A stretch of DNA of 64,000 nt from Arachidicoccus sp. BS20. Lineage in GTDB: Bacteria; Bacteroidota; Bacteroidia; Chitinophagales; Chitinophagaceae. The DNA is taken from contig NZ_CP015971.1 of NCBI RefSeq assembly GCF_001659705.1, positions 2,979,029 through 3,043,028 on the forward strand, written 5' to 3'. The notes below the pieces were generated by a model. It made no database searches. It saw only the letters and a list, made by a program, of their open reading frames with translations, and had not been told where the DNA came from. The translations under genes were made by a program, and so were the position numbers. Of the stretch, positions 1-64,000 are shown piece by piece (positions within the stretch are counted from its first letter, which is position 1; every line of letters begins with the position of its first letter).

Positions 1-1
1 T

Positions 2-259
2 TCTGTATTGAACGTAACCAAAAAAAGTTTGGCTGCGCTTTTTGAGATGCACGACAGCAATCTATACAAATACCTTACAGGGGAGCGAAAATTGAATACC
101 GATTTTGTTCTCAAACTAAGCGCCTTTTCACATATAGACCCGGAATATTGGCTTAGAATTGAAATTAAAAATGAACTGTTTGATATAAAAAAAGAAGAAA
201 AGAAATCTAAAAATTACAAGAAGTATGATTATAAAAATTTGTTGGAAACGGTGGAATAA
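2..259 (+). CDS. HigA-like XRE antitoxin / HTH regulator, C-terminal part
   Basis: The reading frame is already open at the window edge, so the true start lies upstream; the TTG at position 8 is only the first in-window start-like codon. The visible part has the second half of an XRE helix-turn-helix (LAALFEMHDSNLYKYLTGER) followed by LNTDFVLKLSAFSHIDPEYW, the pattern of HigA-type antitoxins in which the motif is followed by an alpha-helical 'PEYWL' element. The C-terminus is lysine-rich. Family knowledge suggests DNA binding and autoregulation with a HigB-like toxin, which would lie to the left, outside the window. The gene converges on the mobile-element operon on the opposite strand, with a hairpin terminator between them. 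The HTH call is firm; the antitoxin role is inference. Confidence 0.6.
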   Translation, partial: SVLNVTKKSLAALFEMHDSNLYKYLTGERKLNTDFVLKLSAFSHIDPEYWLRIEIKNELFDIKKEEKKSKNYKKYDYKNLLETVE

Positions 260-311
260 TGATTATATATAATACGCTTTTCAAAAAGTATATATCCCAT
301 CCCCATAAAAT

Positions 312-336
312 AAAACGCTCCAAATCGGAGCGTTTT
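312..336. terminator. Bidirectional intrinsic terminator
   Basis: A perfect 10-bp stem (AAAACGCTCC / GGAGCGTTTT) encloses a 5-nt loop, with A-runs on the left and T-runs on the right. It lies between the convergent genes ending at 259 (+) and 343 (-), so it can serve both. Confidence 0.85.
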
Positions 337-342
337 ATTATT

Positions 343-612
343 TTAAAACCCTTCTTCCAATAATTTTCTTATATCGTCTTTGTTGTAATAAAGCGCACCA
401 CCTATTTTTTTAGTTCGTATTTGTCGGGAAACACGGAGCGCGACCAATGTATTATAGCTACATCCCAATATCTTTCTGACCTGTGCAGTCTTATAGCCTG
501 TCAGTACATTTGTTTCCGCGGGTTTCTGTGCTTTCAAAATATCCCGCATATCATTTGCAATCTGCATCCGCAATTTTTGCAAATCCTCTTTTGTAACTAA
601 ATCCAGTTCCAT
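343..612 (-). CDS. Excisionase-type helix-turn-helix DNA-binding protein
   Basis: An 89-aa protein. The N-terminal third is a charged helix (KEDLQKLRMQIANDMRDIL). The C-terminal half (about residues 38-89) reads as a MerR/excisionase-type winged helix: TAQVRKILGCSYNTLVALRV, then a wing with KKIGGALYYNKDDIRKLL. Small proteins of this layout are standard in Bacteroidetes conjugative and mobilizable transposons, where they act in excision or regulation. It is the last gene of a leftward series that begins with traM. ATG start at 612. The DNA-binding fold is well supported; the exact role (excision or transcription) is not shown. Confidence 0.75.
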   Translation of the reverse strand: MELDLVTKEDLQKLRMQIANDMRDILKAQKPAETNVLTGYKTAQVRKILGCSYNTLVALRVSRQIRTKKIGGALYYNKDDIRKLLEEGF

Positions 613-642
613 AACGCCACAATTATAAGTACAAAATAAAAA

Positions 643-927
643 TTATTTCATTTTCAAAATCTCAATTCTGCCTACGCGCTTATGCTTATAAAACGGTACA
701 TAACGGATATATCCGAAACGCTGCAAGTCGGACAAATAACGGTAATAAGCCGCCTTACCGCCGATATGCGCAACGCTTCGGAGTTTTCTACCCGTTACCT
801 CAATGGAATAATCTTTCGATTGTTCTTCATTAAGTTTTAAAATCGCTGCCATTAAACTGATATGTGCGGGACCTGTACGCAGGTCTTCCTGCACTTTATT
901 TAATAAGACAAAAGGCATTGTTTCCAT
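643..927 (-). CDS. Small winged-helix-like protein of mobile elements
   Basis: A 94-aa basic protein. No named domain can be assigned with certainty, but the order of helices ending in AAYYRYLSDLQRFGYIRYVP followed by a basic hairpin (FYKHKRVGRIEIL) resembles the winged-helix modules of replication or transcription regulators in Bacteroidetes transposons. It starts 1 bp after the stop of the upstream 286-aa gene, so translational coupling is likely. ATG at 927; an in-frame ATG two codons later is an alternative. Function unknown. Confidence 0.6.
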   Translation of the reverse strand: METMPFVLLNKVQEDLRTGPAHISLMAAILKLNEEQSKDYSIEVTGRKLRSVAHIGGKAAYYRYLSDLQRFGYIRYVPFYKHKRVGRIEILKMK

Positions 928-928
928 T

Positions 929-1789
929 TCAACTGATTTTTTGCCGATGCTTATGTTCTTTTGTTATATTCTGCTTTTGCTCCTGTTTCTGCTCTTGCTT
1001 CTGTGTTTGCTTTTGCTCTTGCACCAGCTTTTCGACCTGCAATAATTTTTCGCCAAAATCTTTGGCAATTAAATTCCGTTCAATTAACTTTTCTGTAGGT
1101 ATCTGCTTTCTGTCTGCGCCATACACATTTATTGAACCGGTTTCGAGATTCGGCGAAACATACAGTTTTTCCGCTTGCCCGTCTTTCGGCGTAAACGTGG
1201 TTAGTTGCAAGTTGCCGCGATAGAGTGATTCCATTAAAGAAACCGTATATTGAGGATTGGTTAAATCCTTAATCGAGTATTCTTTTAATGTTTGCTCTAA
1301 GTGAAAATCAGGCTTCTTCAGGAAAATAGTTTCATGATTGCCGTTAGCGAGCTTGTTCTGTAAATTCAGTTTTATCCAATCCTCGTAAGGAGCGCCGTCC
1401 TTACTCACAAACTGCTTAAACACCGGACGCTCCGACAACAAGTTATATCCCTCTTTCAACGTGTACTTGTTTTGACGATAAGCAGCATTGCCGTCCTCGT
1501 CATATATTTTCTTTGATGCGCCGATATAAAAGGTTTGGCTAACCTTGTTGTCCTGTCCTGCCTGCTGAACGGTTAAGTCAAATTTTTTGATTTCGTAAGC
1601 ATCCAATGCAGGAAATTTCTGCAAATGAATGACGGCATCCACTTTACCGTCGTCATAGGCTTTACTGTAAGTATGCTCGATTTTCGCCAAGCCTTGCGCC
1701 ATTTTGTTTTTCAAATCTTCATTGTACGCTTCTTCCATACCGATACGGCGGAACTGCGTTACGTGAGATTTATCTACTTCGTTTTCCAT
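929..1789 (-). CDS. DUF3945-like mobile-element protein with Gln/Lys-rich tail
   Basis: A 286-aa cytoplasmic protein. The middle (about residues 110-240) has the pattern GYNLLSERPVFKQF, then a W-containing strand (DWIKLNLQNK), a loop, SIKDLTNPQYTVSLMESLYR and GNLQLTTF. This matches my memory of the DUF3945 module found in Bacteroidetes conjugative transposon proteins, often attached to topoisomerases or relaxase-region genes. The last 35 residues are a Gln/Lys/Glu repeat (QEQKQ type) followed by a basic end, probably disordered. It lies between the MT-A70 gene and the 94-aa gene in a leftward operon. The molecular role is not known, and the family name rests on recall rather than a search. 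Confidence 0.6.
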   Translation of the reverse strand: MENEVDKSHVTQFRRIGMEEAYNEDLKNKMAQGLAKIEHTYSKAYDDGKVDAVIHLQKFPALDAYEIKKFDLTVQQAGQDNKVSQTFYIGASKKIYDEDGNAAYRQNKYTLKEGYNLLSERPVFKQFVSKDGAPYEDWIKLNLQNKLANGNHETIFLKKPDFHLEQTLKEYSIKDLTNPQYTVSLMESLYRGNLQLTTFTPKDGQAEKLYVSPNLETGSINVYGADRKQIPTEKLIERNLIAKDFGEKLLQVEKLVQEQKQTQKQEQKQEQKQNITKEHKHRQKIS

Positions 1790-1847
1790 TGTTTTAAATT
1801 TTTTAAATTAAAAAAATCAATACCACTTGTATTATCTAACCACGCTG

Positions 1848-2429
1848 TCAAATCTCAATCGAATGATTGGCTTCATCGCCAAATACATCCCAACCTTTAT
1901 ATTCTTCATCAGGAAAGAAACCCAGCCTGCTCCGTGCAAATAATTCCACTCTCGGCAGGTCGCCGTATAGCTGTACAATCCTTTCTCTTATTTCATGGGG
2001 CTTTTGCGAATGCTGCCCGATTTTAGAAATCAATACCTGCTCTACTTTATTCGATTGCCGCTTCAAAGGTTTACCTCTGATAAACAGTAAAACAATTTCT
2101 GCATTGGCTCTTGTGTAATAACCCATTCCTATGAATGGTTTATAATTATGCTTATATAGCTTGACCCATGTAAACGCTACCGTACGAAAATTAAAACCCC
2201 AAGCCCTGCCTAAGTCTAATGCATCGGGAAGTAAGGGAAAGGTCGCCCACATAAACAACACGGCATCTTTCGCCATAATGGAAGGAATATCCATTTGTTT
2301 CAAATCTTCCAAAGACTGAACCCTGTAATGGCTTTCTGCTGTCCTGTTTGGAAAGCCGTCTGCAAAGAATTTAAACTTCCAGGGCGGGTCTGCATAAATA
2401 ATATTGTATAACTTTTTCTTCTGTTTCAT
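1848..2429 (-). CDS. MT-A70 family adenine N6-methyltransferase
   Basis: A 193-aa protein with the catalytic DPPW motif at residues 14-17 (YADPPWKF) of MT-A70-type N6-adenine methyltransferases. Other family features are visible: a hydrophobic strand with WATFPLLPDAL, the GMGYYTRANAEIVLLFIRGK segment, and SQKPHEIRERIVQLYGDLPR, followed by ELFARSRLGF and the terminal GWDVFGDE. Length and order match phage- and transposon-borne MT-A70 proteins that methylate adenine in DNA using S-adenosylmethionine. It sits directly downstream of traN in the same direction. It may protect the element from host restriction; no cognate nuclease is next to it. The methyltransferase call is firm; target and role are inferred. 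Confidence 0.92.
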   Translation of the reverse strand: MKQKKKLYNIIYADPPWKFKFFADGFPNRTAESHYRVQSLEDLKQMDIPSIMAKDAVLFMWATFPLLPDALDLGRAWGFNFRTVAFTWVKLYKHNYKPFIGMGYYTRANAEIVLLFIRGKPLKRQSNKVEQVLISKIGQHSQKPHEIRERIVQLYGDLPRVELFARSRLGFFPDEEYKGWDVFGDEANHSIEI

Positions 2430-2495
2430 CTCCGCGACAATATTTTTGATGATATGCTTTTGTTTTTAGCCAAGCATTTTGTAGTGCTTGCTTTA

Positions 2496-3332
2496 CTATA
2501 TCTTCAGCAATCTTGCCCGCAACAGCTTTCTTGCTTTGATAAGCAAGATTAAATTTCTGCCACCTGCCTTTTCGCTGATTTGTATTTTCAATCGTTTGGC
2601 ATTCGATAAAGTGAAAGGCTCAAATACTAAAACTATTTCTTTAGTTGCATTGCCTTTGATTATTTCAGCCTGTTTTGTATAAACAGGCTGCAACAAAATT
2701 TCCTGCCTTGCCGTCCGCTTGGCTTGTCCCTTATCTATGATTGAGAATGAAAGATTGTTGATGTCAAAATCTACTTGTGAGCGATTACTTATTTGAAGTT
2801 TAAACCACATCAAATTATCTTTCAGATAAATGCCCGAAAGCCGCAGTTTCATTTGTTCATCAACAATATGCTTGTGTAAAAAAGGCTTGGCTTGTAATAT
2901 CTCTGCGGCATCATTGCCCAACACTTTTGCATTGTAATCATCAGGCAGTGCCATATTCTTGACGCTGTCTGTAAAAGAGAGATTTAATAATTTCGGGTCG
3001 CTGTTATAATCAGAGAGAAAAGAATAAAATTTTCCATCCGAAGTAATAACCGTTACATTGGTTTGTTTGAAGTCCGCAACATTTGCTTTTAACTGCAACA
3101 CATTCCCGAAACCTTGCGCCACTTGCGCAATCACATCCGCACTACCTCTGTCCACACTTTTGACGGCATAAGGGAAAATGACATTGGTTGTTTTGTTATC
3201 GCTTAGTTCGAGATGATACAACCCGATAGTTGTAACTGTTTTGTTTTCCTGTAAACCCTGCGCATATACTGTTGTTTCATAAATCATCATAAATGAAATC
3301 ATCATCACAAAAACCTTCACTACACTTTTCAT
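2496..3332 (-). CDS. traN: Conjugative transposon protein TraN
   Basis: A 278-aa periplasmic protein of the Bacteroidetes conjugation (type IV secretion) apparatus. It begins with a signal peptide (KVFVMMISFMMIYETTVYAQ), followed by the typical TraN start of a strand-rich domain: ATKEIVLVF-like strands, NVIFPYAVKSVDRGSADVIA, and VLQLKANV...TNVTVITSDGKFYSF. Family members are VirB9-like. I chose the ATG at 3332 over a TTG three codons upstream because it gives a clean signal peptide. It follows traM by 46 bp on the same strand. The rest of the tra operon (traA-traL) is absent from the window, so conjugation cannot be encoded here alone. Confidence 0.88.
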   Translation of the reverse strand: MKSVVKVFVMMISFMMIYETTVYAQGLQENKTVTTIGLYHLELSDNKTTNVIFPYAVKSVDRGSADVIAQVAQGFGNVLQLKANVADFKQTNVTVITSDGKFYSFLSDYNSDPKLLNLSFTDSVKNMALPDDYNAKVLGNDAAEILQAKPFLHKHIVDEQMKLRLSGIYLKDNLMWFKLQISNRSQVDFDINNLSFSIIDKGQAKRTARQEILLQPVYTKQAEIIKGNATKEIVLVFEPFTLSNAKRLKIQISEKAGGRNLILLIKARKLLRARLLKI

Positions 3333-3378
3333 TTCTATCAATTTTATATTTGAAAAAATATTTACTGTTTAATATTTA

Positions 3379-4596
3379 CTATTTATCCTTATCGTTCATG
3401 TCTTTCAGCATCACTCTGTAACCCGCTCTGACCGTAACTTTCACGAGTTTTATTTTTTTGCCGATGAGTGTTTTCGCAGCCTGTATCCCCGCGCTTGCCG
3501 CCTGCGCACCAAGCGAGGCGTCATACGTTCCGAGGTTCATAGTTTCAATCCCCTGGTCTGCGGACTGCTTCGCAACATCACGAGTGATAGCACCGGGTAT
3601 GTATAAACCTTGCTGCCCGTCCATATCGTAAACACTCAATGCAACAGGTAATATTTGTCCGTTGTAACCAATGGAACTAATCTCAATAGTTAAACGTTCG
3701 CCTTTCAAGTTGGCTGTACCATAGAGCAATTGATTTTTCGGAATGAGCGTGCCGCGTATGTATACATCATTGAGTAATCTTAATTTGACGATTGCACCAT
3801 TGACTAAAACTTGTTCTTCGGGAATTTCCGCAGCAATAGTATTGGTAACTGTGTTACTACTTGCGTCATCATTTAATCCGTAAAAACGATTATTGGTTGA
3901 TACAGTCAATTGTTTGTTTGTTGTGTCCTGAACGTTTTGCTGACCTGTGTTCTGTAAAAGAGAAATAGCCGCTTTGTTTTCTTTGGTCAGCACGGGAAAA
4001 ACCTGTTTTTTATTTTGTTCCGATTGCTGTTGTAATTGTTGCTGCACTCTTTCGGGATGCTGAATATCTAATACCTTGTTGAGCATACCATCTAATTTTT
4101 CCAATTCGGGGTCGCTCTGTTCTGTGTCAGAAACATTGCTTGTCTTTGATGATGAATTAGACCATGCTTGCAGTTCCTGCATTCTTTCTAACGCCGCTTG
4201 TTTTTGTGCAGGTGGCGGGTCGGGTATTTCGTTATCGTAAGAAGAATTTTCGGGGCTAACTTTTGCAGGCTCATGTAATTTTTTATTCAACGCCGCAATT
4301 TTATCTTCAATCAATTTTTCTTTCGGGTCGGTGTTTACCGCCACGCCTGAAACGGCGCTGCTGTCATTGCCATAGCTGTTGATGAATGAGCGCAGTTTTG
4401 CAGAATCCTTATCCGCCTGCGCATAATACTGCATCTTATTCCAATTACTGTCCTTTGCTTGTGTTGCAACAGGCAGATGCACATTAAATCCTGTCTGCTT
4501 ATTATTTTTAATAGTCTTTGCATCCGCCTTGCCGACAATGCCAACAGACCACAAAAAGAATGTCAAAAACGGAACGATAATCACAGGAAGAACCAA
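3379..4596 (-). CDS. traM: Conjugative transposon protein TraM, 5'-truncated
   Basis: A VirB10-like component of the Bacteroidetes mating apparatus. It shows the N-terminal membrane helix (VLPVIIVPFLTFFLW), a long Gln/Asn-rich linker (about residues 60-240) and the conserved C-terminal beta domain (LNDVYIRGTLIPKNQLLYG, ISSIGYNGQILPVALSVYDM, GLYIPGAI). The given start is a TTG. The frame stays open upstream to 4644 and encodes EIHELNVQLKRQRRFLL, which is the usual cytoplasmic basic lead-in to the TraM helix, but a stop at 4645-4647 comes before any ATG. The original start was therefore lost at the junction with the duplicated segment. Expression would need a non-ATG codon (TTG, or ATT at 4641), so function is doubtful. 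TraN follows downstream. Confidence 0.8.
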   Translation of the reverse strand: MVLPVIIVPFLTFFLWSVGIVGKADAKTIKNNKQTGFNVHLPVATQAKDSNWNKMQYYAQADKDSAKLRSFINSYGNDSSAVSGVAVNTDPKEKLIEDKIAALNKKLHEPAKVSPENSSYDNEIPDPPPAQKQAALERMQELQAWSNSSSKTSNVSDTEQSDPELEKLDGMLNKVLDIQHPERVQQQLQQQSEQNKKQVFPVLTKENKAAISLLQNTGQQNVQDTTNKQLTVSTNNRFYGLNDDASSNTVTNTIAAEIPEEQVLVNGAIVKLRLLNDVYIRGTLIPKNQLLYGTANLKGERLTIEISSIGYNGQILPVALSVYDMDGQQGLYIPGAITRDVAKQSADQGIETMNLGTYDASLGAQAASAGIQAAKTLIGKKIKLVKVTVRAGYRVMLKDMNDKDK

Positions 4597-4644
4597 TAAA
4601 AATCTTCTCTGCCGTTTTAGCTGTACATTTAGTTCATGAATCTC

Positions 4645-4754
4645 TTAAAAAAACAATAAGTAAAACGGATCTGTCAAAATGCGAACGTCGGCTCCGGTGT
4701 CGGTCTTACGGCAAAATTTTCTCTTTGGTTAACTTCATTAATCAGGCATACATC
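4645..4754. other. Junction between truncated traM and the duplicated RiPP segment
   Basis: About 110 bp without a gene. It joins the broken 5' end of traM to the left copy of the 379-bp repeat. On the minus strand it ends a short frame with ...PTPEPTFAF before a stop. The corresponding stretch left of the right-hand copy (16,020-16,097) likewise ends in ...LPTTAF before a stop. The resemblance is faint and may be chance. No insertion-sequence end was recognised. Confidence 0.35.
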
Positions 4755-5133
4755 TTAGTCGGCAACAGCACTTTGACTTCCTTTAACAGAATTGACATAA
4801 CAATTACAAGCAAATTTTATTCATCTACTTGCTTGGATAATTTTAAAGATGAACTAAACCCTGTTAACGTAAGCGTTAATATAGTTGGGTCGGTGTCAGG
4901 TCCCCCATTGCCGGTATTTTTTGATAAGTTATCAGCGTCATTTACCTTAAATCTGTTTGAGTTATCAAACATAAATACACTTTTTACGTTCAGGTTAAAT
5001 TGTAACTTGTCCATTTGTCTATATTTTCATGTAAATTTGAAATAAAATGAAAATGATAATTTAAAAATTACGCGAAACGATGGATAGGGGTGCTGTAAAT
5101 ACTTTTAGAAAGGCTAAAATCGTTTTTGGGAAT
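4755..5133. repeat. 379-bp direct repeat, left copy (precursor gene + start of kinase gene)
   Basis: Nearly identical in the same orientation to 16098-16476, at a constant offset of 11,343 bp. I found two differences: T at 4925 versus C at 16268, and G at 5128 versus T at 16471. Homology ends abruptly after position 5133. The repeat contains the complete precursor peptide gene, the divergent promoter region and the first 16 or so codons of the histidine kinase. The two copies flank the fragments, the 128-aa gene and the Rhs island. Confidence 0.93.
4817..5014 (-). CDS. Cys-free LanB-type RiPP precursor peptide, second copy
   Basis: Encodes a 65-aa peptide identical in sequence to the one at 16160-16357. 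The single base difference in the reading frame is synonymous (a Leu codon, TTA here and TTG there). It has the FNLN leader motif at residues 6-9, a GG at 37-38 and a 27-residue Ser/Thr-rich C-terminal part without cysteine. Its upstream region is preserved inside the repeat, so it could still be transcribed, and the LanB at 18263-21274 could modify it in trans. It is no longer beside an intact kinase gene: the divergent kinase ORF is cut off at the repeat boundary. Confidence 0.65.
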   Translation of the reverse strand: MDKLQFNLNVKSVFMFDNSNRFKVNDADNLSKNTGNGGPDTDPTILTLTLTGFSSSLKLSKQVDE

Positions 5134-5181
5134 ATCACTTGGTTACGAAGTTTGTATGTTTGTTCCTTACTCCGAATTTAA
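5080..5181 (+). pseudogene. Truncated 5' end of the LytS-type histidine kinase gene
   Basis: Starts with the same ATG and first 16 codons (MDRGAVNTFRKAKIVF) as the intact kinase at 16423. It leaves the homologous sequence at 5128-5133 and stops after 33 codons at 5179-5181. It retains none of the membrane or catalytic domains and is a by-product of the segment duplication. Confidence 0.8.
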
Positions 5182-5269
5182 ACGAATTGATAAAACAGAA
5201 TCAGACATCAAACCATTATCAGAACTTATAAATGACATTGCAGATAGTTACAAAACGCTGCTTGATTAA
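5138..5269 (+). pseudogene. C-terminal fragment of an unidentified protein
   Basis: Immediately right of the repeat an open frame without a start codon encodes LGYEVCMFVPYSEFKRIDKT followed by 23 more residues, ending in SYKTLLD and a TAA at 5267-5269. The composition is that of a real soluble protein with an amphipathic C-terminal helix. It appears to be the 3' tail of a gene whose front was removed when the repeat was joined here. I do not recognise the family. Confidence 0.45.
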
Positions 5270-5276
5270 CAAGAAA

Positions 5277-5396
5277 TGCCAGCCACTAACAAGGATAATT
5301 GCTGCACAATATTCTCCTGACGAAGAAATCGGGCGTAATCAGATACTTTTAAGTTGGTTGATTTTTCAACTCAACAAAATGGATTTGAAAATTTAA
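5277..5396 (+). pseudogene. Second short gene remnant
   Basis: A start-less open frame of 39 codons (CQPLTRIIAAQYSPDEEIGR, then NQILLSWLIFQLNKMDLKI) ends at a TAA at 5394-5396, 7 bp after the preceding remnant. It has protein-like composition but no start, and I cannot assign a family. It may come from the same lost gene region as 5138-5269. It could also be a chance open frame, hence the low confidence. Confidence 0.3.
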
Positions 5397-5495
5397 AAAC
5401 GAAGTTGGGCATGACGTTCAATCATGGAATGTCTCCTACGATCTTTCCCACACAAGCTTCAAGCCTAGAATCGTTATTTTAGCTAAATAGCCCAT

Positions 5496-5657
5496 ATGGT
5501 TAATTTGAATGACTTTGAAAAAGAATATGAATGCTTGTATAAAACTGAGCATTATGCTGTTCATGATGACGGAGGCGTTTTTCGCAAGCCTTATGATAGC
5601 AAGCGACCACGACCAACCGACAACAAATGGGCTTATGGTATCAGCGCTACTGAGTGA
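5496..5657 (+). pseudogene. N-terminal fragment resembling a Bacteroidetes HNH endonuclease
   Basis: A 53-codon frame from an ATG: NLNDFEKEYECLYKTEHYAV, then a segment with DDGGVFRKPYDSKRPRPTDNKW and AYG before a TGA. I recall a family of element-borne HNH endonucleases in Bacteroidetes that begin in the same way (a phrase like 'YKGEYYSVRDNGAV...HPREGKR.R..DN.W.FG') and continue with a histidine-containing nuclease half. Here the frame stops where that half should begin, so only the N-terminal part remains. Family assignment is from memory. Confidence 0.45.
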
Positions 5658-5783
5658 AGATGAAGAAATCAGACTTTTTGGGAAATAGGGTATTTGTAAT
5701 TATTCTTGAAGTGTTAAAAGAACACAATAAATATGCTTAAAGAATCTTTTAGTATTTTCGTTCTTCATTAAAATCCATATCAA

Positions 5784-6170
5784 ATGGCAAAAGCAAAAAA
5801 ATCAGCTCCGGCGAAATTAACTCCTGAACGATTACAGGAATTGAAAGATGCGATTATTTCGGGCGAACAAACCAAGTCCATACACGAAAGGCTTGGCGTG
5901 TCAATTGCAAATATCGGTTACCACAAAGGGGAACTAAAAAAGAAGGGACTGTTGGGTACAGCTCCGTCAATAGTTGAATCTAAACCATCAAAAGGCGCAA
6001 ATAAGAAAGTTGTAACCGTCAAGAAAAAGGCTAAGGCAGCGCCTGCTATTTCTCCAAAAGAAACAGCTACACCTAAATCCTTTAAATTGATTGTAAATGG
6101 TGTGAGTGTTCATATTGAAGGGGCGGGTTCAGTTTCTGTTGGCGAAGATTATATCAAGGTCGATTTTTAA
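5784..6170 (+). CDS. Basic HTH-like protein with Lys/Ala linker, unknown function
   Basis: A 128-aa protein that looks intact. Residues 12-55 (LTPERLQELKDAIISGEQTK, then SIHERLGVSIANIGYHKGEL) resemble a resolvase- or Hin-type helix-turn-helix. A basic Lys/Ala/Pro linker follows (residues 70-97), then a compact beta-hairpin end (SFKLIVNGVSVHIEGAGSVS). The ends are lysine-rich, consistent with nucleic-acid binding. It lies alone on the plus strand between gene fragments and the leftward Rhs island. No partner gene is coupled to it. A hairpin terminator follows at 6201. I do not recognise a named family. Confidence 0.65.
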   Translation: MAKAKKSAPAKLTPERLQELKDAIISGEQTKSIHERLGVSIANIGYHKGELKKKGLLGTAPSIVESKPSKGANKKVVTVKKKAKAAPAISPKETATPKSFKLIVNGVSVHIEGAGSVSVGEDYIKVDF

Positions 6171-6200
6171 TTTTCTCCATAGGTAATTTAATTTTCTCTT

Positions 6201-6226
6201 GCCTCTGATTTCTGTCGGAGGCTTTT
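6201..6226 (+). terminator. Intrinsic terminator after the 128-aa gene
   Basis: GCCTC / GAGGC stem with a 12-nt loop, followed by five T's, 31 bp after the stop codon of the 128-aa gene. Confidence 0.6.
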
Positions 6227-6400
6227 TGTATCATCACACCAAGGTTCTTTTATAATGTTACCACTTCAGAAAAGCATTAGCCGCCTCTATTCAAAAATTC
6301 TTTTCAATAAGAAGAAATGACATGACGGCAAATAAATTGTGTTGAATATTAAAAGCCCGGACTTGCTCTTGATAGTGGGCATTTTGTTGAGAAGAGATTG

Positions 6401-6859
6401 TTACTTCTTCAATATCTTCAAAGTAATTTTTTGGTCTTGTTGCTGAATGTACAAAAGATAAATACCGCTCGGCTGCTTGGATAAATCATAGGTTAGCAAC
6501 GAGCCGTTTTCGACACTTTTAATTACTGTTCTGCCGGAAACATCAACAATGGTTACATTGGCATTTTGCAGCGGTTTTACCAGTCTTACGGTAAATCTGC
6601 CTGTTGTCGGGTTCGGGTAGAGTACATCTACTTTTAGTACATTGGAGCTTACTTTAGCTACAGCAATTTTTTGGCTGTCCACAACGTTTGCGGTTGTGGA
6701 AGTATTATTGACTATATATTCAACTTTTGTACGGTTTCCAGCGGCATCGTAGGTATAAACAATACCTGCTGTGCCGGATGGTAATGACTGTGAGAAAGCT
6801 TTCTGCGGAAATGCTATTACAATTAGCGCAAAAAGCGTGAGTATAAATTGTTTTTTCAT
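6401..6859 (-). CDS. Small secreted protein with YD-repeat motif and T9SS type A sorting domain
   Basis: A 152-aa protein. Residues 1-24 are a signal peptide ending in KAFSQ. Residues 33-45 hold a single Rhs-type motif (YTYDAAGNRTKVEY). Residues 77-152 form a canonical T9SS C-terminal signal domain: VLYPNPTTGRFTVRLVKP, then VTIVDVSGRTV, LSKQPSGIYLLYI and a KILKK end. Such domains direct export across the outer membrane and, in many species, attachment to the surface. It starts 11 bp after the 355-aa gene and is the last gene of the Rhs island. The Rhs protein itself has no T9SS domain, so this small protein may be a surface-attached partner; that is inference. Confidence 0.85.
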   Translation of the reverse strand: MKKQFILTLFALIVIAFPQKAFSQSLPSGTAGIVYTYDAAGNRTKVEYIVNNTSTTANVVDSQKIAVAKVSSNVLKVDVLYPNPTTGRFTVRLVKPLQNANVTIVDVSGRTVIKSVENGSLLTYDLSKQPSGIYLLYIQQQDQKITLKILKK

Positions 6860-6870
6860 TTAATTGTAAT

Positions 6871-7938
6871 TTAATAAGTTAATTTACCTGTTTGCATATC
6901 TATCCGCAATGCTTCGGTTTTAATTGATGAACTGCCGGAAAGAGGTACACGATAAACATGGTTATCATTAAACGGATTGGTATCTCCCTGAAAATTCCCT
7001 ATTTTATTCCGCCAGTAAACCGCTTGATTTGTACGTTTTGTAAAATCAATGTATTTAGACAAATAGAAGCCGGTTCCATTTTTTTCTATCGGGTATAACT
7101 GTCCATCAACATACACATATAACTCGTTGTTGCTTGCAATTCCCCAAACATTTTGTACAAGTTGCATTTCATCATCCTTATCTAATTGATTAATCAAAAT
7201 ATTATGACTTGCTGTATCAAAACTTGTAAAGAATTGTGTAATAGACGGAGCATCATTTTTGAACTCGTTAAAAGATACGAATACGCCGGTCTTATAGCTC
7301 GTATCTGTAAGTATTTTTGCCGCCATATTTTGAAGCTTTACAACTTCCTTTTTTTGAACCGAGCTACTTATAGTATTAGTGACAGAAGTATTTAGTATTG
7401 TTCCTGATTTTTCATACGCGCCATTTAAAGCTACAGCAATACTCAATCCAAAATCGGCATTAGAATCTGTTGAAATAATTAACGTATCATACTTTCCAAT
7501 AAGTAGAGAATTGCTATCTGATTTATAAATGTCTATGCTAAGCTTAGTATGATTGATAATACCATCAGTAGTAGAATCGCTCCCAACACTTAGGTCGTTA
7601 ATAGCCCATTGAAGCAAAGAACCATTTTGCTTAAAAGTATTGCTATATTTTTCATTTATCAAACTTTGTAATGTTGTTCGCACACCGCTTTCAAATACCA
7701 AATTAGTTCGCACATCGGAATATTGAGAAGGCGCTGTTCCTACAAATTCCGAATCTGGCAAATTGCTTATAATATTTATTCCTGAAATATTATAGCTATT
7801 TGCTGAACTCGATTGGTTTGTTTGAAAATGAATATTTTTTTTATTATTTCCATTTTGGGCAGCACTAAATATTGGTATTATCACAATAGATTGAATAATG
7901 GTATTTAGTACTATCACATTCTTTAATACCTTTCTCAT
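6871..7938 (-). CDS. Secreted protein of unknown function in the Rhs island
   Basis: A 355-aa protein with a hydrophobic N-terminal segment (IVLNTIIQSIVIIPIFSAAQ) that reads as a signal peptide. The rest is polar, Ser/Asn/Thr-rich and beta-strand-like, with phrases such as NELYVYVDGQLYPIEKNGTG and, near the end, NDNHVYRVPLSG. No catalytic motif, TonB or sorting signal is evident. It is coupled to the T9SS protein (11-bp gap) and lies 108 bp downstream of the lipoprotein gene. Together these genes probably form the tail of the Rhs locus. I do not recognise the family. Confidence 0.7.
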   Translation of the reverse strand: MRKVLKNVIVLNTIIQSIVIIPIFSAAQNGNNKKNIHFQTNQSSSANSYNISGINIISNLPDSEFVGTAPSQYSDVRTNLVFESGVRTTLQSLINEKYSNTFKQNGSLLQWAINDLSVGSDSTTDGIINHTKLSIDIYKSDSNSLLIGKYDTLIISTDSNADFGLSIAVALNGAYEKSGTILNTSVTNTISSSVQKKEVVKLQNMAAKILTDTSYKTGVFVSFNEFKNDAPSITQFFTSFDTASHNILINQLDKDDEMQLVQNVWGIASNNELYVYVDGQLYPIEKNGTGFYLSKYIDFTKRTNQAVYWRNKIGNFQGDTNPFNDNHVYRVPLSGSSSIKTEALRIDMQTGKLTY

Positions 7939-8046
7939 TTTTTAAGTTTTATCAAGTTTTTTATAAAACAGTCCAGACTTTTCCTTTTTTAGTAGCCGAA
8001 TTTCAAAAATTCAAGCGGAAATATTCCTATGCAACGCACACTTACT

Positions 8047-8610
8047 CTATTCAACTTTTAAGACTTTGAAATTCTGCGAACGAAAATTAATTTTTATACT
8101 GTCATATTTTACCCTATCAAATGGACCATCTAATACAGTATCTTGTTTATTTAATAACCACCAGCAATAACCGCTTGTAAAAATCTTCTTATAAAAAACA
8201 CTCGAATTTAAAATACTGTCCGCTAATTGTTTCAAAGTTTTTTGATCCGAATCTCCATTATTCCCAACAAATCTTAATATTTTCGCTTGCTTCTGTATAA
8301 AGGATTCATCGAAATAACTATACTTATTCTTTTTATCAATAGTTAAAAAAAGTAACAAATCTCTCATCAGAGCTTGTTCATAATCTTTAAATTGAGGAAT
8401 TTGTTTTATAAGAAGATAATCGTGAGAATACTCTATTGAATCAATATTGGCACAAATCGAAATAGGACCAACGATTGAATTATTGTTAAATCCATTTTCA
8501 ACTAGTGTATAGGAAGAATCTATATCAAAAGAATTATCTGAAATCCCTCCCCCCACACAAGATAATTGGCAGCTACAGATAAGTATTATTACAAAAATGA
8601 TTCTATTCAT
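8047..8610 (-). CDS. Lipoprotein directly downstream of Rhs; candidate immunity protein
   Basis: A 187-aa protein with a lipoprotein signal (IIFVIILICSCQLSC, lipidated Cys probably 14 or 18). The mature part contains SIEYSHDYLLIKQIPQF and ends with a short strand-rich block (YCWWLLNKQDTVLDGPF) plus DRVKYDSIKINF. The 'DYLLIKQ...WWLLNK...GPF' order is reminiscent of DUF3997-type small lipoproteins, but I am not certain. It begins 42 bp after the stop of the 2443-aa Rhs gene on the same strand, the position where immunity genes for Rhs C-terminal toxins normally lie. The periplasmic location would suit a toxin acting in the envelope. The immunity role is inferred from position only. Confidence 0.65.
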   Translation of the reverse strand: MNRIIFVIILICSCQLSCVGGGISDNSFDIDSSYTLVENGFNNNSIVGPISICANIDSIEYSHDYLLIKQIPQFKDYEQALMRDLLLFLTIDKKNKYSYFDESFIQKQAKILRFVGNNGDSDQKTLKQLADSILNSSVFYKKIFTSGYCWWLLNKQDTVLDGPFDRVKYDSIKINFRSQNFKVLKVE

Positions 8611-8652
8611 TGGTTGTTTTTTAATTATAAAGAAATAAAATATTAAAATTAT

Positions 8653-11600
8653 TTATTTTGGAAGAACTGTATCAAATCCTCTAAAATAAATATCAAAGGG
8701 TATTCCTTTCCCTGCATACCAATGTCCTATTTTTGTCGCCTTATTTCTAAACCATACTTTGAATTGATGCTTTGGGTTAGGTTTTATATCGAAATCGTAC
8801 CTATCCTTTTCAATCATGAATTGATAGCTACCCATATAGTCAACAAATATATTTCCATAAACTAATCCGTCAACAGAATTATATAAAGTTTGTACATTTT
8901 TTCTGTCGCCGACACCCCACTCATTTGGATTCAGAAAATCTAAATCAACTTGATCTGCATCCACTGTTAAATCACCGCCTCCGCCAGTTCTATACCATTC
9001 ATTAGCCTCTTGCAAAGTTAGTTTTCCATCTGCTAATATTTTCTCTTTCAATTTTCTTCTATCATTTTCTAACTTTTGTTGTACTAAATGATTAAATCCT
9101 TCTACAATTATTCCATTTGCAGCACCTTCCCAAAAACTGCCGCCAGCAATACTACTGCTGGCTCCGCCAGTTAGTCCACTTATCGCATAATCGGCGGCAG
9201 AGCTACTCAATATAGAGTTTGGTCCTGCATACATATCAATACCTGAACCCACTAAAGAACTTACTGCACTGCTTAAAAAGCCAGACTTACCATTTCCACC
9301 AGTCATAGCACTCATTGCATATCCATCCAAGCCATGGGCCCCTGCTCGAAGTAATTCATGCCATAGGTTACCAGTAGTTCCAAAAGCACTTCCAATACCA
9401 TAAGTAATGGCGCCTTCCACAGCTCCTGTTATTAATTGTCCGGCAAATTCAGTCCAACTCCAGTTACTAAAACCACCTGGGCTTAGGGCTACATGCAAAG
9501 TATAGCTTGCTGCGCTTACTGCTGCTGCAATAAGTAGCGCAACCACTACTGGGTTATTTCCATCTTGGTCTATGTAGCTTAGGGGGTTATTATTAGCATA
9601 GCTATACCTGTTGTATGCCTGTGTTCCCCATTGGTTAGCCACATAATTATCCGGGCTTAGCATCCGTCCTTGGACTGGGTCATACACCCGTCCATTCATA
9701 TTTATCAATGAAAACTGCGTTAAATGCTCATGTCCGGTATAACCGCGATATAACCATGTAGGAACATTGGATACATTTGTGTACGTCCAGTTATCAGGAT
9801 TGCGCTTTCTGCCCCATGCATCAAAATTTTGTTTTGCTACAATTGCGCCGGTTCCGTCTGTTAAGGTAAGAATGCTTCCTAAATGGTCGGAATAAACATA
9901 ATACACTTTGGTTACAGTTCCCTCTTTGACGACAATTGCACACAAACCATTACCTGCACCAATGTAATGAATATACCTTGTAGTATCCCCTTTTATTTGT
10001 TTTTCGTAATCGCCAAAATAATACTTTGTCTCAACCGTAGTTCCGTTTTGAAGTAATATACTTTTAATTCTTTGCTGGTCCGCTCCATAAGTGTATTTCA
10101 ATACATATCCGTTTTGAGCAATGGTATCTACTTTTAAAAACGGCGTGTACCCAAGTGTTTGTGTATTCTGAGATATATTAGGCGGCGGCAACATTTGATT
10201 GCTGCCCGTATCCGTGATATAAGCAACTGCGTTTATTTTGGTTGTGTTATATACATATTTTCCCGCATCGCTTTTTGTATCAATATTTCCAAGAGACGTA
10301 CCGCTATTATTGTCATACGTCATGCTGAACTGCTGAACATTATTAACAGAAGCGCCCGTCAACCTTTTCAGATTATCATAGGTAAATGTCTCTGTCAGGT
10401 TTTTGATTGCATCTTTTCTTGAAGTAAGATTACTGCTATTCGCATCCCAAACCATATTCAAATCTTGTATGCCGGATGTATAATACCTGGTAGGCACACC
10501 TAAGTTTAAGTTAAAAGTAACCTGGCTTGATTTGCCATTTCCATATTTATAACCGGTATAAATGCCTTTGCTATTCATTGCTGTAGCTGTAAATAATGTT
10601 GTTGAAGTAGAACCATTCTGTAAACTAGTTTTAGTCGGCGTTCCATTTGCATCATATTCGTCATTAATAATTACGCCCGAAGCATAAGTAGTCTTTATCA
10701 GCTGACCAAAACTATTGTATTGAAACTGGTCAGTGTATGACGTACCATCAACAGTAGTTTTTTGCGTTATTTTTCTACCGAGATTGTCGTAAGTATAATC
10801 TGTAACATCACCAGAAAAGCCGGTTATTTTTACGATGTTATCGTTATTTTTTGTTCCATCGGAATAATAAATATAACTCGTTGTGCCTTCAGGTCCTGTT
10901 TTACTCGTTAAGCGACCAAAGTCATCATAACTCGTTGTATAAATATGATTCAGTGCATCTTTTTGTTGGGTTAGCTTTCCAAGTGCATCATACTGATATG
11001 TCATAGTCCCTGCATTCTTATCGGTAAGTGATGTCTGTCTGCTGTAATCATCATAAACAGCTGTTACCAAAACAGTACTTCCGATAGCAACTTTTGTTTG
11101 GTTTCCGCGACTGTCGTAAGTAAAATTTAACTGCCCGCCGTTGTCAATTGCATTTACCACCCTGCCGGCACCGTCTTGCGTTTTGCTGCTTGCCTGCCCG
11201 GCAGAATTGGTTACTGTAACTTTAAACTGCCCACCCGATAACTTAGAATAAGATGTTGAAGTATAATTTACCGGAGTACTCACTTTGATTACACGATTGT
11301 ATGTGTCGTATTGTGTGGTAACAACTTCTGCTGTTTCATTTTGATAGTACGGCATCTTCTGGCTTGCAATATTACCTTTAGCATCATAAGTAGATGTTTG
11401 AGATAAAAACTGGCCATTAAAGCCACTGGTTTGCTGAGCAATTTCTCTGCCCAACATATCATACGCTGTTTTAACCGATGCCTGCCCGCCATCTTGTGCA
11501 TACTTATAATTTATGTACGAAACATTTCCTGTATTCGACCAGGTTAATGCATTTAAAATAATCTGCCCGTCCGGTAGTAGCATTTTTGTATTTCTTCCAA

Positions 11601-14600
11601 ATCCGTCATAATAATACGTTGTTGTCAATCCGTCTGTAGAAACAGTAGTAAGTGGATTTCCCCAACTGTCATATGTGTAGCTTTGTGTCTTAGTTATGCC
11701 GCTTCCCGGCTGTTGTTTCTTTAATACAAACCGCCCCTGCGCATCATAGGTATTGTGAACAATTCTATTTGAAATACCGGAAGCTGATAATGTAGATTGT
11801 GTAAGATTTCCATAATTATCGTAAACGTTGGTTGTTGTAAGCGCTAATGGTTTGCCAGCGTATTCAATTTTTGTTGCGACATTTCCTTTGGCATCGTATG
11901 TAAAATCACTTTCTTCACTTAATACTGTTTGTCCAGACCTTGAATGTTGAGCAATAATTTTATCAGGAAGCGCAGGAACAGGTGTGCTGTGTGTGCCAAA
12001 CGTTGTGGTTGATTTGGTTGTTTCTACTGCGCTAACAGCAGAACCGCTCCAACCGCCTGCTTTTGAAACACTTGTTGTAATATTTCCATAACTGTCATAA
12101 GTATTATCCTCTTCAGTAGCTGAACCTTTGAGATAATCTATATTTATAGTTTTATTAATTTGGGGGAAATATCGCATATCAAAATAACCATTGGTTGATT
12201 TGCTTACAAGACTTGTAGAAATATCTTGTTCCGATAATAATTCCCCTGAAGAAGTTAGTGACGTAGTTTGCTTCGTTTCATAAGGAACAGCATAATGAGC
12301 GCTAATATTAAAATCTGTTTCAGAAGTAATTCCTGTTGCCAAATTCTTGGAAATAACAGACTTGAACCCTAAAAAGCCTTTACCTGCTCGGTTGAAAATT
12401 GCGTCTTTGTAATTATAATTAACCGTTGTCGTTCCTCCAATTCCATTAGGAACCGATATTGAAGACACAGCAAATATTGGAGAGCGAACAACATTAAAAG
12501 GATAATTTGTTAAAGAATCTGTTGTACTATAATCTGCTTGATGATAGAAAGTTGCCGGACTGGTTATACGACCATCTGATAATGATTGATAATTAAAGGT
12601 AGTTGTTACACCTAATCCATCCAGCACTTTACGAAGCAGAGTTGAAGTGCTAAACGGCTTGGAATAATAAAATGAATAAGTATAATCCGGGCAAAAGAAA
12701 TCAGCCCTGCCATCTCCATTAAAATCTCCGGCAGCCAACCCATTTGCATAAGGGTCTAAATTAGGCGCATCATAATAAGTATAATTATACCCGTATTGTT
12801 GCCCTTTCATCTTTGCAATTGCAATTCTTCCTGTAAGTGCATTAGCATCGCTCGAAGGAGTTATATAATATCCTACACCTATCTCTGAATTACCGTCTCC
12901 ATCGAAGTCTGCTATTAGTATTTTTGAGATAGTATGTGCAGAATTCCGGTTATTGTCTCCCGGTAACTGGATGAGGCTTGGAAAACTAAACGATGAAGGT
13001 GCTGTAAAAGGGAAACCACTTTGAGCACCAGTCCCATATAATACAGACCACGCTGCATAACCATTTGTTTTTCCATCGCTTGCCCGTAAAAGTAAATCTG
13101 AATTCCCATCGCCATTAAAATCTGCAGTATAAAAAACATTGTTCTTGCTTATGGTTGCAGTCTTAGTAATAACGGTAGCTACATAACTCGAACCTAATCC
13201 AACAGAACCCGGAAGAGGACTGATAGTCAGGAGATAAGAACTATCGCCTTTCGTTACTAAGATAGCTGTTTTCCCGCCGCCGTTTAATTGTATTGGAGTT
13301 ACTTGGTCTGCTGTTGCAATTGATGTTGCAGCATAAGTATTGATATTCGTATTTCCGTCAATAGTAAAATTAAAAATTTCCTGATTGACGATATTTTTAG
13401 CTGGAGATGTAAAAAACGCCTTATAATAAACACCGCTACTTGGGCTTCCTATTGTTTCAAATTGCCCTAACATCAAAATATAATCACTCGTGCCATCTCC
13501 ATCAAAGTCTCCAGGAATAAAAAACTCTTTGCCATCCGGTATATAAGAGTATGTTCGGTTATCTAAGAAGCCGGTAGGAGTAGCAGATAATAATACTGAA
13601 TCTATTTTTATTCCAGAATTGAATCTATGAATTGAAAACAACTTGATAGACTGAGGCGTTTGTATTGGCTTATAATTACTTCCCGGATTATATAACGTCG
13701 AATTTATATCAATAATATCGTCTGCACCATCTCCGGTAAAATCAGATGTTGTAAAGCGATAATTATTAGTGCTAAATGCTGTATTTTTAATAATTGTATA
13801 TGATTCCGGCGTAAAGCTTCTTTCAAATAAAACCGCAGCAGATGAAGCATTCCCATCAATTGTTATATCGCTGAATATTTTTAATGAAGTATGTAATTTG
13901 AATCCTTTGTTATCGTATTTAAAAGAATCAATCAAAACATCCATTCTTCCATCGCCATTATAATCCCCATAAGTTAAATCAACCGCACCATTAATTAGAG
14001 GGGTAGATCCCGACCACACCATATCAGCAATATTGCTGCTGTCGCCGTAGGTAAAAGTTGTAGGAGTTAAAGAGGTACCATCTGAACCTGTTTCGGAAAC
14101 AGATGCAAGATAATATACGTTATTGACTAAATTATAACCACAATTATAGCTTCTAACGGTGTTGCCGAGTTGGTCTTTCACACTTATATTTGATAAATTA
14201 AAAGGAGATACCAAGGATGCGCCACTAACATATTTCCTCCTGTCTTGCCAATACTGTCTTACCGTATAAGTGAACAGCACTTTATTATAAGGCTGCAATC
14301 CACTGATTGTATTGCCTGTATAATCAATTTCAGTTAGCGCAAAATCCCTATCCGTAGAATTGATGGTATATTGATATTTCATAAAGTTACCATTTTGGTC
14401 AGTAACTTTGTCCAAATACCACATCATTGTGCTTTGACCATTATCAGTATTAAGTTTGCTATCAGTTGTATGACCGAATTCCATTATTTTGCCGTCTTTC
14501 GTCGTTACAACAAAATAATCGGGACCGGATGTTTCACTGCCACCGAAAGATTGAATTTTTGCAAATGATTCATTCTCTGTGCCGTAAATAGTACCATCTG

Positions 14601-15984
14601 CTCCATTATTCCCAGATACAACCATCAATCTTTGTCCATCTAATATAAAGGCATCATTGCTGTTTGTGTAATTTATTGGAGATGTACTGCCATTATAATA
14701 AGTATTTTTTCCTGCCCTTGTTATAACCGTTGATGCATTCAGACTCCACCCCCAACCAGCAACACCATCTCCACTCTCAGAACTATAACTAACACTTACA
14801 GATGGCTCTAATCCATTTGTGCCAGGTGGAAGCTGAATAGGTATTGTATATGTCGCTGCACCCGTTAACGATACACTTGCGTTTCCGGCAATAGCTCCTA
14901 CTATATCAGATTTGCCAGAATGTACTGTATCTGCAACTGCAACACTCGGCATTGTGAAATCTCCCGCCAATGGTGGATTATTTATTGGTGCGCCGGTAAT
15001 ATAAATTATTGAAGTATTACTATATTTCTGACCATCAACTTGTAAGCGATAAAACGTAGTTGTTGCTAAATTGCCAGGGATATATGTTAGAGCGGTCGCT
15101 CCAGAAATATTACTCCAATGAATTTTATCTGTTGATACCTGCCATTGGTAAGTATGGTTTATGCTGCCGCCTTTCGGTGCAGAACAGGTTAACGTGCCGG
15201 GACTTGCATTATAAAGAATACTTTTAGAAGAAGGACTAATTGTACCTGCTTGCAGAGTTACAGTTACTAAAGCTGTACTACTATATACCGTCTGTGTGTT
15301 TTGACTGACCGCAATACGATAATGTGTATTGTTTTTTAACGTGTCGGGACTATAAGTTGTTCCGTGCGCCCCCAATATATTAGTCCAAGAAGAGGCGTCT
15401 GTCGAAGATTGCCATTGATAAGTAGCTCCACTAGTCGCACCCAATTCTGTTAATGTTGCAGGAACTGTATTATAGGCTATTGTTTGTTGCGATGGAGAGA
15501 GACTACCTCCAGCTAAAGGAGGCGTCAGAATTGTTACTGTTGCACTTGCGACAATTGAACCATTGTATTTTGCCTGTATGGTTCCTGTTAATGTAGGAAT
15601 ATCACTCCTGTTTGTAAAAGATATGCCGGCATTCGGTCCACCTAATGCCATTCTGTCGTCCGCGAAATTACTCTCGTTATTATTTTCTGCTTCTAAAACT
15701 GGTAGCCCCCATTGCACCGTTGCAGAAGTAGCACTTGAACTGATTATCGTTCCATTGGTTGCCGACCAGGTAACGGACGGGTAAAGACAGGTCATTGTGT
15801 AAGTGTAGCTTTGCCCCAATGTTACTGCAGTTGTACCATCTAATTCACATTCTCCCGGAGGCGGTTGTATAAGATTGGGCTGTACAGTTGTACTTTGCGT
15901 TTTAGTCGAGTGCTGTGTAGTGTCTTGGGCAATTGACAGCAACCATGTTGGATACAAGAGCAATAAGAGTAAAATCTTTCTCAT
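8653..15984 (-). CDS. Giant secreted Rhs protein with SpvB, FG-GAP and YD repeats and a variable C-terminal domain
   Basis: A 2443-aa protein. A signal peptide (residues 1-20) is followed by two Ig-like repeats (about 160-330; TYQWQSSTDASSW and TYQWQVSTDKIHW). An SpvB-type domain (about 365-650) contains YTIPIQLPPGTNGLEPSVSV and GVAGWGWSLN. At least six FG-GAP/VCBS calcium-binding-type motifs (about 675-1110; DYNGDGRMD, DFDGDGTSD, DFNGDGNSD) come next, then many YD repeats (about 1290-2010) and the Rhs core signature near 2100 (GRVYDPVQGRMLSPDNYV). The last 300 residues after SYIDQDGNN differ in composition: a Gly/Ala-rich, membrane-like stretch, then an EANEWYRTGGGGDLTVDADQ module and a compact end (GHWYAGKGIPFDIYFRGF). 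In the family the shell encapsulates a C-terminal toxin; that this tail is toxic is inference. Confidence 0.9.
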   Translation of the reverse strand: MRKILLLLLLYPTWLLSIAQDTTQHSTKTQSTTVQPNLIQPPPGECELDGTTAVTLGQSYTYTMTCLYPSVTWSATNGTIISSSATSATVQWGLPVLEAENNNESNFADDRMALGGPNAGISFTNRSDIPTLTGTIQAKYNGSIVASATVTILTPPLAGGSLSPSQQTIAYNTVPATLTELGATSGATYQWQSSTDASSWTNILGAHGTTYSPDTLKNNTHYRIAVSQNTQTVYSSTALVTVTLQAGTISPSSKSILYNASPGTLTCSAPKGGSINHTYQWQVSTDKIHWSNISGATALTYIPGNLATTTFYRLQVDGQKYSNTSIIYITGAPINNPPLAGDFTMPSVAVADTVHSGKSDIVGAIAGNASVSLTGAATYTIPIQLPPGTNGLEPSVSVSYSSESGDGVAGWGWSLNASTVITRAGKNTYYNGSTSPINYTNSNDAFILDGQRLMVVSGNNGADGTIYGTENESFAKIQSFGGSETSGPDYFVVTTKDGKIMEFGHTTDSKLNTDNGQSTMMWYLDKVTDQNGNFMKYQYTINSTDRDFALTEIDYTGNTISGLQPYNKVLFTYTVRQYWQDRRKYVSGASLVSPFNLSNISVKDQLGNTVRSYNCGYNLVNNVYYLASVSETGSDGTSLTPTTFTYGDSSNIADMVWSGSTPLINGAVDLTYGDYNGDGRMDVLIDSFKYDNKGFKLHTSLKIFSDITIDGNASSAAVLFERSFTPESYTIIKNTAFSTNNYRFTTSDFTGDGADDIIDINSTLYNPGSNYKPIQTPQSIKLFSIHRFNSGIKIDSVLLSATPTGFLDNRTYSYIPDGKEFFIPGDFDGDGTSDYILMLGQFETIGSPSSGVYYKAFFTSPAKNIVNQEIFNFTIDGNTNINTYAATSIATADQVTPIQLNGGGKTAILVTKGDSSYLLTISPLPGSVGLGSSYVATVITKTATISKNNVFYTADFNGDGNSDLLLRASDGKTNGYAAWSVLYGTGAQSGFPFTAPSSFSFPSLIQLPGDNNRNSAHTISKILIADFDGDGNSEIGVGYYITPSSDANALTGRIAIAKMKGQQYGYNYTYYDAPNLDPYANGLAAGDFNGDGRADFFCPDYTYSFYYSKPFSTSTLLRKVLDGLGVTTTFNYQSLSDGRITSPATFYHQADYSTTDSLTNYPFNVVRSPIFAVSSISVPNGIGGTTTVNYNYKDAIFNRAGKGFLGFKSVISKNLATGITSETDFNISAHYAVPYETKQTTSLTSSGELLSEQDISTSLVSKSTNGYFDMRYFPQINKTINIDYLKGSATEEDNTYDSYGNITTSVSKAGGWSGSAVSAVETTKSTTTFGTHSTPVPALPDKIIAQHSRSGQTVLSEESDFTYDAKGNVATKIEYAGKPLALTTTNVYDNYGNLTQSTLSASGISNRIVHNTYDAQGRFVLKKQQPGSGITKTQSYTYDSWGNPLTTVSTDGLTTTYYYDGFGRNTKMLLPDGQIILNALTWSNTGNVSYINYKYAQDGGQASVKTAYDMLGREIAQQTSGFNGQFLSQTSTYDAKGNIASQKMPYYQNETAEVVTTQYDTYNRVIKVSTPVNYTSTSYSKLSGGQFKVTVTNSAGQASSKTQDGAGRVVNAIDNGGQLNFTYDSRGNQTKVAIGSTVLVTAVYDDYSRQTSLTDKNAGTMTYQYDALGKLTQQKDALNHIYTTSYDDFGRLTSKTGPEGTTSYIYYSDGTKNNDNIVKITGFSGDVTDYTYDNLGRKITQKTTVDGTSYTDQFQYNSFGQLIKTTYASGVIINDEYDANGTPTKTSLQNGSTSTTLFTATAMNSKGIYTGYKYGNGKSSQVTFNLNLGVPTRYYTSGIQDLNMVWDANSSNLTSRKDAIKNLTETFTYDNLKRLTGASVNNVQQFSMTYDNNSGTSLGNIDTKSDAGKYVYNTTKINAVAYITDTGSNQMLPPPNISQNTQTLGYTPFLKVDTIAQNGYVLKYTYGADQQRIKSILLQNGTTVETKYYFGDYEKQIKGDTTRYIHYIGAGNGLCAIVVKEGTVTKVYYVYSDHLGSILTLTDGTGAIVAKQNFDAWGRKRNPDNWTYTNVSNVPTWLYRGYTGHEHLTQFSLINMNGRVYDPVQGRMLSPDNYVANQWGTQAYNRYSYANNNPLSYIDQDGNNPVVVALLIAAAVSAASYTLHVALSPGGFSNWSWTEFAGQLITGAVEGAITYGIGSAFGTTGNLWHELLRAGAHGLDGYAMSAMTGGNGKSGFLSSAVSSLVGSGIDMYAGPNSILSSSAADYAISGLTGGASSSIAGGSFWEGAANGIIVEGFNHLVQQKLENDRRKLKEKILADGKLTLQEANEWYRTGGGGDLTVDADQVDLDFLNPNEWGVGDRKNVQTLYNSVDGLVYGNIFVDYMGSYQFMIEKDRYDFDIKPNPKHQFKVWFRNKATKIGHWYAGKGIPFDIYFRGFDTVLPK

Positions 15985-16097
15985 ACATTTCCATATTTTT
16001 ATAAACCATCAATGAAAAGTAGCTAATCTTAAATTCAAAATGCAGTGGTCGGCAGCAGCGTTTCTCTGGTTGTCATTATCTTTTTTGGTGCACTCCA
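15985..16097. promoter_or_regulatory. Rhs upstream region
   Basis: A 113-bp stretch between the Rhs start and the right-hand repeat copy. It must contain the Rhs ribosome-binding region and possibly its promoter, unless transcription comes from the precursor peptide gene upstream on the same strand. I cannot point to a clear TAnnTTTG box. The stretch GTCGGCAGCAGCG resembles GTCGGCAACAGCA at the start of the repeat. Confidence 0.35.
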
Positions 16098-16159
16098 TTA
16101 GTCGGCAACAGCACTTTGACTTCCTTTAACAGAATTGACATAACAATTACAAGCAAATT

Positions 16160-16357
16160 TTATTCATCTACTTGCTTGGATAATTTTAAAGATGAACTAA
16201 ACCCTGTTAACGTAAGCGTTAATATAGTTGGGTCGGTGTCAGGTCCCCCATTGCCGGTATTTTTTGACAAGTTATCAGCGTCATTTACCTTAAATCTGTT
16301 TGAGTTATCAAACATAAATACACTTTTTACGTTCAGGTTAAATTGTAACTTGTCCAT
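16160..16357 (-). CDS. Cys-free LanB-type RiPP precursor peptide
   Basis: A 65-aa peptide. The start MDKLQFNLNVKSV resembles the nisin leader (TKDFNLDLVSV), including the FNL(D/N) box at residues 6-9 that class I LanB dehydratases bind. A GG pair at 37-38 is a plausible cleavage site. It leaves PDTDPTILTLTLTGFSSSLK plus LSKQVDE, with nine Ser/Thr in 27 residues, five of them Thr before the SSS run, in an alternating T-L-T-L-T pattern. There is no cysteine in the whole peptide, so lanthionine rings cannot form. It is divergent (65 bp) from the kinase/regulator pair and near a full-length LanB. A 90-aa plus-strand frame covers the same bases, but the leader motif and context favour this strand. 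The precursor role is inferred. Confidence 0.7.
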   Translation of the reverse strand: MDKLQFNLNVKSVFMFDNSNRFKVNDADNLSKNTGNGGPDTDPTILTLTLTGFSSSLKLSKQVDE

Positions 16358-16422
16358 TTGTCTATATTTTCATGTAAATTTGAAATAAAATGAAAATGAT
16401 AATTTAAAAATTACGCGAAACG
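16358..16422. promoter_or_regulatory. Divergent promoter region of precursor and kinase genes
   Basis: A 65-bp AT-rich interval between the oppositely oriented start codons of the precursor peptide and the kinase. It must hold both translation starts and probably both promoters. It is the natural target of the LytTR regulator encoded at 17538. It is duplicated intact at 5015-5079. Confidence 0.5.
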
Positions 16423-17541
16423 ATGGATAGGGGTGCTGTAAATACTTTTAGAAAGGCTAAAATCGTTTTTTGGAATGTCAATAAATATCTTTTTACAATT
16501 CGATTTCACGTACTGTGTTGGTCAATTTTTATTGCTTATGAAATTCTTTTAATATTTTTCTTAGGTGGATTGCGCAAAACATTTTGGGATTACGTTACTT
16601 CATATACCTTCTGTATTTGTCTTTTTTATTTTCATAGCTTTTATATCCTTGAACGTTCAATTGGAAAGCCATATCAGGCAGTAAGAATTATTGTTTTGGT
16701 TTTATTTGAAATATTCTTATATAATTTTCTTTCATCTCTTTATTCGTCATTGGCTAAAAGCGGAAGTTTTAAGGAAAGATTTTTTAGCATTGCCGTTACG
16801 GAAACAGCGAGCCATATTGGTCGTGCAGTTTATTTTATAGGGCTTAGTACTGCGTATTGGTTAGGATTAACAGCTCGAAGAAGACAAAAAAGAATTGCTG
16901 CGATGCAGCTTCAGCGTTTTCAATCGGAACGAAAGCAATTGCAATTGTCAAACGACTTGTCTAAGGCGCAACTTCAATATATAAAGGCTCAAATTAGCCC
17001 GCATTTTATTTTTAATGCACTGAATGCTGTTTATTGTTCTGTTGAAGAAACAGATAGCGCATCTGCTGAAATAATTTCACTGCTCTCACAAATAATGAGA
17101 TATGCTTTAGCTGACCTCGACGCAGATGGAAAAGTGGCTTTATCTGAGGAAATTGCCAACATTGGCAATATTATAAAATTAGCGCAATTGCGATATGGAG
17201 ATAAATGCTTTATACATTTTACTTGTTTGGGCGAAGTAAGCAATCAACGCATCATTCCGGTAATATTGAGCAATCTTGTAGAGAATATTTTATCACACGG
17301 AGACCTTTCAGACCCGCTAATACCTGCGGTAATCAAGGTCATTTTAAAAAACAATTCTTTATATTTCTACACGAAAAATAAAAAGAATTATATTGACTTA
17401 TCTGTAAATAAAGCTTGGAACTCTACGGGAATTGAGTTCGCAAAACAGAGATTGGAATCCTATTATCCGGAGAAGTTTACATTGGATATTACTAATGATT
17501 CAAAAATCTTTGAAACTACTTTGAAAATTGAATACCTATGA
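16423..17541 (+). CDS. LytS/YehU-type sensor histidine kinase
   Basis: A 372-aa protein. Four hydrophobic segments lie in about residues 25-150 (e.g. FHVLCWSIFIAYEILLIFFL). A cytoplasmic coiled region with basic residues (GLTARRRQKRIAAMQLQRFQ) leads into the His_kinase (PF06580) domain with the phospho-acceptor motif QISPHFIFNALN. The ATPase N-box (LSNLVENILSHG) and a G-box-like STGIEFAKQRL follow. No periplasmic sensor domain is present, so the signal is probably sensed through the membrane part. Its stop overlaps the start of the LytTR gene by 4 bp (ATGA). Its first codons lie within the duplicated segment. It most likely controls the RiPP genes on either side. Confidence 0.92.
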   Translation: MDRGAVNTFRKAKIVFWNVNKYLFTIRFHVLCWSIFIAYEILLIFFLGGLRKTFWDYVTSYTFCICLFYFHSFYILERSIGKPYQAVRIIVLVLFEIFLYNFLSSLYSSLAKSGSFKERFFSIAVTETASHIGRAVYFIGLSTAYWLGLTARRRQKRIAAMQLQRFQSERKQLQLSNDLSKAQLQYIKAQISPHFIFNALNAVYCSVEETDSASAEIISLLSQIMRYALADLDADGKVALSEEIANIGNIIKLAQLRYGDKCFIHFTCLGEVSNQRIIPVILSNLVENILSHGDLSDPLIPAVIKVILKNNSLYFYTKNKKNYIDLSVNKAWNSTGIEFAKQRLESYYPEKFTLDITNDSKIFETTLKIEYL

Positions 17542-18257
17542 TAAATTGCATGATTGTAGAAGATGAACAACATAGTATCGATTTGTTGGAAAGATATATT
17601 GAAAGAACGCCGGGATTATCGCTGTTAGCCTACGATAAAAATCCCCTAAATGCATTTGCAGATATATCAACAAAACAGTTAGAGCCGGATGTAGTTTTTT
17701 TGGATATAAATATGCCGGGTCTTACCGGGCTCGACCTTGCGAAGCAAATTATTTCATTTACCAAAGTTGTGTTTACGTCCGCACACTCAAAATATGGAGT
17801 TAAAGCTTTTGATATAGGCGCTTTTGATTTTTTAGAGAAACCTTTTACTTATGAACGTTTTTTGCAAACAATCAGAAGACTGAATGAACCGATTGTAAAG
17901 CATCATCAAGAATCGGCGATAAATGATTTCTTTTTTATTAAAGGAAATAAGAAAGGGATAGTAGAACGTGTTGATTTGGATAATATCCTATATATTGAAT
18001 CATCACACAATTACGCCGTATTGTATTTATCGGATGGTAGTAAGCAAACCATTTATATGAGCCTTGCTGAAATAGAGGGCGCTTTGCCAAAAGATAAATT
18101 TTTGAGGATACAAAGGTCTTATATCGTTAATCTTAAAAAAATTCAGAAAATAGAAGGCAATATGATTTATTTACAATCGCTCAAAGAGCCGATAAATTGC
18201 GGTTCATTGTACAAAGAAAGTCTTCTTGAAGTCATTAAAAAACAATTGCTGGGCTAA
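17538..18257 (+). CDS. LytTR-family response regulator
   Basis: A 239-aa protein. The receiver domain (residues 1-120) has the acidic pocket EDE, the phospho-acceptor region VVFLDINMPGLTGLDL and the conserved lysine in LEKPF. The LytTR DNA-binding domain (about 135-239) has FFIKGNKKGIVERVDL, ILYIESSHNYAVLYL, and FLRIQRSYIVNLKKIQKIEG. It is translationally coupled to the kinase. It ends 5 bp before the convergent stop of the LanB gene, so the cluster is very tight. The expected targets are the precursor and dehydratase promoters; no repeat-type LytTR site was clearly identified. Confidence 0.93.
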   Translation: MINCMIVEDEQHSIDLLERYIERTPGLSLLAYDKNPLNAFADISTKQLEPDVVFLDINMPGLTGLDLAKQIISFTKVVFTSAHSKYGVKAFDIGAFDFLEKPFTYERFLQTIRRLNEPIVKHHQESAINDFFFIKGNKKGIVERVDLDNILYIESSHNYAVLYLSDGSKQTIYMSLAEIEGALPKDKFLRIQRSYIVNLKKIQKIEGNMIYLQSLKEPINCGSLYKESLLEVIKKQLLG

Positions 18258-18262
18258 AACTG

Positions 18263-21200
18263 CTATGCGTACTTTTTCACACTTTTTATTGAATAATAAT
18301 GCCGCCACAAAAGATAATGCATTATCATTTCTTGTTTCCTGAAATCATGAGAAAACAATCTGTTGAGATGCATATGAATAATATCAATGAAGACCGATGA
18401 TTTTTGTTGTATCTTTTTTGATAGTTTTTTAATTTCTGTAACTAATAATATAGCTTCTCTTTCAATCCGAAAGAATTTAACGTCTTTATCTGCGTCAAGA
18501 ATAGTCGGTCTAAATTCTCTGTATTTCTTTTGCAACTGAATGTAAATCTTGTCTTCAATATTTAATTCTTTTTGAAAGGCTTCAAACATCTCTTGATGAA
18601 AAGAACATTTTTCTTCAATTGTCAATCCCATTGTGGTTGTAATGGTATCAATGATATAAAACGAGAGAGAAAAATATTTCTGCTCGGTTGGAGAAGGCTT
18701 GTTGTAATGAAGAAAGTTCATAATTAGATTACTGCACGTGCAGAAAACATTTTCAACGTCTTCTATATTTTCCGAACCATATCGTTCAAGCTCTCTTTTA
18801 TATTCTGCAATAATTACGTTTTGGGCAATTCTTTTCTCTTTGAGAATAGACAAATATTTATTGACAATTTTGAGAATTTTCTGCAAATTCTCTCCATTAA
18901 AATTAAAGCGCAATCTTAAATGATTATCGGGGTCTAAATATCTTACATAGTGCCATTTTTTTATGAGATTTTCAGCATACAATTCATTTACGATGTTATA
19001 AATAATCTCTGCGATTATTTCATTCGAATGGCTGCTGTGGCAATAAATTTTGTAGTATATCCAATCTTCACAAGGAATAAATTCTCTTTGGGTTATCGTA
19101 TGGTCAGAAAAGACGGGACAATTTGTTTCTTTATATACTTCATCGCATCGATATAGATGTGTAATAAACTGGCTGATATACGGTAATTTATTCTCGTCTT
19201 TCACTGCAAATTGTTGATTAGAAACAAAAGGAAATTCTTTGATGATAAGATATTTTTCCTTTTGTAAAATGTCTGATAAAAGCAACATGTCAGAATCTAT
19301 ATGAAGATTAAAAACCAATTGCTGGTCGAACTGCGTGTAGGCAAAATGTGTTGAAATACCTAATTTAATCAGCATTTCCCTTATTAGTTGGATAGAATCG
19401 TTTGAATTATTCTTTAAACAGTATTCCCATGTTTCGCGGCTAATATGCCATTCCGCAAGACATAGGATTGTGGATTTATATGCTACTCGTGGATAATACT
19501 GAAATCCCGGAAAAAATTGGCTCAAAGAAAAAGGCAAGATAGGATGTATGTCCTGATACTGTACATCACATAAGAATCTGAATATCGCTAAATCAGCACG
19601 TGAATAATTATATGCTGAATCTAATCGGGGAATTATTCGTTTGCCAAGGCTCTTTGACCATAGTAGAATTGAGCCTTCTTTTATTTCAATCCAAATATCC
19701 GATAATCGTATTTGTTTGCTTTGCTCTTTTGTGGAACTTACTAAAATGGGTATTTCATAATCTCTGACAGAAATCCTCCTCTCGATATTTGCCGTTTTAT
19801 AATCGCTGATGCTATTTATTTCTGTGAATATTACATGAGGATTTGAATCTCTTTCGATACGTGTTATATCTTTTGCCAGTCTTGCTATTTTTTCCGAAAA
19901 GGGAGTAAATCTCCCGATGAGAGAAGTCGCCGTAGCGCTGCTGACGGATTCAATAAATACTTGGTGGTCGTCAATAATTCTGAACATTACAGAAAAGCTT
20001 GGCGGCAGTTTATCATTGTTGTCATGTATTGTGTTGGCGTATTTTTCTAAATCCGATTGCTGTAATTGAATAACTTGTTTATTGCCGCTTTGCTCAATCC
20101 ATTTTTGCAAAAGCAAATGACGGATAGAGTCGAGTTCAATGGATGTTAAACCCGAACCTGCATTTTGCTTATTGAAGACGACATTTTGAGTTAAGGAAGA
20201 ATTTTCACATTGAGATGCGAGGCTATTGTAATTAATTCCTGCATCCGGGTCTAATGCCTGTAATAATGGGATACATTGTCTGTCAAACTTAGTATTAAAT
20301 TGAACAATAAAATCATCTATTTGAGGTATGGAAACCTTTTGATTACACAATGCATTGAGTATGAAAATTCCATCTTTGATAGCATCTTGAAATTGATTTG
20401 AAATATCGCCTTTTATCATTTCTTTTTCTGCATTTACACATAGAGATAGAGATGGATCAAGTTGTGTAATTTTATTTAATGATTCAATATCAGTTACCGA
20501 TTGAATATTTTGCAGATATTCATATTCGGCACTGCTTATCCTATTCGCAAAATCCGGCTCTATAACACCCTGTAATGTTGCGGGAAGTATGATTTTTAGT
20601 TCAATCAGTTGATTAAATAATCCGACATAGTCAATAAAATTGGGTAACTCTTTAGACAGACAAGTCAATATTTCTTTGTTGTCTCTTGGGTTTTTACAGA
20701 ATTCTATTATTTTTAAAACAAGAGGTATCTGTTCGATTTCATTAATGAAAAAGTTTTTACCATTTAATCCGTTGTTTCTAAAACACAGGTATCGGAAATT
20801 AGTCCCTATTTTATAAAATGTAGGATTGCTGTGATATACTGTTTCAGTATTATCGAAAGAATCGCTTTTTTCATTTAATTCAATTACTTCGGCAAAGTCC
20901 AATGCCGTATGCAGGCATATTTTTCCCAACTGAATGTCATTATTTGCGACACCCCATTTTAAGGTTGAAAAAGCAGCGAATAAGCCAAAAGGAGTTGTTC
21001 TATAAGACATTCGGTTGAAGTATTTATGTAGGCTTGTTTTCTCTTTTTCACTAAAAGATTGGTATTCAAAATTTTTCTTCTTGAGATTATAGTATAGGCT
21101 TTTACTTGCAAGAAAAATCGACATCCTAAATGTGCTGTTTTGCAGAAGTTCGCTGATATTATCTGACGGATATTGTTTAAAACTAAGCGTTGGCGTACGT

Positions 21201-21274
21201 AATATAACATCGCTGTGAAAAGAATAAATTGAACTAGACTGTTCTTCAAAGAGGTTGTTTTTGCTAATCTTCAT
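18263..21274 (-). CDS. Full-length class I lantibiotic dehydratase (LanB-like)
   Basis: A 1003-aa protein. In this family LanB uses glutamyl-tRNA to glutamylate Ser/Thr of a precursor and then eliminates glutamate to give dehydroamino acids. The N-terminal domain (1 to about 680) shows the conserved NRMSYRTTPFGLFAAF motif (about residues 88-103) and FRMSIFLAS. The C-terminal elimination domain (about 735-1000, SpaB_C / thiopeptide type) has WIYYKIYCHSS, HLRLRFNF and ERYGSENIE. Both domains are joined, as in NisB, unlike split thiopeptide enzymes. It is convergent with the LytTR gene and is a one-gene unit. No cyclase, protease or ABC transporter gene adjoins it: the sequence upstream (21,275-21,944) is non-coding and then becomes mobile-element sequence. 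The enzyme call is firm; the substrate is inferred. Confidence 0.92.
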   Translation of the reverse strand: MKISKNNLFEEQSSSIYSFHSDVILRTPTLSFKQYPSDNISELLQNSTFRMSIFLASKSLYYNLKKKNFEYQSFSEKEKTSLHKYFNRMSYRTTPFGLFAAFSTLKWGVANNDIQLGKICLHTALDFAEVIELNEKSDSFDNTETVYHSNPTFYKIGTNFRYLCFRNNGLNGKNFFINEIEQIPLVLKIIEFCKNPRDNKEILTCLSKELPNFIDYVGLFNQLIELKIILPATLQGVIEPDFANRISSAEYEYLQNIQSVTDIESLNKITQLDPSLSLCVNAEKEMIKGDISNQFQDAIKDGIFILNALCNQKVSIPQIDDFIVQFNTKFDRQCIPLLQALDPDAGINYNSLASQCENSSLTQNVVFNKQNAGSGLTSIELDSIRHLLLQKWIEQSGNKQVIQLQQSDLEKYANTIHDNNDKLPPSFSVMFRIIDDHQVFIESVSSATATSLIGRFTPFSEKIARLAKDITRIERDSNPHVIFTEINSISDYKTANIERRISVRDYEIPILVSSTKEQSKQIRLSDIWIEIKEGSILLWSKSLGKRIIPRLDSAYNYSRADLAIFRFLCDVQYQDIHPILPFSLSQFFPGFQYYPRVAYKSTILCLAEWHISRETWEYCLKNNSNDSIQLIREMLIKLGISTHFAYTQFDQQLVFNLHIDSDMLLLSDILQKEKYLIIKEFPFVSNQQFAVKDENKLPYISQFITHLYRCDEVYKETNCPVFSDHTITQREFIPCEDWIYYKIYCHSSHSNEIIAEIIYNIVNELYAENLIKKWHYVRYLDPDNHLRLRFNFNGENLQKILKIVNKYLSILKEKRIAQNVIIAEYKRELERYGSENIEDVENVFCTCSNLIMNFLHYNKPSPTEQKYFSLSFYIIDTITTTMGLTIEEKCSFHQEMFEAFQKELNIEDKIYIQLQKKYREFRPTILDADKDVKFFRIEREAILLVTEIKKLSKKIQQKSSVFIDIIHMHLNRLFSHDFRKQEMIMHYLLWRHYYSIKSVKKYA

Positions 21275-21944
21275 CGGTCTCTACAAGCTTTATTTTCATT
21301 AAAAAATATTTCATACAGGATTTCTTGCTATGCGCAATCAATGATGTTTTTTGTACAAATAAGTAAATAAATCTTTGATGAAAAAATATTGGATGAAGTG
21401 CGTCTTAGGAATGCTCAAATTGGGTTTTAATAGTCTGAAATGAAGCCATGCACAATTAAAAAATTCATCAATAGAAGTTCCTTATCTGAAAATTTTTAAA
21501 TGCGAAGAACTTCCAAAGACGGAAATTATACATCCCGAATTGCCAAAGAATGCAATTGCTATACAAGTCATTTTGTTTTAATGCTTTGTTTTGGGTCGCT
21601 ATTTAAACTATATTTTAAATACGATATTCTTTTTCGTCAGCAATATATTTTTCTCCCTTCGTCATTCTCCTTTCTTCGCGAAAGTCTTATTGTCGCTCCG
21701 CCCAAAACAAGGTCTGCGCCTTCGTAAACTGCGGCTTGCCGAAGGTTTGCAAAACAAAATCTTCCTTTCGTTTTAGCCCCGACTTCGTCGGGAATGTGTT
21801 TCGTGAAAGCGTATTTTCTTTCGCAAAACCTTGTTATTGTCCGTTTCGCCAACAAGGATACAGTTGCTACGAGGTTAATGAACGAGGCGTAAGCCGAGTG
21901 AGTTTATCAAACAATTTTTTATTTATCATTTAAAATTTTAAGCA
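21275..21944. other. 670-bp gene-poor interval between LanB and the DUF932 gene
   Basis: The first 200 bp are AT-rich and serve as the LanB leader. From about 21,500 the composition shifts to that of the conjugative element, with a small hairpin CCCGAC-TTC-GTCGGG at 21,778-21,792 and an imperfect CCTTGTT...AACAAGG stem at 21,829-21,857. Short frames exist on both strands (e.g. minus 21,637-21,855) but have no recognisable features. I see no cyclase, transporter or second precursor here. Confidence 0.5.
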
Positions 21945-22976
21945 ATGGCACACAACATTTTTTTTAATGAGCAAACAGGACAGCACAGCTTTTTTTCCGT
22001 TAAGGAAAAAGCATGGCACAATTTGGGATTGGTAGTAACCGAGTACCCAACAAGCAGGGAAGCAATACAATTTGCGGGACTGGATTATGAAGTCTGCAAG
22101 CTGCCGAACATACACCGTCTGGCTGACGGTATTACAGAAATTGTTTCGGATAATTCTTTCTTTACCTATCGTACTGACAACAATATAGTTTTGGGCGATA
22201 AGCTAAGTGCAGATTATGAAGTCGTACAAAATGCGGAAGCCTTTACTTTCTTTGACAGCATTGTTGGCGGGGATGGCATTTTGTATGAAACCGCAGGCGC
22301 GTTAGGCAACGGCGAACGTATTTTTATTACGGCAAAACTGCCGTCTTATATCAAAGTGGGCAGCGATGATGTGATTGAAAAATACATTTTTTTAACGACC
22401 TCGCACGATGGCAGCGGGAGTATTACCGCAGCGTTTACGCCCGTCCGTATCGTTTGCCAAAATACACTGAATGCAGCTTTGCGCAACTGTTCAAACGTGG
22501 TGCGCATACGCCATACGGCAAACGCACAGGAAAAATTAAAGGAAGCGCATAAAATCATGGGCATTGCAAATAAGCTGTCCGAAGAACTGGACGGCATATT
22601 TAACAGGTGGGCAAAAGTGCGTATCACGGATAAAGACATATTGAAACTGATACAGCAGGCATTAGCCCCGAGCAAGGAAGTTTTAAAAGCCGTGCAGACA
22701 GGCGGGGAATTATCAACTGTGTTCAACAATGTTTGCAACGATGCTTTCATGTATGCCATGACAAGCCCAACCCAACAAACAGAAACAACAAAGGGTACGT
22801 TGTTCGGCGCATATAATGCGGTTACAGGCTATTTTCAGAATGTACGCCAATACAAGGACGAAGAAAGCAAATTGGAAAGTATTTTGTTTGGTACAACCAT
22901 GCAGAAGACACAGGCAGCTTTTAATTTGTGTTCAGCCTTTGCAAAGAACGGTAATGAAGTATTGCAATTAAATTAA
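21945..22976 (+). CDS. DUF932 domain protein (phage/plasmid-like, TIGR03299 type)
   Basis: A 343-aa protein with the typical start of the family, HNIFFNEQTGQHSFFSVKEK followed by AWHNLGLVV. It continues with KLSADYEVVQNAEAFTFFD, a segment rich in ERIFITAKLP, and VRIVCQNTLNAALR before a helical C-terminal third. Proteins of this kind are widespread in Bacteroidetes conjugative elements and phages; their molecular function is unknown. It marks the right-hand part of the decayed element. A hairpin terminator follows, then two small overlapping genes. ATG start preceded by an A-rich leader. Confidence 0.88.
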   Translation: MAHNIFFNEQTGQHSFFSVKEKAWHNLGLVVTEYPTSREAIQFAGLDYEVCKLPNIHRLADGITEIVSDNSFFTYRTDNNIVLGDKLSADYEVVQNAEAFTFFDSIVGGDGILYETAGALGNGERIFITAKLPSYIKVGSDDVIEKYIFLTTSHDGSGSITAAFTPVRIVCQNTLNAALRNCSNVVRIRHTANAQEKLKEAHKIMGIANKLSEELDGIFNRWAKVRITDKDILKLIQQALAPSKEVLKAVQTGGELSTVFNNVCNDAFMYAMTSPTQQTETTKGTLFGAYNAVTGYFQNVRQYKDEESKLESILFGTTMQKTQAAFNLCSAFAKNGNEVLQLN

Positions 22977-22983
22977 TCCTTAC

Positions 22984-23004
22984 AGGGCGGGCTTGTTCCG
23001 CCCT
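22984..23004 (+). terminator. Hairpin after the DUF932 gene
   Basis: AGGGCGG / CCGCCCT perfect 7-bp stem with a 7-nt loop, 7 bp after the stop, followed by a modest T-run. A G+C-rich stem in an A+T-rich gap supports a terminator. Confidence 0.6.
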
Positions 23005-23032
23005 AACTTCTTTTCAGTTAAAATAAAATACG

Positions 23033-23281
23033 ATGACACATAAAGAATTAGCAAAAAGATTTACGGAATTGCTCAATGCAAATCCGATACATAACACGAT
23101 AGCAGAATTGTTTAATAAAGCATTGGATTGCGGGGCATTGAACATACAAGCCGAACCCGCAGCAGATTACAGATTGCCGAAAATTATTTTTTATGCTATC
23201 CTTTGTACAATGGCGGACGATTGGCAACCCTATCATGAAAGCAATAAAAAAGAAGCTAAAAATTTAAAACTTTTTCTATGA
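23033..23281 (+). CDS. Small conserved-type mobile-element protein (82 aa)
   Basis: An 82-aa protein, mostly helical (HKELAKRFTELLNANPIHNT, then a middle with AELFNKALDCGALNIQAE), ending LKLFL. No motif assignable. The gene overlaps the next by 4 bp (ATGA), which supports both being real. Small genes in this position after DUF932 genes are usual in Bacteroidetes transposons. Function unknown. Confidence 0.6.
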   Translation: MTHKELAKRFTELLNANPIHNTIAELFNKALDCGALNIQAEPAADYRLPKIIFYAILCTMADDWQPYHESNKKEAKNLKLFL

Positions 23282-23496
23282 GCATTTTATCACAACACAC
23301 CGAAGAAAAGGTTATCGCCGTGTTAGCGGAATGTATAATACTTTTTGAAAAGCTGTATTATCTGCACATGACAGCACAAGACGCATTCGATGCGAGAACC
23401 GCCGAAAATTTACTGAAAGGCATTGTTGAAAGCAACGGTTTTCGTGTGGTGCATAGACAGGGCAAAAACAGTAAGCCGTATCAACCAGCCGATTAA
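23278..23496 (+). CDS. Small mobile-element protein (72 aa)
   Basis: A 72-aa protein with a helical first half (EEKVIAVLAECIILFEKLYY) and a basic tail (VVHRQGKNSKPYQPAD). It is translationally coupled to the 82-aa gene (ATGA overlap). A 14-bp palindrome, GCCGATTAATCGGC, lies across its stop codon (23488-23501) and is followed by a T-rich stretch, so it may also end transcription. Function unknown. Confidence 0.58.
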   Translation: MSILSQHTEEKVIAVLAECIILFEKLYYLHMTAQDAFDARTAENLLKGIVESNGFRVVHRQGKNSKPYQPAD

Positions 23497-23703
23497 TCGG
23501 CAATCTTTTATTTTTATGTTTGTTTAAAGCATTCATCATGCTTTGCAGCGCGCTATACCCTACGCGCTTTCTTTTTGCAAACGCCACAAAAAGAAAGCAA
23601 CCAAAGAAAAACGCTAAAGCCGGATGGCAACCTGCGGTTGGCGTATGGTTTGGCACAAAATAGTGCCGCGATAATTACTTTGGTTATATCGTAATTATCG
23701 CGG
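23488..23703. other. Cluster of perfect inverted repeats at the end of the element genes
   Basis: Four inverted repeats occur in 216 bp: GCCGATTAATCGGC (23488-23501); GCTTTCTTTTTG / CAAAAAGAAAGC (23566-23577 and 23587-23598, 9-nt loop); GGCAC / GTGCC (23652-23656 and 23663-23667); and CCGCGATAATTAC / GTAATTATCGCGG (23666-23678 and 23691-23703, 12-nt loop). The last two share two bases and so are mutually exclusive. Such density suggests an oriT, a recombination region or attenuation rather than simple termination; the actual role is unknown. Confidence 0.6.
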
Positions 23704-23804
23704 TCTTTTGAATGGTATTAAAGCGGGAGCAAACATACCGTTGCTTACTTATTATCCATGAAACTTTCGGTTAATTAATTCCAAAGGAAACGCAAAACAA
23801 CATT
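23704..23804. other. Short gene-free stretch
   Basis: About 100 bp between the hairpin cluster and the truncated minus-strand gene tail. I see no motif in it. Confidence 0.4.
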
Positions 23805-23981
23805 TCATTGTAATTTTAGAGAGCCAAGCTTTTCGTTCAATTCACTCAAGCCGCCTTTATCCAACAAATTTTCGGCAATACTTTTTAATTCATCAGTCAT
23901 TTCTTTATCCATGACGGAAAGCACACCGTCCCTTGTTTCTGTTTTGCCCGTTTCTTCCTCGATAATCTTTGCGAGCATCAG
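23805..23981 (-). pseudogene. C-terminal tail of an unidentified mobile-element gene, cut at the junction
   Basis: On the minus strand an open frame encodes AVLLMLAKIIEEETGKTETR, DGVLSVMDKEMTDELKSIAE and NLLDKGGLSELNEKLGSLKLQ, then TGA at 23805-23807. The frame runs straight into the SusC fragment at about 23,980, so the gene's front is missing. The tail is a charged helical segment with normal codon use. I do not recognise the family. Its truncation shows that 23,980 is not the natural end of the element. Confidence 0.55.
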
Positions 23982-24710
23982 CAAAACAGCGGTTGGGAAT
24001 TTTCTGCCAATGCAAATATTATTCAGACCAAAGATTTCAAATGGTCAGTCAATGGAAATATTTCTTTTAATAAAAACAAGCTACTGAATTTTCCCGATTT
24101 AGCTAGTTCTTCTTACGCCAATATTTTTCAGATAGGCGCGCCTATCAGTATTGTCGGCGGCTATGCGACAACGCTTAATACGGAAACCGGAAATATTGAG
24201 CTTGCGAACGGAAGTACATGGGTACCATATTTAAAAAATTTGCTTCCCAAATATTTCGGCGGATTTGGCACAGATATAAGCTATAAAAATTTTACCCTCA
24301 ACGCGTTCTTTACATTTAAAAATCAGGACAACGGAAACCTTAGTTTCTATTACAATTACCCGGGATCTATGTATAATCAGCCGTCGATTGTTTTGGACAG
24401 ATGGCAAAACCCCGGAGACAACACCACTTTTCCAAAATATACTACTACAGATGATGAAAGCAGTTGGTATTATCTTTATAATTCGACACGCAGCTATTTT
24501 CACAATTCTTACATAAGGCTTGCAGCATTATCACTGAGTTACAATGTTCCTGCAAAATGGCTCAAAAAATCGCCGTTCCACACTTTGCAGGTTTATGCGT
24601 TGGGCAATAATCTGTTTACTTCTACAAGTTTCGCCGGCATGGATCCCGATGTTCCTTACGGAACGCCACCGCTACGCAGCTTTACATTCGGCATAAGAAC
24701 AAATTTTTAA
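23982..24710 (+). pseudogene. SusC/RagA TonB-dependent transporter, C-terminal fragment
   Basis: Encodes the last 243 or so residues of a SusC-like outer-membrane barrel: QNSGWEFSANANIIQTKDFK, strands such as WSVNGNISFNKNKLLNF, PKYFGGFGTDISYKNFTL, IRLAALSLSYNVPAKW, the family hallmark VYALGNNLFTSTSFAGMDPD, and a terminal RSFTFGIRTNF. The frame is open upstream into mobile-element sequence, where it becomes nonsense. The plug, N-terminal domain and most of the barrel are absent from this window. The gene was therefore interrupted by the element, or joined to it by deletion. The SusD partner starts 19 bp downstream. Not functional as it stands. Confidence 0.85.
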
Positions 24711-24729
24711 TTTGACTAAATCATTGACA

Positions 24730-26196
24730 ATGGAAAAAATAATTTCAAATAATCTTTCTTCAAAGACGATAAAAATTTTACCGATAATTTCGGCAATCGT
24801 TTTTTTGATTTCTGCAACGTCGTGCAACAAATTGTTAGACACTGCGCCGAAATACATTCTCACACCGGAAAAAATATTTTCCAACAACGACTCGGCAAAT
24901 TATGCGCTGGCTGGCTTATATGGAAGCATGGGCGACGGTGCAACGAATTCCTACCAACAGGCATTTTTGTTGGACGTGCCGGTGGCTTCTTCTTTTTCTG
25001 CGGATGAAGCATATCCTGCATTAGGCTTGGCAAATTCGTATTCTCACGACTATTCTAATATGTATACATATTCCATGTTGCCCGGTTCAAATTTTACCGT
25101 AAGCAATTATTATTGGGAAGGATTTTACAATTTTATTTATCAGGCGAACTCTATCATAGAAGGCATACAAGGTTCAACAGGAATGACTGTCCCATACAAA
25201 AATCAATACATGGGCGAAGCACTTTTCTGGCGTGCTTATTATTACTATTATTTGGTAAACTTTTATGGCCCCGTTCCGTTGATTACAACAAGCGACTATG
25301 AGATTAGTTCAAAAATTGCAAGAACAGACACAAGCGCCATTTATCAACAAATTGTATCCGACCTTACAACCGCAGATTCTTTGATGAGCGACGATATAAG
25401 CGCCAATGAAGTTTACCGCGTAACCCGAAGCGCTGTAAGGTCCTTGCTTGCACGTGTCAGTTTGTTTACGGGAAATTGGGCTGATGCAGAAAAATATTCA
25501 ACGGAAGTAATTGGCAATGGCAAATATTCCTTAGCGCCCATCGGCAAAGTATTTTACGACGGCAGCAGCGAAACCATTTTAGGCATCAGCTCTTTGTATG
25601 GTTATGCACAAATTGCTACGCAAACGCTTCCCTCGAAAAGTAAATCTTGTGTTTATGCCGTAATGGACTCTGGTACAAATAATTTGGTTAGTGCTTTCAG
25701 CAGCAATGATTTGAGAACAAAAAATTATATCTCTTATCAAAAAAACGGCAGCAGCGATTCCATATATATCGATTATAAATACAAAATAAACGGAAGCGTG
25801 CAGGCTACAGATGGTCATACGGAATCGACAGTTGTGCTAAGGCTTGCAGAGCAATATTTAATAAGAGCGGAAGCGGAAGCAAGAGAAGGTAAATTGTCTG
25901 CCGCCATCGCAGACATAAATGTTGTCCGTCAAAGAGCGCAGGCAACACCATTATCCAATTCAAGCAACAGTGCAGAAGTAATCAATGATGTTATCAATGA
26001 ACGGCGTTTGGAATTGTGCTTTGAATGGGCTGACAGGTGGTTCACACTCAAGCGCACAGGTATTGTGGACGCCGTAATATCTGCTGTCAAATCGGAATAC
26101 TGGAAATCTTATGCGAAATTATATCCTATTCCTTTAAAAGAGTTACAAAAAAATCCTTCGCTGACACAAAACGACGGATATGACGGAGTTAATTAA
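24730..26196 (+). CDS. RagB/SusD family nutrient-binding lipoprotein
   Basis: A 488-aa protein starting at the ATG at 24730; an upstream TTG would add six residues. The N-terminus is a lipoprotein signal (ISAIVFLISATSCNKLL). Features of SusD follow: DTAPKYILTPEKIFSNNDSA, TPR-like helices (ALFWRAYYYYYLVNFYGPVP), RLAEQYLIRAEAEAREG, and the C-terminal INERRLELCFEWADRWFTLK. SusD caps the SusC transporter and binds glycan at the cell surface. Its SusC gene is broken (see 23982-24710), so this protein has lost its usual partner unless another SusC serves. No glycan enzyme follows, so its substrate cannot be guessed. Confidence 0.93.
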   Translation: MEKIISNNLSSKTIKILPIISAIVFLISATSCNKLLDTAPKYILTPEKIFSNNDSANYALAGLYGSMGDGATNSYQQAFLLDVPVASSFSADEAYPALGLANSYSHDYSNMYTYSMLPGSNFTVSNYYWEGFYNFIYQANSIIEGIQGSTGMTVPYKNQYMGEALFWRAYYYYYLVNFYGPVPLITTSDYEISSKIARTDTSAIYQQIVSDLTTADSLMSDDISANEVYRVTRSAVRSLLARVSLFTGNWADAEKYSTEVIGNGKYSLAPIGKVFYDGSSETILGISSLYGYAQIATQTLPSKSKSCVYAVMDSGTNNLVSAFSSNDLRTKNYISYQKNGSSDSIYIDYKYKINGSVQATDGHTESTVVLRLAEQYLIRAEAEAREGKLSAAIADINVVRQRAQATPLSNSSNSAEVINDVINERRLELCFEWADRWFTLKRTGIVDAVISAVKSEYWKSYAKLYPIPLKELQKNPSLTQNDGYDGVN

Positions 26197-26212
26197 AAAA
26201 GTCATTTAAACG

Positions 26213-26245
26213 AAAGAGGCTGTCATTAAGGATAGTCTCTTTTTG
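26213..26245 (+). terminator. Terminator after the SusD-like gene
   Basis: A 12-bp stem AAAGAGGCTGTC / GATAGTCTCTTT with two G-T pairs and a 6-nt loop, ending in TTTTT, 17 bp after the stop codon. Confidence 0.75.
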
Positions 26246-26298
26246 TTTTACGCTAATTTCATTACCGTTAATTTTGTTTATCGCAAAAACAAAACATT

Positions 26299-27348
26299 AT
26301 GGAATTAGGTATCAGTATGTTTGCCGACCTTGCATTGAATAAAGAAACGGGCACAAGGAAGCCTGCACAGGAACGTTTACAGGAATTGCTCGAAGAAATA
26401 AAGTTAGCGGACGAAGTAGGTTTGGACGTATTCGGCATCGGCGAGCATCATCGTCCCGATTTTGCGGTGTCTGCTCCTGAAATAATTATTGCCGCAGCAT
26501 CTGTTGTTACCAAAAACATTAAACTTGGAAGCGCCGTAACGGTGCTGAGCTCCGCCGATCCGGTACGTGTTTATCAGAATTTTGCAACGGCAGATTTAAT
26601 TTCAAACGGTCGTGTGGAAATTGTTGCGGGCAGAGGGAGTTTTATTGAATCGTTTCCTTTGTTCGGTTACGATTTGGAAGATTATGATGCTCTGTTTGAA
26701 GAAAAACTGAACCTGCTTTTGCAAATCAATCAACAGGAAGAAATTACTTGGTCAGGAAAATTTCGTGCGCCGTTGTACAAACAAAAAGTATTGCCGCGAG
26801 CAAAAAATAATGCGCTGGATATTTGGATTGCTGTTGGCGGAACGCCCCAATCTGTGGTACGTGCAGCGCGATTAGGTTTACCGTTGATGGTGGCAATTAT
26901 CGGCGGCTATCCTGCACAGTTTAATCCGTTAATTCGTTTGTATAAAGATGAATATCAAAAGAGCGGACACGATGTGCATAAAATGCGTATCGGTGTACAC
27001 TCGCATACTTTTATTGGCGAGGACAGCAAGCAAGCTGCTGATTATTTATTTCCCGGTTACGCTGCGCAAATGGATGCTGTTGGGCGCGACAGAGGTTGGA
27101 CGCCATACACGCGTGCCCAGTATGATAAAGGCAGAAGTTTTGAAGGCGCATTGCTCGTGGGCGATGTTTCGGAAGTAACCGAAAAAATAATTTATCAATG
27201 CGAAATGTTTGGCTTGACGCGTTTTGTAGCACACATGGACATTGGCGGACCGGAACATAAACAACTGATGAAATCAATAGAATTATTCGGGACAAAAGTT
27301 GCACCGGAAGTACGAAAAGCATTGAAGAAATCTGAACCAAAATCCTGA
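26299..27348 (+). CDS. LLM-class flavin-dependent oxidoreductase
   Basis: A 349-aa protein of the bacterial luciferase-like monooxygenase superfamily. The N-terminal strand MELGISMFADLALNKETG, the GLDVFGIGEHHRPDFAVSAP segment (His-His conserved in the family) and IKLGSAVTVLSSADPVRVYQ describe the TIM-barrel core. NGRVEIVAGRGSFIESFPLF and GGTPQSVVRAARLGLPLMVA mark the flavin-binding side. It resembles the 'LLM family, Atu2307/SP_0267' subgroup of uncharacterised oxidoreductases. It should use reduced FMN or F420; Bacteroidota generally lack F420, so FMN is more likely. Substrate unknown. It stands alone between a terminator and the EEP gene 22 bp downstream, with which it may be co-transcribed. 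Confidence 0.9.
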   Translation: MELGISMFADLALNKETGTRKPAQERLQELLEEIKLADEVGLDVFGIGEHHRPDFAVSAPEIIIAAASVVTKNIKLGSAVTVLSSADPVRVYQNFATADLISNGRVEIVAGRGSFIESFPLFGYDLEDYDALFEEKLNLLLQINQQEEITWSGKFRAPLYKQKVLPRAKNNALDIWIAVGGTPQSVVRAARLGLPLMVAIIGGYPAQFNPLIRLYKDEYQKSGHDVHKMRIGVHSHTFIGEDSKQAADYLFPGYAAQMDAVGRDRGWTPYTRAQYDKGRSFEGALLVGDVSEVTEKIIYQCEMFGLTRFVAHMDIGGPEHKQLMKSIELFGTKVAPEVRKALKKSEPKS

Positions 27349-27369
27349 TTTTCTGTGTAACTTTACACA

Positions 27370-28491
27370 ATGCCTTTTAAGTTTCTCAGACGGCTTACAC
27401 GCAGTATTCTACTTGTTCCTACCATTTTGTTGGCGCTGCTGTTTATTGCGAGTTGCATTGCGTCCGAGCTCAATCCGAAAAGCTGGTCGTTCGTAGGTTT
27501 TCTTGGTTTGTTGTTGCCGTATTTGATATTGTTGTTGGTATTTGCATTTATCTTTTGGCTGCTCGCAAAACCGTCTTTCTCGTTCATTCCTTTGCTCGCA
27601 CTGATGATTGGCTGGCGACAGATTTCGGTGGTATTTTCTTATCATGTTTTCAACTCGTTTCATACCGGAGAAAAAGCTGCAAATTCGATTCGTATTGTAA
27701 GCTGGAACGTAGGCAGCATGTATGGCTTGAGCGATAATAAAAATAATAAAAAACACGACCGGAAAGAAATTGCCAATACTATTCTTGGCTTACAGCCCGA
27801 TATTATTTGCCTGCAGGAATTCAGCAATTCCGAAACGCAGGGAAAAGAAGCAGATAATATTGCACTGTTTTCAAAAGATTATCCTCATCATTTTTACTCA
27901 AAAGATTTGAATAAAAGAAATGGTTATTATCAATCGGGCAGCATTATTTTTTCAAAATTTCCAATGATTGATTCCGCTAAAATCAACTATCCCAAAGGTA
28001 TTTCCGAGAGCTTTATTTATGCAGATATTTTGTTTAATAAAGATACGCTTCGTGTATTCAATGTTCATTTACAATCTTACAAATTTTCGCAGCAGGATTA
28101 TGAAGATATTGCCGCCATTAAACAGCAATCCGATTCTACCATAAAGGCTTCCATCAGCATTATGAATAAGATGCAGCTTGCTTATGCGCGGCGCGGCATT
28201 CAGGCCGATGAAATACGCACATACAGCGACAGTACAAAGTTCAAAAGCATTATCTGCGGCGACTTTAACGATGTGCCGGGTTCGTATGCGTACTTTAAGA
28301 TTCGCGGCAACAGGCAAGATGCTTTTCTTAAAAAAAGTTGGGGTGTTGGTCGCACGTATTATTCCATTGCACCTACATTGCGTATCGATTATATTTTGTC
28401 CGATAAAAATTTTTCTGTCAATCAGTTTGATATTGTGGACGAAGATTTAAGCGACCACCTGATGCTCGTGAGCGATGTTCAATTGCACTAA
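27370..28491 (+). CDS. Membrane-anchored endonuclease/exonuclease/phosphatase family protein
   Basis: A 373-aa protein. Three hydrophobic segments occupy about residues 10-85 (VPTILLALLFIASCIA; FLGLLLPYLILLLVFAFIFW; FIPLLALMIGW). The EEP catalytic domain (about 105-373) has the motifs RIVSWNVGSMYG, ICLQEFSNSE, NVHLQSYKF, the GDFND metal-binding signature (ICGDFNDVPGSYAY) and the terminal SDHLMLVSDV. The catalytic domain probably faces the periplasm. In this superfamily such proteins cleave phosphodiesters of nucleic acids, lipids or sugars; the substrate here is unknown. It starts 22 bp after the LLM gene. Confidence 0.9.
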   Translation: MPFKFLRRLTRSILLVPTILLALLFIASCIASELNPKSWSFVGFLGLLLPYLILLLVFAFIFWLLAKPSFSFIPLLALMIGWRQISVVFSYHVFNSFHTGEKAANSIRIVSWNVGSMYGLSDNKNNKKHDRKEIANTILGLQPDIICLQEFSNSETQGKEADNIALFSKDYPHHFYSKDLNKRNGYYQSGSIIFSKFPMIDSAKINYPKGISESFIYADILFNKDTLRVFNVHLQSYKFSQQDYEDIAAIKQQSDSTIKASISIMNKMQLAYARRGIQADEIRTYSDSTKFKSIICGDFNDVPGSYAYFKIRGNRQDAFLKKSWGVGRTYYSIAPTLRIDYILSDKNFSVNQFDIVDEDLSDHLMLVSDVQLH

Positions 28492-28556
28492 ATCATTTTT
28501 TCTCAAAAAAAGATTCTGTCCTATTTTTATTGCCTCTTTATAAAATCCAGTTTAAT

Positions 28557-29543
28557 ATGTATCAATCATTATGCAAAAGACTTGCTTTCCTTATTTGCTT
28601 TATTTTCTTGGTTCATCTTGCGAAATCGCAGAATAATCCGACGTCCGGCAACCCGATATTTCCCGGTTGGTATGCCGACCCTGAAGCAAAAATTTACGGG
28701 AACGAATATTGGGTTTATCCCACTTATTCCGCAAAATATGAAGAGCAGGTTTTTGTGGATGCTTTTTCGTCGCCCGATTTGGTTCACTGGACAAAGCACG
28801 AAAAAGTGTTGGATACAGCCAATGTAAAATGGGCAAAAAAAGCCGTGTGGGCGCCCGCCGCATTGAAAAAAGACGGCAAATATTATTTGTTTTTTGGTGC
28901 GAACGATGTACATCAAGACGAAATCGGCGGCATTGGCGTTGCAGTTGCATCAAAGCCTGACGGACCTTTCAAGGATTTGTTGGGTAAGCCTTTGATTAAT
29001 GAAATTGTAAACGGCGCTCAGCCGATAGACCAGTTTGTTTTTAAAGATAAAGACGGAAGTTATTATATGTATTATGGCGGTTGGGGACATTGCAATGTGG
29101 TAAAATTAAAAAACGATTTTACGGGAATTGAACCAATGAAAGACGGAAAATTATACAAAGAAATTACGCCCAAAGGTTACGTGGAAGGCTCTGTAATGTT
29201 TGTGCGAAAAGGGAAATATTATTTCATGTGGTCGGAAGGCGGGTGGACCGGTCCGGATTATCGTGTCGCTTACGCAATGGCAGATTCGCCCACAGGACCG
29301 TTTCAACGGATTGGCGTTATTTTACAACAGGACAGTTCTGTTGCAACAGGTGCGGGGCATCATTCCATTATCCAAATTCCGAAAAAAGATAAATGGTATA
29401 TTGTGTATCATCGCCGTCCGTTGGGAGAAACCGCTGCTAATCACAGAGTAACGTGTATCGATGAAATGCATTTTGATAAAGACGGTAAAATTATTCCCGT
29501 AAAAATGACGATGACGGGCGTTAAAGCGTACTCTCTGAAATAG
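28557..29543 (+). CDS. Glycoside hydrolase family 43 protein (arabinosidase/xylosidase-like)
   Basis: A 328-aa secreted enzyme starting at the ATG at 28557, which begins a signal peptide (LAFLICFIFLVHLAKSQ). The five-bladed propeller of GH43 is indicated by NPIFPGWYADPEAKIYGNEY with the catalytic base Asp41, AQPIDQFVFKDKDGS with Asp158 as pKa modulator, and GYVEGSVMFVRKGKYY with Glu210 as acid. YRVAYAMADSPTGPFQRIG and AGHHSIIQIP are also typical. The family removes arabinose, xylose or galactose side chains; specificity cannot be read here. It stands alone, with a terminator shared with the convergent operon downstream. Confidence 0.9.
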   Translation: MYQSLCKRLAFLICFIFLVHLAKSQNNPTSGNPIFPGWYADPEAKIYGNEYWVYPTYSAKYEEQVFVDAFSSPDLVHWTKHEKVLDTANVKWAKKAVWAPAALKKDGKYYLFFGANDVHQDEIGGIGVAVASKPDGPFKDLLGKPLINEIVNGAQPIDQFVFKDKDGSYYMYYGGWGHCNVVKLKNDFTGIEPMKDGKLYKEITPKGYVEGSVMFVRKGKYYFMWSEGGWTGPDYRVAYAMADSPTGPFQRIGVILQQDSSVATGAGHHSIIQIPKKDKWYIVYHRRPLGETAANHRVTCIDEMHFDKDGKIIPVKMTMTGVKAYSLK

Positions 29544-29551
29544 AATAAAAA

Positions 29552-29582
29552 TTCTGTCAGGTGTTCAGTAAACCCGACAGAA
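29552..29582. terminator. Bidirectional hairpin between GH43 and the beta-barrel gene
   Basis: TTCTGTC / GACAGAA stem with a few extra inner pairs, in the 49-bp gap between convergent stops at 29543 (+) and 29593 (-). Confidence 0.65.
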
Positions 29583-29592
29583 CTAAACCAAA

Positions 29593-30381
29593 TTAAAACA
29601 ATCCGAAACTAAGCCCGATAGCAACGGTTTTTAAACCTTTGGGTCCTTGTCCGTTGGCAAAAACATCAGACAAATAATATTTGGCATATAAGCCGAAATC
29701 GTTATAGCCGATTCCGAAAAACAAGCCGGCACGCGTGGGATTCAGATTAAATGTCCCTGTCTTTTTTACCTTGCCGTCTTCTTTACTGATTTGCTTTGTT
29801 TTTCCGCCTAATAATAATCCGCCTTCAACGCCCGCCGCAATGGAAAAATCTGAACCTCTTACGGGTTTGAAAGTTAATGTCAGCGGCATTGTGAGGTAAG
29901 TGGAACGCAACAGGTTTTTAGAAAAATTCTTGCTGTCATCAATGGTGTAAGTGAGTTGATCTTGTCCTTTTTTCAGCGTAATATTTTTTTCAAAATGATA
30001 CGTGTTCCAGTCCCAGCCGAGCGACGTGGATAACTGCCATTGCTTGTGTTTGTCCAGCTTAACATATCCGCCGATGACGTATAAAATAAATTCGGGACCT
30101 TTCTTCAAAGTTAAATCTGCATTTGAAGAAGATACGCCAATATGCCCGTTGTCCATAAACCTGTTCCAGCCGAAACCGAGCGCAGGCTGCACACCAAAGT
30201 ATGCTCTGTCGCTTTTGAAACCCACTTTGTAGGAATATGACTTTGTATGATTTGCAGAATCGGGTTTATTGATGCTGAAAAGTGCATCATCATTCGTCGT
30301 GTCCTTATGAATCAATTTACTTTGTGCATTTACGCAAATGCTTGCTGCAATTATGTTGCAGAGGATAAACAGTTTTTTCAT
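29593..30381 (-). CDS. Outer-membrane beta-barrel protein (porin-like)
   Basis: A 262-aa protein with a signal peptide (KLFILCNIIAASICVNAQ) and alternating hydrophobic strands: YFGVQPALGFGWNRF, QWQLSTSLGWDWNTYHF, LTMPLTLTFKPV, AGLFFGIGYNDFGLYAKYYL, ending TVAIGLSFGLF with the terminal Phe typical of barrels. It matches the broad 'outer membrane beta-barrel / PorT-like' class. It is the third gene of an operon with an ECF sigma factor and an anti-sigma-like protein (11-bp gap), so it is probably a product or a monitored component of that envelope-stress circuit. Ligand unknown. Confidence 0.82.
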   Translation of the reverse strand: MKKLFILCNIIAASICVNAQSKLIHKDTTNDDALFSINKPDSANHTKSYSYKVGFKSDRAYFGVQPALGFGWNRFMDNGHIGVSSSNADLTLKKGPEFILYVIGGYVKLDKHKQWQLSTSLGWDWNTYHFEKNITLKKGQDQLTYTIDDSKNFSKNLLRSTYLTMPLTLTFKPVRGSDFSIAAGVEGGLLLGGKTKQISKEDGKVKKTGTFNLNPTRAGLFFGIGYNDFGLYAKYYLSDVFANGQGPKGLKTVAIGLSFGLF

Positions 30382-30392
30382 TCGTATATTTT

Positions 30393-31166
30393 TTATTGTT
30401 TTTTATATTTTGTAATAGACACAAAACCTACGTTGATTGTGGCTGAATTTTCATCTTCGTTGTAAACAGATTCACTTACATCCTTTGCCTTGTCTTTGAT
30501 AGATGAAAGCATTTTAGAGAAGAATGACCCTTTTCTTTTTTTATCGGCTGTTTGTTGCGGCTGACTATTAATGGCAACTGTATTTTCAGTATTATTTACT
30601 TCAGTTGATGATTCAATTGTTTTTATGTTTTCAGGCTGATTTTGAACATCAGAAGAAGATGAATTGTTTAAAGCAACTGAATTTGCCTTTTTGATAACTA
30701 TTGTTTTAGGTTGAATCGATGAATCTATTGCTGCAACTATATTTTCCTTAGGATCTTCTTTTTTTACACTTACCAAAGCAACTGTATTTTTTATTTGTTC
30801 TTCCTGCTTTTGTTCAACACGATGGACTAATTTTTTCGGCGCATCATTTTCTTTTTTTGGTGGAGCGATGTCTTTAATAGTAGCGACTTTATTTGCCGGG
30901 ACAACGAGGGAATCTTTGTGCGGAATACGCTTTTGCTCATTAACGGCAACAACGTTCGCCTCATTTTTTGGAGCTTGCAATTTTAAAAATAAGCCAATTG
31001 AAACAATCGCTGCAATGCTTGCTGCGACTGCCATCCAGGCGAAAGGCTTTTTCTTTTTGCCCGAAATTTCTGTTTCGATTTTTTCAAACAAATCCGCAGG
31101 CGGCGTTGCTTCCGCATCGTGGAAGATTTGTTTAAACCTGTTATCAAATTCGTTATCGTTTTGCAT
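30393..31166 (-). CDS. Anti-sigma-factor-like membrane protein
   Basis: A 257-aa protein. The N-terminal cytoplasmic part (1-38) contains FDNRFKQIFHDAEATPPADL, of the kind that binds ECF sigma factors in Bacteroidetes. A single membrane helix follows (about 41-62, FAWMAVAASIAAIVSIGLFL), then a long low-complexity, Lys/Asn/Val-rich periplasmic part and a short hydrophobic-basic end (GFVSITKYKKQ). It overlaps the sigma gene by 14 bp, so they are translationally coupled. The role as membrane-bound inhibitor of that sigma factor is inferred from position and topology; there is no zinc-binding (ZAS) motif. Confidence 0.72.
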   Translation of the reverse strand: MQNDNEFDNRFKQIFHDAEATPPADLFEKIETEISGKKKKPFAWMAVAASIAAIVSIGLFLKLQAPKNEANVVAVNEQKRIPHKDSLVVPANKVATIKDIAPPKKENDAPKKLVHRVEQKQEEQIKNTVALVSVKKEDPKENIVAAIDSSIQPKTIVIKKANSVALNNSSSSDVQNQPENIKTIESSTEVNNTENTVAINSQPQQTADKKRKGSFFSKMLSSIKDKAKDVSESVYNEDENSATINVGFVSITKYKKQ

Positions 31167-31716
31167 AATTCATGTTCTCCATTTTTTTAATTTCCTGTCG
31201 CAATATTTGCCGGGCTCTTGATAGTTGCGATTTGCTTCCGCCTTCCGAAATATTCAGCGCTTCGGCAATTTCTTTGTGCGAATAACCTTCGATCGCGTAC
31301 ATATTGAAAACAATTCTGTAACCGTCGGGCAATTGGTTAATCAGCTTCATCAAATCTTCCATTTGTAATTTGTCGAATACCGATTCATCTTTCACTTCAG
31401 CTACTGCATTTTCGTTTGTTACAATTTCAAATGTGTGAATGCTTTTGCGGTAGTTTTCAATTGCCGTATTTACCACAATTCTTCTCATCCAGCCTTCAAA
31501 AGAACCTGTGTCTGAAAACGCATCAATGTTCTTAAACACTTTTATGAAACTCATCTGCAATATATCTTCTGCATCTTCTCGGCTCTTCGCATAACGCAGA
31601 CAAATCATAAACATCTTCGCCGAATATGCGTTGTACAATTGCCTTTGCGCCGCAGGATTTCGCTTCCTGCATTCTTCAATTACAGCTTCAAAGGAATTGT
31701 TCGTCGTTCTGTTCAT
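31153..31716 (-). CDS. ECF-type RNA polymerase sigma factor
   Basis: A 187-aa sigma-70 family protein. Region 2 (about 20-95) has LYNAYSAKMFMICLRYAKSR, EDAEDILQMSFIKVFKNI and SFEGWMRRIVVNTAIENYRK. Region 4 (about 120-178) has LPDGYRIVFNMYAIEGYSHK, EIAEALNISEGGSKSQLSRA and RQILRQEI. It lacks regions 1 and 3, as is usual for ECF factors. It heads an operon with an anti-sigma-like membrane protein and an outer-membrane barrel and should drive an envelope-related regulon, including its own operon. Confidence 0.95.
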   Translation of the reverse strand: MNRTTNNSFEAVIEECRKRNPAAQRQLYNAYSAKMFMICLRYAKSREDAEDILQMSFIKVFKNIDAFSDTGSFEGWMRRIVVNTAIENYRKSIHTFEIVTNENAVAEVKDESVFDKLQMEDLMKLINQLPDGYRIVFNMYAIEGYSHKEIAEALNISEGGSKSQLSRARQILRQEIKKMENMNYAKR

Positions 31717-31876
31717 GCTTCTGCAAATAAAGACGATGATTGATGATAAAAGGTTGCATGAAGAAGAAAATTTTTTTAATGCTTAAGCTCCGCAATCGTT
31801 TTCGCAACTTGCAGTTGCAAAAGAATTATTGCTTACATTTATCCACTCAAAAAATCATTCTCAAAAAAATACTTTT

Positions 31877-33508
31877 ATGAAGAAACTCTTCTTTTATGTA
31901 ATGGCTGTTTGTGTCGGGAATAGTGCCTTTGCGCAAGGCATTCACATCATTCCCGAACCGGAAAGCGTAACGCCTGTGCAGGCAACTTTTACTTTGTCTG
32001 CGAATACGAATATCATTGTTTCCGACAAATCAAAAACAGAAAAAACAACAACTTATCTGAATGATTATTTGAAAAAATATTACAGTTTTTCTTTGCCGGA
32101 TAAATCTGCGAAAATAAATTATGTTGCTTTTCGTTTAGCGCCAAATACAGATACTGTCGGAAGCTATACTTTGGATGTTACCAAAGATTCCATCGTCATT
32201 ACTTCCGGTAACGAACAAGGACTTTTTTACGGAATGCAGACTTTGATTCAGTTGTTACCGACAACTGTTTCATCAACTCTTCAAATTTCCGGCGTTATTG
32301 TAAAAGATGCACCGCGACTGGCTTACAGAGGAATGATGCTCGATTGCGGTCGTCATTTTATGCCTGTTGATTTTGTAAAAAAATATATCGATTATCTTGC
32401 TTTACACAAGTTTAATACATTTCATTGGCACTTGACGGAAGATCAGGGCTGGCGCATCGAGATTAAAAAATATCCGCGTCTTACGAAAGTAGGCGCGTGG
32501 CGCAACGGAACAATCATCGGGCATCATCCCGGAACCGGAAACGATGATGAACGAAGCGGTGGATTTTACACACAAAAAGAAATTAAAGATGTTGTGAAAT
32601 ATGCAGCCGACCGCTATATTACCATCATTCCCGAAATTGAAATGCCCGGACATTCTTCGGCGGCAATTGCTGCGTATCCGCAATTAAGTTGTTTTCCCGA
32701 TTCTTCAACAGAAATTCAGGCAAAAGTTTGGAGTGGTCCGAGAACCGGAAAACAGGTGCAGCAATCTTGGGGAGTTTATCCCGATATTTATGCACCTACG
32801 GAATATACTTTCAAATTCGTCGAAAATGTGTTGGATGAAGTGATTAAATTATTCCCGTCAAAATACATTCACATCGGCGGCGACGAAGCGCCGAAAGATT
32901 ACTGGAACAAATCGCCTTATTGCCAACAGTTGATGAAAAATCTCGGCTTGAAAAATGCAGACGAATTACAGAGTTATTTTATCCAAAGAGTAGAAAAATA
33001 CCTCAACTCAAAAGGGCGTCAAATCATTGGTTGGGACGAAATTCTTGAAGGTGGTCTTGCTCCGAATGCCACTATTATGAGCTGGCGCGGAGAAGATGGC
33101 GGAATTGCAGCAGCACAGCAACATCACAATGTAATAATGTCGCCGGGTGGCTGGATGTATATTGACCATTCGCAAATGAAGCATGAAGATTCTTTGACTA
33201 TCGGCGGATATTTGCCTATTCAGCGTGTGTATAGTTACAATCCTTTCCCTGCAAAACTTACAAGCGATGAACACAAATATATTGAAGGCGTACAGGCAAA
33301 TGTGTGGACAGAGTATATGTCCAATCCGGCAAAAGTTGAATACATGGTTTTCCCTCGCATGGCGGCAGTTGCCGAAGTTGGCTGGACACAACTTGCTAAT
33401 AAAAATTACAACGATTTTAAAACCCGTTTGCAGGATGAAATTTCGCGCTATAAATTGTGGGGCGTAAATTATTGTACCAAATGGGATAACCAGCCTGATA
33501 CAAAATAG
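31877..33508 (+). CDS. GH20 beta-N-acetylhexosaminidase
   Basis: A 543-aa secreted enzyme; the ATG at 31877 begins a signal peptide (KKLFFYVMAVCVGNSAFAQ), better than an in-frame start 48 bp upstream. The N-terminal GH20b domain (about 25-150) precedes the TIM barrel: YRGMMLDCGRHFMP, FHWHLTEDQGWRIEIKKYPR, PEIEMPGHSSAAIAAYP, and HIGGDEAPKDYW, which contains the catalytic Asp336-Glu337 pair of substrate-assisted catalysis. MSWRGEDGGIAAAQQ and VQANVWTEYM complete the family pattern. It releases terminal GlcNAc or GalNAc from chitooligosaccharides, glycans or glycoproteins. Transcribed alone, with a strong terminator after it. Confidence 0.95.
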   Translation: MKKLFFYVMAVCVGNSAFAQGIHIIPEPESVTPVQATFTLSANTNIIVSDKSKTEKTTTYLNDYLKKYYSFSLPDKSAKINYVAFRLAPNTDTVGSYTLDVTKDSIVITSGNEQGLFYGMQTLIQLLPTTVSSTLQISGVIVKDAPRLAYRGMMLDCGRHFMPVDFVKKYIDYLALHKFNTFHWHLTEDQGWRIEIKKYPRLTKVGAWRNGTIIGHHPGTGNDDERSGGFYTQKEIKDVVKYAADRYITIIPEIEMPGHSSAAIAAYPQLSCFPDSSTEIQAKVWSGPRTGKQVQQSWGVYPDIYAPTEYTFKFVENVLDEVIKLFPSKYIHIGGDEAPKDYWNKSPYCQQLMKNLGLKNADELQSYFIQRVEKYLNSKGRQIIGWDEILEGGLAPNATIMSWRGEDGGIAAAQQHHNVIMSPGGWMYIDHSQMKHEDSLTIGGYLPIQRVYSYNPFPAKLTSDEHKYIEGVQANVWTEYMSNPAKVEYMVFPRMAAVAEVGWTQLANKNYNDFKTRLQDEISRYKLWGVNYCTKWDNQPDTK

Positions 33509-33534
33509 GACAAAATTTTTATAAACTAATAAGC

Positions 33535-33568
33535 ATTAGCCGTCGCACATACACGACGGCTAATTTTT
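33535..33568 (+). terminator. Strong terminator after the hexosaminidase gene
   Basis: Perfect 11-bp stem ATTAGCCGTCG / CGACGGCTAAT with an 8-nt loop, followed by TTTTTT, 26 bp after the stop. Confidence 0.88.
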
Positions 33569-33597
33569 TCATATTCCGACGAATTAAATTACATTTG
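33566..33597 (+). promoter_or_regulatory. Putative Bacteroidota promoter upstream of fabH
   Basis: A perfect -7 box TACATTTG (33590-33597) is preceded, after 19 bp, by TTTTC, one change from the -33 consensus TTTG. Transcription would start about 150 bp before the fabH ATG. Assigned by pattern only. Confidence 0.4.
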
Positions 33598-33755
33598 CCC
33601 ACTACTTTTTATGTAATTGTGAAACTCATTTATTAAAATTTATTTTGAATGAAACATCCGTCTATTTTTATCATTTAAAAATGTGTGAAAGGTAAAGGTG
33701 TTCCGTTCGGCAAAAAGAAATTCGCAGTAAAGCTGCAAACGAAAATTATATACGA

Positions 33756-34751
33756 ATGAATAAAGTAAGGGCAGCCATCACTTCTGTTGGCGGATACGTA
33801 CCGGAAACCAAACTTACCAATAGCGATTTAGAAAAAATGATTGATACAACCGATGAGTGGATTACTACGCGAACCGGTATCAAAGAAAGGCGAATATTAA
33901 AAACACCCGGCGCAGCAAGCAGCGATATGGCTGTACCTGCCATTCAGGAAATTCTTCGTAAAAAAAATCTTGACCCGCTGGAAATTGATTGCATCATTTG
34001 TGCAACTGTAACGCCCGATATGGTTTTTCCTGCAACGGCAAATATTATCAGTGATAAGATTGGTGCCAAAAATGCTTTCGGCTTTGATTTGGAAGCAGCG
34101 TGCAGCGGATTTTTATATGCTTTAACCGTTGGTGCATCTTTTATTGAAAGCGGTCGCTACAAAAAAGTAATTGTAGTGGGCGTGGACAAAATGAGTTCCA
34201 TTATCGATTATACCGACAGAACGACTTGCATCATTTTCGGTGATGGAGCAGGTGCCGTTTTATTAGAAGCCGGCGAAGAAAATTTTGGGCTGCAAGACGC
34301 CATTCTAAAAAGCGACGGAGCAGGAAGAAACTGGTTGTATATGAAAGCCGGCGGTTCACTTAAACCGCCAAGCCTGGAAACAGTTACCTCCAAAGAGCAT
34401 TATGTGTATCAGGACGGAAAACACGTGTTCAAATACGCCGTTACCGGCATGGCAGATGTAAGCCAGGAATTAATGGAAAAAAATCATTTGACCGGAGATG
34501 ATATCGATTGGCTGGCGCCGCATCAGGCAAATCTCAGAATTATTGAAGCCACACGCGAGCGCATAGGTATTCCACAGGAAAAAGTAATGATTAATATTCA
34601 CAAATACGGCAATACAACCGCAGCCACCATCCCGCTTTGCTTGTGGGAATGGGAAAACAAACTAAAGAAAGGCGACAACATTATTATGGCAGCTTTCGGC
34701 GGCGGTTTTACGTGGGGCGCGGCATATTTGAAATGGGCATATAACAATTAA
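33756..34751 (+). CDS. fabH: Beta-ketoacyl-ACP synthase III
   Basis: A 331-aa enzyme that condenses acetyl-CoA (or a branched acyl-CoA) with malonyl-ACP to begin fatty-acid synthesis. It shows the typical start [17 protein letters not shown] with [17 protein letters not shown]. The catalytic triad is complete: Cys116 ([11 protein letters not shown]), His256 ([11 protein letters not shown]) and Asn286 ([13 protein letters not shown]). The [10 protein letters not shown] loop and the Gly-rich end ([16 protein letters not shown]) are also standard. Full length for FabH. It is not beside other fab genes; a strong terminator follows. Bacteroidota often have several FabH paralogues, so a specialised role is possible. 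Confidence 0.95.
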
Positions 34752-34783
34752 TTAGTCTTTAGGTTACCAAATAAAACGATAAA

Positions 34784-34826
34784 AAGCGGTTGTTTTACAT
34801 AAAGAAAACAGCCGCTTATTTTTTTA
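34784..34826 (+). terminator. Terminator after fabH
   Basis: Perfect 13-bp stem AAGCGGTTGTTTT / AAAACAGCCGCTT with an 8-nt loop, followed by an A and a T-run. Confidence 0.85.
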
Positions 34827-34915
34827 TTCGGTATTATCATGCTAAATTTATTGATTGGTACGAACCTTGTTCATTGTAGAGTATTTATTTTTGCAAATGA
34901 ATAAATTGATAGATT

Positions 34916-35188
34916 ATGAAAGACGGTCAGAAATTTTTGTCAGGTTTTATATTAGGTGCAGCCGCGGGAGCGGTAATTACCACGTTTTTACAGGGAGAAA
35001 AAGGCAAAGCACTTGTAAAAAATGTGAAGAGCAATCTTAAAGATGCAGCCGGCGACTTGCGGGAAAGCATCGAAAACATTGATACCACTTTGGAAAAATG
35101 GGTCAACAAAGGACGCAGCCTGATAGATGAAATCCGCAAAAAAAATAATGAAGAAGACGTATATGATTACGAGGAAATATTTTCATAA
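34916..35188 (+). CDS. YtxH domain-containing protein
   Basis: A 90-aa protein. Near its start it has a glycine/alanine-rich membrane-associating segment (FLSGFILGAAAGAVITTFLQ), then GEKGKALVKNVKSNLKDAAG and a charged helical part ending in an acidic tail. This is the YtxH (PF12732) layout of small stress-related proteins. It begins a three-gene cassette with a holin-like membrane protein and a hydrophobic/basic protein. A possible -7 box TATTTTTG lies 17 bp upstream of the start codon, but no matching -33 box was seen. Confidence 0.85.
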   Translation: MKDGQKFLSGFILGAAAGAVITTFLQGEKGKALVKNVKSNLKDAAGDLRESIENIDTTLEKWVNKGRSLIDEIRKKNNEEDVYDYEEIFS

Positions 35189-35212
35189 ATCTTACCGCTA
35201 AACAACACTTGC

Positions 35213-35584
35213 ATGGAAGAGCAAAAAGAAGATTTTTTCAAAGATTATGGCAATAAAATAACCGAATATATCGACGACAGATTGCTTTTATTGCGGCTGA
35301 AATCCGTAAAGAAAATATCACAGGTTATGGGGCAGTTAATGTGCATTGCTATCATTATGGGGTTGTGCCTGCTGATATTTCTCTTTTTGAGCGTAATGCT
35401 CGGCTTTTTGCTCGGAAGACTTTTCGACAGCGAGTTTGCAGGTTTTGGAACCGTTACCGGCTTGTTTATTATCGCGTTGGTTATCATGATTGTAAAACGC
35501 AAACAGATACAAAGTAAATTCTTTGGAAATCTTATCATAGACATTCTCCTGGACAAAAACGAAGACGAAGATGAAGTCGCTTAG
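35213..35584 (+). CDS. Phage_holin_3_6-type membrane protein
   Basis: A 123-aa protein with two membrane helices (about 43-68, LMCIAIIMGLCLLIFLFLSV; and about 80-97, FGTVTGLFIIALVIMIV) flanked by a charged N-terminal helix (YIDDRLLLLRLKSVKKISQV) and an acidic C-terminus. This is the layout of the 'phage holin family' PF07332 proteins common next to YtxH genes in Bacteroidota chromosomes, where they are not phage genes. It lies 24 bp after the YtxH gene and overlaps the next by 14 bp. Confidence 0.8.
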   Translation: MEEQKEDFFKDYGNKITEYIDDRLLLLRLKSVKKISQVMGQLMCIAIIMGLCLLIFLFLSVMLGFLLGRLFDSEFAGFGTVTGLFIIALVIMIVKRKQIQSKFFGNLIIDILLDKNEDEDEVA

Positions 35585-35969
35585 CGGAAAAAATATCAAC
35601 CTTTCTCATATCAACAATATAACCGACCTTGATGCTGAAATCCGGAAGGTAAAAGCGCGTGTCCGTACCAATGAAGCAGTAATCAAAAACAATGCGAAAA
35701 AAATTCCTGTCGAAGCAGTAAAATCAACAATCGGTTCTATATTACCTACGTTCGCCAAGGCAAAAATTGCAGATGCGGCTTTTGGCACAATACAAACTTT
35801 GATAGGAGGTATCATAGCTTCGCTGCTCAATGCTAGAAGCAACGGCACATCATTCAAGCAGGGTGTCGCCGATACTTTCAGGCAAATAGGTTTTTTCGAA
35901 ACGGTTAAAGCTATCTTCCAACTGTTCAGGGGAAAGAAGAAGAAAGCCGATAAAAATGAGCAATCCTGA
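35571..35969 (+). CDS. Membrane-associated protein of the YtxH-holin cassette, unknown function
   Basis: A 132-aa basic protein. It has a charged N-terminal helix (ITDLDAEIRKVKARVRTNEA) and a Gly/Ala/Leu-rich central segment (FGTIQTLIGGIIASLLNAR), which may be a membrane hairpin. Its tail is strongly basic (FRGKKKKADKNEQS). Overlap of 14 bp with the holin-like gene implies coupled translation. I recognise no named family; its conservation with YtxH and holin-like genes would suggest an envelope-stress role. Confidence 0.65.
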   Translation: MKSLSGKNINLSHINNITDLDAEIRKVKARVRTNEAVIKNNAKKIPVEAVKSTIGSILPTFAKAKIADAAFGTIQTLIGGIIASLLNARSNGTSFKQGVADTFRQIGFFETVKAIFQLFRGKKKKADKNEQS

Positions 35970-36163
35970 ATGCAATAATAGTTTTTAAAAAAGAACCGAA
36001 ACCATACAAGCCTAAACTTCCGCAACAATAATTGTCCGCCTGTTAAAATATCTTTTTTACCGAAAAGCAGCTTGTTCAAATAAACTTAACTTAATTCGTA
36101 GAATCTATTCTCATACATTCGTATTCACAAAATCGAATATTGTTTAAAATAAAAAATATAAGT

Positions 36164-36310
36164 ATGAAATGAGCCGTAAGAACTTTGCATATCCAAAGTG
36201 ATGATTATTTGGCGAAACGGAGTTCGGCGAAGCAATTCCATCTGACCATTAAAAAACAATAAAAAATAAACAGATGAAAAAGATTCTTTTATTAAGTTTT
36301 GCTGCATTGT
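36164..36310. repeat. Duplicated leader and signal-peptide segment, copy A
   Basis: From ATGAAATGAGCC onward this stretch matches 36747-36880 closely: the same untranslated leader, the same spacing CCATTAAAAAACAATAAAAA before the ATG, and the same first codons of the two secreted proteins. Copy A has an extra 18 bp (after TTTGGCGAA) absent from copy B. It indicates a local tandem duplication. Confidence 0.8.
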
Positions 36311-36690
36311 TTTTTGCAGCGACTTCTCATGCGCAAAGCGCCGATACTACGGCAATTCATCACGCGCACAAAGCATGGCAAAAACGTTCTAAAAAAGGCA
36401 ATACAGATTTTTATAAAAAATTAAATCTCTCTGCCGACCAGCAAACAAAATTGAAGGCAATTAAAGGCGACGAAAAATCAAAAGCCACAGCCATCAAAAA
36501 CAACAGCAACCTGAGCGCCGACGAGAAAAAACAACAACTGAAAGCATTGAACAAAGATGCTTATAACAAGCGCCAGGCAATTTATACCGACGAACAAAAA
36601 GCGCTGATTAAAGAAGACCACGCAAAAAAGAAAGCGCACAAAGGACATAAAAAAGAGGCTACAGGCAACGGTAGCGCGTCAGTCGATTAA
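36274..36690 (+). CDS. Secreted Spy-like basic protein, paralogue 1
   Basis: A 138-aa protein with a signal peptide (KKILLLSFAALFFAATSHAQ). The mature part is lysine-rich and helical. It carries two LxxxQ-like heptads characteristic of Spy/CpxP-type periplasmic proteins: LNLSADQQTKLKAIKGDEKS and LSADEKKQQLKALNKD, then IYTDEQKALIKEDHAKK. In the broad family these proteins act as ATP-independent chaperones or stress sensors. The high lysine content is unusual and could bind acidic partners. It is the first of a tandem pair sharing leader and signal peptide with 36838-37233. Confidence 0.72.
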   Translation: MKKILLLSFAALFFAATSHAQSADTTAIHHAHKAWQKRSKKGNTDFYKKLNLSADQQTKLKAIKGDEKSKATAIKNNSNLSADEKKQQLKALNKDAYNKRQAIYTDEQKALIKEDHAKKKAHKGHKKEATGNGSASVD

Positions 36691-36746
36691 ACATTATTTT
36701 CTCTAAACCGGAAATCAATAATTTGACAATTTAAAAAAGTAAACAG

Positions 36747-36880
36747 ATGAAATGAGCCATAAGAACTTTGCATACTCAAAGCGATGTTTATTTGGCGAAT
36801 TCCATCTGACCATTAAAAAACAATAAAAAATAAACAGATGAAAAAGATTCTCTTTTTAAGTTTTGCAGCATTAAGTTTTG
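36747..36880. repeat. Duplicated leader and signal-peptide segment, copy B
   Basis: Partner of 36164-36310. The divergence of the mature proteins compared with the conserved leader suggests either gene conversion at the 5' ends or selection on the leader. Confidence 0.8.
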
Positions 36881-37233
36881 CAGCAACAACACATGCGCAA
36901 AGCGCAGATACGAAAACTCCCCGCGGTGGCAGAATGAACCGTGAAGCAATGATTCAGCGACAGGAAGCTGCCGAAGCAAAAGCTTTGGATTTGACAGATG
37001 ACCAAAAAACGCAATTTGCGGCATTGGACAAAGCGCAGTTTGCTAAAATGGATTCTATCAGACAAAGCGGTAGCGGCGACAGACAAGCTTTCATGGACAT
37101 TATGAAAGAAACAAACGACAAGAAAAAAGCGCTGCTTACTCCCGACCAGCAAACCAAATGGGATGCTTATCAAAAAGAAAGAATGCAGCGTTTCAGAAGA
37201 CCTCGCGGCGGCAACGGCGGCGGACAACAGTAA
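36838..37233 (+). CDS. Secreted Spy-like protein, paralogue 2
   Basis: A 131-aa protein with a signal peptide nearly identical to that of its neighbour (KKILFLSFAALSFAATTHAQ). The mature helical part has ALDLTDDQKTQFAALDKAQF, then KALLTPDQQTKWDAYQKERM, the LTxxQ-type motifs of Spy-like proteins. The end is Arg/Gly-rich (RRPRGGNGGGQQ). The mature sequence is only distantly similar to paralogue 1. It has its own leader (copy B), so both genes may be independently transcribed, and a terminator follows. Role: probable periplasmic stress chaperone, by family resemblance. Confidence 0.75.
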   Translation: MKKILFLSFAALSFAATTHAQSADTKTPRGGRMNREAMIQRQEAAEAKALDLTDDQKTQFAALDKAQFAKMDSIRQSGSGDRQAFMDIMKETNDKKKALLTPDQQTKWDAYQKERMQRFRRPRGGNGGGQQ

Positions 37234-37256
37234 TATTTTAACTTTTTCCGAAAAGA

Positions 37257-37305
37257 AAAGCATTGCAATTTCAACATGTTTTGAAGAATGCAATGCTTTT
37301 TTTAT
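37257..37305 (+). terminator. Terminator after the second Spy-like gene
   Basis: AAAGCATTGCA / TGCAATGCTTT perfect 11-bp stem, 21-nt loop, then TTTTATTTTT. It also argues against translation starts for the next gene before 37,300. Confidence 0.75.
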
Positions 37306-37332
37306 TTTTACTCCTCAGAAAACTCTACTCCG

Positions 37333-37848
37333 ATGAAAAGTCAGAATACATGCATAAAAGTAGTTGCTCTTATTTTCACTTGTTTACTACTTATAACAAG
37401 CGTTGGCTCATTCGCACAAAACAGGAAAAAGAAAAAACACGGTTTTACCATGCCTACCATGGCGCAGCAGGAAAGCTATAAAACGTATCTGAAAAAAATG
37501 CTGGGAGATTCCGTAAATATTCCTTTGGCAAAAAGAGATACGGTTGCGTCCATAGAGTTGGCAAATATTCTAAAGAAAATGAAAGTCAATGCAGATAAGT
37601 CTGTGGCAAAGGAAGATAAAGATGTGCAAAACGGAATGCTCGACGATGATATGTATATGCAACTCGGCGCTATACTTTCCGTGGACGAATTGCAGCGCCT
37701 TCAGGCTTTTGAACAACGTCAAAAAGCGGCGGCAGAGGCTGCCGAAAAAGAGCGGAAAGACAAAGAAAACCAAAGTAATTTCAGCCCTATGAATCGCGGT
37801 TATGGTTATGGTGGTTACGGCTACGGTGGCTACGGTGGATATTACTAA
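37333..37848 (+). CDS. Secreted protein with Gly/Tyr-rich tail, unknown function
   Basis: A 171-aa protein from the ATG at 37333; upstream in-frame codons lie within the terminator. Signal peptide VVALIFTCLLLITSVGSFAQ. Mature part: a basic stretch (NRKKKKHGF), helices with LGAILSVDELQRLQAFEQRQ, and an Ala/Glu/Lys coiled segment. The tail is glycine/tyrosine-rich (YGYGGYGYGGYGGYY). The LSVDELQRLQ phrase again resembles Spy-type motifs, so it may belong to the same functional group. Glycine/tyrosine-rich tails can mediate self-association; this is speculation. No family recognised. Confidence 0.65.
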   Translation: MKSQNTCIKVVALIFTCLLLITSVGSFAQNRKKKKHGFTMPTMAQQESYKTYLKKMLGDSVNIPLAKRDTVASIELANILKKMKVNADKSVAKEDKDVQNGMLDDDMYMQLGAILSVDELQRLQAFEQRQKAAAEAAEKERKDKENQSNFSPMNRGYGYGGYGYGGYGGYY

Positions 37849-37903
37849 AAGACAATAATTTGATATTGCCGTACGTTTTATCCTTAAAACAGTTAATTAT
37901 CTA

Positions 37904-38440
37904 ATGAAAAAAATAACGGGCATTGCTGCGTTCTTATTATCGGCACAACTTTCTTTCTCGCAAAATTTGAGAAACAACAAGTTTGATTTGCCTGTGGTAG
38001 AAAATGAAATTGCTTTTCTGCAATTCGACACTTTGCCGAAACTGACTAAAAATGATTTTTATGCTTACGGCAAGGAGTGGTTGGCGCAAACATTTAATGT
38101 AAACAAATTCGATATTGATAATAAGCAAGCGGGAGAACTGGAAAGTTATATCAGATTCAAAATTGATGATGCCAATATAAAAGAACCGCTAAACTATACA
38201 GCAAAGGTTTCCCTTAAATTTATTGATGGGATTATCCGGTTTAAATTTCATGATTTAAAATACACTACGGAAGACAACCGCAAAGAAGTTGTCGATATTA
38301 ATTACCGGGTGCAGCAACAAATGCGTGCCCGCACAGATGCGCTTTATCCAGATACTTGGAATTCGCTAAAAGATTACAGCACCGGGTTGCTGGAAAATTT
38401 CAAAGATTTTATGGAAGATAAGAGTGGGGAGAAGTTGTAG
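37904..38440 (+). CDS. DUF4468-like secreted protein
   Basis: A 178-aa protein with a signal peptide (KKITGIAAFLLSAQLSFSQ). The domain that follows has FDTLPKLTKNDFYAYGKEWL, then AGELESYIRFKIDDANIKEP and a beta-strand pair (YTAKVSLKFIDGIIRFKFHD), matching the DUF4468 'TBP-like fold' proteins common in Bacteroidetes. Function of the family is unknown. It stands alone, with a terminator that it shares with the convergent SusD gene. Confidence 0.75.
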   Translation: MKKITGIAAFLLSAQLSFSQNLRNNKFDLPVVENEIAFLQFDTLPKLTKNDFYAYGKEWLAQTFNVNKFDIDNKQAGELESYIRFKIDDANIKEPLNYTAKVSLKFIDGIIRFKFHDLKYTTEDNRKEVVDINYRVQQQMRARTDALYPDTWNSLKDYSTGLLENFKDFMEDKSGEKL

Positions 38441-38461
38441 GAATAAATACTAGACTAAAAT

Positions 38462-38496
38462 AAAAAAGCTGTCCCAAATTTTGAGACAGCTTTTTT
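38462..38496. terminator. Bidirectional terminator
   Basis: Perfect 12-bp stem AAAAAAGCTGTC / GACAGCTTTTTT with an 11-nt loop, between the convergent stops at 38440 (+) and 38515 (-). Confidence 0.88.
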
Positions 38497-38514
38497 ATTT
38501 GTAAATAATCAAGA

Positions 38515-40458
38515 TTAATGCTGCGCCCACCAAAGCGGTGTTAAAACTGCATCGTTACCACCTAAGGCTGATACAGCTTGCTCATAACCTGTGGCGTTAC
38601 TATTTTTCAAGCTTGACGGATAAGGTTCTCTTTGTGGGAAAAACTTCACATTTGATGTCATATAATTCGAAGAAGTTAAAGCTGGTAAAGTTTGAATTGG
38701 ATTCTCAATAACCACATTCTCAAAAAATGGTAAACCAAGTCTTCTGTGGTCGCTCCAAGCTTCTAATGGTAACCAAGGTGTTTGTGCTATAAACTTTTGC
38801 GTAATAATTTTTGTAAGGTGGTCATTACGCACACTTCCGTTTTTATACAAGTTATTTACCGGATATTTTATTGAAGCAGTACCTGTAGCTCCTGTCATAC
38901 CATCAACATAGTTCATTGTGTGAGCCTCTCCAGGTTCAGTTGTGTGATTCCAGCTTACAGAAGTACCTGCTCTGTTGTAATCCGTAGAAGCCAAATATGT
39001 TCCCAAATATTGTGAAACACCCCAATATTGGAAACTACTTGCGATACCTGCCTCATAAGCATCCTGACCACTCATTGGTACAGACCAACCTCTTTCTGCA
39101 GCTTCTGCTAAGAGAAAATATGTCTCCCAAGGAGCGAAAAATACTCGTTCCGCAGTTTGTGTTCTAAATGAATTTACCAAACTTGGTACAAAACCGTTTG
39201 CAGCAACATATATATTATTTAAATCATTGGTATTAGCTGGTCCGCCTTTAGTACCTAAATCGCCATCCGGTACGGGATTCCATGTATACTTAGCGTTAAT
39301 AGTTTTCACTACGTTGCCATTTACGTCCCTTAAACGTCCTGTTGTAGTAGTATTAACAGCACCTGCACTCGGATACGTGGGACTGTTAAAATTGCCTGGA
39401 ATATAGAACATTTGATATGCGCGGGGATCTATCGTATATGGTAATCCATCCAACCAATATCCTGCAGAAGGGTCATTCGTCATAGTAGAAAACTGGTTTG
39501 GAAATTTCTGCCCAATATAATTTGCCGCTTTGATATTTCCCTGAGCAGAATCCAAATTATCACTTATCACACTTGGTAATAGATCTTTTGATTTAACCCC
39601 ACCAAGATTGAGAAATAAATTATTTAGAGTAACACCTATTGGCAATACATACCAACTACGTGTGTATACGCCAGACAAATCATCCCATCCCGGTTTTTCT
39701 TGAATCTGGAAAATATCTGCATTATCTGTTAATAAGCTTCCTTTTGCCGCATCTTCAAATTCAGATTGTGCTTTGGCTTCATCTACTTCCGACAGCCTCA
39801 TTGCTAGGCGCATACGCAAGGAATTAGCATATTTCTGCCATTTTGTAAAATTATAACCAAAAGCAGGGTCTTCATCTTTAATATCTGAGGCATCTACACT
39901 TACATCAATTTTTGAACTTGCGTCTTTCAACTCATCCAATAAATAATAATAAACAGTTTTTACATCCACAAAAGTTGGATTTGTTCCTTGAAATCCGTCA
40001 ATAGGAATTGGTCCAAAGCAGTCGCTCATTTCACTCATGAGATATGCTCTCCATATTCTTGCAACTTGCAGTAAATTGTTTGTATATGGTTTTTGTGTAC
40101 CTGCGGTTATCTGCTGATTAGCGACATCTACTGCACTATTGATGTAATTTAATGAGCTAGATATTTCATCATAATACTCGCCAATCCACTCGTCGCCGTA
40201 GCTGCCCCATGAAAATGTTTCTCCATCTGCATCTGCAATTTGGTGTCCAGCAGCCTGCCAATACAAAATAAAGGCTCTTTCAGATACGGACGGGTTTTGC
40301 TGATTGTGTATAATGGAATTGTCAATAAAATACTCTACCTGCACCTGGTCGGTACTTGCCGCGGTGGGGTCGGTATTTAGCTCGTCAAACTTGCTACATG
40401 CTGCCAATGCAAGACTACTTGCAATAACTACGCATGATTTTATTAATGTCTTTTTCAT
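38515..40458 (-). CDS. SusD-like outer-membrane lipoprotein (SusD-like_2 type)
   Basis: A 647-aa lipoprotein with signal IASSLALAACSKFDELNTDP; the 'FDELNTDP' continuation after the lipid Cys is typical of the SusD-like_2 (PF12771) subgroup. Other family features: RAYLMSEMSDCFGPIPIDGF, KWQKYANSLRMRLAMRLSEV, and a C-terminal EAWSDHRRLGLPFFENV. Such proteins pair with SusC transporters for oligosaccharides, peptides or other nutrients. It lies 19 bp after its SusC gene. The length is larger than usual SusD (about 500) but normal for this subgroup. Substrate unknown, because no enzyme gene is linked. Confidence 0.9.
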   Translation of the reverse strand: MKKTLIKSCVVIASSLALAACSKFDELNTDPTAASTDQVQVEYFIDNSIIHNQQNPSVSERAFILYWQAAGHQIADADGETFSWGSYGDEWIGEYYDEISSSLNYINSAVDVANQQITAGTQKPYTNNLLQVARIWRAYLMSEMSDCFGPIPIDGFQGTNPTFVDVKTVYYYLLDELKDASSKIDVSVDASDIKDEDPAFGYNFTKWQKYANSLRMRLAMRLSEVDEAKAQSEFEDAAKGSLLTDNADIFQIQEKPGWDDLSGVYTRSWYVLPIGVTLNNLFLNLGGVKSKDLLPSVISDNLDSAQGNIKAANYIGQKFPNQFSTMTNDPSAGYWLDGLPYTIDPRAYQMFYIPGNFNSPTYPSAGAVNTTTTGRLRDVNGNVVKTINAKYTWNPVPDGDLGTKGGPANTNDLNNIYVAANGFVPSLVNSFRTQTAERVFFAPWETYFLLAEAAERGWSVPMSGQDAYEAGIASSFQYWGVSQYLGTYLASTDYNRAGTSVSWNHTTEPGEAHTMNYVDGMTGATGTASIKYPVNNLYKNGSVRNDHLTKIITQKFIAQTPWLPLEAWSDHRRLGLPFFENVVIENPIQTLPALTSSNYMTSNVKFFPQREPYPSSLKNSNATGYEQAVSALGGNDAVLTPLWWAQH

Positions 40459-40477
40459 AATTTAAAGATTATTTAGA

Positions 40478-43400
40478 TTAGAAACCTAAGTTTAAATTGA
40501 TATAGAATGTTCTCGTTGTAGGTGCTGCACCGTTTTCAAATCCGACAGCATTTGTACTGGTTGCATAAACACTTTCCGGGTCCATGCCGTGCATATGACT
40601 GGAGATTAGCCATACGTTGTTCATTGATACAGACAACACGGCTTTTTGAAATGGTGTTTTTGCTAACATTTTATGGTTAAAGCTATAACCTAACTGAATA
40701 TTTCTGATACGAATATTAGATGCATCATATAAGTTGGCTTCATTTATGCCTAGGTTACCGGAACCTGCAACCGCTGTCCAATATTGCTGTGTAGATATTT
40801 TGCTGGTGTTAGGAGCATAGCTGCCGGAACCATTATCAACCACGCCGGCAACAACCATTGAATCTCTTCTGCCGTTTACAACAGTCAAAGCTGATGTTCC
40901 ATTTAATTCTAAGGACGTTAAAGTAGCTGAAAACATTTTGCCCCCGAAACGAGCGTCCACCAGAACTGATAAGCTGAAGTTCTTGTAGGTAAAACCATTA
41001 GTAATGCCTAATAGCGAACTGGCTTGTTGATTTCCCAAATCTTTGGTTGCTGAACCGTCTGCAGCCTGAGGTCTGCCTACATTATCTACAATCAGTTGAC
41101 CATGATATGGGCTGGTTTTATCAGTTACTCGGTCAAAATATGTTCCATAAATTTCGCCATATTTTTTACCAACTTCTGCAACTACAGATAAATTGTCATA
41201 ACCACCCAATGTGTATTTTTGAATATCTCCATATAATGCTTTAATCGTATTGTTATTTGTGGAATAATTTCCGGTAATTGTCCAACCGAATCCAGTTGGG
41301 TTGTCTAGTATCTTTGCATCGACCACCAACTCAACCCCTTTATTTTGAATATTACCAGCATTTATTTTCATTGAGCTATATCCGCTTAATGGATCCAATG
41401 GTAAATTGAAAATTTGATTTGTTGCATTTGATTTATACAAAGCAAGGTCAAATCCTACACGGCTTTGGAAAAATCGCATTTCCAGACCTGCTTCATAAGA
41501 TTTCATTAGTTCACTTTTTATGTCGGGATTGTACAACACACTTCCTCTTTGAGCGGTGGTATTACCATTAGGGTCTTTGCCAATACTATATGTATTATAC
41601 AGCTGGTATGCAGGAAGGTCATTACCTGCAGACGCATATGATGCACGTAATTTACCATAGCTAATCCATGAAGGTAAGTGTCCGCCGACCTTGTTAATCA
41701 TATCAGTAAATACATAAGATAAACTTACAGATGGATACCTGTATGACCTATTTGCAGAGCTTAACGCTGATGACCAGTCATTTCTGAGGGTACCAGTAAG
41801 ATACAAATAATCATCATAGTTCAATTCCAGTGTACCGTAAACAGAGTTAATTTTTTTATTCGTATAGCCTGAACTTGTCGTTGGATATCCACTTGCGTTG
41901 CCAAGTGTAAAAAGGTTTGGAACAACTAAGAGCCCTGCGCTTGAGTTTAAATAAGAACTGTATTGAGACATTAGATTGCCGCCTACAGAAACAGTACCTC
42001 CTAACTTTCCAAACACATCATCTTTTTGTGCAGTTACCAAAGCGCTATAATCTGTTTCACGGAAAGTAGATTTTCCTACACCATAATTCCCTGTTGTACT
42101 TGCTGGGCTGCCAGCGTATGTTTTACTCTCGGTATTGGTTGTGTACATGTCGGAGCCGCCTTCAACTTGGGCGCTTAACCAATCATTGAACTGATATTTT
42201 AATGTTCCATGCATTAAAAATCTGTCTCTTGCATCGCTGTTTAGACGATATTTAGCTGCCCAGTAAGGATTTTGTGCGTTACCACCGGCATACCAAATCA
42301 TATTACCATTCTCATCAGTCGCTTTCTTATAACTGGTAATGTCAATTGACGGCGGAAGAAGATAGGTCGCAAAAAATGTATTGTTTCCTTGAACTGCAGC
42401 ACCTCCTTGTGGTCTGTTTTTGGCTACAGAATTAATGTATTGAATTTTCGCATCAAATGACCATCTATTGTCCTTACCAAATTTAGTTACGGCTCTTGTT
42501 GTAATATTGTTTCTTGTTAGTTTTGCGCCTGGAATAATGCTTTTATCATCCATACGGTTATAAGAAGTATAGATAGAAGTATTGTTAAATTGCTGCTGGA
42601 ATGAAATGCTTTGGTTAGAAATAATGCCATCGCCAAAATAATTACCAACATTGTTGTAAGCCCTTAACGGAACGCTATCTCCTTGTGCATCTTCAACTAA
42701 ATGTCCATCGATTGGAGCACCCCAGCTTGTACTTGCAGTTGGGCTATAAACGCCTGATGAACCGGCACTAAAATCCTTCTGTAATTTAGGGTTTGCAAAA
42801 ATACTTTCAATGCCTATCGAAGATGAAACAGATATACCTAATCCGTTTTGCTTTTTACCCGATTTAGTGGTAATCATAATTACTCCGTTACCACCTCTTG
42901 AGCCGTAAAGTGCGGCTGCTGCGGGACCCTTCAATACAGTAAGTGAAGCAATATCGTCTGCACTGATGTCGCTCAAACCATTACCCATATCCAAAGATGG
43001 ATTCCAAAAGTCGTTGTTTGATGCTCCTGTGAAATTGTCATATGGAACACCATCTACAACAATTAACGGTTGGCTTAATCCTGATATTGAATTATTTCCT
43101 CTTAAAACAATTTGAGAAGAACCACCGGGTCCATTACCTGAACGAGTGATTTGTAACCCTGCAACTTTACCAGAAAGATCATTTACAAGATTTGGCTCTT
43201 TTGCATCAGCTAAAGTTTGTCCGCTTACCTCCTGGACGGCGTAGCCCAACGCGCGGCTCTTTCTTTTAATACCCAATGCCGTTACTACCACATCATTGCC
43301 TGCGCTTGCAGTATCGCTTTGCGTAAGCGTTACATTCAATGTAGAAGTTGATGCAATTACTTCTTTCGTTGCATAACCAATGTAAGCAAATCGTAGTGTA

Positions 43401-43633
43401 GCGCCAATAGCCGCTTTGATGGAAAAACTTCCGTCGTCTTTGGTTATATCGTGGGCTTTGCCGTTTACAACTGTTACCGTAACGCCGCCCAATGGCGCTC
43501 CGGCAGTACTTTTTACCGTACCTGTAATCTGGCTTTGGTCTTGCGCAAAAGACGTCTTGTGAACGCATAAGACCACAATCGCTATCAGCAGCGATTTTAA
43601 ATAGTGAATGTTTCGTTTGTTCATAATTCTCAT
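40478..43633 (-). CDS. SusC/RagA family TonB-dependent outer-membrane transporter
   Basis: A 1051-aa protein. A signal peptide (LLIAIVVLCVHKTSFAQ) precedes a carboxypeptidase-regulatory-like domain (about 35-110; GTVKSTAGAPLGGVTVTVVN), the TonB box/plug (VVVTALGIKRKSRALGYAVQ, SQIVLRGNNSISGLSQPLIV, VDGVPYDNF, GSRGGNGVIMITTK) and a 22-strand barrel ending in TRTFYINLNLGF. There is no N-terminal FecR-interacting (STN) domain, so it is not of the sigma-regulated type. Either of two ATGs (43633, 43624) may be used. It is 35 bp downstream of a ROK regulator gene on the same strand and is followed by its SusD. Confidence 0.95.
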   Translation of the reverse strand: MRIMNKRNIHYLKSLLIAIVVLCVHKTSFAQDQSQITGTVKSTAGAPLGGVTVTVVNGKAHDITKDDGSFSIKAAIGATLRFAYIGYATKEVIASTSTLNVTLTQSDTASAGNDVVVTALGIKRKSRALGYAVQEVSGQTLADAKEPNLVNDLSGKVAGLQITRSGNGPGGSSQIVLRGNNSISGLSQPLIVVDGVPYDNFTGASNNDFWNPSLDMGNGLSDISADDIASLTVLKGPAAAALYGSRGGNGVIMITTKSGKKQNGLGISVSSSIGIESIFANPKLQKDFSAGSSGVYSPTASTSWGAPIDGHLVEDAQGDSVPLRAYNNVGNYFGDGIISNQSISFQQQFNNTSIYTSYNRMDDKSIIPGAKLTRNNITTRAVTKFGKDNRWSFDAKIQYINSVAKNRPQGGAAVQGNNTFFATYLLPPSIDITSYKKATDENGNMIWYAGGNAQNPYWAAKYRLNSDARDRFLMHGTLKYQFNDWLSAQVEGGSDMYTTNTESKTYAGSPASTTGNYGVGKSTFRETDYSALVTAQKDDVFGKLGGTVSVGGNLMSQYSSYLNSSAGLLVVPNLFTLGNASGYPTTSSGYTNKKINSVYGTLELNYDDYLYLTGTLRNDWSSALSSANRSYRYPSVSLSYVFTDMINKVGGHLPSWISYGKLRASYASAGNDLPAYQLYNTYSIGKDPNGNTTAQRGSVLYNPDIKSELMKSYEAGLEMRFFQSRVGFDLALYKSNATNQIFNLPLDPLSGYSSMKINAGNIQNKGVELVVDAKILDNPTGFGWTITGNYSTNNNTIKALYGDIQKYTLGGYDNLSVVAEVGKKYGEIYGTYFDRVTDKTSPYHGQLIVDNVGRPQAADGSATKDLGNQQASSLLGITNGFTYKNFSLSVLVDARFGGKMFSATLTSLELNGTSALTVVNGRRDSMVVAGVVDNGSGSYAPNTSKISTQQYWTAVAGSGNLGINEANLYDASNIRIRNIQLGYSFNHKMLAKTPFQKAVLSVSMNNVWLISSHMHGMDPESVYATSTNAVGFENGAAPTTRTFYINLNLGF

Positions 43634-43667
43634 TTTTGGGGTAAGTGAAAAAAATTAATTGGTTGTT

Positions 43668-44900
43668 TTAAGCGTGTGTTACCGCTTGCCTGGAATTGTT
43701 ATTGGATGTTGCTTCATTCCTGTCGAAAGTAGAGTGCTGAATATTTTCTATTAATAATGCGGCTGCTCCTATAATTTCCGCTTTGTGATTAAGTGTAGAT
43801 ACTTCTACTTTTGTGTTACTTACCAAATGCGGTATGCAGAATTCATTGATAGCTCTTTGTATGGGCGCAAGCCATATTTTTCCGGCGGCAGCACAGCGAC
43901 CGCTGATGACTATTTTTCCGGGGTTGAGTAAGTGAATAAGTATCGCAATGCCTCTCCCGATATTGTATCCTGCATCAGAAATAATTTCCACCACCAATGA
44001 ATCGCCAATATTGGCTGCCTTAATAAAATCCTGGTACTTTTGTTCGTGGTCCTTGGCGTCGGTTAGCATTTTTTTTAATACCGATGCTCTGCCGTGGTTA
44101 ATTTTTTCAATAGCCTGTTCCAGCATGAAGCCGAGTGAGGTTTCTGTTTCCAGGCATCCTGTTTTGCCGCAGCTGCATAGTTTCCCGTTGATGAACAAAG
44201 GAATATGGCTAAACTCGCCTGCAAAGCCGTTATCGCCCCGGAAGAGCTTGTTATCTATAATCATTCCCAGACCTACTCCCCAACTGATGTTAATAATCAT
44301 GGCATTTTTCTCGCCTTTCGCTATGCCGAATTTATATTCTGCTAATGCAATTGCCGACGAATCATTCTCGATAAATACAGGTAAACCGGTTTGCGTTTTA
44401 ATAAAGGCTGCTGTATTATGTCCGAGAAAAGTATAATTGGCTCCTTTTTTGGCGTCTATAAATCCCGGCATTGCAATGCCTATTCCAAGTATTTTATTTG
44501 GGGCTATTCCAGATTTTTTTATGACGGAGCTTATTGTATTGGTCAACGTTTCCAATGCGTGTTCATTATTTGCCAGCGGCAGTTCTATTTTGGTTTCCGG
44601 AATTACGGGGTTTAAGCCGGCATCCAGCAATGCTATCCTTGTAACGAACTGGTCCATTGCTACCGACACGAGATAAACAGCATCGGGTTTTATAGAATAA
44701 GTTGCCGGTCTTCTGCCGCCGCTCGATGGCGCTAAACCTTTCTCTTCAACAATGCCATGGGTAATCATTTCGTTCAGCACTCGTGTTGTAAGCACAACGC
44801 TTTTGCCTATGCTTGCACTTATATCTGCACAAGCCAGCGTTTGGTGTGATAACAGTTCTTTAAGAATGCTTTTTCTGTATGATATATTTTTAGGCGACAT
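43668..44900 (-). CDS. ROK family transcriptional regulator
   Basis: A 410-aa protein. An N-terminal winged helix-turn-helix (residues 10-60; HQTLACADISASIGKSVVLT, TRVLNEMITHGIVEEKGLAP) is followed by the ROK sugar-kinase-like fold: ILGIGIAMPGFIDAKKG, FIENDSSAIALAEYKFG, and a zinc-binding cluster (CSCGKTGCLETETS). The kinase-type phosphate-binding residues are only partly kept, as usual in NagC/Mlc-type repressors that bind sugars without phosphorylating them. It sits 35 bp upstream of susC in the same direction and probably controls that pair in response to an imported sugar, perhaps being co-transcribed with it. Confidence 0.93.
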   Translation of the reverse strand: MSPKNISYRKSILKELLSHQTLACADISASIGKSVVLTTRVLNEMITHGIVEEKGLAPSSGGRRPATYSIKPDAVYLVSVAMDQFVTRIALLDAGLNPVIPETKIELPLANNEHALETLTNTISSVIKKSGIAPNKILGIGIAMPGFIDAKKGANYTFLGHNTAAFIKTQTGLPVFIENDSSAIALAEYKFGIAKGEKNAMIINISWGVGLGMIIDNKLFRGDNGFAGEFSHIPLFINGKLCSCGKTGCLETETSLGFMLEQAIEKINHGRASVLKKMLTDAKDHEQKYQDFIKAANIGDSLVVEIISDAGYNIGRGIAILIHLLNPGKIVISGRCAAAGKIWLAPIQRAINEFCIPHLVSNTKVEVSTLNHKAEIIGAAALLIENIQHSTFDRNEATSNNNSRQAVTHA

Positions 44901-45032
44901 TAACTTTAGCTAACAAAAAGATTACATTTTTGTTAATAATTTAGAGCTAAAGTAGAGAATACTTTTTAAAAAATACAAAAAGTATTAAGATTTTTTTATA
45001 AAATTAAAACTTGTTAGTAAAGCGGAATGAAG

Positions 45033-45066
45033 AAAAAGAGCCGGATAAATATGTCCCGCTCTTTTT
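45033..45066 (-). terminator. Terminator of the cupin-like gene
   Basis: AAAAAGAGC / GCTCTTTTT stem with inner G-C pairs, 26 bp downstream of the cupin-like gene's stop codon on the minus strand. Confidence 0.75.
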
Positions 45067-45091
45067 AATGAATTTTTTATTCAATCAAAAT

Positions 45092-45979
45092 TTACTGTGC
45101 TGTTGTTATTTCTTTTGCTGCATCGGCGAGTATTTTTTTCTGTTTCCAGTTATACCATTGTTGCGGACGTACTTTCTTCATAAGTGTATCAATATTGCGC
45201 ATTCCAACAATGTTCCACAAGCCTTTCATCTTGCCCGAAAAAGAATTGTTCAGCGCACGCAGGCTCATGGCGAATCCGCTTTCGAGGTATTCCATATGAT
45301 GCCAGTATCCCGCGGGCATAAACAATGTATCGCCGTGCTCTAAAATAATGTCGTAACCACGTGTGTAGTTAATGGCGGGAAATTTTTGTAAGTCCAGTTT
45401 GCTTTTTTCAGCATCGTAATAATTGGTATAATCTGCCAGGCTTAACACTTCATAAGGCTTGCGGTAGAGCTTGTGCTGCTCTTCGAAAGGAAATAGCAAT
45501 ACTCTTTTCCTGCCGATAAATTGTGTGTGAACAATATGACTCAAGTCAATATCGAAGTGCATGTGTGTTACAGCGCCTTGTCCGCCGGTAAACAGCATAG
45601 GTGCACGCTTTACAAAGCCTTTCATCAAATGCGTAGGATAAGCAAAATCGTCTGCTAATTGTGGTGCATGACTGAAAATGTTGAACAAAAATATGCGCCA
45701 TTGCGCCGGACCTTGGCGAATCATATCTATGTATTCGCCAAACTTTACGTAATCGTCTGCTTTATTTACAGGTGTGTAAGCATCGCTTTTCACATTGTTG
45801 TAAATGCCTACTTCTTTTTGTCCTACAATTTCTTTAAAGTAGTCCCAGTTCCATTTTTGATATGCAGCCCATTGCTTCGCAAGTCCGCGAATGACAAGAG
45901 GTTTGCGAGTATCGTAATAATTTGTTTTAAAGTCTTCCGAACTTATATTTTCAACTACATCAACTTGTTTCAGCTGCAT
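45092..45979 (-). CDS. JmjC/cupin-like domain protein, probable Fe(II)/2-oxoglutarate hydroxylase
   Basis: A 295-aa protein of the cupin-like_8 / JmjC type. VVENISSEDFKTNYYDTRKP and LVIRGLAKQWAAYQKWNWDY make the family's N-terminal region. The metal site is suggested by THMHFDIDLSHIVHTQFIGR (His-x-Asp) and, later, LEHGDTLFMPAGYWHHMEYL (distal His). RKRVLLFPFEEQHKLYR is also typical. Family members hydroxylate proteins or small molecules. It is monocistronic, divergent from the large sensor gene 121 bp away. Its substrate is unknown. Confidence 0.85.
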   Translation of the reverse strand: MQLKQVDVVENISSEDFKTNYYDTRKPLVIRGLAKQWAAYQKWNWDYFKEIVGQKEVGIYNNVKSDAYTPVNKADDYVKFGEYIDMIRQGPAQWRIFLFNIFSHAPQLADDFAYPTHLMKGFVKRAPMLFTGGQGAVTHMHFDIDLSHIVHTQFIGRKRVLLFPFEEQHKLYRKPYEVLSLADYTNYYDAEKSKLDLQKFPAINYTRGYDIILEHGDTLFMPAGYWHHMEYLESGFAMSLRALNNSFSGKMKGLWNIVGMRNIDTLMKKVRPQQWYNWKQKKILADAAKEITTAQ

Positions 45980-46100
45980 GATAACAGAAATTTAATGCGC
46001 AAAAATACGATTTCGCAAATAATTCCGATATACAGAAATATCTGCCGATTTACTAAATTTGTTCGGACTTGCGGTACAGGCGCAAGAAAATCTTTGTGGA

Positions 46101-48962
46101 ATGAACCAGCGTAGCTTTTTTCTTTTTATTGTCGTTTTATTATGCTCGAATATTATATCCGGGCAATACGAAATCAAACCCGAAATCATTAATTATCCCA
46201 AAAATATTTATAATGCCGAAGGACAAAATTGGTCAGTAACACAGGACGAGAATAATGTTCTTTATTTTGGCAATAACAAAGGATTGTTGGTTTTTAATGG
46301 CGAAGAATGGAAAACATATTCTCTGCCCAAGCAACAGATTGTAAGAGGCGTATCTGCCGACGGGAGAGGAAAAATTTATACAGGAGGTTTTGGCGAAGTT
46401 GGCTATTGGCAAAAGAATTTGTATGGCGGTTATCATTACCATTCGCTGGACAACTTAATTACTGATACACTTTTCCCAAATGAAGAAATCTGGAAAATAA
46501 TTGCCACGCCGGATGAGGCTTTGTTTCAATCCTTTTCGCGGCTGTATCTTTTGAGAAATAACCGGATAAAAACCATTGTTCCGCCCGGCGTTGTCATGTT
46601 TCCTTTCCGGGTAAGAGACCGCTTTTATGTAAACGTTTTAAACAAAGGGATTTTTACTATTGATGAAAACGGAGATTTTGTCGCTGTCTCTTCCGATTCG
46701 GCTGTCAACTCCGTCTATTTTATTCTTCCTTATGGAAGTAATGAAATGCTTGTAGGTACCGAAAAAAACGGCATTTTTATTTTTGACGGCAAAAATTACC
46801 GCCCCTTTCCCTGCGCAGACGATGCCTACCTGAAAACCAATGAAATCAACAACGGCACCTGGATAAATGACAACCTGCTTGCGATTGGTACAATTTCCGG
46901 CGGGCTGTTGCTGATGGATGCACAGGGAAAAACAGTAGGCAAAATTGACCGGAACTCCGGATTGGAAAACAATACCGTTTTAAATATTTTTAAAGATGCT
47001 GACGGCAATTGCTGGCTGGCGTTGGACAAAGGTATTGCACAGATTGTACTCAACTCCAACATCAGTTATTTCAGAGATTTGCAAGGAAAAGTAGGTACGG
47101 TATATTCTATTGCTATTTTTCAGAATTACCTGTATGCGGCAACCAACCACGGGCTGTTTCGTGCGCCGTTTACATCGCTGGAAGCTTTTGACGAAAATGC
47201 TTTAACGCGCTTCGGCGGTATGACCGGTCAGGTTTGGGATTTAAAGGTTATTGACCATCAGCTTTTTTGCGGCAACAATAAAAGCACAGTACTCATCAAC
47301 AGAAATAATGTACGGACATTATTCGATTCCTCTGCCGGTTGGGATATTGAGCCTTTGAAAAATAATCCCGGTATTTTACTGGAAGGTACTTATAACGGTG
47401 TTGCCGTGTACAAAAAAACAGGCGGTCAATGGATGTTTTCCAATATTATTTCAGGAACAGATAATATGCCTGTGAATAAACTGCGTATAGATAAAAGCGG
47501 GCTTATTTGGATAAAGCATGCGTATAAGGGTGTATTTGTATTTCAGCCTTCGAAAGATTTTACCGGCATTGTTGCCATAAAAGAATTAGACAAAGCATCC
47601 GGAGCACCTAGAGACAATAACTTCTCATTTTATGAAAATGAAAAAAACGGCAACGTGCTGGCAAATTCGGAAGCGGGCATTTTCGATTATGATTTTTCGA
47701 CCAATACTTTACACCGACTGGATTCACTTAAAAAAGATTTAGGAGAATACTTTTATTCACGTACCATTATTCCCGACAGCGGCAAAGGATTTTGGTTTAT
47801 CAATAACGACGATGGTGTTGTATATAAAGACAATCAAGCTCCTAATGCTGTCTCTTTTACTTTTAACTCGAAAATTTTTGCGCTTGTATCGGGATTTGAA
47901 AATATCATTCCATATAGTTCATCGCAAAGTTTTATTTGCGGCGAAGAAGGCTTTGCCGTTATCAACCGTAACCGTTATCGAAGCTCAGCCGCTTCTATAC
48001 CAACGATTATGGAGATAGATATTTTTGACAAAGGTCATTACCATGTAATCGACAGCTCATATTTCGACGGAACAGATAAAATAGTGCTGCCTTATAAGCA
48101 AAATGGGTTGATTATCCATTTCTCATCGCTGAATTATGCAGCAAATGTTTCATATAGTTATTCACTTTCCAAAGATGACAACGCTGTTTGGAGTGAATGG
48201 ACACACACTTCTTTTAAAGATTTTCCTAATTTATCGCCGGGCAACTACACTTTCCGACTTAAAACCAATCTTTCGGACGACACCATTACATTTTTTATAG
48301 TCATAAATAGTCCCTGGTATTGGTCGGTTTGGTCCAAAATAATGTATGTATTGCTTTTCGCGTTGATAATACTGCTTGCTGTTCGCTGGCACAGGCACAG
48401 GCTGGCAAAACAACAATTGCTGCTGACAAAAAGAATGAAAGAAGAAGTGGCATTACAAAGACAAAAAAGTGAAAATGAAATTCTCCGCTTGAAGGAAGCG
48501 CAGCTTTCCGAAGAAGTCGTTCACAAAAGTGAAGACCTTGCAAAATTGGCAATGGATTTAATCAAGAAGAAAAATGTGCTGAAGAAATTTAAAGATAATC
48601 TTGACTCGTTGAAAAAATTCAGTAGCACAGATGAAATTCACAGCCAAATCCAACGCTTATCCAAGTCACTGGACAAGCACGTAAAAGATGAAGAAACCGA
48701 ATGGCATTTGTTCGACAACGGTTTCAATAAAGTACATGAAGAATTTTTTGATAAACTTTTACAAACATACCCCGAATTAACGGCACAGGACTTACGTCTT
48801 GCCGCTTATTTAAAAATGAACCTCTCCACCAAAGAGATTGCGCCGCTTTTAAACATTTCTACACGCGGTGTGGAAATAAAACGCTATCGTCTCCGCAAAA
48901 AAATACAATTGGAAGAACATGAAAACCTGAACGATTTTATGATAAAATTTATGAATATGTAG
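46101..48962 (+). CDS. Beta-propeller sensor regulator with Y_Y_Y domain and C-terminal LuxR-type HTH
   Basis: A 953-aa protein from the ATG at 46101, which starts a signal sequence (FFLFIVVLLCSNIISGQ). Periplasmic repeats fill about 25-640 (NWSVTQDENNVLYFGNNKGL; NCWLALDKGIAQIVL; LIWIKHAYKGVFVF), followed by a triple-tyrosine (Y_Y_Y) domain (NYAANVSYSYSLSKDD). A membrane helix lies near 740-760 (MYVLLFALIILLAVRW), then a cytoplasmic coiled coil. The end is a LuxR/GerE-like helix-turn-helix (about 890-953; LTAQDLRLAAYLKMNLSTKE, then APLLNISTRGVEIKRYRLRK). There is no histidine kinase or receiver domain. It thus resembles a one-component membrane regulator. It lies 5' of the beta-glucan locus and probably activates it. 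Confidence 0.9.
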   Translation: MNQRSFFLFIVVLLCSNIISGQYEIKPEIINYPKNIYNAEGQNWSVTQDENNVLYFGNNKGLLVFNGEEWKTYSLPKQQIVRGVSADGRGKIYTGGFGEVGYWQKNLYGGYHYHSLDNLITDTLFPNEEIWKIIATPDEALFQSFSRLYLLRNNRIKTIVPPGVVMFPFRVRDRFYVNVLNKGIFTIDENGDFVAVSSDSAVNSVYFILPYGSNEMLVGTEKNGIFIFDGKNYRPFPCADDAYLKTNEINNGTWINDNLLAIGTISGGLLLMDAQGKTVGKIDRNSGLENNTVLNIFKDADGNCWLALDKGIAQIVLNSNISYFRDLQGKVGTVYSIAIFQNYLYAATNHGLFRAPFTSLEAFDENALTRFGGMTGQVWDLKVIDHQLFCGNNKSTVLINRNNVRTLFDSSAGWDIEPLKNNPGILLEGTYNGVAVYKKTGGQWMFSNIISGTDNMPVNKLRIDKSGLIWIKHAYKGVFVFQPSKDFTGIVAIKELDKASGAPRDNNFSFYENEKNGNVLANSEAGIFDYDFSTNTLHRLDSLKKDLGEYFYSRTIIPDSGKGFWFINNDDGVVYKDNQAPNAVSFTFNSKIFALVSGFENIIPYSSSQSFICGEEGFAVINRNRYRSSAASIPTIMEIDIFDKGHYHVIDSSYFDGTDKIVLPYKQNGLIIHFSSLNYAANVSYSYSLSKDDNAVWSEWTHTSFKDFPNLSPGNYTFRLKTNLSDDTITFFIVINSPWYWSVWSKIMYVLLFALIILLAVRWHRHRLAKQQLLLTKRMKEEVALQRQKSENEILRLKEAQLSEEVVHKSEDLAKLAMDLIKKKNVLKKFKDNLDSLKKFSSTDEIHSQIQRLSKSLDKHVKDEETEWHLFDNGFNKVHEEFFDKLLQTYPELTAQDLRLAAYLKMNLSTKEIAPLLNISTRGVEIKRYRLRKKIQLEEHENLNDFMIKFMNM

Positions 48963-49157
48963 GTTTTTGCCGTAACTATGGGAGTACATCACAAAATTTG
49001 TACAAACAAATATTAGTATTCTGTAAAGATTTCTGAAATTATTTTAATTTATTGATAATAAATTTATTACCAATAATATTAAATTATAATGAAGTATATA
49101 TGAGAAAGAAAAAATCTTGAAAAAACGAAGATTGATGTAATTGAGATGTGTTAATGA

Positions 49158-49191
49158 TTTATGAATAACAATTGTTTGTAAAGTACTTTTG
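49158..49191 (+). promoter_or_regulatory. Putative promoter of the SusCD-glucanase operon
   Basis: A -7-like box TACTTTTG (49184-49191), with TTTATG 20 bp upstream (49158-49163) as a weak -33 box, in the 272-bp AT-rich interval before susC. The rest of the interval shows no other recognisable element. Pattern match only. Confidence 0.33.
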
Positions 49192-49234
49192 GAGGGACAT
49201 AAGTCAAGCGTTTTTTTAAATTAAACACATCTGT

Positions 49235-52200
49235 ATGAAAAAAATTCAAGTTTTTCTTTTTCTGCTGTTTCCGGCTTTCCTGTTTGCCCAGCAAACCGAA
49301 TATTACGGGCAGGTAGTGGATTCTGCCACAGGAAATCCTTTGAATGGAGCCACTATATTTGTAAAGCAAACCACCAAAGGCACTTCTACCGATTCAAGCG
49401 GTCATTTTACCATATCTGCCATACCGGGAAGCATACTACAAATCAGTAGTGTGGGGTATAATTTGCAATTATATACACTTGGTACTGAAACCTCTTTTAC
49501 TATTCGTTTAGCATCTTCTGCCAATGAGCTATCTCAAGTAGTAGTGGTCGGCTATGGTACGCAACGTAAAATTGATGTTACGGGCTCGGTCGCACAAATT
49601 AAAGGTGGAGAAATTGCCAAGCAAGGTGTAACCAATGCGCTCAGCGGCTTACAAGGTAAGGTCGCCGGTGTGCAGATAACAAATAACGGAAGTCCCGGAG
49701 CTTCGCCACAAGTACTTATCAGAGGCTTAGGGTCGTTTAATGGAAGCACAGCCCCACTCTATATTGTGGATGGCGTATGGGTTACAGATATTAATTATCT
49801 TAATCCGTCGGATATCGACAATGTAAGTATTTTAAAGGATGCCTCCAGTGAGGCTATCTACGGTGTGCGAGGTGCCAACGGTGTTGTACTGATTACAACT
49901 AAGAAAGGTGCAGTCAAAGGAATTTCTGTAAATTATAATGGTTCGGTAGGAACACAAATTGCACAAAATGTTCCTAAAATGGCGAACGGAACCGAATATG
50001 CTACCCTGTATAATGAATTGACCCAGCTTAATAATGGAACTGATTTATTAGATGTATCGCAATTCGGTGCCGGTACAGATTGGTTTGATATTGAAACACG
50101 CCATGCACTGATTACCAATCATCAGATTTCGGTAAATGGTGGCGGAGATAAATCTACTTACAACGTTTCGCTCGGCTATCTTGACCAGGACGGCATTTTA
50201 AAAACCAATAACTTCAAGAGATACACGGCAAGTTTTAATAATGATATTAAAATTTCCAACCACTTTAAATTCGGTTATAATATCGTAGGCAGTTATAGCA
50301 AATCTCACGATGCACCCGGTGCGATCTGGCGAGACATTTATACGGCACCGCCAATTATTTCCCCTAAGAATGCAGACGGCACTTATGGCGATCCCGGAAC
50401 TTATGGTTTAGGACAATCCGTAGTGAATCCGCAAGTAGTAATGGATTACAACCATGCAACTACGCAGACTTATAATTTGAGCGGCAATGCTTATGTAGAA
50501 ATAAATTTTGCAAAGCATTTTGTATTTCACAGTTCTGTAGGCGGAACTTATATTGATGTTGACCAACAAGGCTTTACGCCGGTCTATCAGGCAACATCGA
50601 CACAATACAGTACACACAATACTTTAACTGAGGGCAAACTAAATACGAAGAACTGGCAGTTGGAAAACACATTGACATATTCCAATATGTTTGGCGACCA
50701 TAGATTGACCATTTTACTTGGACAATCGGCTTACCGCAATTTTTATGGCGAATCTCATGCTACAGCCGTTGACGGTTCTTTGTCTTCCGACCCGGCAACA
50801 TGGTATTTTAATGCCGGCACGCCCGGAAGCATTTATAATGTAACGCCGTCTGTGAACGGCATACAAACTTACCCTGCTTTGGAAAAAGAAAGCTCCTATT
50901 TCGGCAGAGTTTCATATTCCTATAAAGACCGTTACAGCATTACCGGCACATTGCGCTCCGATGGCGACAGTAAATTTACGGGCAACTCCGGACGGGCAAC
51001 TTTGCCGTCTATTGGTGCTGCATGGATTGTGTCCAATGAACCATTTATGAAAAATCAACGGATTTTTGATGTATTGAAATTTAAAGGAAGTTGGGGTAAA
51101 GTAGGAAATAGTGGTATTCCGGCTTATGTAGCCTCACAAACAACCACAACAGCCGGCTCAATAATTTATGGCAATACAGGTATTATTTCCCCGAGCCAAA
51201 GCCTTGCATCATTAGTACCGCCACCATTGAATTGGGAATTAGGCGTTGGAACAAATGCCGGCATCGAAGCAGCTTTTTTGAAAAACAGGCTTACGCTCGA
51301 GGCAGATTATTATAACAAAAAGACTGAACGTCTGGTATTTCCTGTTGGTGTTCTGGCATCTTCCGGAACTACGGTTTCCACATTGTTAGAAAATGCCGGA
51401 GTAGTACGCAACCGCGGCGTAGAAGTAACGCTTAACTGGCATGATAATGTCGGCGAAAACTGGTCATACAGCATCGGTGTTAACGGTTCTGCCAACAGTA
51501 ATAAATTTGTCGAATCTTATATACCGCTTGCTGCGTTATATTCAGGTGCAAATGCTTCTACCGGCGGACAATTGGCAACCATTACCAAAGTGGGATTGCC
51601 ACTCGGCGCTTTCTACGGATATAAAGTCATTGGTATTTTTCAAAACCAAGCGGAAATTGATAATTACAAAGATGCAGACGGAAACCAATATCAACCTGAT
51701 GCAAAACCCGGAGATTTTAAATATCTCAGCACAACAGGCGTAGGTCCCATTTCGGGAAATGACAGAGTCGTACTTGGCAACCCCAATCCCAAATATTATT
51801 ACGGCGTTAATACCAATGTCCGGTATAAAACATGGGATTTGTCTATTGACCTTACCGGCGTAGCAGACGTAGATATATATAATGGCAATCAAAGCCTACG
51901 CTATGGCAATGAAAACTATACCGAAGACTTCTATAAAACCCGCTGGCATGGCGAAGGAACATCTAATACAACTTCTTCTGCCGATATAGGCGGCAGAGAA
52001 AATTATTACATTAATTCTTATTATGTGGAAAGCGGCAGTTATTTAAGAATACGCAATATTCAGTTGGGTTATTCATTACCCGAAAACCTTGTTGAGAAAT
52101 GGCATATGCAAGGTTTAAGATTTTATGTAAATGCACAAAATCCATTCCTCTTTACAAAGTACAAAGGATTTACGCCTGAAATAAGCGGCGAATCACCCGG

Positions 52201-52273
52201 CAACATGGGTATCGATTACAATGTTTACCCAACGTATGCTACCTATACTTTCGGAGTAAATCTTACTTTCTAA
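49235..52273 (+). CDS. SusC/RagA family TonB-dependent transporter of the glucan locus
   Basis: A 1012-aa protein with signal KIQVFLFLLFPAFLFAQ. A carboxypeptidase-regulatory-like domain (about 22-95; GQVVDSATGNPLNGATIFVK) precedes the conserved SusC motif VVVVGYGTQRKIDVTGSVAQ. The plug follows (LIRGLGSFNGSTAPLYIVDG, EAIYGVRGANGVVLITTKKG), then the barrel, ending YATYTFGVNLTF. It imports oligosaccharides through the outer membrane with TonB energy. It begins the operon SusC-SusD-GH144-GH144-GH43-GH3, downstream of the sensor regulator. The likely cargo is beta-glucan oligosaccharide, by association with the enzymes. Confidence 0.95.
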   Translation: MKKIQVFLFLLFPAFLFAQQTEYYGQVVDSATGNPLNGATIFVKQTTKGTSTDSSGHFTISAIPGSILQISSVGYNLQLYTLGTETSFTIRLASSANELSQVVVVGYGTQRKIDVTGSVAQIKGGEIAKQGVTNALSGLQGKVAGVQITNNGSPGASPQVLIRGLGSFNGSTAPLYIVDGVWVTDINYLNPSDIDNVSILKDASSEAIYGVRGANGVVLITTKKGAVKGISVNYNGSVGTQIAQNVPKMANGTEYATLYNELTQLNNGTDLLDVSQFGAGTDWFDIETRHALITNHQISVNGGGDKSTYNVSLGYLDQDGILKTNNFKRYTASFNNDIKISNHFKFGYNIVGSYSKSHDAPGAIWRDIYTAPPIISPKNADGTYGDPGTYGLGQSVVNPQVVMDYNHATTQTYNLSGNAYVEINFAKHFVFHSSVGGTYIDVDQQGFTPVYQATSTQYSTHNTLTEGKLNTKNWQLENTLTYSNMFGDHRLTILLGQSAYRNFYGESHATAVDGSLSSDPATWYFNAGTPGSIYNVTPSVNGIQTYPALEKESSYFGRVSYSYKDRYSITGTLRSDGDSKFTGNSGRATLPSIGAAWIVSNEPFMKNQRIFDVLKFKGSWGKVGNSGIPAYVASQTTTTAGSIIYGNTGIISPSQSLASLVPPPLNWELGVGTNAGIEAAFLKNRLTLEADYYNKKTERLVFPVGVLASSGTTVSTLLENAGVVRNRGVEVTLNWHDNVGENWSYSIGVNGSANSNKFVESYIPLAALYSGANASTGGQLATITKVGLPLGAFYGYKVIGIFQNQAEIDNYKDADGNQYQPDAKPGDFKYLSTTGVGPISGNDRVVLGNPNPKYYYGVNTNVRYKTWDLSIDLTGVADVDIYNGNQSLRYGNENYTEDFYKTRWHGEGTSNTTSSADIGGRENYYINSYYVESGSYLRIRNIQLGYSLPENLVEKWHMQGLRFYVNAQNPFLFTKYKGFTPEISGESPGNMGIDYNVYPTYATYTFGVNLTF

Positions 52274-52295
52274 AAGCAAAACAAAAATTACTATT

Positions 52296-53816
52296 ATGAA
52301 ATTCAATAATATCAATACAAGAAAACACAAGGATTCCGGTCTTAATAGAAGAATAATGCTTGCGTGCTTAGTTGTATCTGTCTTGTTTCTGGGTTCGTGT
52401 TCCAAATCGTTTATCAGTGCCGATGCAAATTTGCAAGGACAGCCGGCAGCAACAAAATTGTGGCAAACAGCATCAGACGCACAAGCCGCCGTTAATTCCA
52501 TTTACGGCAATTTACGCAGTTGGAATAATGTAGCTTTTGCATCTCTTATTCTGGAAAATATTGGTTCTGATGATGCCGCCAAAGGCAGTGTTCCCAGCGA
52601 TGCTGCCTATATTAATTTGTACGACAATTTCACGGTAACAGCAACTGAGGGGCAGGGAGACGGCTTTTGGCAAGGACAATATCAGAACATCAATTTCTGC
52701 AATCAGGTGTTGGATAACGTGGACACGATGACCACTGTAGATGCGAGCACAAAAGCGCGTTACCTTGCTGAAGCAAAATTTATCCGCGCTTATTCCTATT
52801 TCCGTTTGGTAAGAGCATTCGGGCGCGTTCCTTTGGTGTTACACGTTCCCACAACACAGGAGGAATTGAATCCGCCGCAAAGTTCCGCCGATTCTGTATA
52901 TAATGCAATTGAGCAAGATTTGACGGATGCGGCAGCCAACTTGCCTACTACGGTTTCTGCCGATGAAGCCGGCAGAGCCACTAAAGGCGCAGCGCTTGCT
53001 TTGCATGCCAAAGTCGCTATGTATAGAAAAGAATGGTCCGACGTTCTGAATTATACCAATCAGGTCATTTCTTCGGGGGTGTATAGTTTGTATCCCGATT
53101 TTTATCAGCTATTCAGAATCGCCCATGAAAATAATTCGGAATCTATTTTTGAAATTCAATGCAATTATGTAGATGGCAATAGTGATATCAGCAATAGTCA
53201 ATACGCGCAAGTCCAAGGTAATCGTGATGCAGGCGCGGGCTGGGGATTTAACGTACCTACGCAGGATTTGGTAAACGCATTTGAAACCGGCGACCCGCGC
53301 TTAGCGGCAACCGTAATGATGGCAGGTACAACTACGCCAAGTGGAGATGTTGTACCTGCTGCGCAAGCCGGCTCGCCCACCATGTACAACATGAAAGCTT
53401 ACGTACCGTTTTCGGTAGCGCTGGCAGACAACCAAGGCGCAGACCAAAATGTACGTGTCATTCGCTATGCAGAAGTATTGCTGATGAATGCTGAAGCCAA
53501 TAATGAATTGGGAAATACGGCAGCAGCATTGGCTTCACTGGAGCTGGTAAGGGCGCGTGCACGCGGAAGCAATTCTTCTGTTTTGCCAAAAGTTACAACT
53601 ACTGACCAAACAGAATTACGTGAAGCTATCTGGCATGAACGCAGAGTGGAATTGGCAATGGAAAATGACCGCTATTTCGATGTTATTCGTCAAGGACGTG
53701 CTGCAACTGTTTTCGGACCGTTAGGCTGGAAAGCCAATAAAAACGAAGTATGGCCAATTCCGCAAACAGAAATAGATAACAGCAGCGGTGTACTTACACA
53801 AAATCCCGGATATTAA
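52296..53816 (+). CDS. RagB/SusD glycan-binding lipoprotein of the glucan locus
   Basis: A 506-aa lipoprotein: signal ACLVVSVLFLGSCSKSFISA, then the SusD TPR-like scaffold (ARYLAEAKFIRAYSYFRLVR, FGRVPLVLHVPTTQEELN, AALALHAKVAMYRKEWSDVL) and the C-terminal WHERRVELAMENDRYFDVIR. It begins 22 bp after susC. It should form the lid of the SusC transporter and bind the polysaccharide at the surface. A strong hairpin after its stop (53819-53861) probably reduces read-through into the enzyme genes, as in many sus loci. Confidence 0.95.
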   Translation: MKFNNINTRKHKDSGLNRRIMLACLVVSVLFLGSCSKSFISADANLQGQPAATKLWQTASDAQAAVNSIYGNLRSWNNVAFASLILENIGSDDAAKGSVPSDAAYINLYDNFTVTATEGQGDGFWQGQYQNINFCNQVLDNVDTMTTVDASTKARYLAEAKFIRAYSYFRLVRAFGRVPLVLHVPTTQEELNPPQSSADSVYNAIEQDLTDAAANLPTTVSADEAGRATKGAALALHAKVAMYRKEWSDVLNYTNQVISSGVYSLYPDFYQLFRIAHENNSESIFEIQCNYVDGNSDISNSQYAQVQGNRDAGAGWGFNVPTQDLVNAFETGDPRLAATVMMAGTTTPSGDVVPAAQAGSPTMYNMKAYVPFSVALADNQGADQNVRVIRYAEVLLMNAEANNELGNTAAALASLELVRARARGSNSSVLPKVTTTDQTELREAIWHERRVELAMENDRYFDVIRQGRAATVFGPLGWKANKNEVWPIPQTEIDNSSGVLTQNPGY

Positions 53817-53818
53817 TA

Positions 53819-53861
53819 AAAATAAAAGGGGCTGGAATTGCATGGAAGCCTCTTTTATTTT
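53819..53861 (+). terminator. Strong hairpin between susD and the glycanase genes
   Basis: A 15-bp stem AAAATAAAAGGGGCT / AGCCTCTTTTATTTT with one G-T pair and a 13-nt loop, 3 bp after the susD stop and 16 bp before the next start. It likely attenuates transcription so that SusC/SusD are made in excess over the enzymes. Confidence 0.75.
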
Positions 53862-53876
53862 GAGAGCATACAATAA

Positions 53877-55535
53877 ATGAAAAAGCATTTTTTATACTTA
53901 ATTTTTGTTGCCCTTTTTTCTTGTTCCAAAACAAATAGTGGCAATGTTGCTAAACCGTCATCGGAAACATTTTCCCTTTCATCTATTTGGGTAAATGGAA
54001 CAAATTCAAACGATGTTTATTATATCAATTTTCATCCTGTGATAAAGCTGTTTTTTTCAGATAAGGTTAATCATTCTTCAATCAATAATTTTATCATATT
54101 GGTCGATAGCGCTAATGTAAATTCAGCACTGGATTTTTCTTATTCCAATAACGATAGTACCGTTACAATTCAACCGCAGCAAGTGTTGAAACCATTATCA
54201 AAATATACGCTTAAAGTTTTCAAAACATTGCAGTCGCAAAGCGGTGGCGCATTGCAAGCGGCGGCGGCGATTAATTTGATTACACAAATCGATTCCACAC
54301 CAAAATTTCCATCCATCAGCGACAGCGAGTTATTGGACTTGGTACAAAAGCAAACCTTTAAGTATTTTTGGGATTTTGCTCATCCAACAAGTGGTATGGC
54401 GCGCGAAAGAAACACAAGTGGCGATATTGTAACCATAGGCGGTACGGGTTTTGGCATTATGTCGATGATTGTTGCCGTAAAAAGAAATTTTATTTCACGA
54501 AACGACGCTGTTATGCGCATTCAAAAGATAGTAAGTTTTCTGAAAAATAATTGCACAGCTTACCATGGAACCTTCTCGCATTGGATTAACGGAAGTACGG
54601 GAGCAACTGTTCCTTTCAACTCGCAGGATGATGGCGGCGATATTGTGGAAACATCTTATTTAATGGAAGGCTTGCTATGTGTGCGGCAATATTTTAACGC
54701 CTCATCAACCGAAGAAACAACACTGCGAAACGACATTAATACTTTGTGGAATAACGTTGATTGGACTTGGTATGAGAACAATCAAAATGTTTTGTATTGG
54801 TTGTGGAGTAATGATAATGGTTGGGAAAACAATACACAAGTGCAAGGTTGGAACGAAGCATTAATTACGTATGTATTGGCAGCGTCGTCCAACAATCATG
54901 CGATTGAAAAGTCGGTTTATGATAACGGCTGGGCACGCAACGGCGCTATAAAAAACGGTAACACTTCCTACGGAATCGTGTTGCCTTTGGGCGAAAATTT
55001 AGGCGGTCCGTTATTCTACGAGCATTATTCTTTCTTAGGTATCAATCCAAGCGGTTTAAGCGATGCCTATGCAGATTATGCTTTGCAAACAAAAAACCAT
55101 TCATTGATTAATCATGCGTATTGCAAAGCCAATCCCAACGGCTATTTCGGTTACAGCGACACTTGCTGGGGACTTACGGCAAGCGACATTCAGAATGGTG
55201 GTTACAATGTCAGTTCGCCAACAAATGATGTGGGTGTTATTTCGCCTACGGCGGCAATTGCTTCATTGCCTTACACACCAACGGAATCAATGAATGCGCT
55301 GCGATTTTTCTATTATGAACTCGGTAACAAACTCTGGGGAAATTATGGCTTTGTGGATGCTTTTTCCTTGAAGGACTTATGGTTTGCGGATTCTTATTTG
55401 GCGATTGACCAAGGACCTGAAATTGTGATGATAGAAAATTACAGGAGCGGTTTGTTGTGGAGTTTATTTACAAGCTGTGACGAAGTAAAACGAGGAATGA
55501 AAAGATTAGGCTTTCGCGCAAATTATCTTAATTAA
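53877..55535 (+). CDS. Surface lipoprotein: Ig-like domain + glucoamylase-like (PF10091/GH144-type) hydrolase
   Basis: A 552-aa lipoprotein (signal YLIFVALFSCSKTNSGN). Residues about 35-140 form a bacterial Ig-like (Big_5-type) domain with VIKLFFSDKVNHSSINNFII and KPLSKYTLKVFKTLQSQSGG. Residues about 150-552 are the alpha/alpha-barrel of the glucoamylase-like family: KQTFKYFWDFAHPTSGMARE, HGTFSHWINGSTG, DDGGDIVETSYLMEGLLCVR, VQGWNEALITYVLAASS, GGPLFYEHYSFLGINPSGL, YSDTCWGLTASD and ENYRSGLLWSLF. From memory, endo-beta-1,2-glucanases of family GH144, first described from Chitinophaga, belong to this group. The extra Ig domain and lipid anchor suggest the surface endo-acting member. Catalytic acids were not assigned. 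Confidence 0.85.
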   Translation: MKKHFLYLIFVALFSCSKTNSGNVAKPSSETFSLSSIWVNGTNSNDVYYINFHPVIKLFFSDKVNHSSINNFIILVDSANVNSALDFSYSNNDSTVTIQPQQVLKPLSKYTLKVFKTLQSQSGGALQAAAAINLITQIDSTPKFPSISDSELLDLVQKQTFKYFWDFAHPTSGMARERNTSGDIVTIGGTGFGIMSMIVAVKRNFISRNDAVMRIQKIVSFLKNNCTAYHGTFSHWINGSTGATVPFNSQDDGGDIVETSYLMEGLLCVRQYFNASSTEETTLRNDINTLWNNVDWTWYENNQNVLYWLWSNDNGWENNTQVQGWNEALITYVLAASSNNHAIEKSVYDNGWARNGAIKNGNTSYGIVLPLGENLGGPLFYEHYSFLGINPSGLSDAYADYALQTKNHSLINHAYCKANPNGYFGYSDTCWGLTASDIQNGGYNVSSPTNDVGVISPTAAIASLPYTPTESMNALRFFYYELGNKLWGNYGFVDAFSLKDLWFADSYLAIDQGPEIVMIENYRSGLLWSLFTSCDEVKRGMKRLGFRANYLN

Positions 55536-55537
55536 CA

Positions 55538-56908
55538 ATGATGAATTTATATTATAAACTAAATAATAAATTATTGATTATTTTTCTTCTCTTGCTTTGT
55601 GTATTTACAGCAAAAGCGCAAAGCAGTGCAATAACTGAACGTCCTGAAATTTTATCCGATTCCGCATTACTTACTTTAGTGGAACAACGCACATTCGATT
55701 ATTTCTACAAAGGCTCAGAACCCGCAAGTGGTATGGCTTTCGAACGGATTCATGCAGATGATATATACCCGGAACATGATTCCGATGTTATTGCGACAGG
55801 CGGAAGCGGCTTCGGTTTGATGAATTTGATTGTAGGTTGTGAACGAAGTTTTATTACTAAAAGAGAATTTATTAATCAAATAACTAAGATTATAGTTTTT
55901 TTAGAGAAAGCAGAGAAATATCATGGAATGTTTTCGCATTGGTATTATCCAAACGGGCATACAAAACCTTTCGGGCAGAAAGATGACGGCGGAGATATGG
56001 TCGAAAGCAGTTTTTTGTTGCAGGGATTGCTTTGCGTGCGGCAATATCTGAAAACAAATTTTAAAAATGAAAACAATCTAATCAATAGGATTAATACAAT
56101 CTGGAAAAATGCGGATTATTCTTGGTACACGCATGGGAAAAATGTTTTGTACTGGCACTGGAGTCCCGATTACGGCTGGCAAATGAATTTTCCCATTCAT
56201 GGTTTTAATGAATGCTTGATTGCCTACATTTTGGCAGCTTCCTCGCCTGCACATTCGATTGATAAAAAAGTGTATGTTGAAGGGTGGTGTATGAACGGAA
56301 AAATAAAACACACCTCCATTTACAAAAATATTTCCATCCCGTTTTACCAGCAGGGGAATCCGGCTTACGGAGGACCAATCTTTTGGACGCAATATTCTTT
56401 TCTGGGACTAAATCCGAACGGCTTGCGAGATGAATATGGAAGCTATGATGAACAAACAAAAAACATGGCGCTCATCAACGAGCAATGGTGCGCAGACAAT
56501 CCCAAAAATTTTAAGGGTTATAGTGATAGTTGCTGGGGCTTGACGGCGAGCTATTCTGTCGATGGTTATACAGCGCACGCGCCGAATATGCAAAGCGATT
56601 TGGGGGTAATTACGCCGACTGCTGCGCTTTCGTCTTTCCCTTACACGCCGCAACAATCGATGAAAGCATTGAAATATTTTTATAATGATTTAGGAAATAA
56701 AATCTGGGGTAAATACGGGTTTTACGATGCTTTCAGCGAAACGGCAAACTGGTATCCAAAAAAATATTTGGCAATTGACGAAGGTACAATAGCGCCAATG
56801 ATAGAAAATTACAGAAGCGGCTTGTTGTGGAAATTATTTATGAGTTGTCCCGAAGTACAACAAGGTTTAAATAAGCTTGGATTTCATTACAACAAAACAA
56901 ATAACTGA
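55538..56908 (+). CDS. Glucoamylase-like (PF10091/GH144-type) hydrolase, second copy
   Basis: A 456-aa secreted enzyme with signal LLIIFLLLLCVFTAKAQ and no Ig domain. It is a clear paralogue of the preceding gene: EQRTFDYFYKGSEPASGMAF, HGMFSHWYYPNGH, KDDGGDMVESSFLLQGLLCV, IHGFNECLIAYILAASSPAH, GGPIFWTQYSFLGLNPNGLR, GYSDSCWGLTASYSVDGYTA and ENYRSGLLWKLFMSCPEV. It starts 2 bp after the upstream stop and overlaps the next gene by 1 bp, so it is tightly co-translated. In beta-1,2-glucan systems a surface endo-glucanase and a periplasmic oligosaccharide-cleaving GH144 can coexist; this shorter copy suits the periplasmic role. Specificity is inferred. Confidence 0.87.
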   Translation: MMNLYYKLNNKLLIIFLLLLCVFTAKAQSSAITERPEILSDSALLTLVEQRTFDYFYKGSEPASGMAFERIHADDIYPEHDSDVIATGGSGFGLMNLIVGCERSFITKREFINQITKIIVFLEKAEKYHGMFSHWYYPNGHTKPFGQKDDGGDMVESSFLLQGLLCVRQYLKTNFKNENNLINRINTIWKNADYSWYTHGKNVLYWHWSPDYGWQMNFPIHGFNECLIAYILAASSPAHSIDKKVYVEGWCMNGKIKHTSIYKNISIPFYQQGNPAYGGPIFWTQYSFLGLNPNGLRDEYGSYDEQTKNMALINEQWCADNPKNFKGYSDSCWGLTASYSVDGYTAHAPNMQSDLGVITPTAALSSFPYTPQQSMKALKYFYNDLGNKIWGKYGFYDAFSETANWYPKKYLAIDEGTIAPMIENYRSGLLWKLFMSCPEVQQGLNKLGFHYNKTNN

Positions 56909-58692
56909 TGCGAAAATTAATTTTATCTATTATCATCATTTTATCATCGCAAATATTATTTGCACAAAGCTCTTCTCCTGTTGGAAGAAATTGGAAGGGG
57001 GCTACTTACTGTAACCCAATCAACATTGATTACGGCTATACGCCCATTCCCGATTTTACAAAATGGGGGCATCACAGGGCAACCGCCGACCCTGTAATTG
57101 TGAATTATAAAAGCGATTATTATTTATTTTCTACGAACCAAAAAGGTTACTGGTGGAGTAACGATATGGGCAACTGGCATTTTATTTCAAAGAGTTTTCT
57201 CCGTCCTTGGAACACTGGCACTTATGACGATTTATGCGCGCCCGCAGTTGGCATTATCGGCGACACCATGATTGTTTTCGGGTCCACTTACACAAGTAAT
57301 TTTACAGTTTGGATGAGCACCAATCCAAAAGCCAACGAATGGAAACCTTTGGTAGATTCGTTTACTATCGGCGGTTGGGACCCCGCATTTTTCACGGATG
57401 ATGACGGTAAGTTATATATGTATAATGGCAGCAGCAACCGCTTCCCGACTTACGGTATTGAGTTGGACAGAAAAACATTGCAGCCGATTGGTTACAGAAA
57501 AGAAATTTATGCGTTGGAAGATTGGCGTTACGGCTGGCAGCGTTTCGGCGAATATTATGATAATTCTTTTCTCGACCCGTTTATCGAAGGTAGTTGGATG
57601 ACGAAGCATAACGGGAAATATTATTATCAATACGCCGCGCCTGGAACGGAGTTCAGCGGGTATGCCGACGGCGTGATTGTCGGCGATAGCCCGCTTGGCG
57701 GTTTCACGCCGCAGTCCGACCCGTTGAGCATGAAAGCCGGTGGTTTTGCACGCGGCGCGGGACATGGTGCAACCTTTCAGGACAACAACGGAAACTATTG
57801 GCACGTAAGCACTATGACAATCGCTGTGAAAAATAATTTTGAACGCCGCATCGGTATTTGGCGTGCGGGTTTTGATAAAGACAATGTGATGTGGTGCAAT
57901 ACTTCGTTCGGCGATTACCCGCATTATCTTCCTGCCGAAAAAAAATTATCCGGTAACGGCAATTATGATTCATCTTATTTCACGGGCTGGATGCTGTTGA
58001 ATTACGACAAGCCTGTTGTTGTAAGTTCAACGTTGGGCAATTATGAACCGAACTATGCGGTTGATGAACGCATACAAACTTATTGGAGCGCGGCAACAGG
58101 AAATGCAGGCGAATATATCGTTTCGGATTTGGGAAATGTTTCGACCGTGAACGCAGTTCAAATAAATTATGCCGATCAGGACGCAAAGTTCTTAGGAAAG
58201 CAAACAGATATTTTTATCCGGTACAAATTATATTATTCGCTTGACGGGAAAAATTGGGAAATATTAGCTGACAAATCCAACAATAAAACCGATGTGCCGC
58301 ACGACTATGTAGAACTGCAAAAACCTGTAAAAGCAAGGTTTATCAAGTTAGAAAATATACACGTTCCTTCGGGAAAATTTGCCATTAGCGGGCTGCGTGT
58401 GTTTGGTAATGTAAATGGCACAAAACCCAAGCCTGTCGGGGGTTTTGTTGTCCTAAGAACAGAAAAAGATAAGCGTGACGCATGGCTCAGATGGAAACCG
58501 TCGGCCGATGCTTACGCCTATAATATTTATTATGGAACAAAACCTGATAAGCTGTATAACTGTATAATGGTTTATGGCGACAATCAATATTGGTTGAAAA
58601 CAATGGACTTGGAAATGCCTTATTATTTTCAGATAGAAGCGATTAATGAAAGCGGTGTTTCGGAAAGAACGAAAGTTACTAAAGTTGATTGA
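56908..58692 (+). CDS. GH43-like enzyme with discoidin (F5/8 C) and fibronectin III domains
   Basis: A 594-aa secreted protein with signal LILSIIIILSSQILFAQ. The N-terminal propeller (about 30-350) has GH43 features: RATADPVIVNYKSDYYLFST (Asp61 as base), FTIGGWDPAFFTDDDGKLYM, YDNSFLDPFIEGSWMTKHNG (Glu as acid) and GAGHGATFQDNNGNYWHVS. A discoidin-type carbohydrate-binding domain follows (about 375-510; EPNYAVDERIQTYWSAATGN, VKARFIKLENIHVPSGKFAI), then a short Fn3-like end (WLRWKPSADAYAYNIYYGTK). Such fusions usually remove side groups from polysaccharides. It overlaps the GH144-type gene by 1 bp, so it acts with it, perhaps removing a decoration. Activity not predictable. Confidence 0.85.
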   Translation: MRKLILSIIIILSSQILFAQSSSPVGRNWKGATYCNPINIDYGYTPIPDFTKWGHHRATADPVIVNYKSDYYLFSTNQKGYWWSNDMGNWHFISKSFLRPWNTGTYDDLCAPAVGIIGDTMIVFGSTYTSNFTVWMSTNPKANEWKPLVDSFTIGGWDPAFFTDDDGKLYMYNGSSNRFPTYGIELDRKTLQPIGYRKEIYALEDWRYGWQRFGEYYDNSFLDPFIEGSWMTKHNGKYYYQYAAPGTEFSGYADGVIVGDSPLGGFTPQSDPLSMKAGGFARGAGHGATFQDNNGNYWHVSTMTIAVKNNFERRIGIWRAGFDKDNVMWCNTSFGDYPHYLPAEKKLSGNGNYDSSYFTGWMLLNYDKPVVVSSTLGNYEPNYAVDERIQTYWSAATGNAGEYIVSDLGNVSTVNAVQINYADQDAKFLGKQTDIFIRYKLYYSLDGKNWEILADKSNNKTDVPHDYVELQKPVKARFIKLENIHVPSGKFAISGLRVFGNVNGTKPKPVGGFVVLRTEKDKRDAWLRWKPSADAYAYNIYYGTKPDKLYNCIMVYGDNQYWLKTMDLEMPYYFQIEAINESGVSERTKVTKVD

Positions 58693-58720
58693 TGATGTGA
58701 TAATTTGATAATGAACATGC

Positions 58721-58754
58721 GTTATTGCGAGCGAGACACCAGTGTGGCAATCTC
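58721..58754. repeat. REP-like palindromic element
   Basis: GTTATTGCGAGCGAGACACC followed by AGTGTGGCAATCTC forms a hairpin (ATTGC...GCAAT with inner ACAC...GTGT). It matches a dispersed element I recall from Bacteroidota and Proteobacteria genomes and resembles the pair at 61,506-61,636. It sits between the GH43 and GH3 genes and could act on mRNA stability. Confidence 0.6.
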
Positions 58755-58783
58755 AAAAATTTGTAAGTAAAATTTATATGATA

Positions 58784-61066
58784 ATGAAAAGAATCCTCTT
58801 CCCAATCTGTTCCTTTTTTATTACAGTTTCTTATGCACAACAAAATAGCGATATGCAGATGAATAAATTCATCGATAATTTGATGAGCAAGATGACGGTT
58901 GACGAAAAAATCGGTCAGCTCAATTTGCCGAGTGCAGGAGATTTTACAACGGGGCAGGCGAAAAATTCCAATATTGGTGAGAGCATTAAAGAGGGGAAAG
59001 TCGGTGGATTATTCAACATAAAATCTGTCGCTAAAATCAAAGATATTCAGCACATCGCTGTTGAAGACAGCCGTTTGAAAATTCCTTTACTTTTTGGTAT
59101 GGATGTGATTCACGGATATGAAACACAGTTTCCGATTCCTCTACAGTTGTCCTGTTCTTGGGATACGGCTTTAATCAAAAAAACGGCGCAGGTTGCTGCG
59201 CGGGAAGCAAGTGCGGATGGTATTTGCTGGACATACAGCCCGATGGTGGATATTGCTCGAGACCCGCGCTGGGGGCGCGTTGCGGAAGGGTCGGGCGAAG
59301 ATCCTTTTCTCGGTAGCGCCATAGCAAAAGCCATGGTTGAAGGTTATCAGGGAAACGGAACTTATTCTTCCAACGAAAATATTATGGCTTGCGTAAAGCA
59401 TTATGCGTTGTATGGCGGCGTTGAAGCTGGGCGTGATTATAACACGGTGGACATGAGCCATATCACGATGTACAACGATTATTTTCCGCCATACAAAGCT
59501 GCGGTAGATGCGGGCGTTGGCAGCATTATGGCATCATTCAATGTTGTCGATTACGTTCCCGCAACGGGCAATAAATGGTTGCTTACAGATGTGCTGCGTA
59601 AACAATGGGGGTTTAAAGGCTTTGTGGTTTCAGATTATACGGGCGTAATGGAAATGACCCAACACGGCTTAGGCGACCTGCAACAAGTGTCTGCATTGGC
59701 TTTAAAAGCCGGTTTAGATATGGACATGGTAAGCGAAGGTTTTTTGACTACACTAAAAAAATCATTGAAGGAAGGAAAAATTAGTCAATCAGATATTGAT
59801 GATGCTTGCAAAAGAATTTTGGAAGCCAAATATAAATTGGGATTATTTCAAAATCCTTATAAATATTGCGATGAACAAAGGGCAAAAACAGAAATTTTTA
59901 CACCTGCAAATAAAGAATTTTCAAAACAGGTTGCAGAACAAAGTATGGTTTTATTGAAAAATGCTCATCAGCTTTTGCCTTTAAAAGCATCGGAAAATAT
60001 TGCCGTGATTGGACCTTTGGCGGATGCCGCCAATCAAATGGGCGGTACATGGAGCGTGGCAGCCAATTTGGATGATTACGGTTCTGTCTATCAGGCGATA
60101 AAAAAATATGTTGGTACAAAAGGCAATGTGTTATATGCGCAAGGCTCAAATTTAGTAGAAGATTCTGTGATGCAAGAGAGAGTAACCATGTTTGGTAAAT
60201 CGATAAGCAGAGGTGGCAAAAGCGATGCTGAGTTATTGAATGAAGCGCTGAATGTGGCGAATAAAAGCGATATTATTGTTACCGCGCTTGGCGAAAGTGC
60301 AGAATTTAGCGGCGAATCAAGCAGTCGTTCAAATATAGGTATACCGCACGTTCAGGAGCATTTGCTGAAAGCATTGTTGAAAACAGGAAAGCCCGTTGTG
60401 TTGCTCTTGTTCAATGGTCGTCCGCTTACAATTTCTTGGGAAGCAAAAAATGTTCCTGCGATTTTAGATGTTTGGTTTGGCGGAACGGAAGCAGGTAAAG
60501 CTATTGCGGAAACACTGTTCGGTAAGTCAAATCCTTCCGGAAAATTAACTATGACATTTCCACAAAATGTAGGACAAATTCCTTTATATTACAATCATCT
60601 CAATACCGGTCGTCCGTTGGCTGATGGACATTGGTTTGAAAAATTCCGTTCCAATTATTTAGATGTTTCCAACGATGCTGTTTATCCTTTCGGATACGGA
60701 TTGAGCTATACAGCTTTTAAATATGGAAAGATGCAATTGAGCGATACAATTTTGAAAGGAAATCAAACACTGAAAGCTTCTGTAAGTCTTACCAATACAG
60801 GAAAGTATGATGGGCGAGAAATAGTGCAGCTTTATATACGAGATATGGTTGGAAGCATTGCAAGACCTGTAGAAGAGCTGAAAGGGTTCCAAAAAATATT
60901 TTTAAAAGCAGGAGAAACTAAAACTGTAACATTTAATATTACAGTTGACAATTTAAAGTTCTATAACAGCGATTTGAAGTACGATTGGGAAAGCGGTCAG
61001 TTCAATATTATGATTGGCTCAAACGCTAAAGACGTGCAATCTCAAATGATTGAGTGGAACAAATAA
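58784..61066 (+). CDS. bglX: GH3 beta-glucosidase
   Basis: A 760-aa periplasmic enzyme from the ATG at 58784 (signal RILFPICSFFITVSYAQQ); an ATG two codons earlier is equally possible. The GH3 N-terminal barrel has KMTVDEKIGQLNLPSAGDFT, IPLLFGMDVIHGYETQFPIP, YSPMVDIARDPRWGRVAEGS and GEDPFLGSAIAKAMVEGYQG. The nucleophile Asp284 is in GFKGFVVSDYTGVMEM. The C-terminal alpha/beta sandwich (VLLKNAHQLLPLKASENIAV, WFGGTEAGKAIAETLFGKSN) and the fibronectin-like domain (YPFGYGLSYTAFKYG) match BglX. In beta-1,2-glucan loci a GH3 of this kind cleaves sophorose and longer oligosaccharides to glucose. It is the last gene of the locus. Confidence 0.95.
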   Translation: MKRILFPICSFFITVSYAQQNSDMQMNKFIDNLMSKMTVDEKIGQLNLPSAGDFTTGQAKNSNIGESIKEGKVGGLFNIKSVAKIKDIQHIAVEDSRLKIPLLFGMDVIHGYETQFPIPLQLSCSWDTALIKKTAQVAAREASADGICWTYSPMVDIARDPRWGRVAEGSGEDPFLGSAIAKAMVEGYQGNGTYSSNENIMACVKHYALYGGVEAGRDYNTVDMSHITMYNDYFPPYKAAVDAGVGSIMASFNVVDYVPATGNKWLLTDVLRKQWGFKGFVVSDYTGVMEMTQHGLGDLQQVSALALKAGLDMDMVSEGFLTTLKKSLKEGKISQSDIDDACKRILEAKYKLGLFQNPYKYCDEQRAKTEIFTPANKEFSKQVAEQSMVLLKNAHQLLPLKASENIAVIGPLADAANQMGGTWSVAANLDDYGSVYQAIKKYVGTKGNVLYAQGSNLVEDSVMQERVTMFGKSISRGGKSDAELLNEALNVANKSDIIVTALGESAEFSGESSSRSNIGIPHVQEHLLKALLKTGKPVVLLLFNGRPLTISWEAKNVPAILDVWFGGTEAGKAIAETLFGKSNPSGKLTMTFPQNVGQIPLYYNHLNTGRPLADGHWFEKFRSNYLDVSNDAVYPFGYGLSYTAFKYGKMQLSDTILKGNQTLKASVSLTNTGKYDGREIVQLYIRDMVGSIARPVEELKGFQKIFLKAGETKTVTFNITVDNLKFYNSDLKYDWESGQFNIMIGSNAKDVQSQMIEWNK

Positions 61067-61108
61067 ACATAATCATTATAGAGAACTAAGTACTGTTCTG
61101 CATAACGA

Positions 61109-61489
61109 TTATTCCATTCTTTTCACAGGCTCTAAATTTTCAAGCTCTTCTTCCGTGAAAAGACGATAATGAATTTTGAAAGTTTTGCCGTGCGGCGTTT
61201 CCAGCGAAAAGCCGCCGGGACCGAAACCATCCAGAACATCCAGCGTAAAGTGTGAATATTTCCAGTATTCAAACAAATCTCTGTCCACCCAAAATTCAAA
61301 ACCTTTAATCGTTCCTATGCACACATCATTCGTTCGGGGAAAGAAGCCACCTTTTTCAAAACATTGCGGCTGTGTGCCTTCGCAACATCCGCCTGCCTGA
61401 TAAAACATTAAATCGCCGTGCTCTTCGGAAAGAATGTTTATCATTTCCAAAGCTTTTTCTGTTGCGTCTAATCGTTTTACCAATGTCAT
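61109..61489 (-). CDS. DUF779 domain protein associated with aldehyde dehydrogenase
   Basis: A 126-aa protein. Typical DUF779 features: ILSEEHGDLMFYQAGGCCEG, TQPQCFEKGGFFPRTNDVCI, EFWVDRDLFEYWKYSHFTLD and VLDGFGPGGFSLETPHGKTF. Several cysteines near the start (CCEG, QC) could bind metal. In many bacteria a DUF779 gene lies next to an AldB/ExaC-type aldehyde dehydrogenase, as here. Its biochemical role is unknown; it may assist the dehydrogenase. It is 160 bp downstream of the dehydrogenase on the same strand, with an inverted repeat between them. Confidence 0.9.
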   Translation of the reverse strand: MTLVKRLDATEKALEMINILSEEHGDLMFYQAGGCCEGTQPQCFEKGGFFPRTNDVCIGTIKGFEFWVDRDLFEYWKYSHFTLDVLDGFGPGGFSLETPHGKTFKIHYRLFTEEELENLEPVKRME

Positions 61490-61505
61490 TTTTATAAAAG
61501 TATTT

Positions 61506-61636
61506 GTTGAGATTCCTCACTCGTACCTCGTTCGGAATGACGATAGCGAGTTTGATTAATTTTTCAAATCGTCATCAATCTTAAAGAAAAAGAACACGCC
61601 TGCAACGTCATTCCGAGCGTAGCGAGGAATCTCAAC
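61506..61636. repeat. Inverted pair of REP-like elements
   Basis: GTTGAGATTCCTCACTCG...TTCGGAATGAC (61506-61541) is the approximate reverse complement of GTCATTCCGAGCGTAGCGAG plus GAATCTCAAC (61607-61636). The intervening 65 bp are AT-rich. The whole can fold into a long hairpin. It may cap the transcripts of the aldehyde dehydrogenase. Confidence 0.75.
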
Positions 61637-61649
61637 AAAAGTTATTCAA

Positions 61650-63200
61650 CTAAAAAAATCCGAGTTTCTGTTTGTTATAAGAAATCAGCATATTTTTCGT
61701 TTGACGATAATGACCGAGCATCATTTTATGGTTTTCCCTTCCGATGCCCGATTGCTTGTAACCGCCGAACGGCGCGCCTGCGGGATAAGAATGATATTGA
61801 TTTACCCAAACTCTTCCTGCCTGCACAGCACGTGGTACGCGGTACAATTCGTGCGCGTCGCGTGTCCAAACGCCCGCACCTAAACCATACATCGTATCGT
61901 TTGCAATTTCAATGGCTTCTTCTACTGTTTTGAAAGTGGTTACCGCCAATACAGGCCCGAAAATTTCTTCCTGGAAAATGCGCATTTTATTATTGCCTTT
62001 GAACAAAGTCGGCTGGATATAATAGCCGCCTTCGAGTTCGCCGCCAAGCCGGTTTTCATCGCCGCCTGTCAATAGTTCCGCGCCTTCTTCTTTACCGAGT
62101 TTCAGGTAAGACATGATTTTGTCTTTCTGAATTTTTGATGCCTGTGCGCCCATCATCACGGTCGGGTCGAGCGGATTGCCTACTTTAATTTTGTTTACGC
62201 GTTCAACCACGCGCGCAATGAATTTATCGTAGATATCTTCCTGAATCAACAAGCGCGAAGGACAAGTACAAATTTCGCCTTGATTCAATGCAAATAAAAC
62301 TGCACCTTCAATGGCTTTATCCAGATATTCATCATCGGCATCCATTACAGAATTAAAGAAAATGTTGGGCGATTTTCCGCCGAGTTCCAATGTTACGGGA
62401 ATAATATTTTCCGTCGCATATTGCATAACCAAACGACCTGTTGCAGTCGAACCTGTAAACGCAGCTTTTGCCACCTTCGGATTTGTAACTAACGGACGAC
62501 CGAGTTCCGCACCGAAACCGTTCACAATATTGACAACGCCTGCGGGAATCAAGTCTTCAATCAGTTCCATCAAAACCATAATGGAAACAGGCGTGCTTTC
62601 GGCAGGTTTCAACACTACGCAATTGCCTGCGGCAAGCGCCGGTGCAAGTTTCCATACAGCCATTAAAATCGGAAAATTCCAAGGGATAATTTGTGCTACA
62701 ACTCCCAAAGGTTCTTGAATAATTAAAGAAACCGTGTCTTTATCCAACTCTGTTGCAGAGCCTTCTTCCGCGCGGATAACGCCGGCAAAATAACGGAAGT
62801 GGTCAATTGCCAAAGGGATATCTGCATTCAGCGTTTCGCGTATGGGTTTACCATTGTCGATAGTTTCCACTTCGGCAATTTTTTGCAGGTTTTGTTCCAT
62901 TCTGTCTGCGATTTTATTCAGCATAATGCTGCGCTCTGTAGCCGAAGTATTTTTCCACGTTTTGAACGCTTCGGTTGCGGCATCAACGGCGAGCGAAATA
63001 TCTTCTTTGGAAGAATGCGCCACTTGCGTAAACACTTTTCCGTTGATGGGCGAAACTACGTCGAAGTATTTTCCGTTTACGGGCGCAGTCCATTTTCCGC
63101 CGATATAATTGTTGTATTTTTCCTTAAATGAAGGAAATGCAATATGATTATTTGCTTCTTTTTTGTCCTCAACAAGCGGACTTTCTAATACGTCTGACAT
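61650..63200 (-). CDS. NAD(P)-dependent aldehyde dehydrogenase (AldB/ExaC type)
   Basis: A 516-aa enzyme from the ATG at 63200; an in-frame TTG eight codons upstream is less likely. Motifs: [40 protein letters not shown], the cofactor loop [11 protein letters not shown], the general-base Glu in [14 protein letters not shown], and the catalytic Cys311 in [14 protein letters not shown], whose CTCPSR form is that of E. coli AldB and acetaldehyde dehydrogenases of ethanol metabolism. [10 protein letters not shown] and [20 protein letters not shown] complete the fold. It oxidises short-chain aldehydes to acids. A divergent AraC-type gene and a downstream DUF779 gene make the usual module. Confidence 0.95.
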
Positions 63201-63330
63201 AATCTTTATTTTTTGTTTGCTCAAAGCTACCTAACATTTGGTTGTATAAATAGTAAAAAAATGCAGGAAAATAGCAGAATAATCGCATTAGATTTTTGTA
63301 AACAAAACGATGAAAAGTACAGCAATATTT

Positions 63331-63493
63331 AACCACACAGAAACATAGAATTTTCATCTTTGATGAAAACCTTTGTGCAACTTAGTGTTTACTTCGAGCT
63401 TCTTTGTGGAATAGCTGTATCACAGAGTTGCACTAAGATTTCATAGAGTTACACAAAGTGTTTTTTATCTATAAACTATGTTTCTATGTGGTT
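63331..63493. repeat. Long imperfect palindrome between ALDH and AraC genes
   Basis: AACCACACAGAAACATAG (63331-63348) and CTATGTTTCTATGTGGTT (63476-63493) are reverse complements with one mismatch. Further in, CTTTGTGCAACTTAGTG faces CACTAAG...GTTACACAAAG. The 163-bp element thus folds on itself like a MITE or dispersed palindrome. It lies in the 393-bp gap between divergent genes; the rest of the gap holds the promoter at 63526-63555. Confidence 0.7.
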
Positions 63494-63525
63494 ACAATTG
63501 TTTCAAAATTAACAGATGAAATATA

Positions 63526-63555
63526 TTTGGAAAGAAATATAAAACCTTACATTTG
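63526..63555 (+). promoter_or_regulatory. Bacteroidota-type promoter of the AraC gene
   Basis: TTTG (63526-63529), an 18-bp spacer and TACATTTG (63548-63555) match the -33/-7 consensus fully in sequence; the spacer is one shorter than typical. The start codon lies 39 bp further on. Confidence 0.55.
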
Positions 63556-63593
63556 TATGTAAACCGATTTGCGTAAAAATTTAATCTCAAGTC

Positions 63594-64000
63594 ATGTCGC
63601 GCAAAGCATTATTAAAACCGCTGCAACTCAGCCCCGTTCGTACTTTGGACACTTTAGTCGAGAGCCGAAAACGCTATTCGTTCCGCGATTGCGAACTGGA
63701 TATTTATGAAACGCATACATCGGTAAAAAACGTGTCGCTCAAGTTCAGTGATTTTGCATTTACAAGCATGATTCGCGGCAAAAAAGAACTGAAGATTACG
63801 GACAAAAGTGAAAAGTTTGAATACTTGCCGGGCGAAAGCGTGATAATGCTGCCGGGCGAAGAAATGCTTATTGATTTTCCCGAAGCGGACACGCAGCCGT
63901 CGCAATGCCTCGCACTTTCTATCAGCAAGGATTTTATTAAAAATACGGTGGATTATCTGAACGGAAATTTTCCGAAAGCAGATAACGAATCGCAATGGAA
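63594..64000 (+). CDS. AraC-type transcriptional regulator, N-terminal part (runs off the window)
   Basis: The first 135 codons of a gene that continues beyond the window. The sequence SRKALLKPLQLSPVRTLDTL, then ESRKRYSFRDCELDIYETH and KFEYLPGESVIMLPGEEML, resembles the N-terminal ligand-binding domain of AraC_N-type regulators (PF06719). The DNA-binding half is not visible. Divergent orientation to the aldehyde dehydrogenase gene suggests it controls it; AraC regulators frequently accompany this ALDH-DUF779 pair. ATG at 63594 follows a good promoter. Confidence 0.75.
   Translation, partial: MSRKALLKPLQLSPVRTLDTLVESRKRYSFRDCELDIYETHTSVKNVSLKFSDFAFTSMIRGKKELKITDKSEKFEYLPGESVIMLPGEEMLIDFPEADTQPSQCLALSISKDFIKNTVDYLNGNFPKADNESQW

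Follow-up and report, generated by a model that had tools for sequence, protein, structure and literature searches.

Pheromone circuits controlled by LytTR regulators, such as agr, com, blp and pln, comprise a short peptide gene, a kinase, a LytTR regulator and a direct-repeat operator. LytTR sites are described in the accessible sections of PMC4847170 as two direct or inverse repeats of 9–11 nt, 11–13 nt apart. Dehydroamino acids are introduced by split LanB-type enzymes in thiopeptides and goadsporin, as far as the available parts of the literature go, and by truncated LanBs in pyritides, according to the accessible text of PMC11002830. The pinensin LanB is split according to the accessible part of a large lanthipeptide survey (PMC7268733). 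The same part indicates that the survey was anchored on LanC and took Cys-less precursors as non-lanthipeptides, so that it would overlook a clade of LanBs with neither LanC nor precursor Cys. LanB-only Cys-free precursors associated with LytTR in Bacteroidota were not found described in the openly accessible portion of the literature.

The locus presented here belongs to a stretch of 64,000 nucleotides (64 kb) from Arachidicoccus sp. BS20, the whole of which is called the window. It is one member of a widespread and so far unnamed Bacteroidota family that combines a full-length LanB with a short, mostly Cys-free precursor.

Results

Organization of the locus

The four ORFs reported in the initial annotation, encoding a Cys-free peptide, a kinase, a regulator and a LanB, were all found at the positions given there. 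The peptide ORF (16160..16357, minus strand) encodes a precursor of 65 residues without Cys. It is divergent from the gene of a LytS-type histidine kinase (PF06580; 16423..17541, plus strand), in which simple hydropathy delineates two hydrophobic segments. The gene of a LytTR response regulator (PF00072 and PF04397; 17538..18257, plus strand) comes next, and then that of a full-length class I LanB dehydratase of 1003 residues with glutamylation and elimination domains (PF04738, PF14028/TIGR03891; 18263..21274, minus strand). No exporter or leader peptidase is present in the module.

The presence of both PF04738 and PF14028 is that of a class I lanthipeptide dehydratase; the locus has neither the LanC cyclase nor the core Cys of class I lanthipeptides. 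As PF14028 is fused in the enzyme, it differs from the short LanBs without this domain that define PEARLs. The locus also falls outside the azole-dehydropeptides, as YcaO (PF02624) has no match in the genome. The adjacency of the peptide gene to kinase and LytTR regulator genes matches the layout of a LytTR-regulated peptide signalling circuit.

The predicted structure of LanB, a model of medium quality (pLDDT 65) used for the fold only, matches MadB, NisB and MibB. Every member of the clade defined below retains the equivalents of NisB Y80, R83, R87, R784, H961 and R966 wherever it has the column, while that of R826 is replaced by Lys in four members and that of R775 by Ser in three.

The precursor peptide and its two copies

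The leader box FNLN pointed out in the initial annotation is real, but it is the start of a longer conserved region, FNLNVKSVFMF (residues 6–16; 16310..16342, minus strand), the FxF of which is conserved in the consensus of the family alignment (A2). In the closest relative, L037, this region reads VNVEVKSVFKC. The core T-D-P-T-I-L-T-L-T-L-T-G (residues 41–52; 16202..16237, minus strand) corresponds to the family consensus TDPTTxTxTxT, with a nearly invariant D42. The T-L-T-L-T-L-T run previously claimed is shorter than proposed, since D-P-T is followed by I-L and strict Thr/Leu alternation extends only from T47 to T51. The SSS triplet, also taken as a core feature, shows no conservation in the alignment. 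The NCBIfam and Pfam libraries gave no match beyond E of about 0.05 with the peptide and 44 relatives.

The peptide is encoded twice in the window. A second ORF (4817..5014, minus strand), identical at the amino-acid level, lies in a 383-bp direct repeat (4755..5137, 99.2% identical to 16098..16480; no strand assigned), which spans a candidate operator, the peptide gene and a truncated kinase gene reduced to about 16 codons. This duplicate had been missed before. Elsewhere, the genome has a further LanB locus, L004, whose peptide is Cys-free and which had likewise gone unnoticed.

Conservation of the overlapping plus-strand frame rather than that of the peptide had been named in the initial annotation as speaking against its proposal. 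A stop closes the overlapping frame in 48 of 66 clade peptides, and it is open in 18, including that of the window. Of 12 pairs, 10 had higher identity in the peptide frame, one had lower identity there and one showed no difference, although identities alone discriminate poorly between the two frames because they share third codon positions.

A clade of LanBs with a recurrent gene set

Patterns from the module LanBs retrieved 68 loci, so that clade frequencies are not to be read as prevalence. Ten duplicate loci were removed, and the LanB fragments of less than 700 residues from L091 and L108 were left out of the tree; shorter LanB pieces, such as those from L042, L044, L056, L087, L121 and L158, were kept. 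In the midpoint-rooted tree, the clade comprises 75 LanBs, including that of the window. A LytS kinase is present in 67 of these loci, a regulator in 65 and a short peptide in 66 (visual inspection supplied 17 of the 73 peptides, including 11 from the clade; the window was scored by hand as having all three), and no peptide was found in nine. Outside the clade, a kinase is near 15 of 39 LanBs; the Fisher tests ignore relatedness. Peptide and kinase genes diverge in 63 of 66 loci, with a median of 105 bp from start to start. The kinase and regulator, treated as accessory in the initial annotation, are in fact the genes that accompany the peptide most constantly, including where LanB is elsewhere.

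The peptides of the clade share the core consensus D-P-T-T-x-T-x-T. Among 222 intergenic ORFs lying no more than 500 bp from a kinase gene, 57 contain a Thr-rich DPT-type motif, versus 32 of 10,053 other ORFs of LanB loci, which exceeds chance (the window was left out; one of the 57 is an antisense chance match in L037, and several of the 32 are real peptides). The cores contain 106 TxT triplets, compared with 74.1 ± 7.4 after shuffling, a count reached by none of 2000 shuffles. Twelve codon comparisons among 21 loci yielded dN of 0.02–0.28 and dS of 0.22–2.2, with dS exceeding dN in all 11 finite pairs. These comparisons share loci L125, L127 and L128, one pair is from outside the clade (L045/L047), L144/L149 has no finite dS, and the window, having no close enough relative, is not among them.

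Some neighbors are enriched in the clade, namely SusD (25/74 versus 2/39 for other LanBs), SusC (27/74 versus 5/39) and thioredoxin-like proteins (17/74 versus 1/39), an enrichment that ignores the relatedness of loci and is a lead only. AraC-like (5/74 versus 2/39), NusG-like (4/74 versus 0/39) and propeller-like proteins (3/74 versus 0/39) are not enriched.

LanC and cysteine

No match to LanC (PF05147) was found in the whole genome, a single contig of 3.49 Mb that is 96% complete. LanC is also absent genome-wide from 12 of 44 other LanB-bearing genomes of the family, including G379, G316, G144 (69% complete), G039 and G305. According to an HMM built on 20 LanCs from these loci, LanC lies within 5 kb of LanB in 4 of 75 clade loci, compared with 28 of 39 among other LanBs. 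Of the 66 clade peptides, 45 are wholly Cys-free and 16 carry a core Cys (the core was assigned with a motif rule, and the label of L045 was changed manually); in 14 of these 16 it is in the last eight residues, and none has an adjacent LanC.

No Cys-containing core accompanies the closest LanB homologues, as the cores of L037–L044 are all Cys-free; the single Cys of the L037 peptide is in the leader. The earlier idea that the two absences explain each other is not general, since core Cys occurs without adjacent LanC and, in L100, LanC adjoins the LanB of a Cys-free locus.

An operator-like element

Direct repeats spaced by 21 bp were detected in 14 of 65 regions upstream of the peptide genes, versus 1.6 ± 1.2 in shuffles preserving dinucleotides. 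A matrix exceeded the 99th percentile of shuffles, which preserve base composition only, in 48 of 66 leave-one-out cases, a mildly optimistic figure since the sites were aligned with all members beforehand. The other 18 regions, including that of L037, are below threshold. With 10 loci not used to build the matrix, the score was reached by none of 200 shuffles in four and by 3 of 200 in two, and was below threshold in four. Operator-like sites also occur upstream of LanB in 9 of 74 clade loci, versus 0 of 39 others. Here and in the 10 additional loci, shuffling again preserved no more than base composition.

In the window, the candidate operator (16401..16440, minus strand) is at the usual family distance from the peptide and overlaps the kinase start codon. 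Its leave-one-out score is 10.6, compared with 6.0 for the 99th percentile of shuffled 200-bp regions, and it has no clear 21-bp repeat. The candidate upstream of the second peptide copy (5058..5097, minus strand) has the same sequence and hence is no independent evidence. The two sites initially appeared as the best matches of the window, a result that was rejected because the matrix had been trained on a set that included the window. When the window was excluded from the matrix, they ranked ninth and tenth in the 64 kb (score 10.1), and the site before the window's LanB fell outside the top 14. The element fits a LytTR regulator at the family level, as judged from sequence, and is weak in the window itself.

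Cassettes beyond the LanB locus

A class-wide peptide search uncovered two new genomes, G471 and G565, each with tandem peptides and a LanB matching the module profile, and with no LanC genome-wide. Tandem arrays of four and six peptides lie between kinase and regulator (L206, L207). Peptide-kinase-regulator cassettes without LanB in the 20 kb fetched were found in G084 (L184, L185) and G565 (L204, L205, L208), both of which carry a clade-type LanB elsewhere. In G205, a peptide is present and no LanB was found, the genome being 79% complete.

Discussion

Comparison lends good support to the initial proposal that LanB acts on the Cys-free peptide and that the outcome is linear and dehydrated: the linkage is conserved, dN is lower than dS in relatives, the catalytic residues of both LanB domains are retained, and LanC is absent from the locus and the genome. 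From known LanB chemistry, the enzyme would bind the N-terminal leader through its conserved hydrophobic FxF region, use glutamyl-tRNA to glutamylate Thr in the DPTTxTxTxT core, and then eliminate glutamate. The product would be linear, with Val, Ile or Leu between its dehydrobutyrines; nothing would be cyclised because there is neither LanC nor Cys. The linkage of the peptide to a divergent LytS kinase and a LytTR regulator suggests an autoregulatory cassette, in which the regulator may bind the repeats upstream of the peptide and, in some loci, of LanB. The modified peptide is most likely a signal read by its own kinase, and export would depend on genes elsewhere. Since LytTR pairs also regulate bacteriocins, such linkage is no proof of a signal. 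It is considered somewhat better than an even bet that LanB makes linear dehydrobutyrine-rich peptides belonging to LytS/LytTR autoregulatory, probably signalling, cassettes.

The same dehydrated product could instead act as an antimicrobial related to class I lantibiotics but made without cyclase, with LytS/LytTR controlling nothing but its production. Bacteriocin genes are under LytTR control in Streptococcus gallolyticus, according to the accessible part of PMC8545106, and output neighbors vary, with an NRPS condensation domain in L040. This rather unlikely role agrees poorly with the scarcity of C39-type ABC transporter homologues (8 of 74 clade loci versus 17 of 39 others, by BLAST with one query) and with the finding that additional peptides accompany their own kinase and regulator. 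It also sits uneasily with the single core kept across tandem copies, although recent duplication alone could account for that. A conventional lanthipeptide whose rings are closed by a LanC acting in trans, or formed with a Cys peptide from another locus, is very hard to reconcile with a precursor without Cys and with genomes, including that of the window and several near-complete carriers, that have no LanC anywhere; L100, with its adjoining LanC, and G349 and G006, with LanC elsewhere in the genome, are the cases in its favor.

LanB might also add an amino acid or only glutamylate, through PEARL-like or arrested chemistry, without yielding a dehydropeptide. Relatives of LanB without LanC and with a Cys-free precursor have indeed proved to be PEARLs or pyritide enzymes, as reported in the available text of PMC11002830. 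Those enzymes are, however, short or truncated LanBs, and PEARLs do not co-occur with PF14028 according to the accessible part of PMC11212132, whereas here this domain is fused and the elimination residues are kept, which makes such chemistry improbable. Equally doubtful, or slightly more so, is that the peptide belongs to the kinase and regulator only and that LanB acts on something else. Cassettes without adjacent LanB would agree with this, but a peptide is near most clade LanBs (66/75), both genomes found by the peptide profile have a matching LanB, operator-like sites precede some LanBs, and the peptide has the anatomy of a leader followed by a Thr-rich core.

The preferred reading, in which dehydrated peptides belong to autoregulatory cassettes, extends beyond the window. 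The set of peptide, LanB, sensor and regulator, recurrent in many related bacteria, probably constitutes an unrecognised family of modified signal peptides, as far as sequence comparison can tell. A bolder proposal, advanced tentatively and given somewhat less than an even chance, is a new class of Bacteroidota ribosomal signal peptides: linear dehydrobutyrine-rich pheromones from LanB without cyclisation, each paired with a dedicated LytS/LytTR receptor, a single LanB being shared by several cassettes dispersed over the genome. If the chemistry is true, linear dehydropeptides would come from a full-length dehydratase operating without cyclase; if the signalling is true, Bacteroidota would have a communication system using modified peptides.

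The family shares with class I lanthipeptides (nisin with NisB/NisC, pinensins with their split LanB, and those of Chryseobacterium and Runella) a full-length two-domain LanB and a leader followed by a Ser/Thr-rich core. Unlike them, it lacks LanC, mostly lacks Cys and rarely has a C39 exporter; its LytS/LytTR pair is nearly constant and its core motif is different. PEARL/pearlin systems are similar in using the LanB superfamily, without LanC, on a Cys-free precursor, but PEARLs are short and devoid of PF14028, whereas the elimination domain is fused here. Thiopeptides, goadsporin, pyritides and dehydrazoles contain dehydroamino acids without lanthionine, as predicted for the present peptides; unlike here, their dehydratases are split or of the LanM type and are accompanied by azole or pyridine chemistry. 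To our knowledge, Cys-free LanM substrates such as cyanotins have no known link to LytS/LytTR. Some cyanotins resemble the present peptides as Cys-free precursors of a lanthipeptide-type dehydratase, as indicated in the accessible part of PMC7268733, but this dehydratase is a LanM instead of a LanB. The agr, com, blp and pln circuits have the same four-part layout, from the short peptide gene to the direct-repeat operator, the operator here being a family-level candidate. What sets the module apart from these circuits is a kinase of the PF06580 type, the absence of both AgrB and an ABC exporter, and the association of the peptide with a LanB.

The LanB locus and its genomic setting

The genes for the 65-residue peptide (copy 1, 16160–16357, minus strand), the LytS-type kinase (16423–17541, plus strand), the LytTR regulator (17538–18257, plus strand) and the LanB (18263–21274, minus strand) are located where the initial annotation had placed them. 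The LanB has 1003 residues and matches PF04738, PF14028 and TIGR03891 in a domain search. By sequence, its closest solved structure is 9g04, named MadB in the fold search, in which a medium-confidence model (pLDDT 65) resembled MadB, NisB and MibB. The absence of LanC, noted initially, extends to the whole genome (3.49 Mb in one contig, window included), where PF05147 has no match; a genome-wide search for a YcaO protein was also negative.

A 383-bp direct repeat (4755–5137 and 16098–16480) comprises the peptide gene together with the region upstream of it and a truncated kinase gene. In the 4755–5137 copy, the kinase piece ends after about 16 codons, and the peptide encoded there (copy 2, 4817–5014) is identical in amino acids to copy 1. 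This repeat looks like integration or duplication via the peptide gene. Its copies flank 11 kb that include a gene for a 2443-residue RHS/SpvB-like protein. Mobility of LanB/peptide loci is suggested by the conjugative-transposon gene PF12508 (TraM) with PF13595 on one side of the locus (2496–4596), by a DUF932 gene (PF06067, 21945–22976) on the other, and by the recurrence of DUF932-looking genes, recognized by eye, near LanB or peptide cassettes in the fetched loci L048, L055 and L208.

A conserved module mostly without LanC

Relatives of the LanB were sought in 394 genomes of the same family, of which 45 matched at 1e-20 (own genome counted), and in GTDB contigs, yielding 68 loci. Around the closest LanBs the gene order of the window recurs: the LanB is convergent with the regulator, next comes the kinase, and a gene for a peptide of 40–70 residues is divergent from the kinase. 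The peptide motif was present in 57 of 222 kinase-adjacent intergenic ORFs versus 32 of 10,053 others. In a midpoint-rooted tree of 114 LanBs (113 loci and the window), that of the window belongs to a clade of 75 with a support of 1.00. Of these 75 LanBs, 67 have a kinase within 5 kb, 66 a peptide and 65 a regulator. LanC occurs within 5 kb in 4/75 and within 300 bp in 1/75, whereas 28 of the 39 LanBs outside the clade have LanC within 5 kb and 15 have a kinase (Fisher tests, uncorrected for relatedness, 1e-13 for LanC and 2e-8 for the kinase). The distances of LanB, kinase and regulator are correlated over 66 modules (Mantel r 0.73–0.87; 0/2000 permutations), as expected for a module inherited together.

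As to the initial question whether relatives lack both LanC and cysteine, LanC is rare in the clade, and 45 of its 66 peptides are wholly Cys-free. In one subclade (L049, L051, L052, L054, L059, L062, L067, L143 and others), one or two Cys lie close to the peptide C-terminus, yet LanC is absent; where a single Cys accompanies several Thr, a ring might conceivably close without catalysis or by some other route. The own genome contains a second LanB with a kinase, a LytTR regulator and its own Cys-free peptide (L004:8060–13461, at about 2.728–2.733 Mb of G000:C1). This LanB differs from that of the window and clusters outside the clade with those of L072, L076, L083 and L086. As no LanC was found in the fetched stretches of this group, precursors free of Cys may have originated on two occasions.

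NisB R786 and R826 were also considered; four clade members have Lys at the position of R826, and three have Ser at that of R775. The equivalents of NisB Y80, R83, R87, R784, H961 and R966, matched by spacing, are kept in the clade (NisB numbering from passages of PMC4341554).

C39-type transporters are depleted near clade LanBs (8/74 loci versus 17/39 for the others) and SusD-type genes are enriched (25/74 versus 2/39). SusC, SusD and thioredoxin-like genes adjoin modules more often than other LanBs (L042, L185–L187 and others). A secreted-looking protein of 107 residues with two Cys and no Pfam match is encoded at L059:13363–13686, and similar ones occur near modules. A NusG-like gene follows the peptide gene in L040 (PF02357) and, as BLAST relatives, in L041, L100 and L103; in L040 an NRPS condensation gene (PF00668) also follows.

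The peptide family

The peptides fall under no Pfam or NCBIfam model. When aligned, they have in common a leader that is basic and contains an FxF region, followed by the core TDPTTxTxTxT. The share of Thr is 27% in the C-terminal halves and 9% in the N-terminal halves. The cores contain 106 TxT triplets versus 74.1 when shuffled (0/2000 shuffles), with Val, Ile or Leu in the middle of 74.

An overlapping plus-strand frame, antisense to the peptide, had been named initially as the one that might be conserved instead. For the peptide, dN is far below dS in 11 of 12 codon comparisons, namely all those with a finite dS (21 related loci, window not among them). The antisense frame mirrors the conservation of the peptide because third codon positions are common to both, its amino-acid identity being lower than that of the peptide in 10 of 12 pairs. 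A stop interrupts it in 48 of the 66 clade loci, and in the other 18, including the window, it is open; the other four frames have stops in 60 to 66 of the 66. Conservation thus lies in the peptide frame.

A peptide profile matched 18 of the 394 family genomes at 0.01, several of these matches, in long reading frames, being probably due to chance. Genome G084 has two peptide-kinase-regulator cassettes without LanB (L184, L185), a clade LanB lying 12–26 kb away; G280 has two more full modules (L186, L187), and G205 a peptide on a short contig (L188). At the class level, 3 of 395 genomes matched at 1e-4, own genome counted, and the search found G471 and G565, from another family. Both have a LanB matching the module profile, and no LanC was found in either. 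Between kinase and regulator they have peptide genes in tandem, four in one array and six in the other, with STDPTANTILMTQSSMSN common to the peptides, including all six at L207:9719–10661. G565 has three further cassettes, with no LanB within the fetched stretch.

A candidate operator

Direct repeats spaced by 21 bp were found in 14 of 65 distinct upstream regions versus 1.6 ± 1.2 in dinucleotide shuffles; among spacings of 10 to 39, this was the only one to rise above three standard deviations. A 40-bp matrix was built from these upstream regions. Its strongest part, GTTGGTGTAATAA, lies about 55–70 bp upstream of the peptide start. In leave-one-out scoring, 48 of the 66 regions exceeded the 99th percentile of their shuffles, and candidate sites precede LanB in 9/74 clade loci versus 0/39 others. 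In ten loci found with the peptide profile and not used to train the matrix, the match was strong in four, where 0/200 shuffles reached it, and borderline in two, with 3/200; the remaining four had no match. LytTR regulators are described in passages of PMC4847170 as binding two direct or inverse repeats of 9–11 nt with 11–13 nt between them, and the candidate element fits this description.

The window itself offers modest evidence of an operator. The site lies where it does in the family and scores 10.6 in the leave-one-out test, against a threshold of 6.0. When the window is kept out of the matrix, however, this site comes only ninth in the 64 kb, a clear 21-bp repeat is lacking, and the site upstream of LanB fades. 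A ranking that puts both peptide copies first is inflated by the presence of the window in the training set.

Interpretation and relation to known systems

At the sequence level, a LytS/LytTR pair and a Thr-rich peptide, mostly free of Cys, form a conserved unit with the LanB and without LanC, with an operator-like repeat at the family level. From established LanB chemistry, Thr residues would be expected to be converted to dehydrobutyrine and left uncyclised. The product could be an antibiotic or a signal. The latter is favoured because kinase and regulator stay with the peptide when LanB is remote and because a candidate LytTR-type operator is often found upstream; sensing is proposed from the linkage. 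No description of such modules was found in literature searches. The system is not a PEARL pathway, as PF14028 is fused to LanB here. As far as dehydration, it is predicted to resemble the pathway of class I lanthipeptides; the module is not classed as a class I lanthipeptide system, since it lacks LanC and, in the precursor, Cys.
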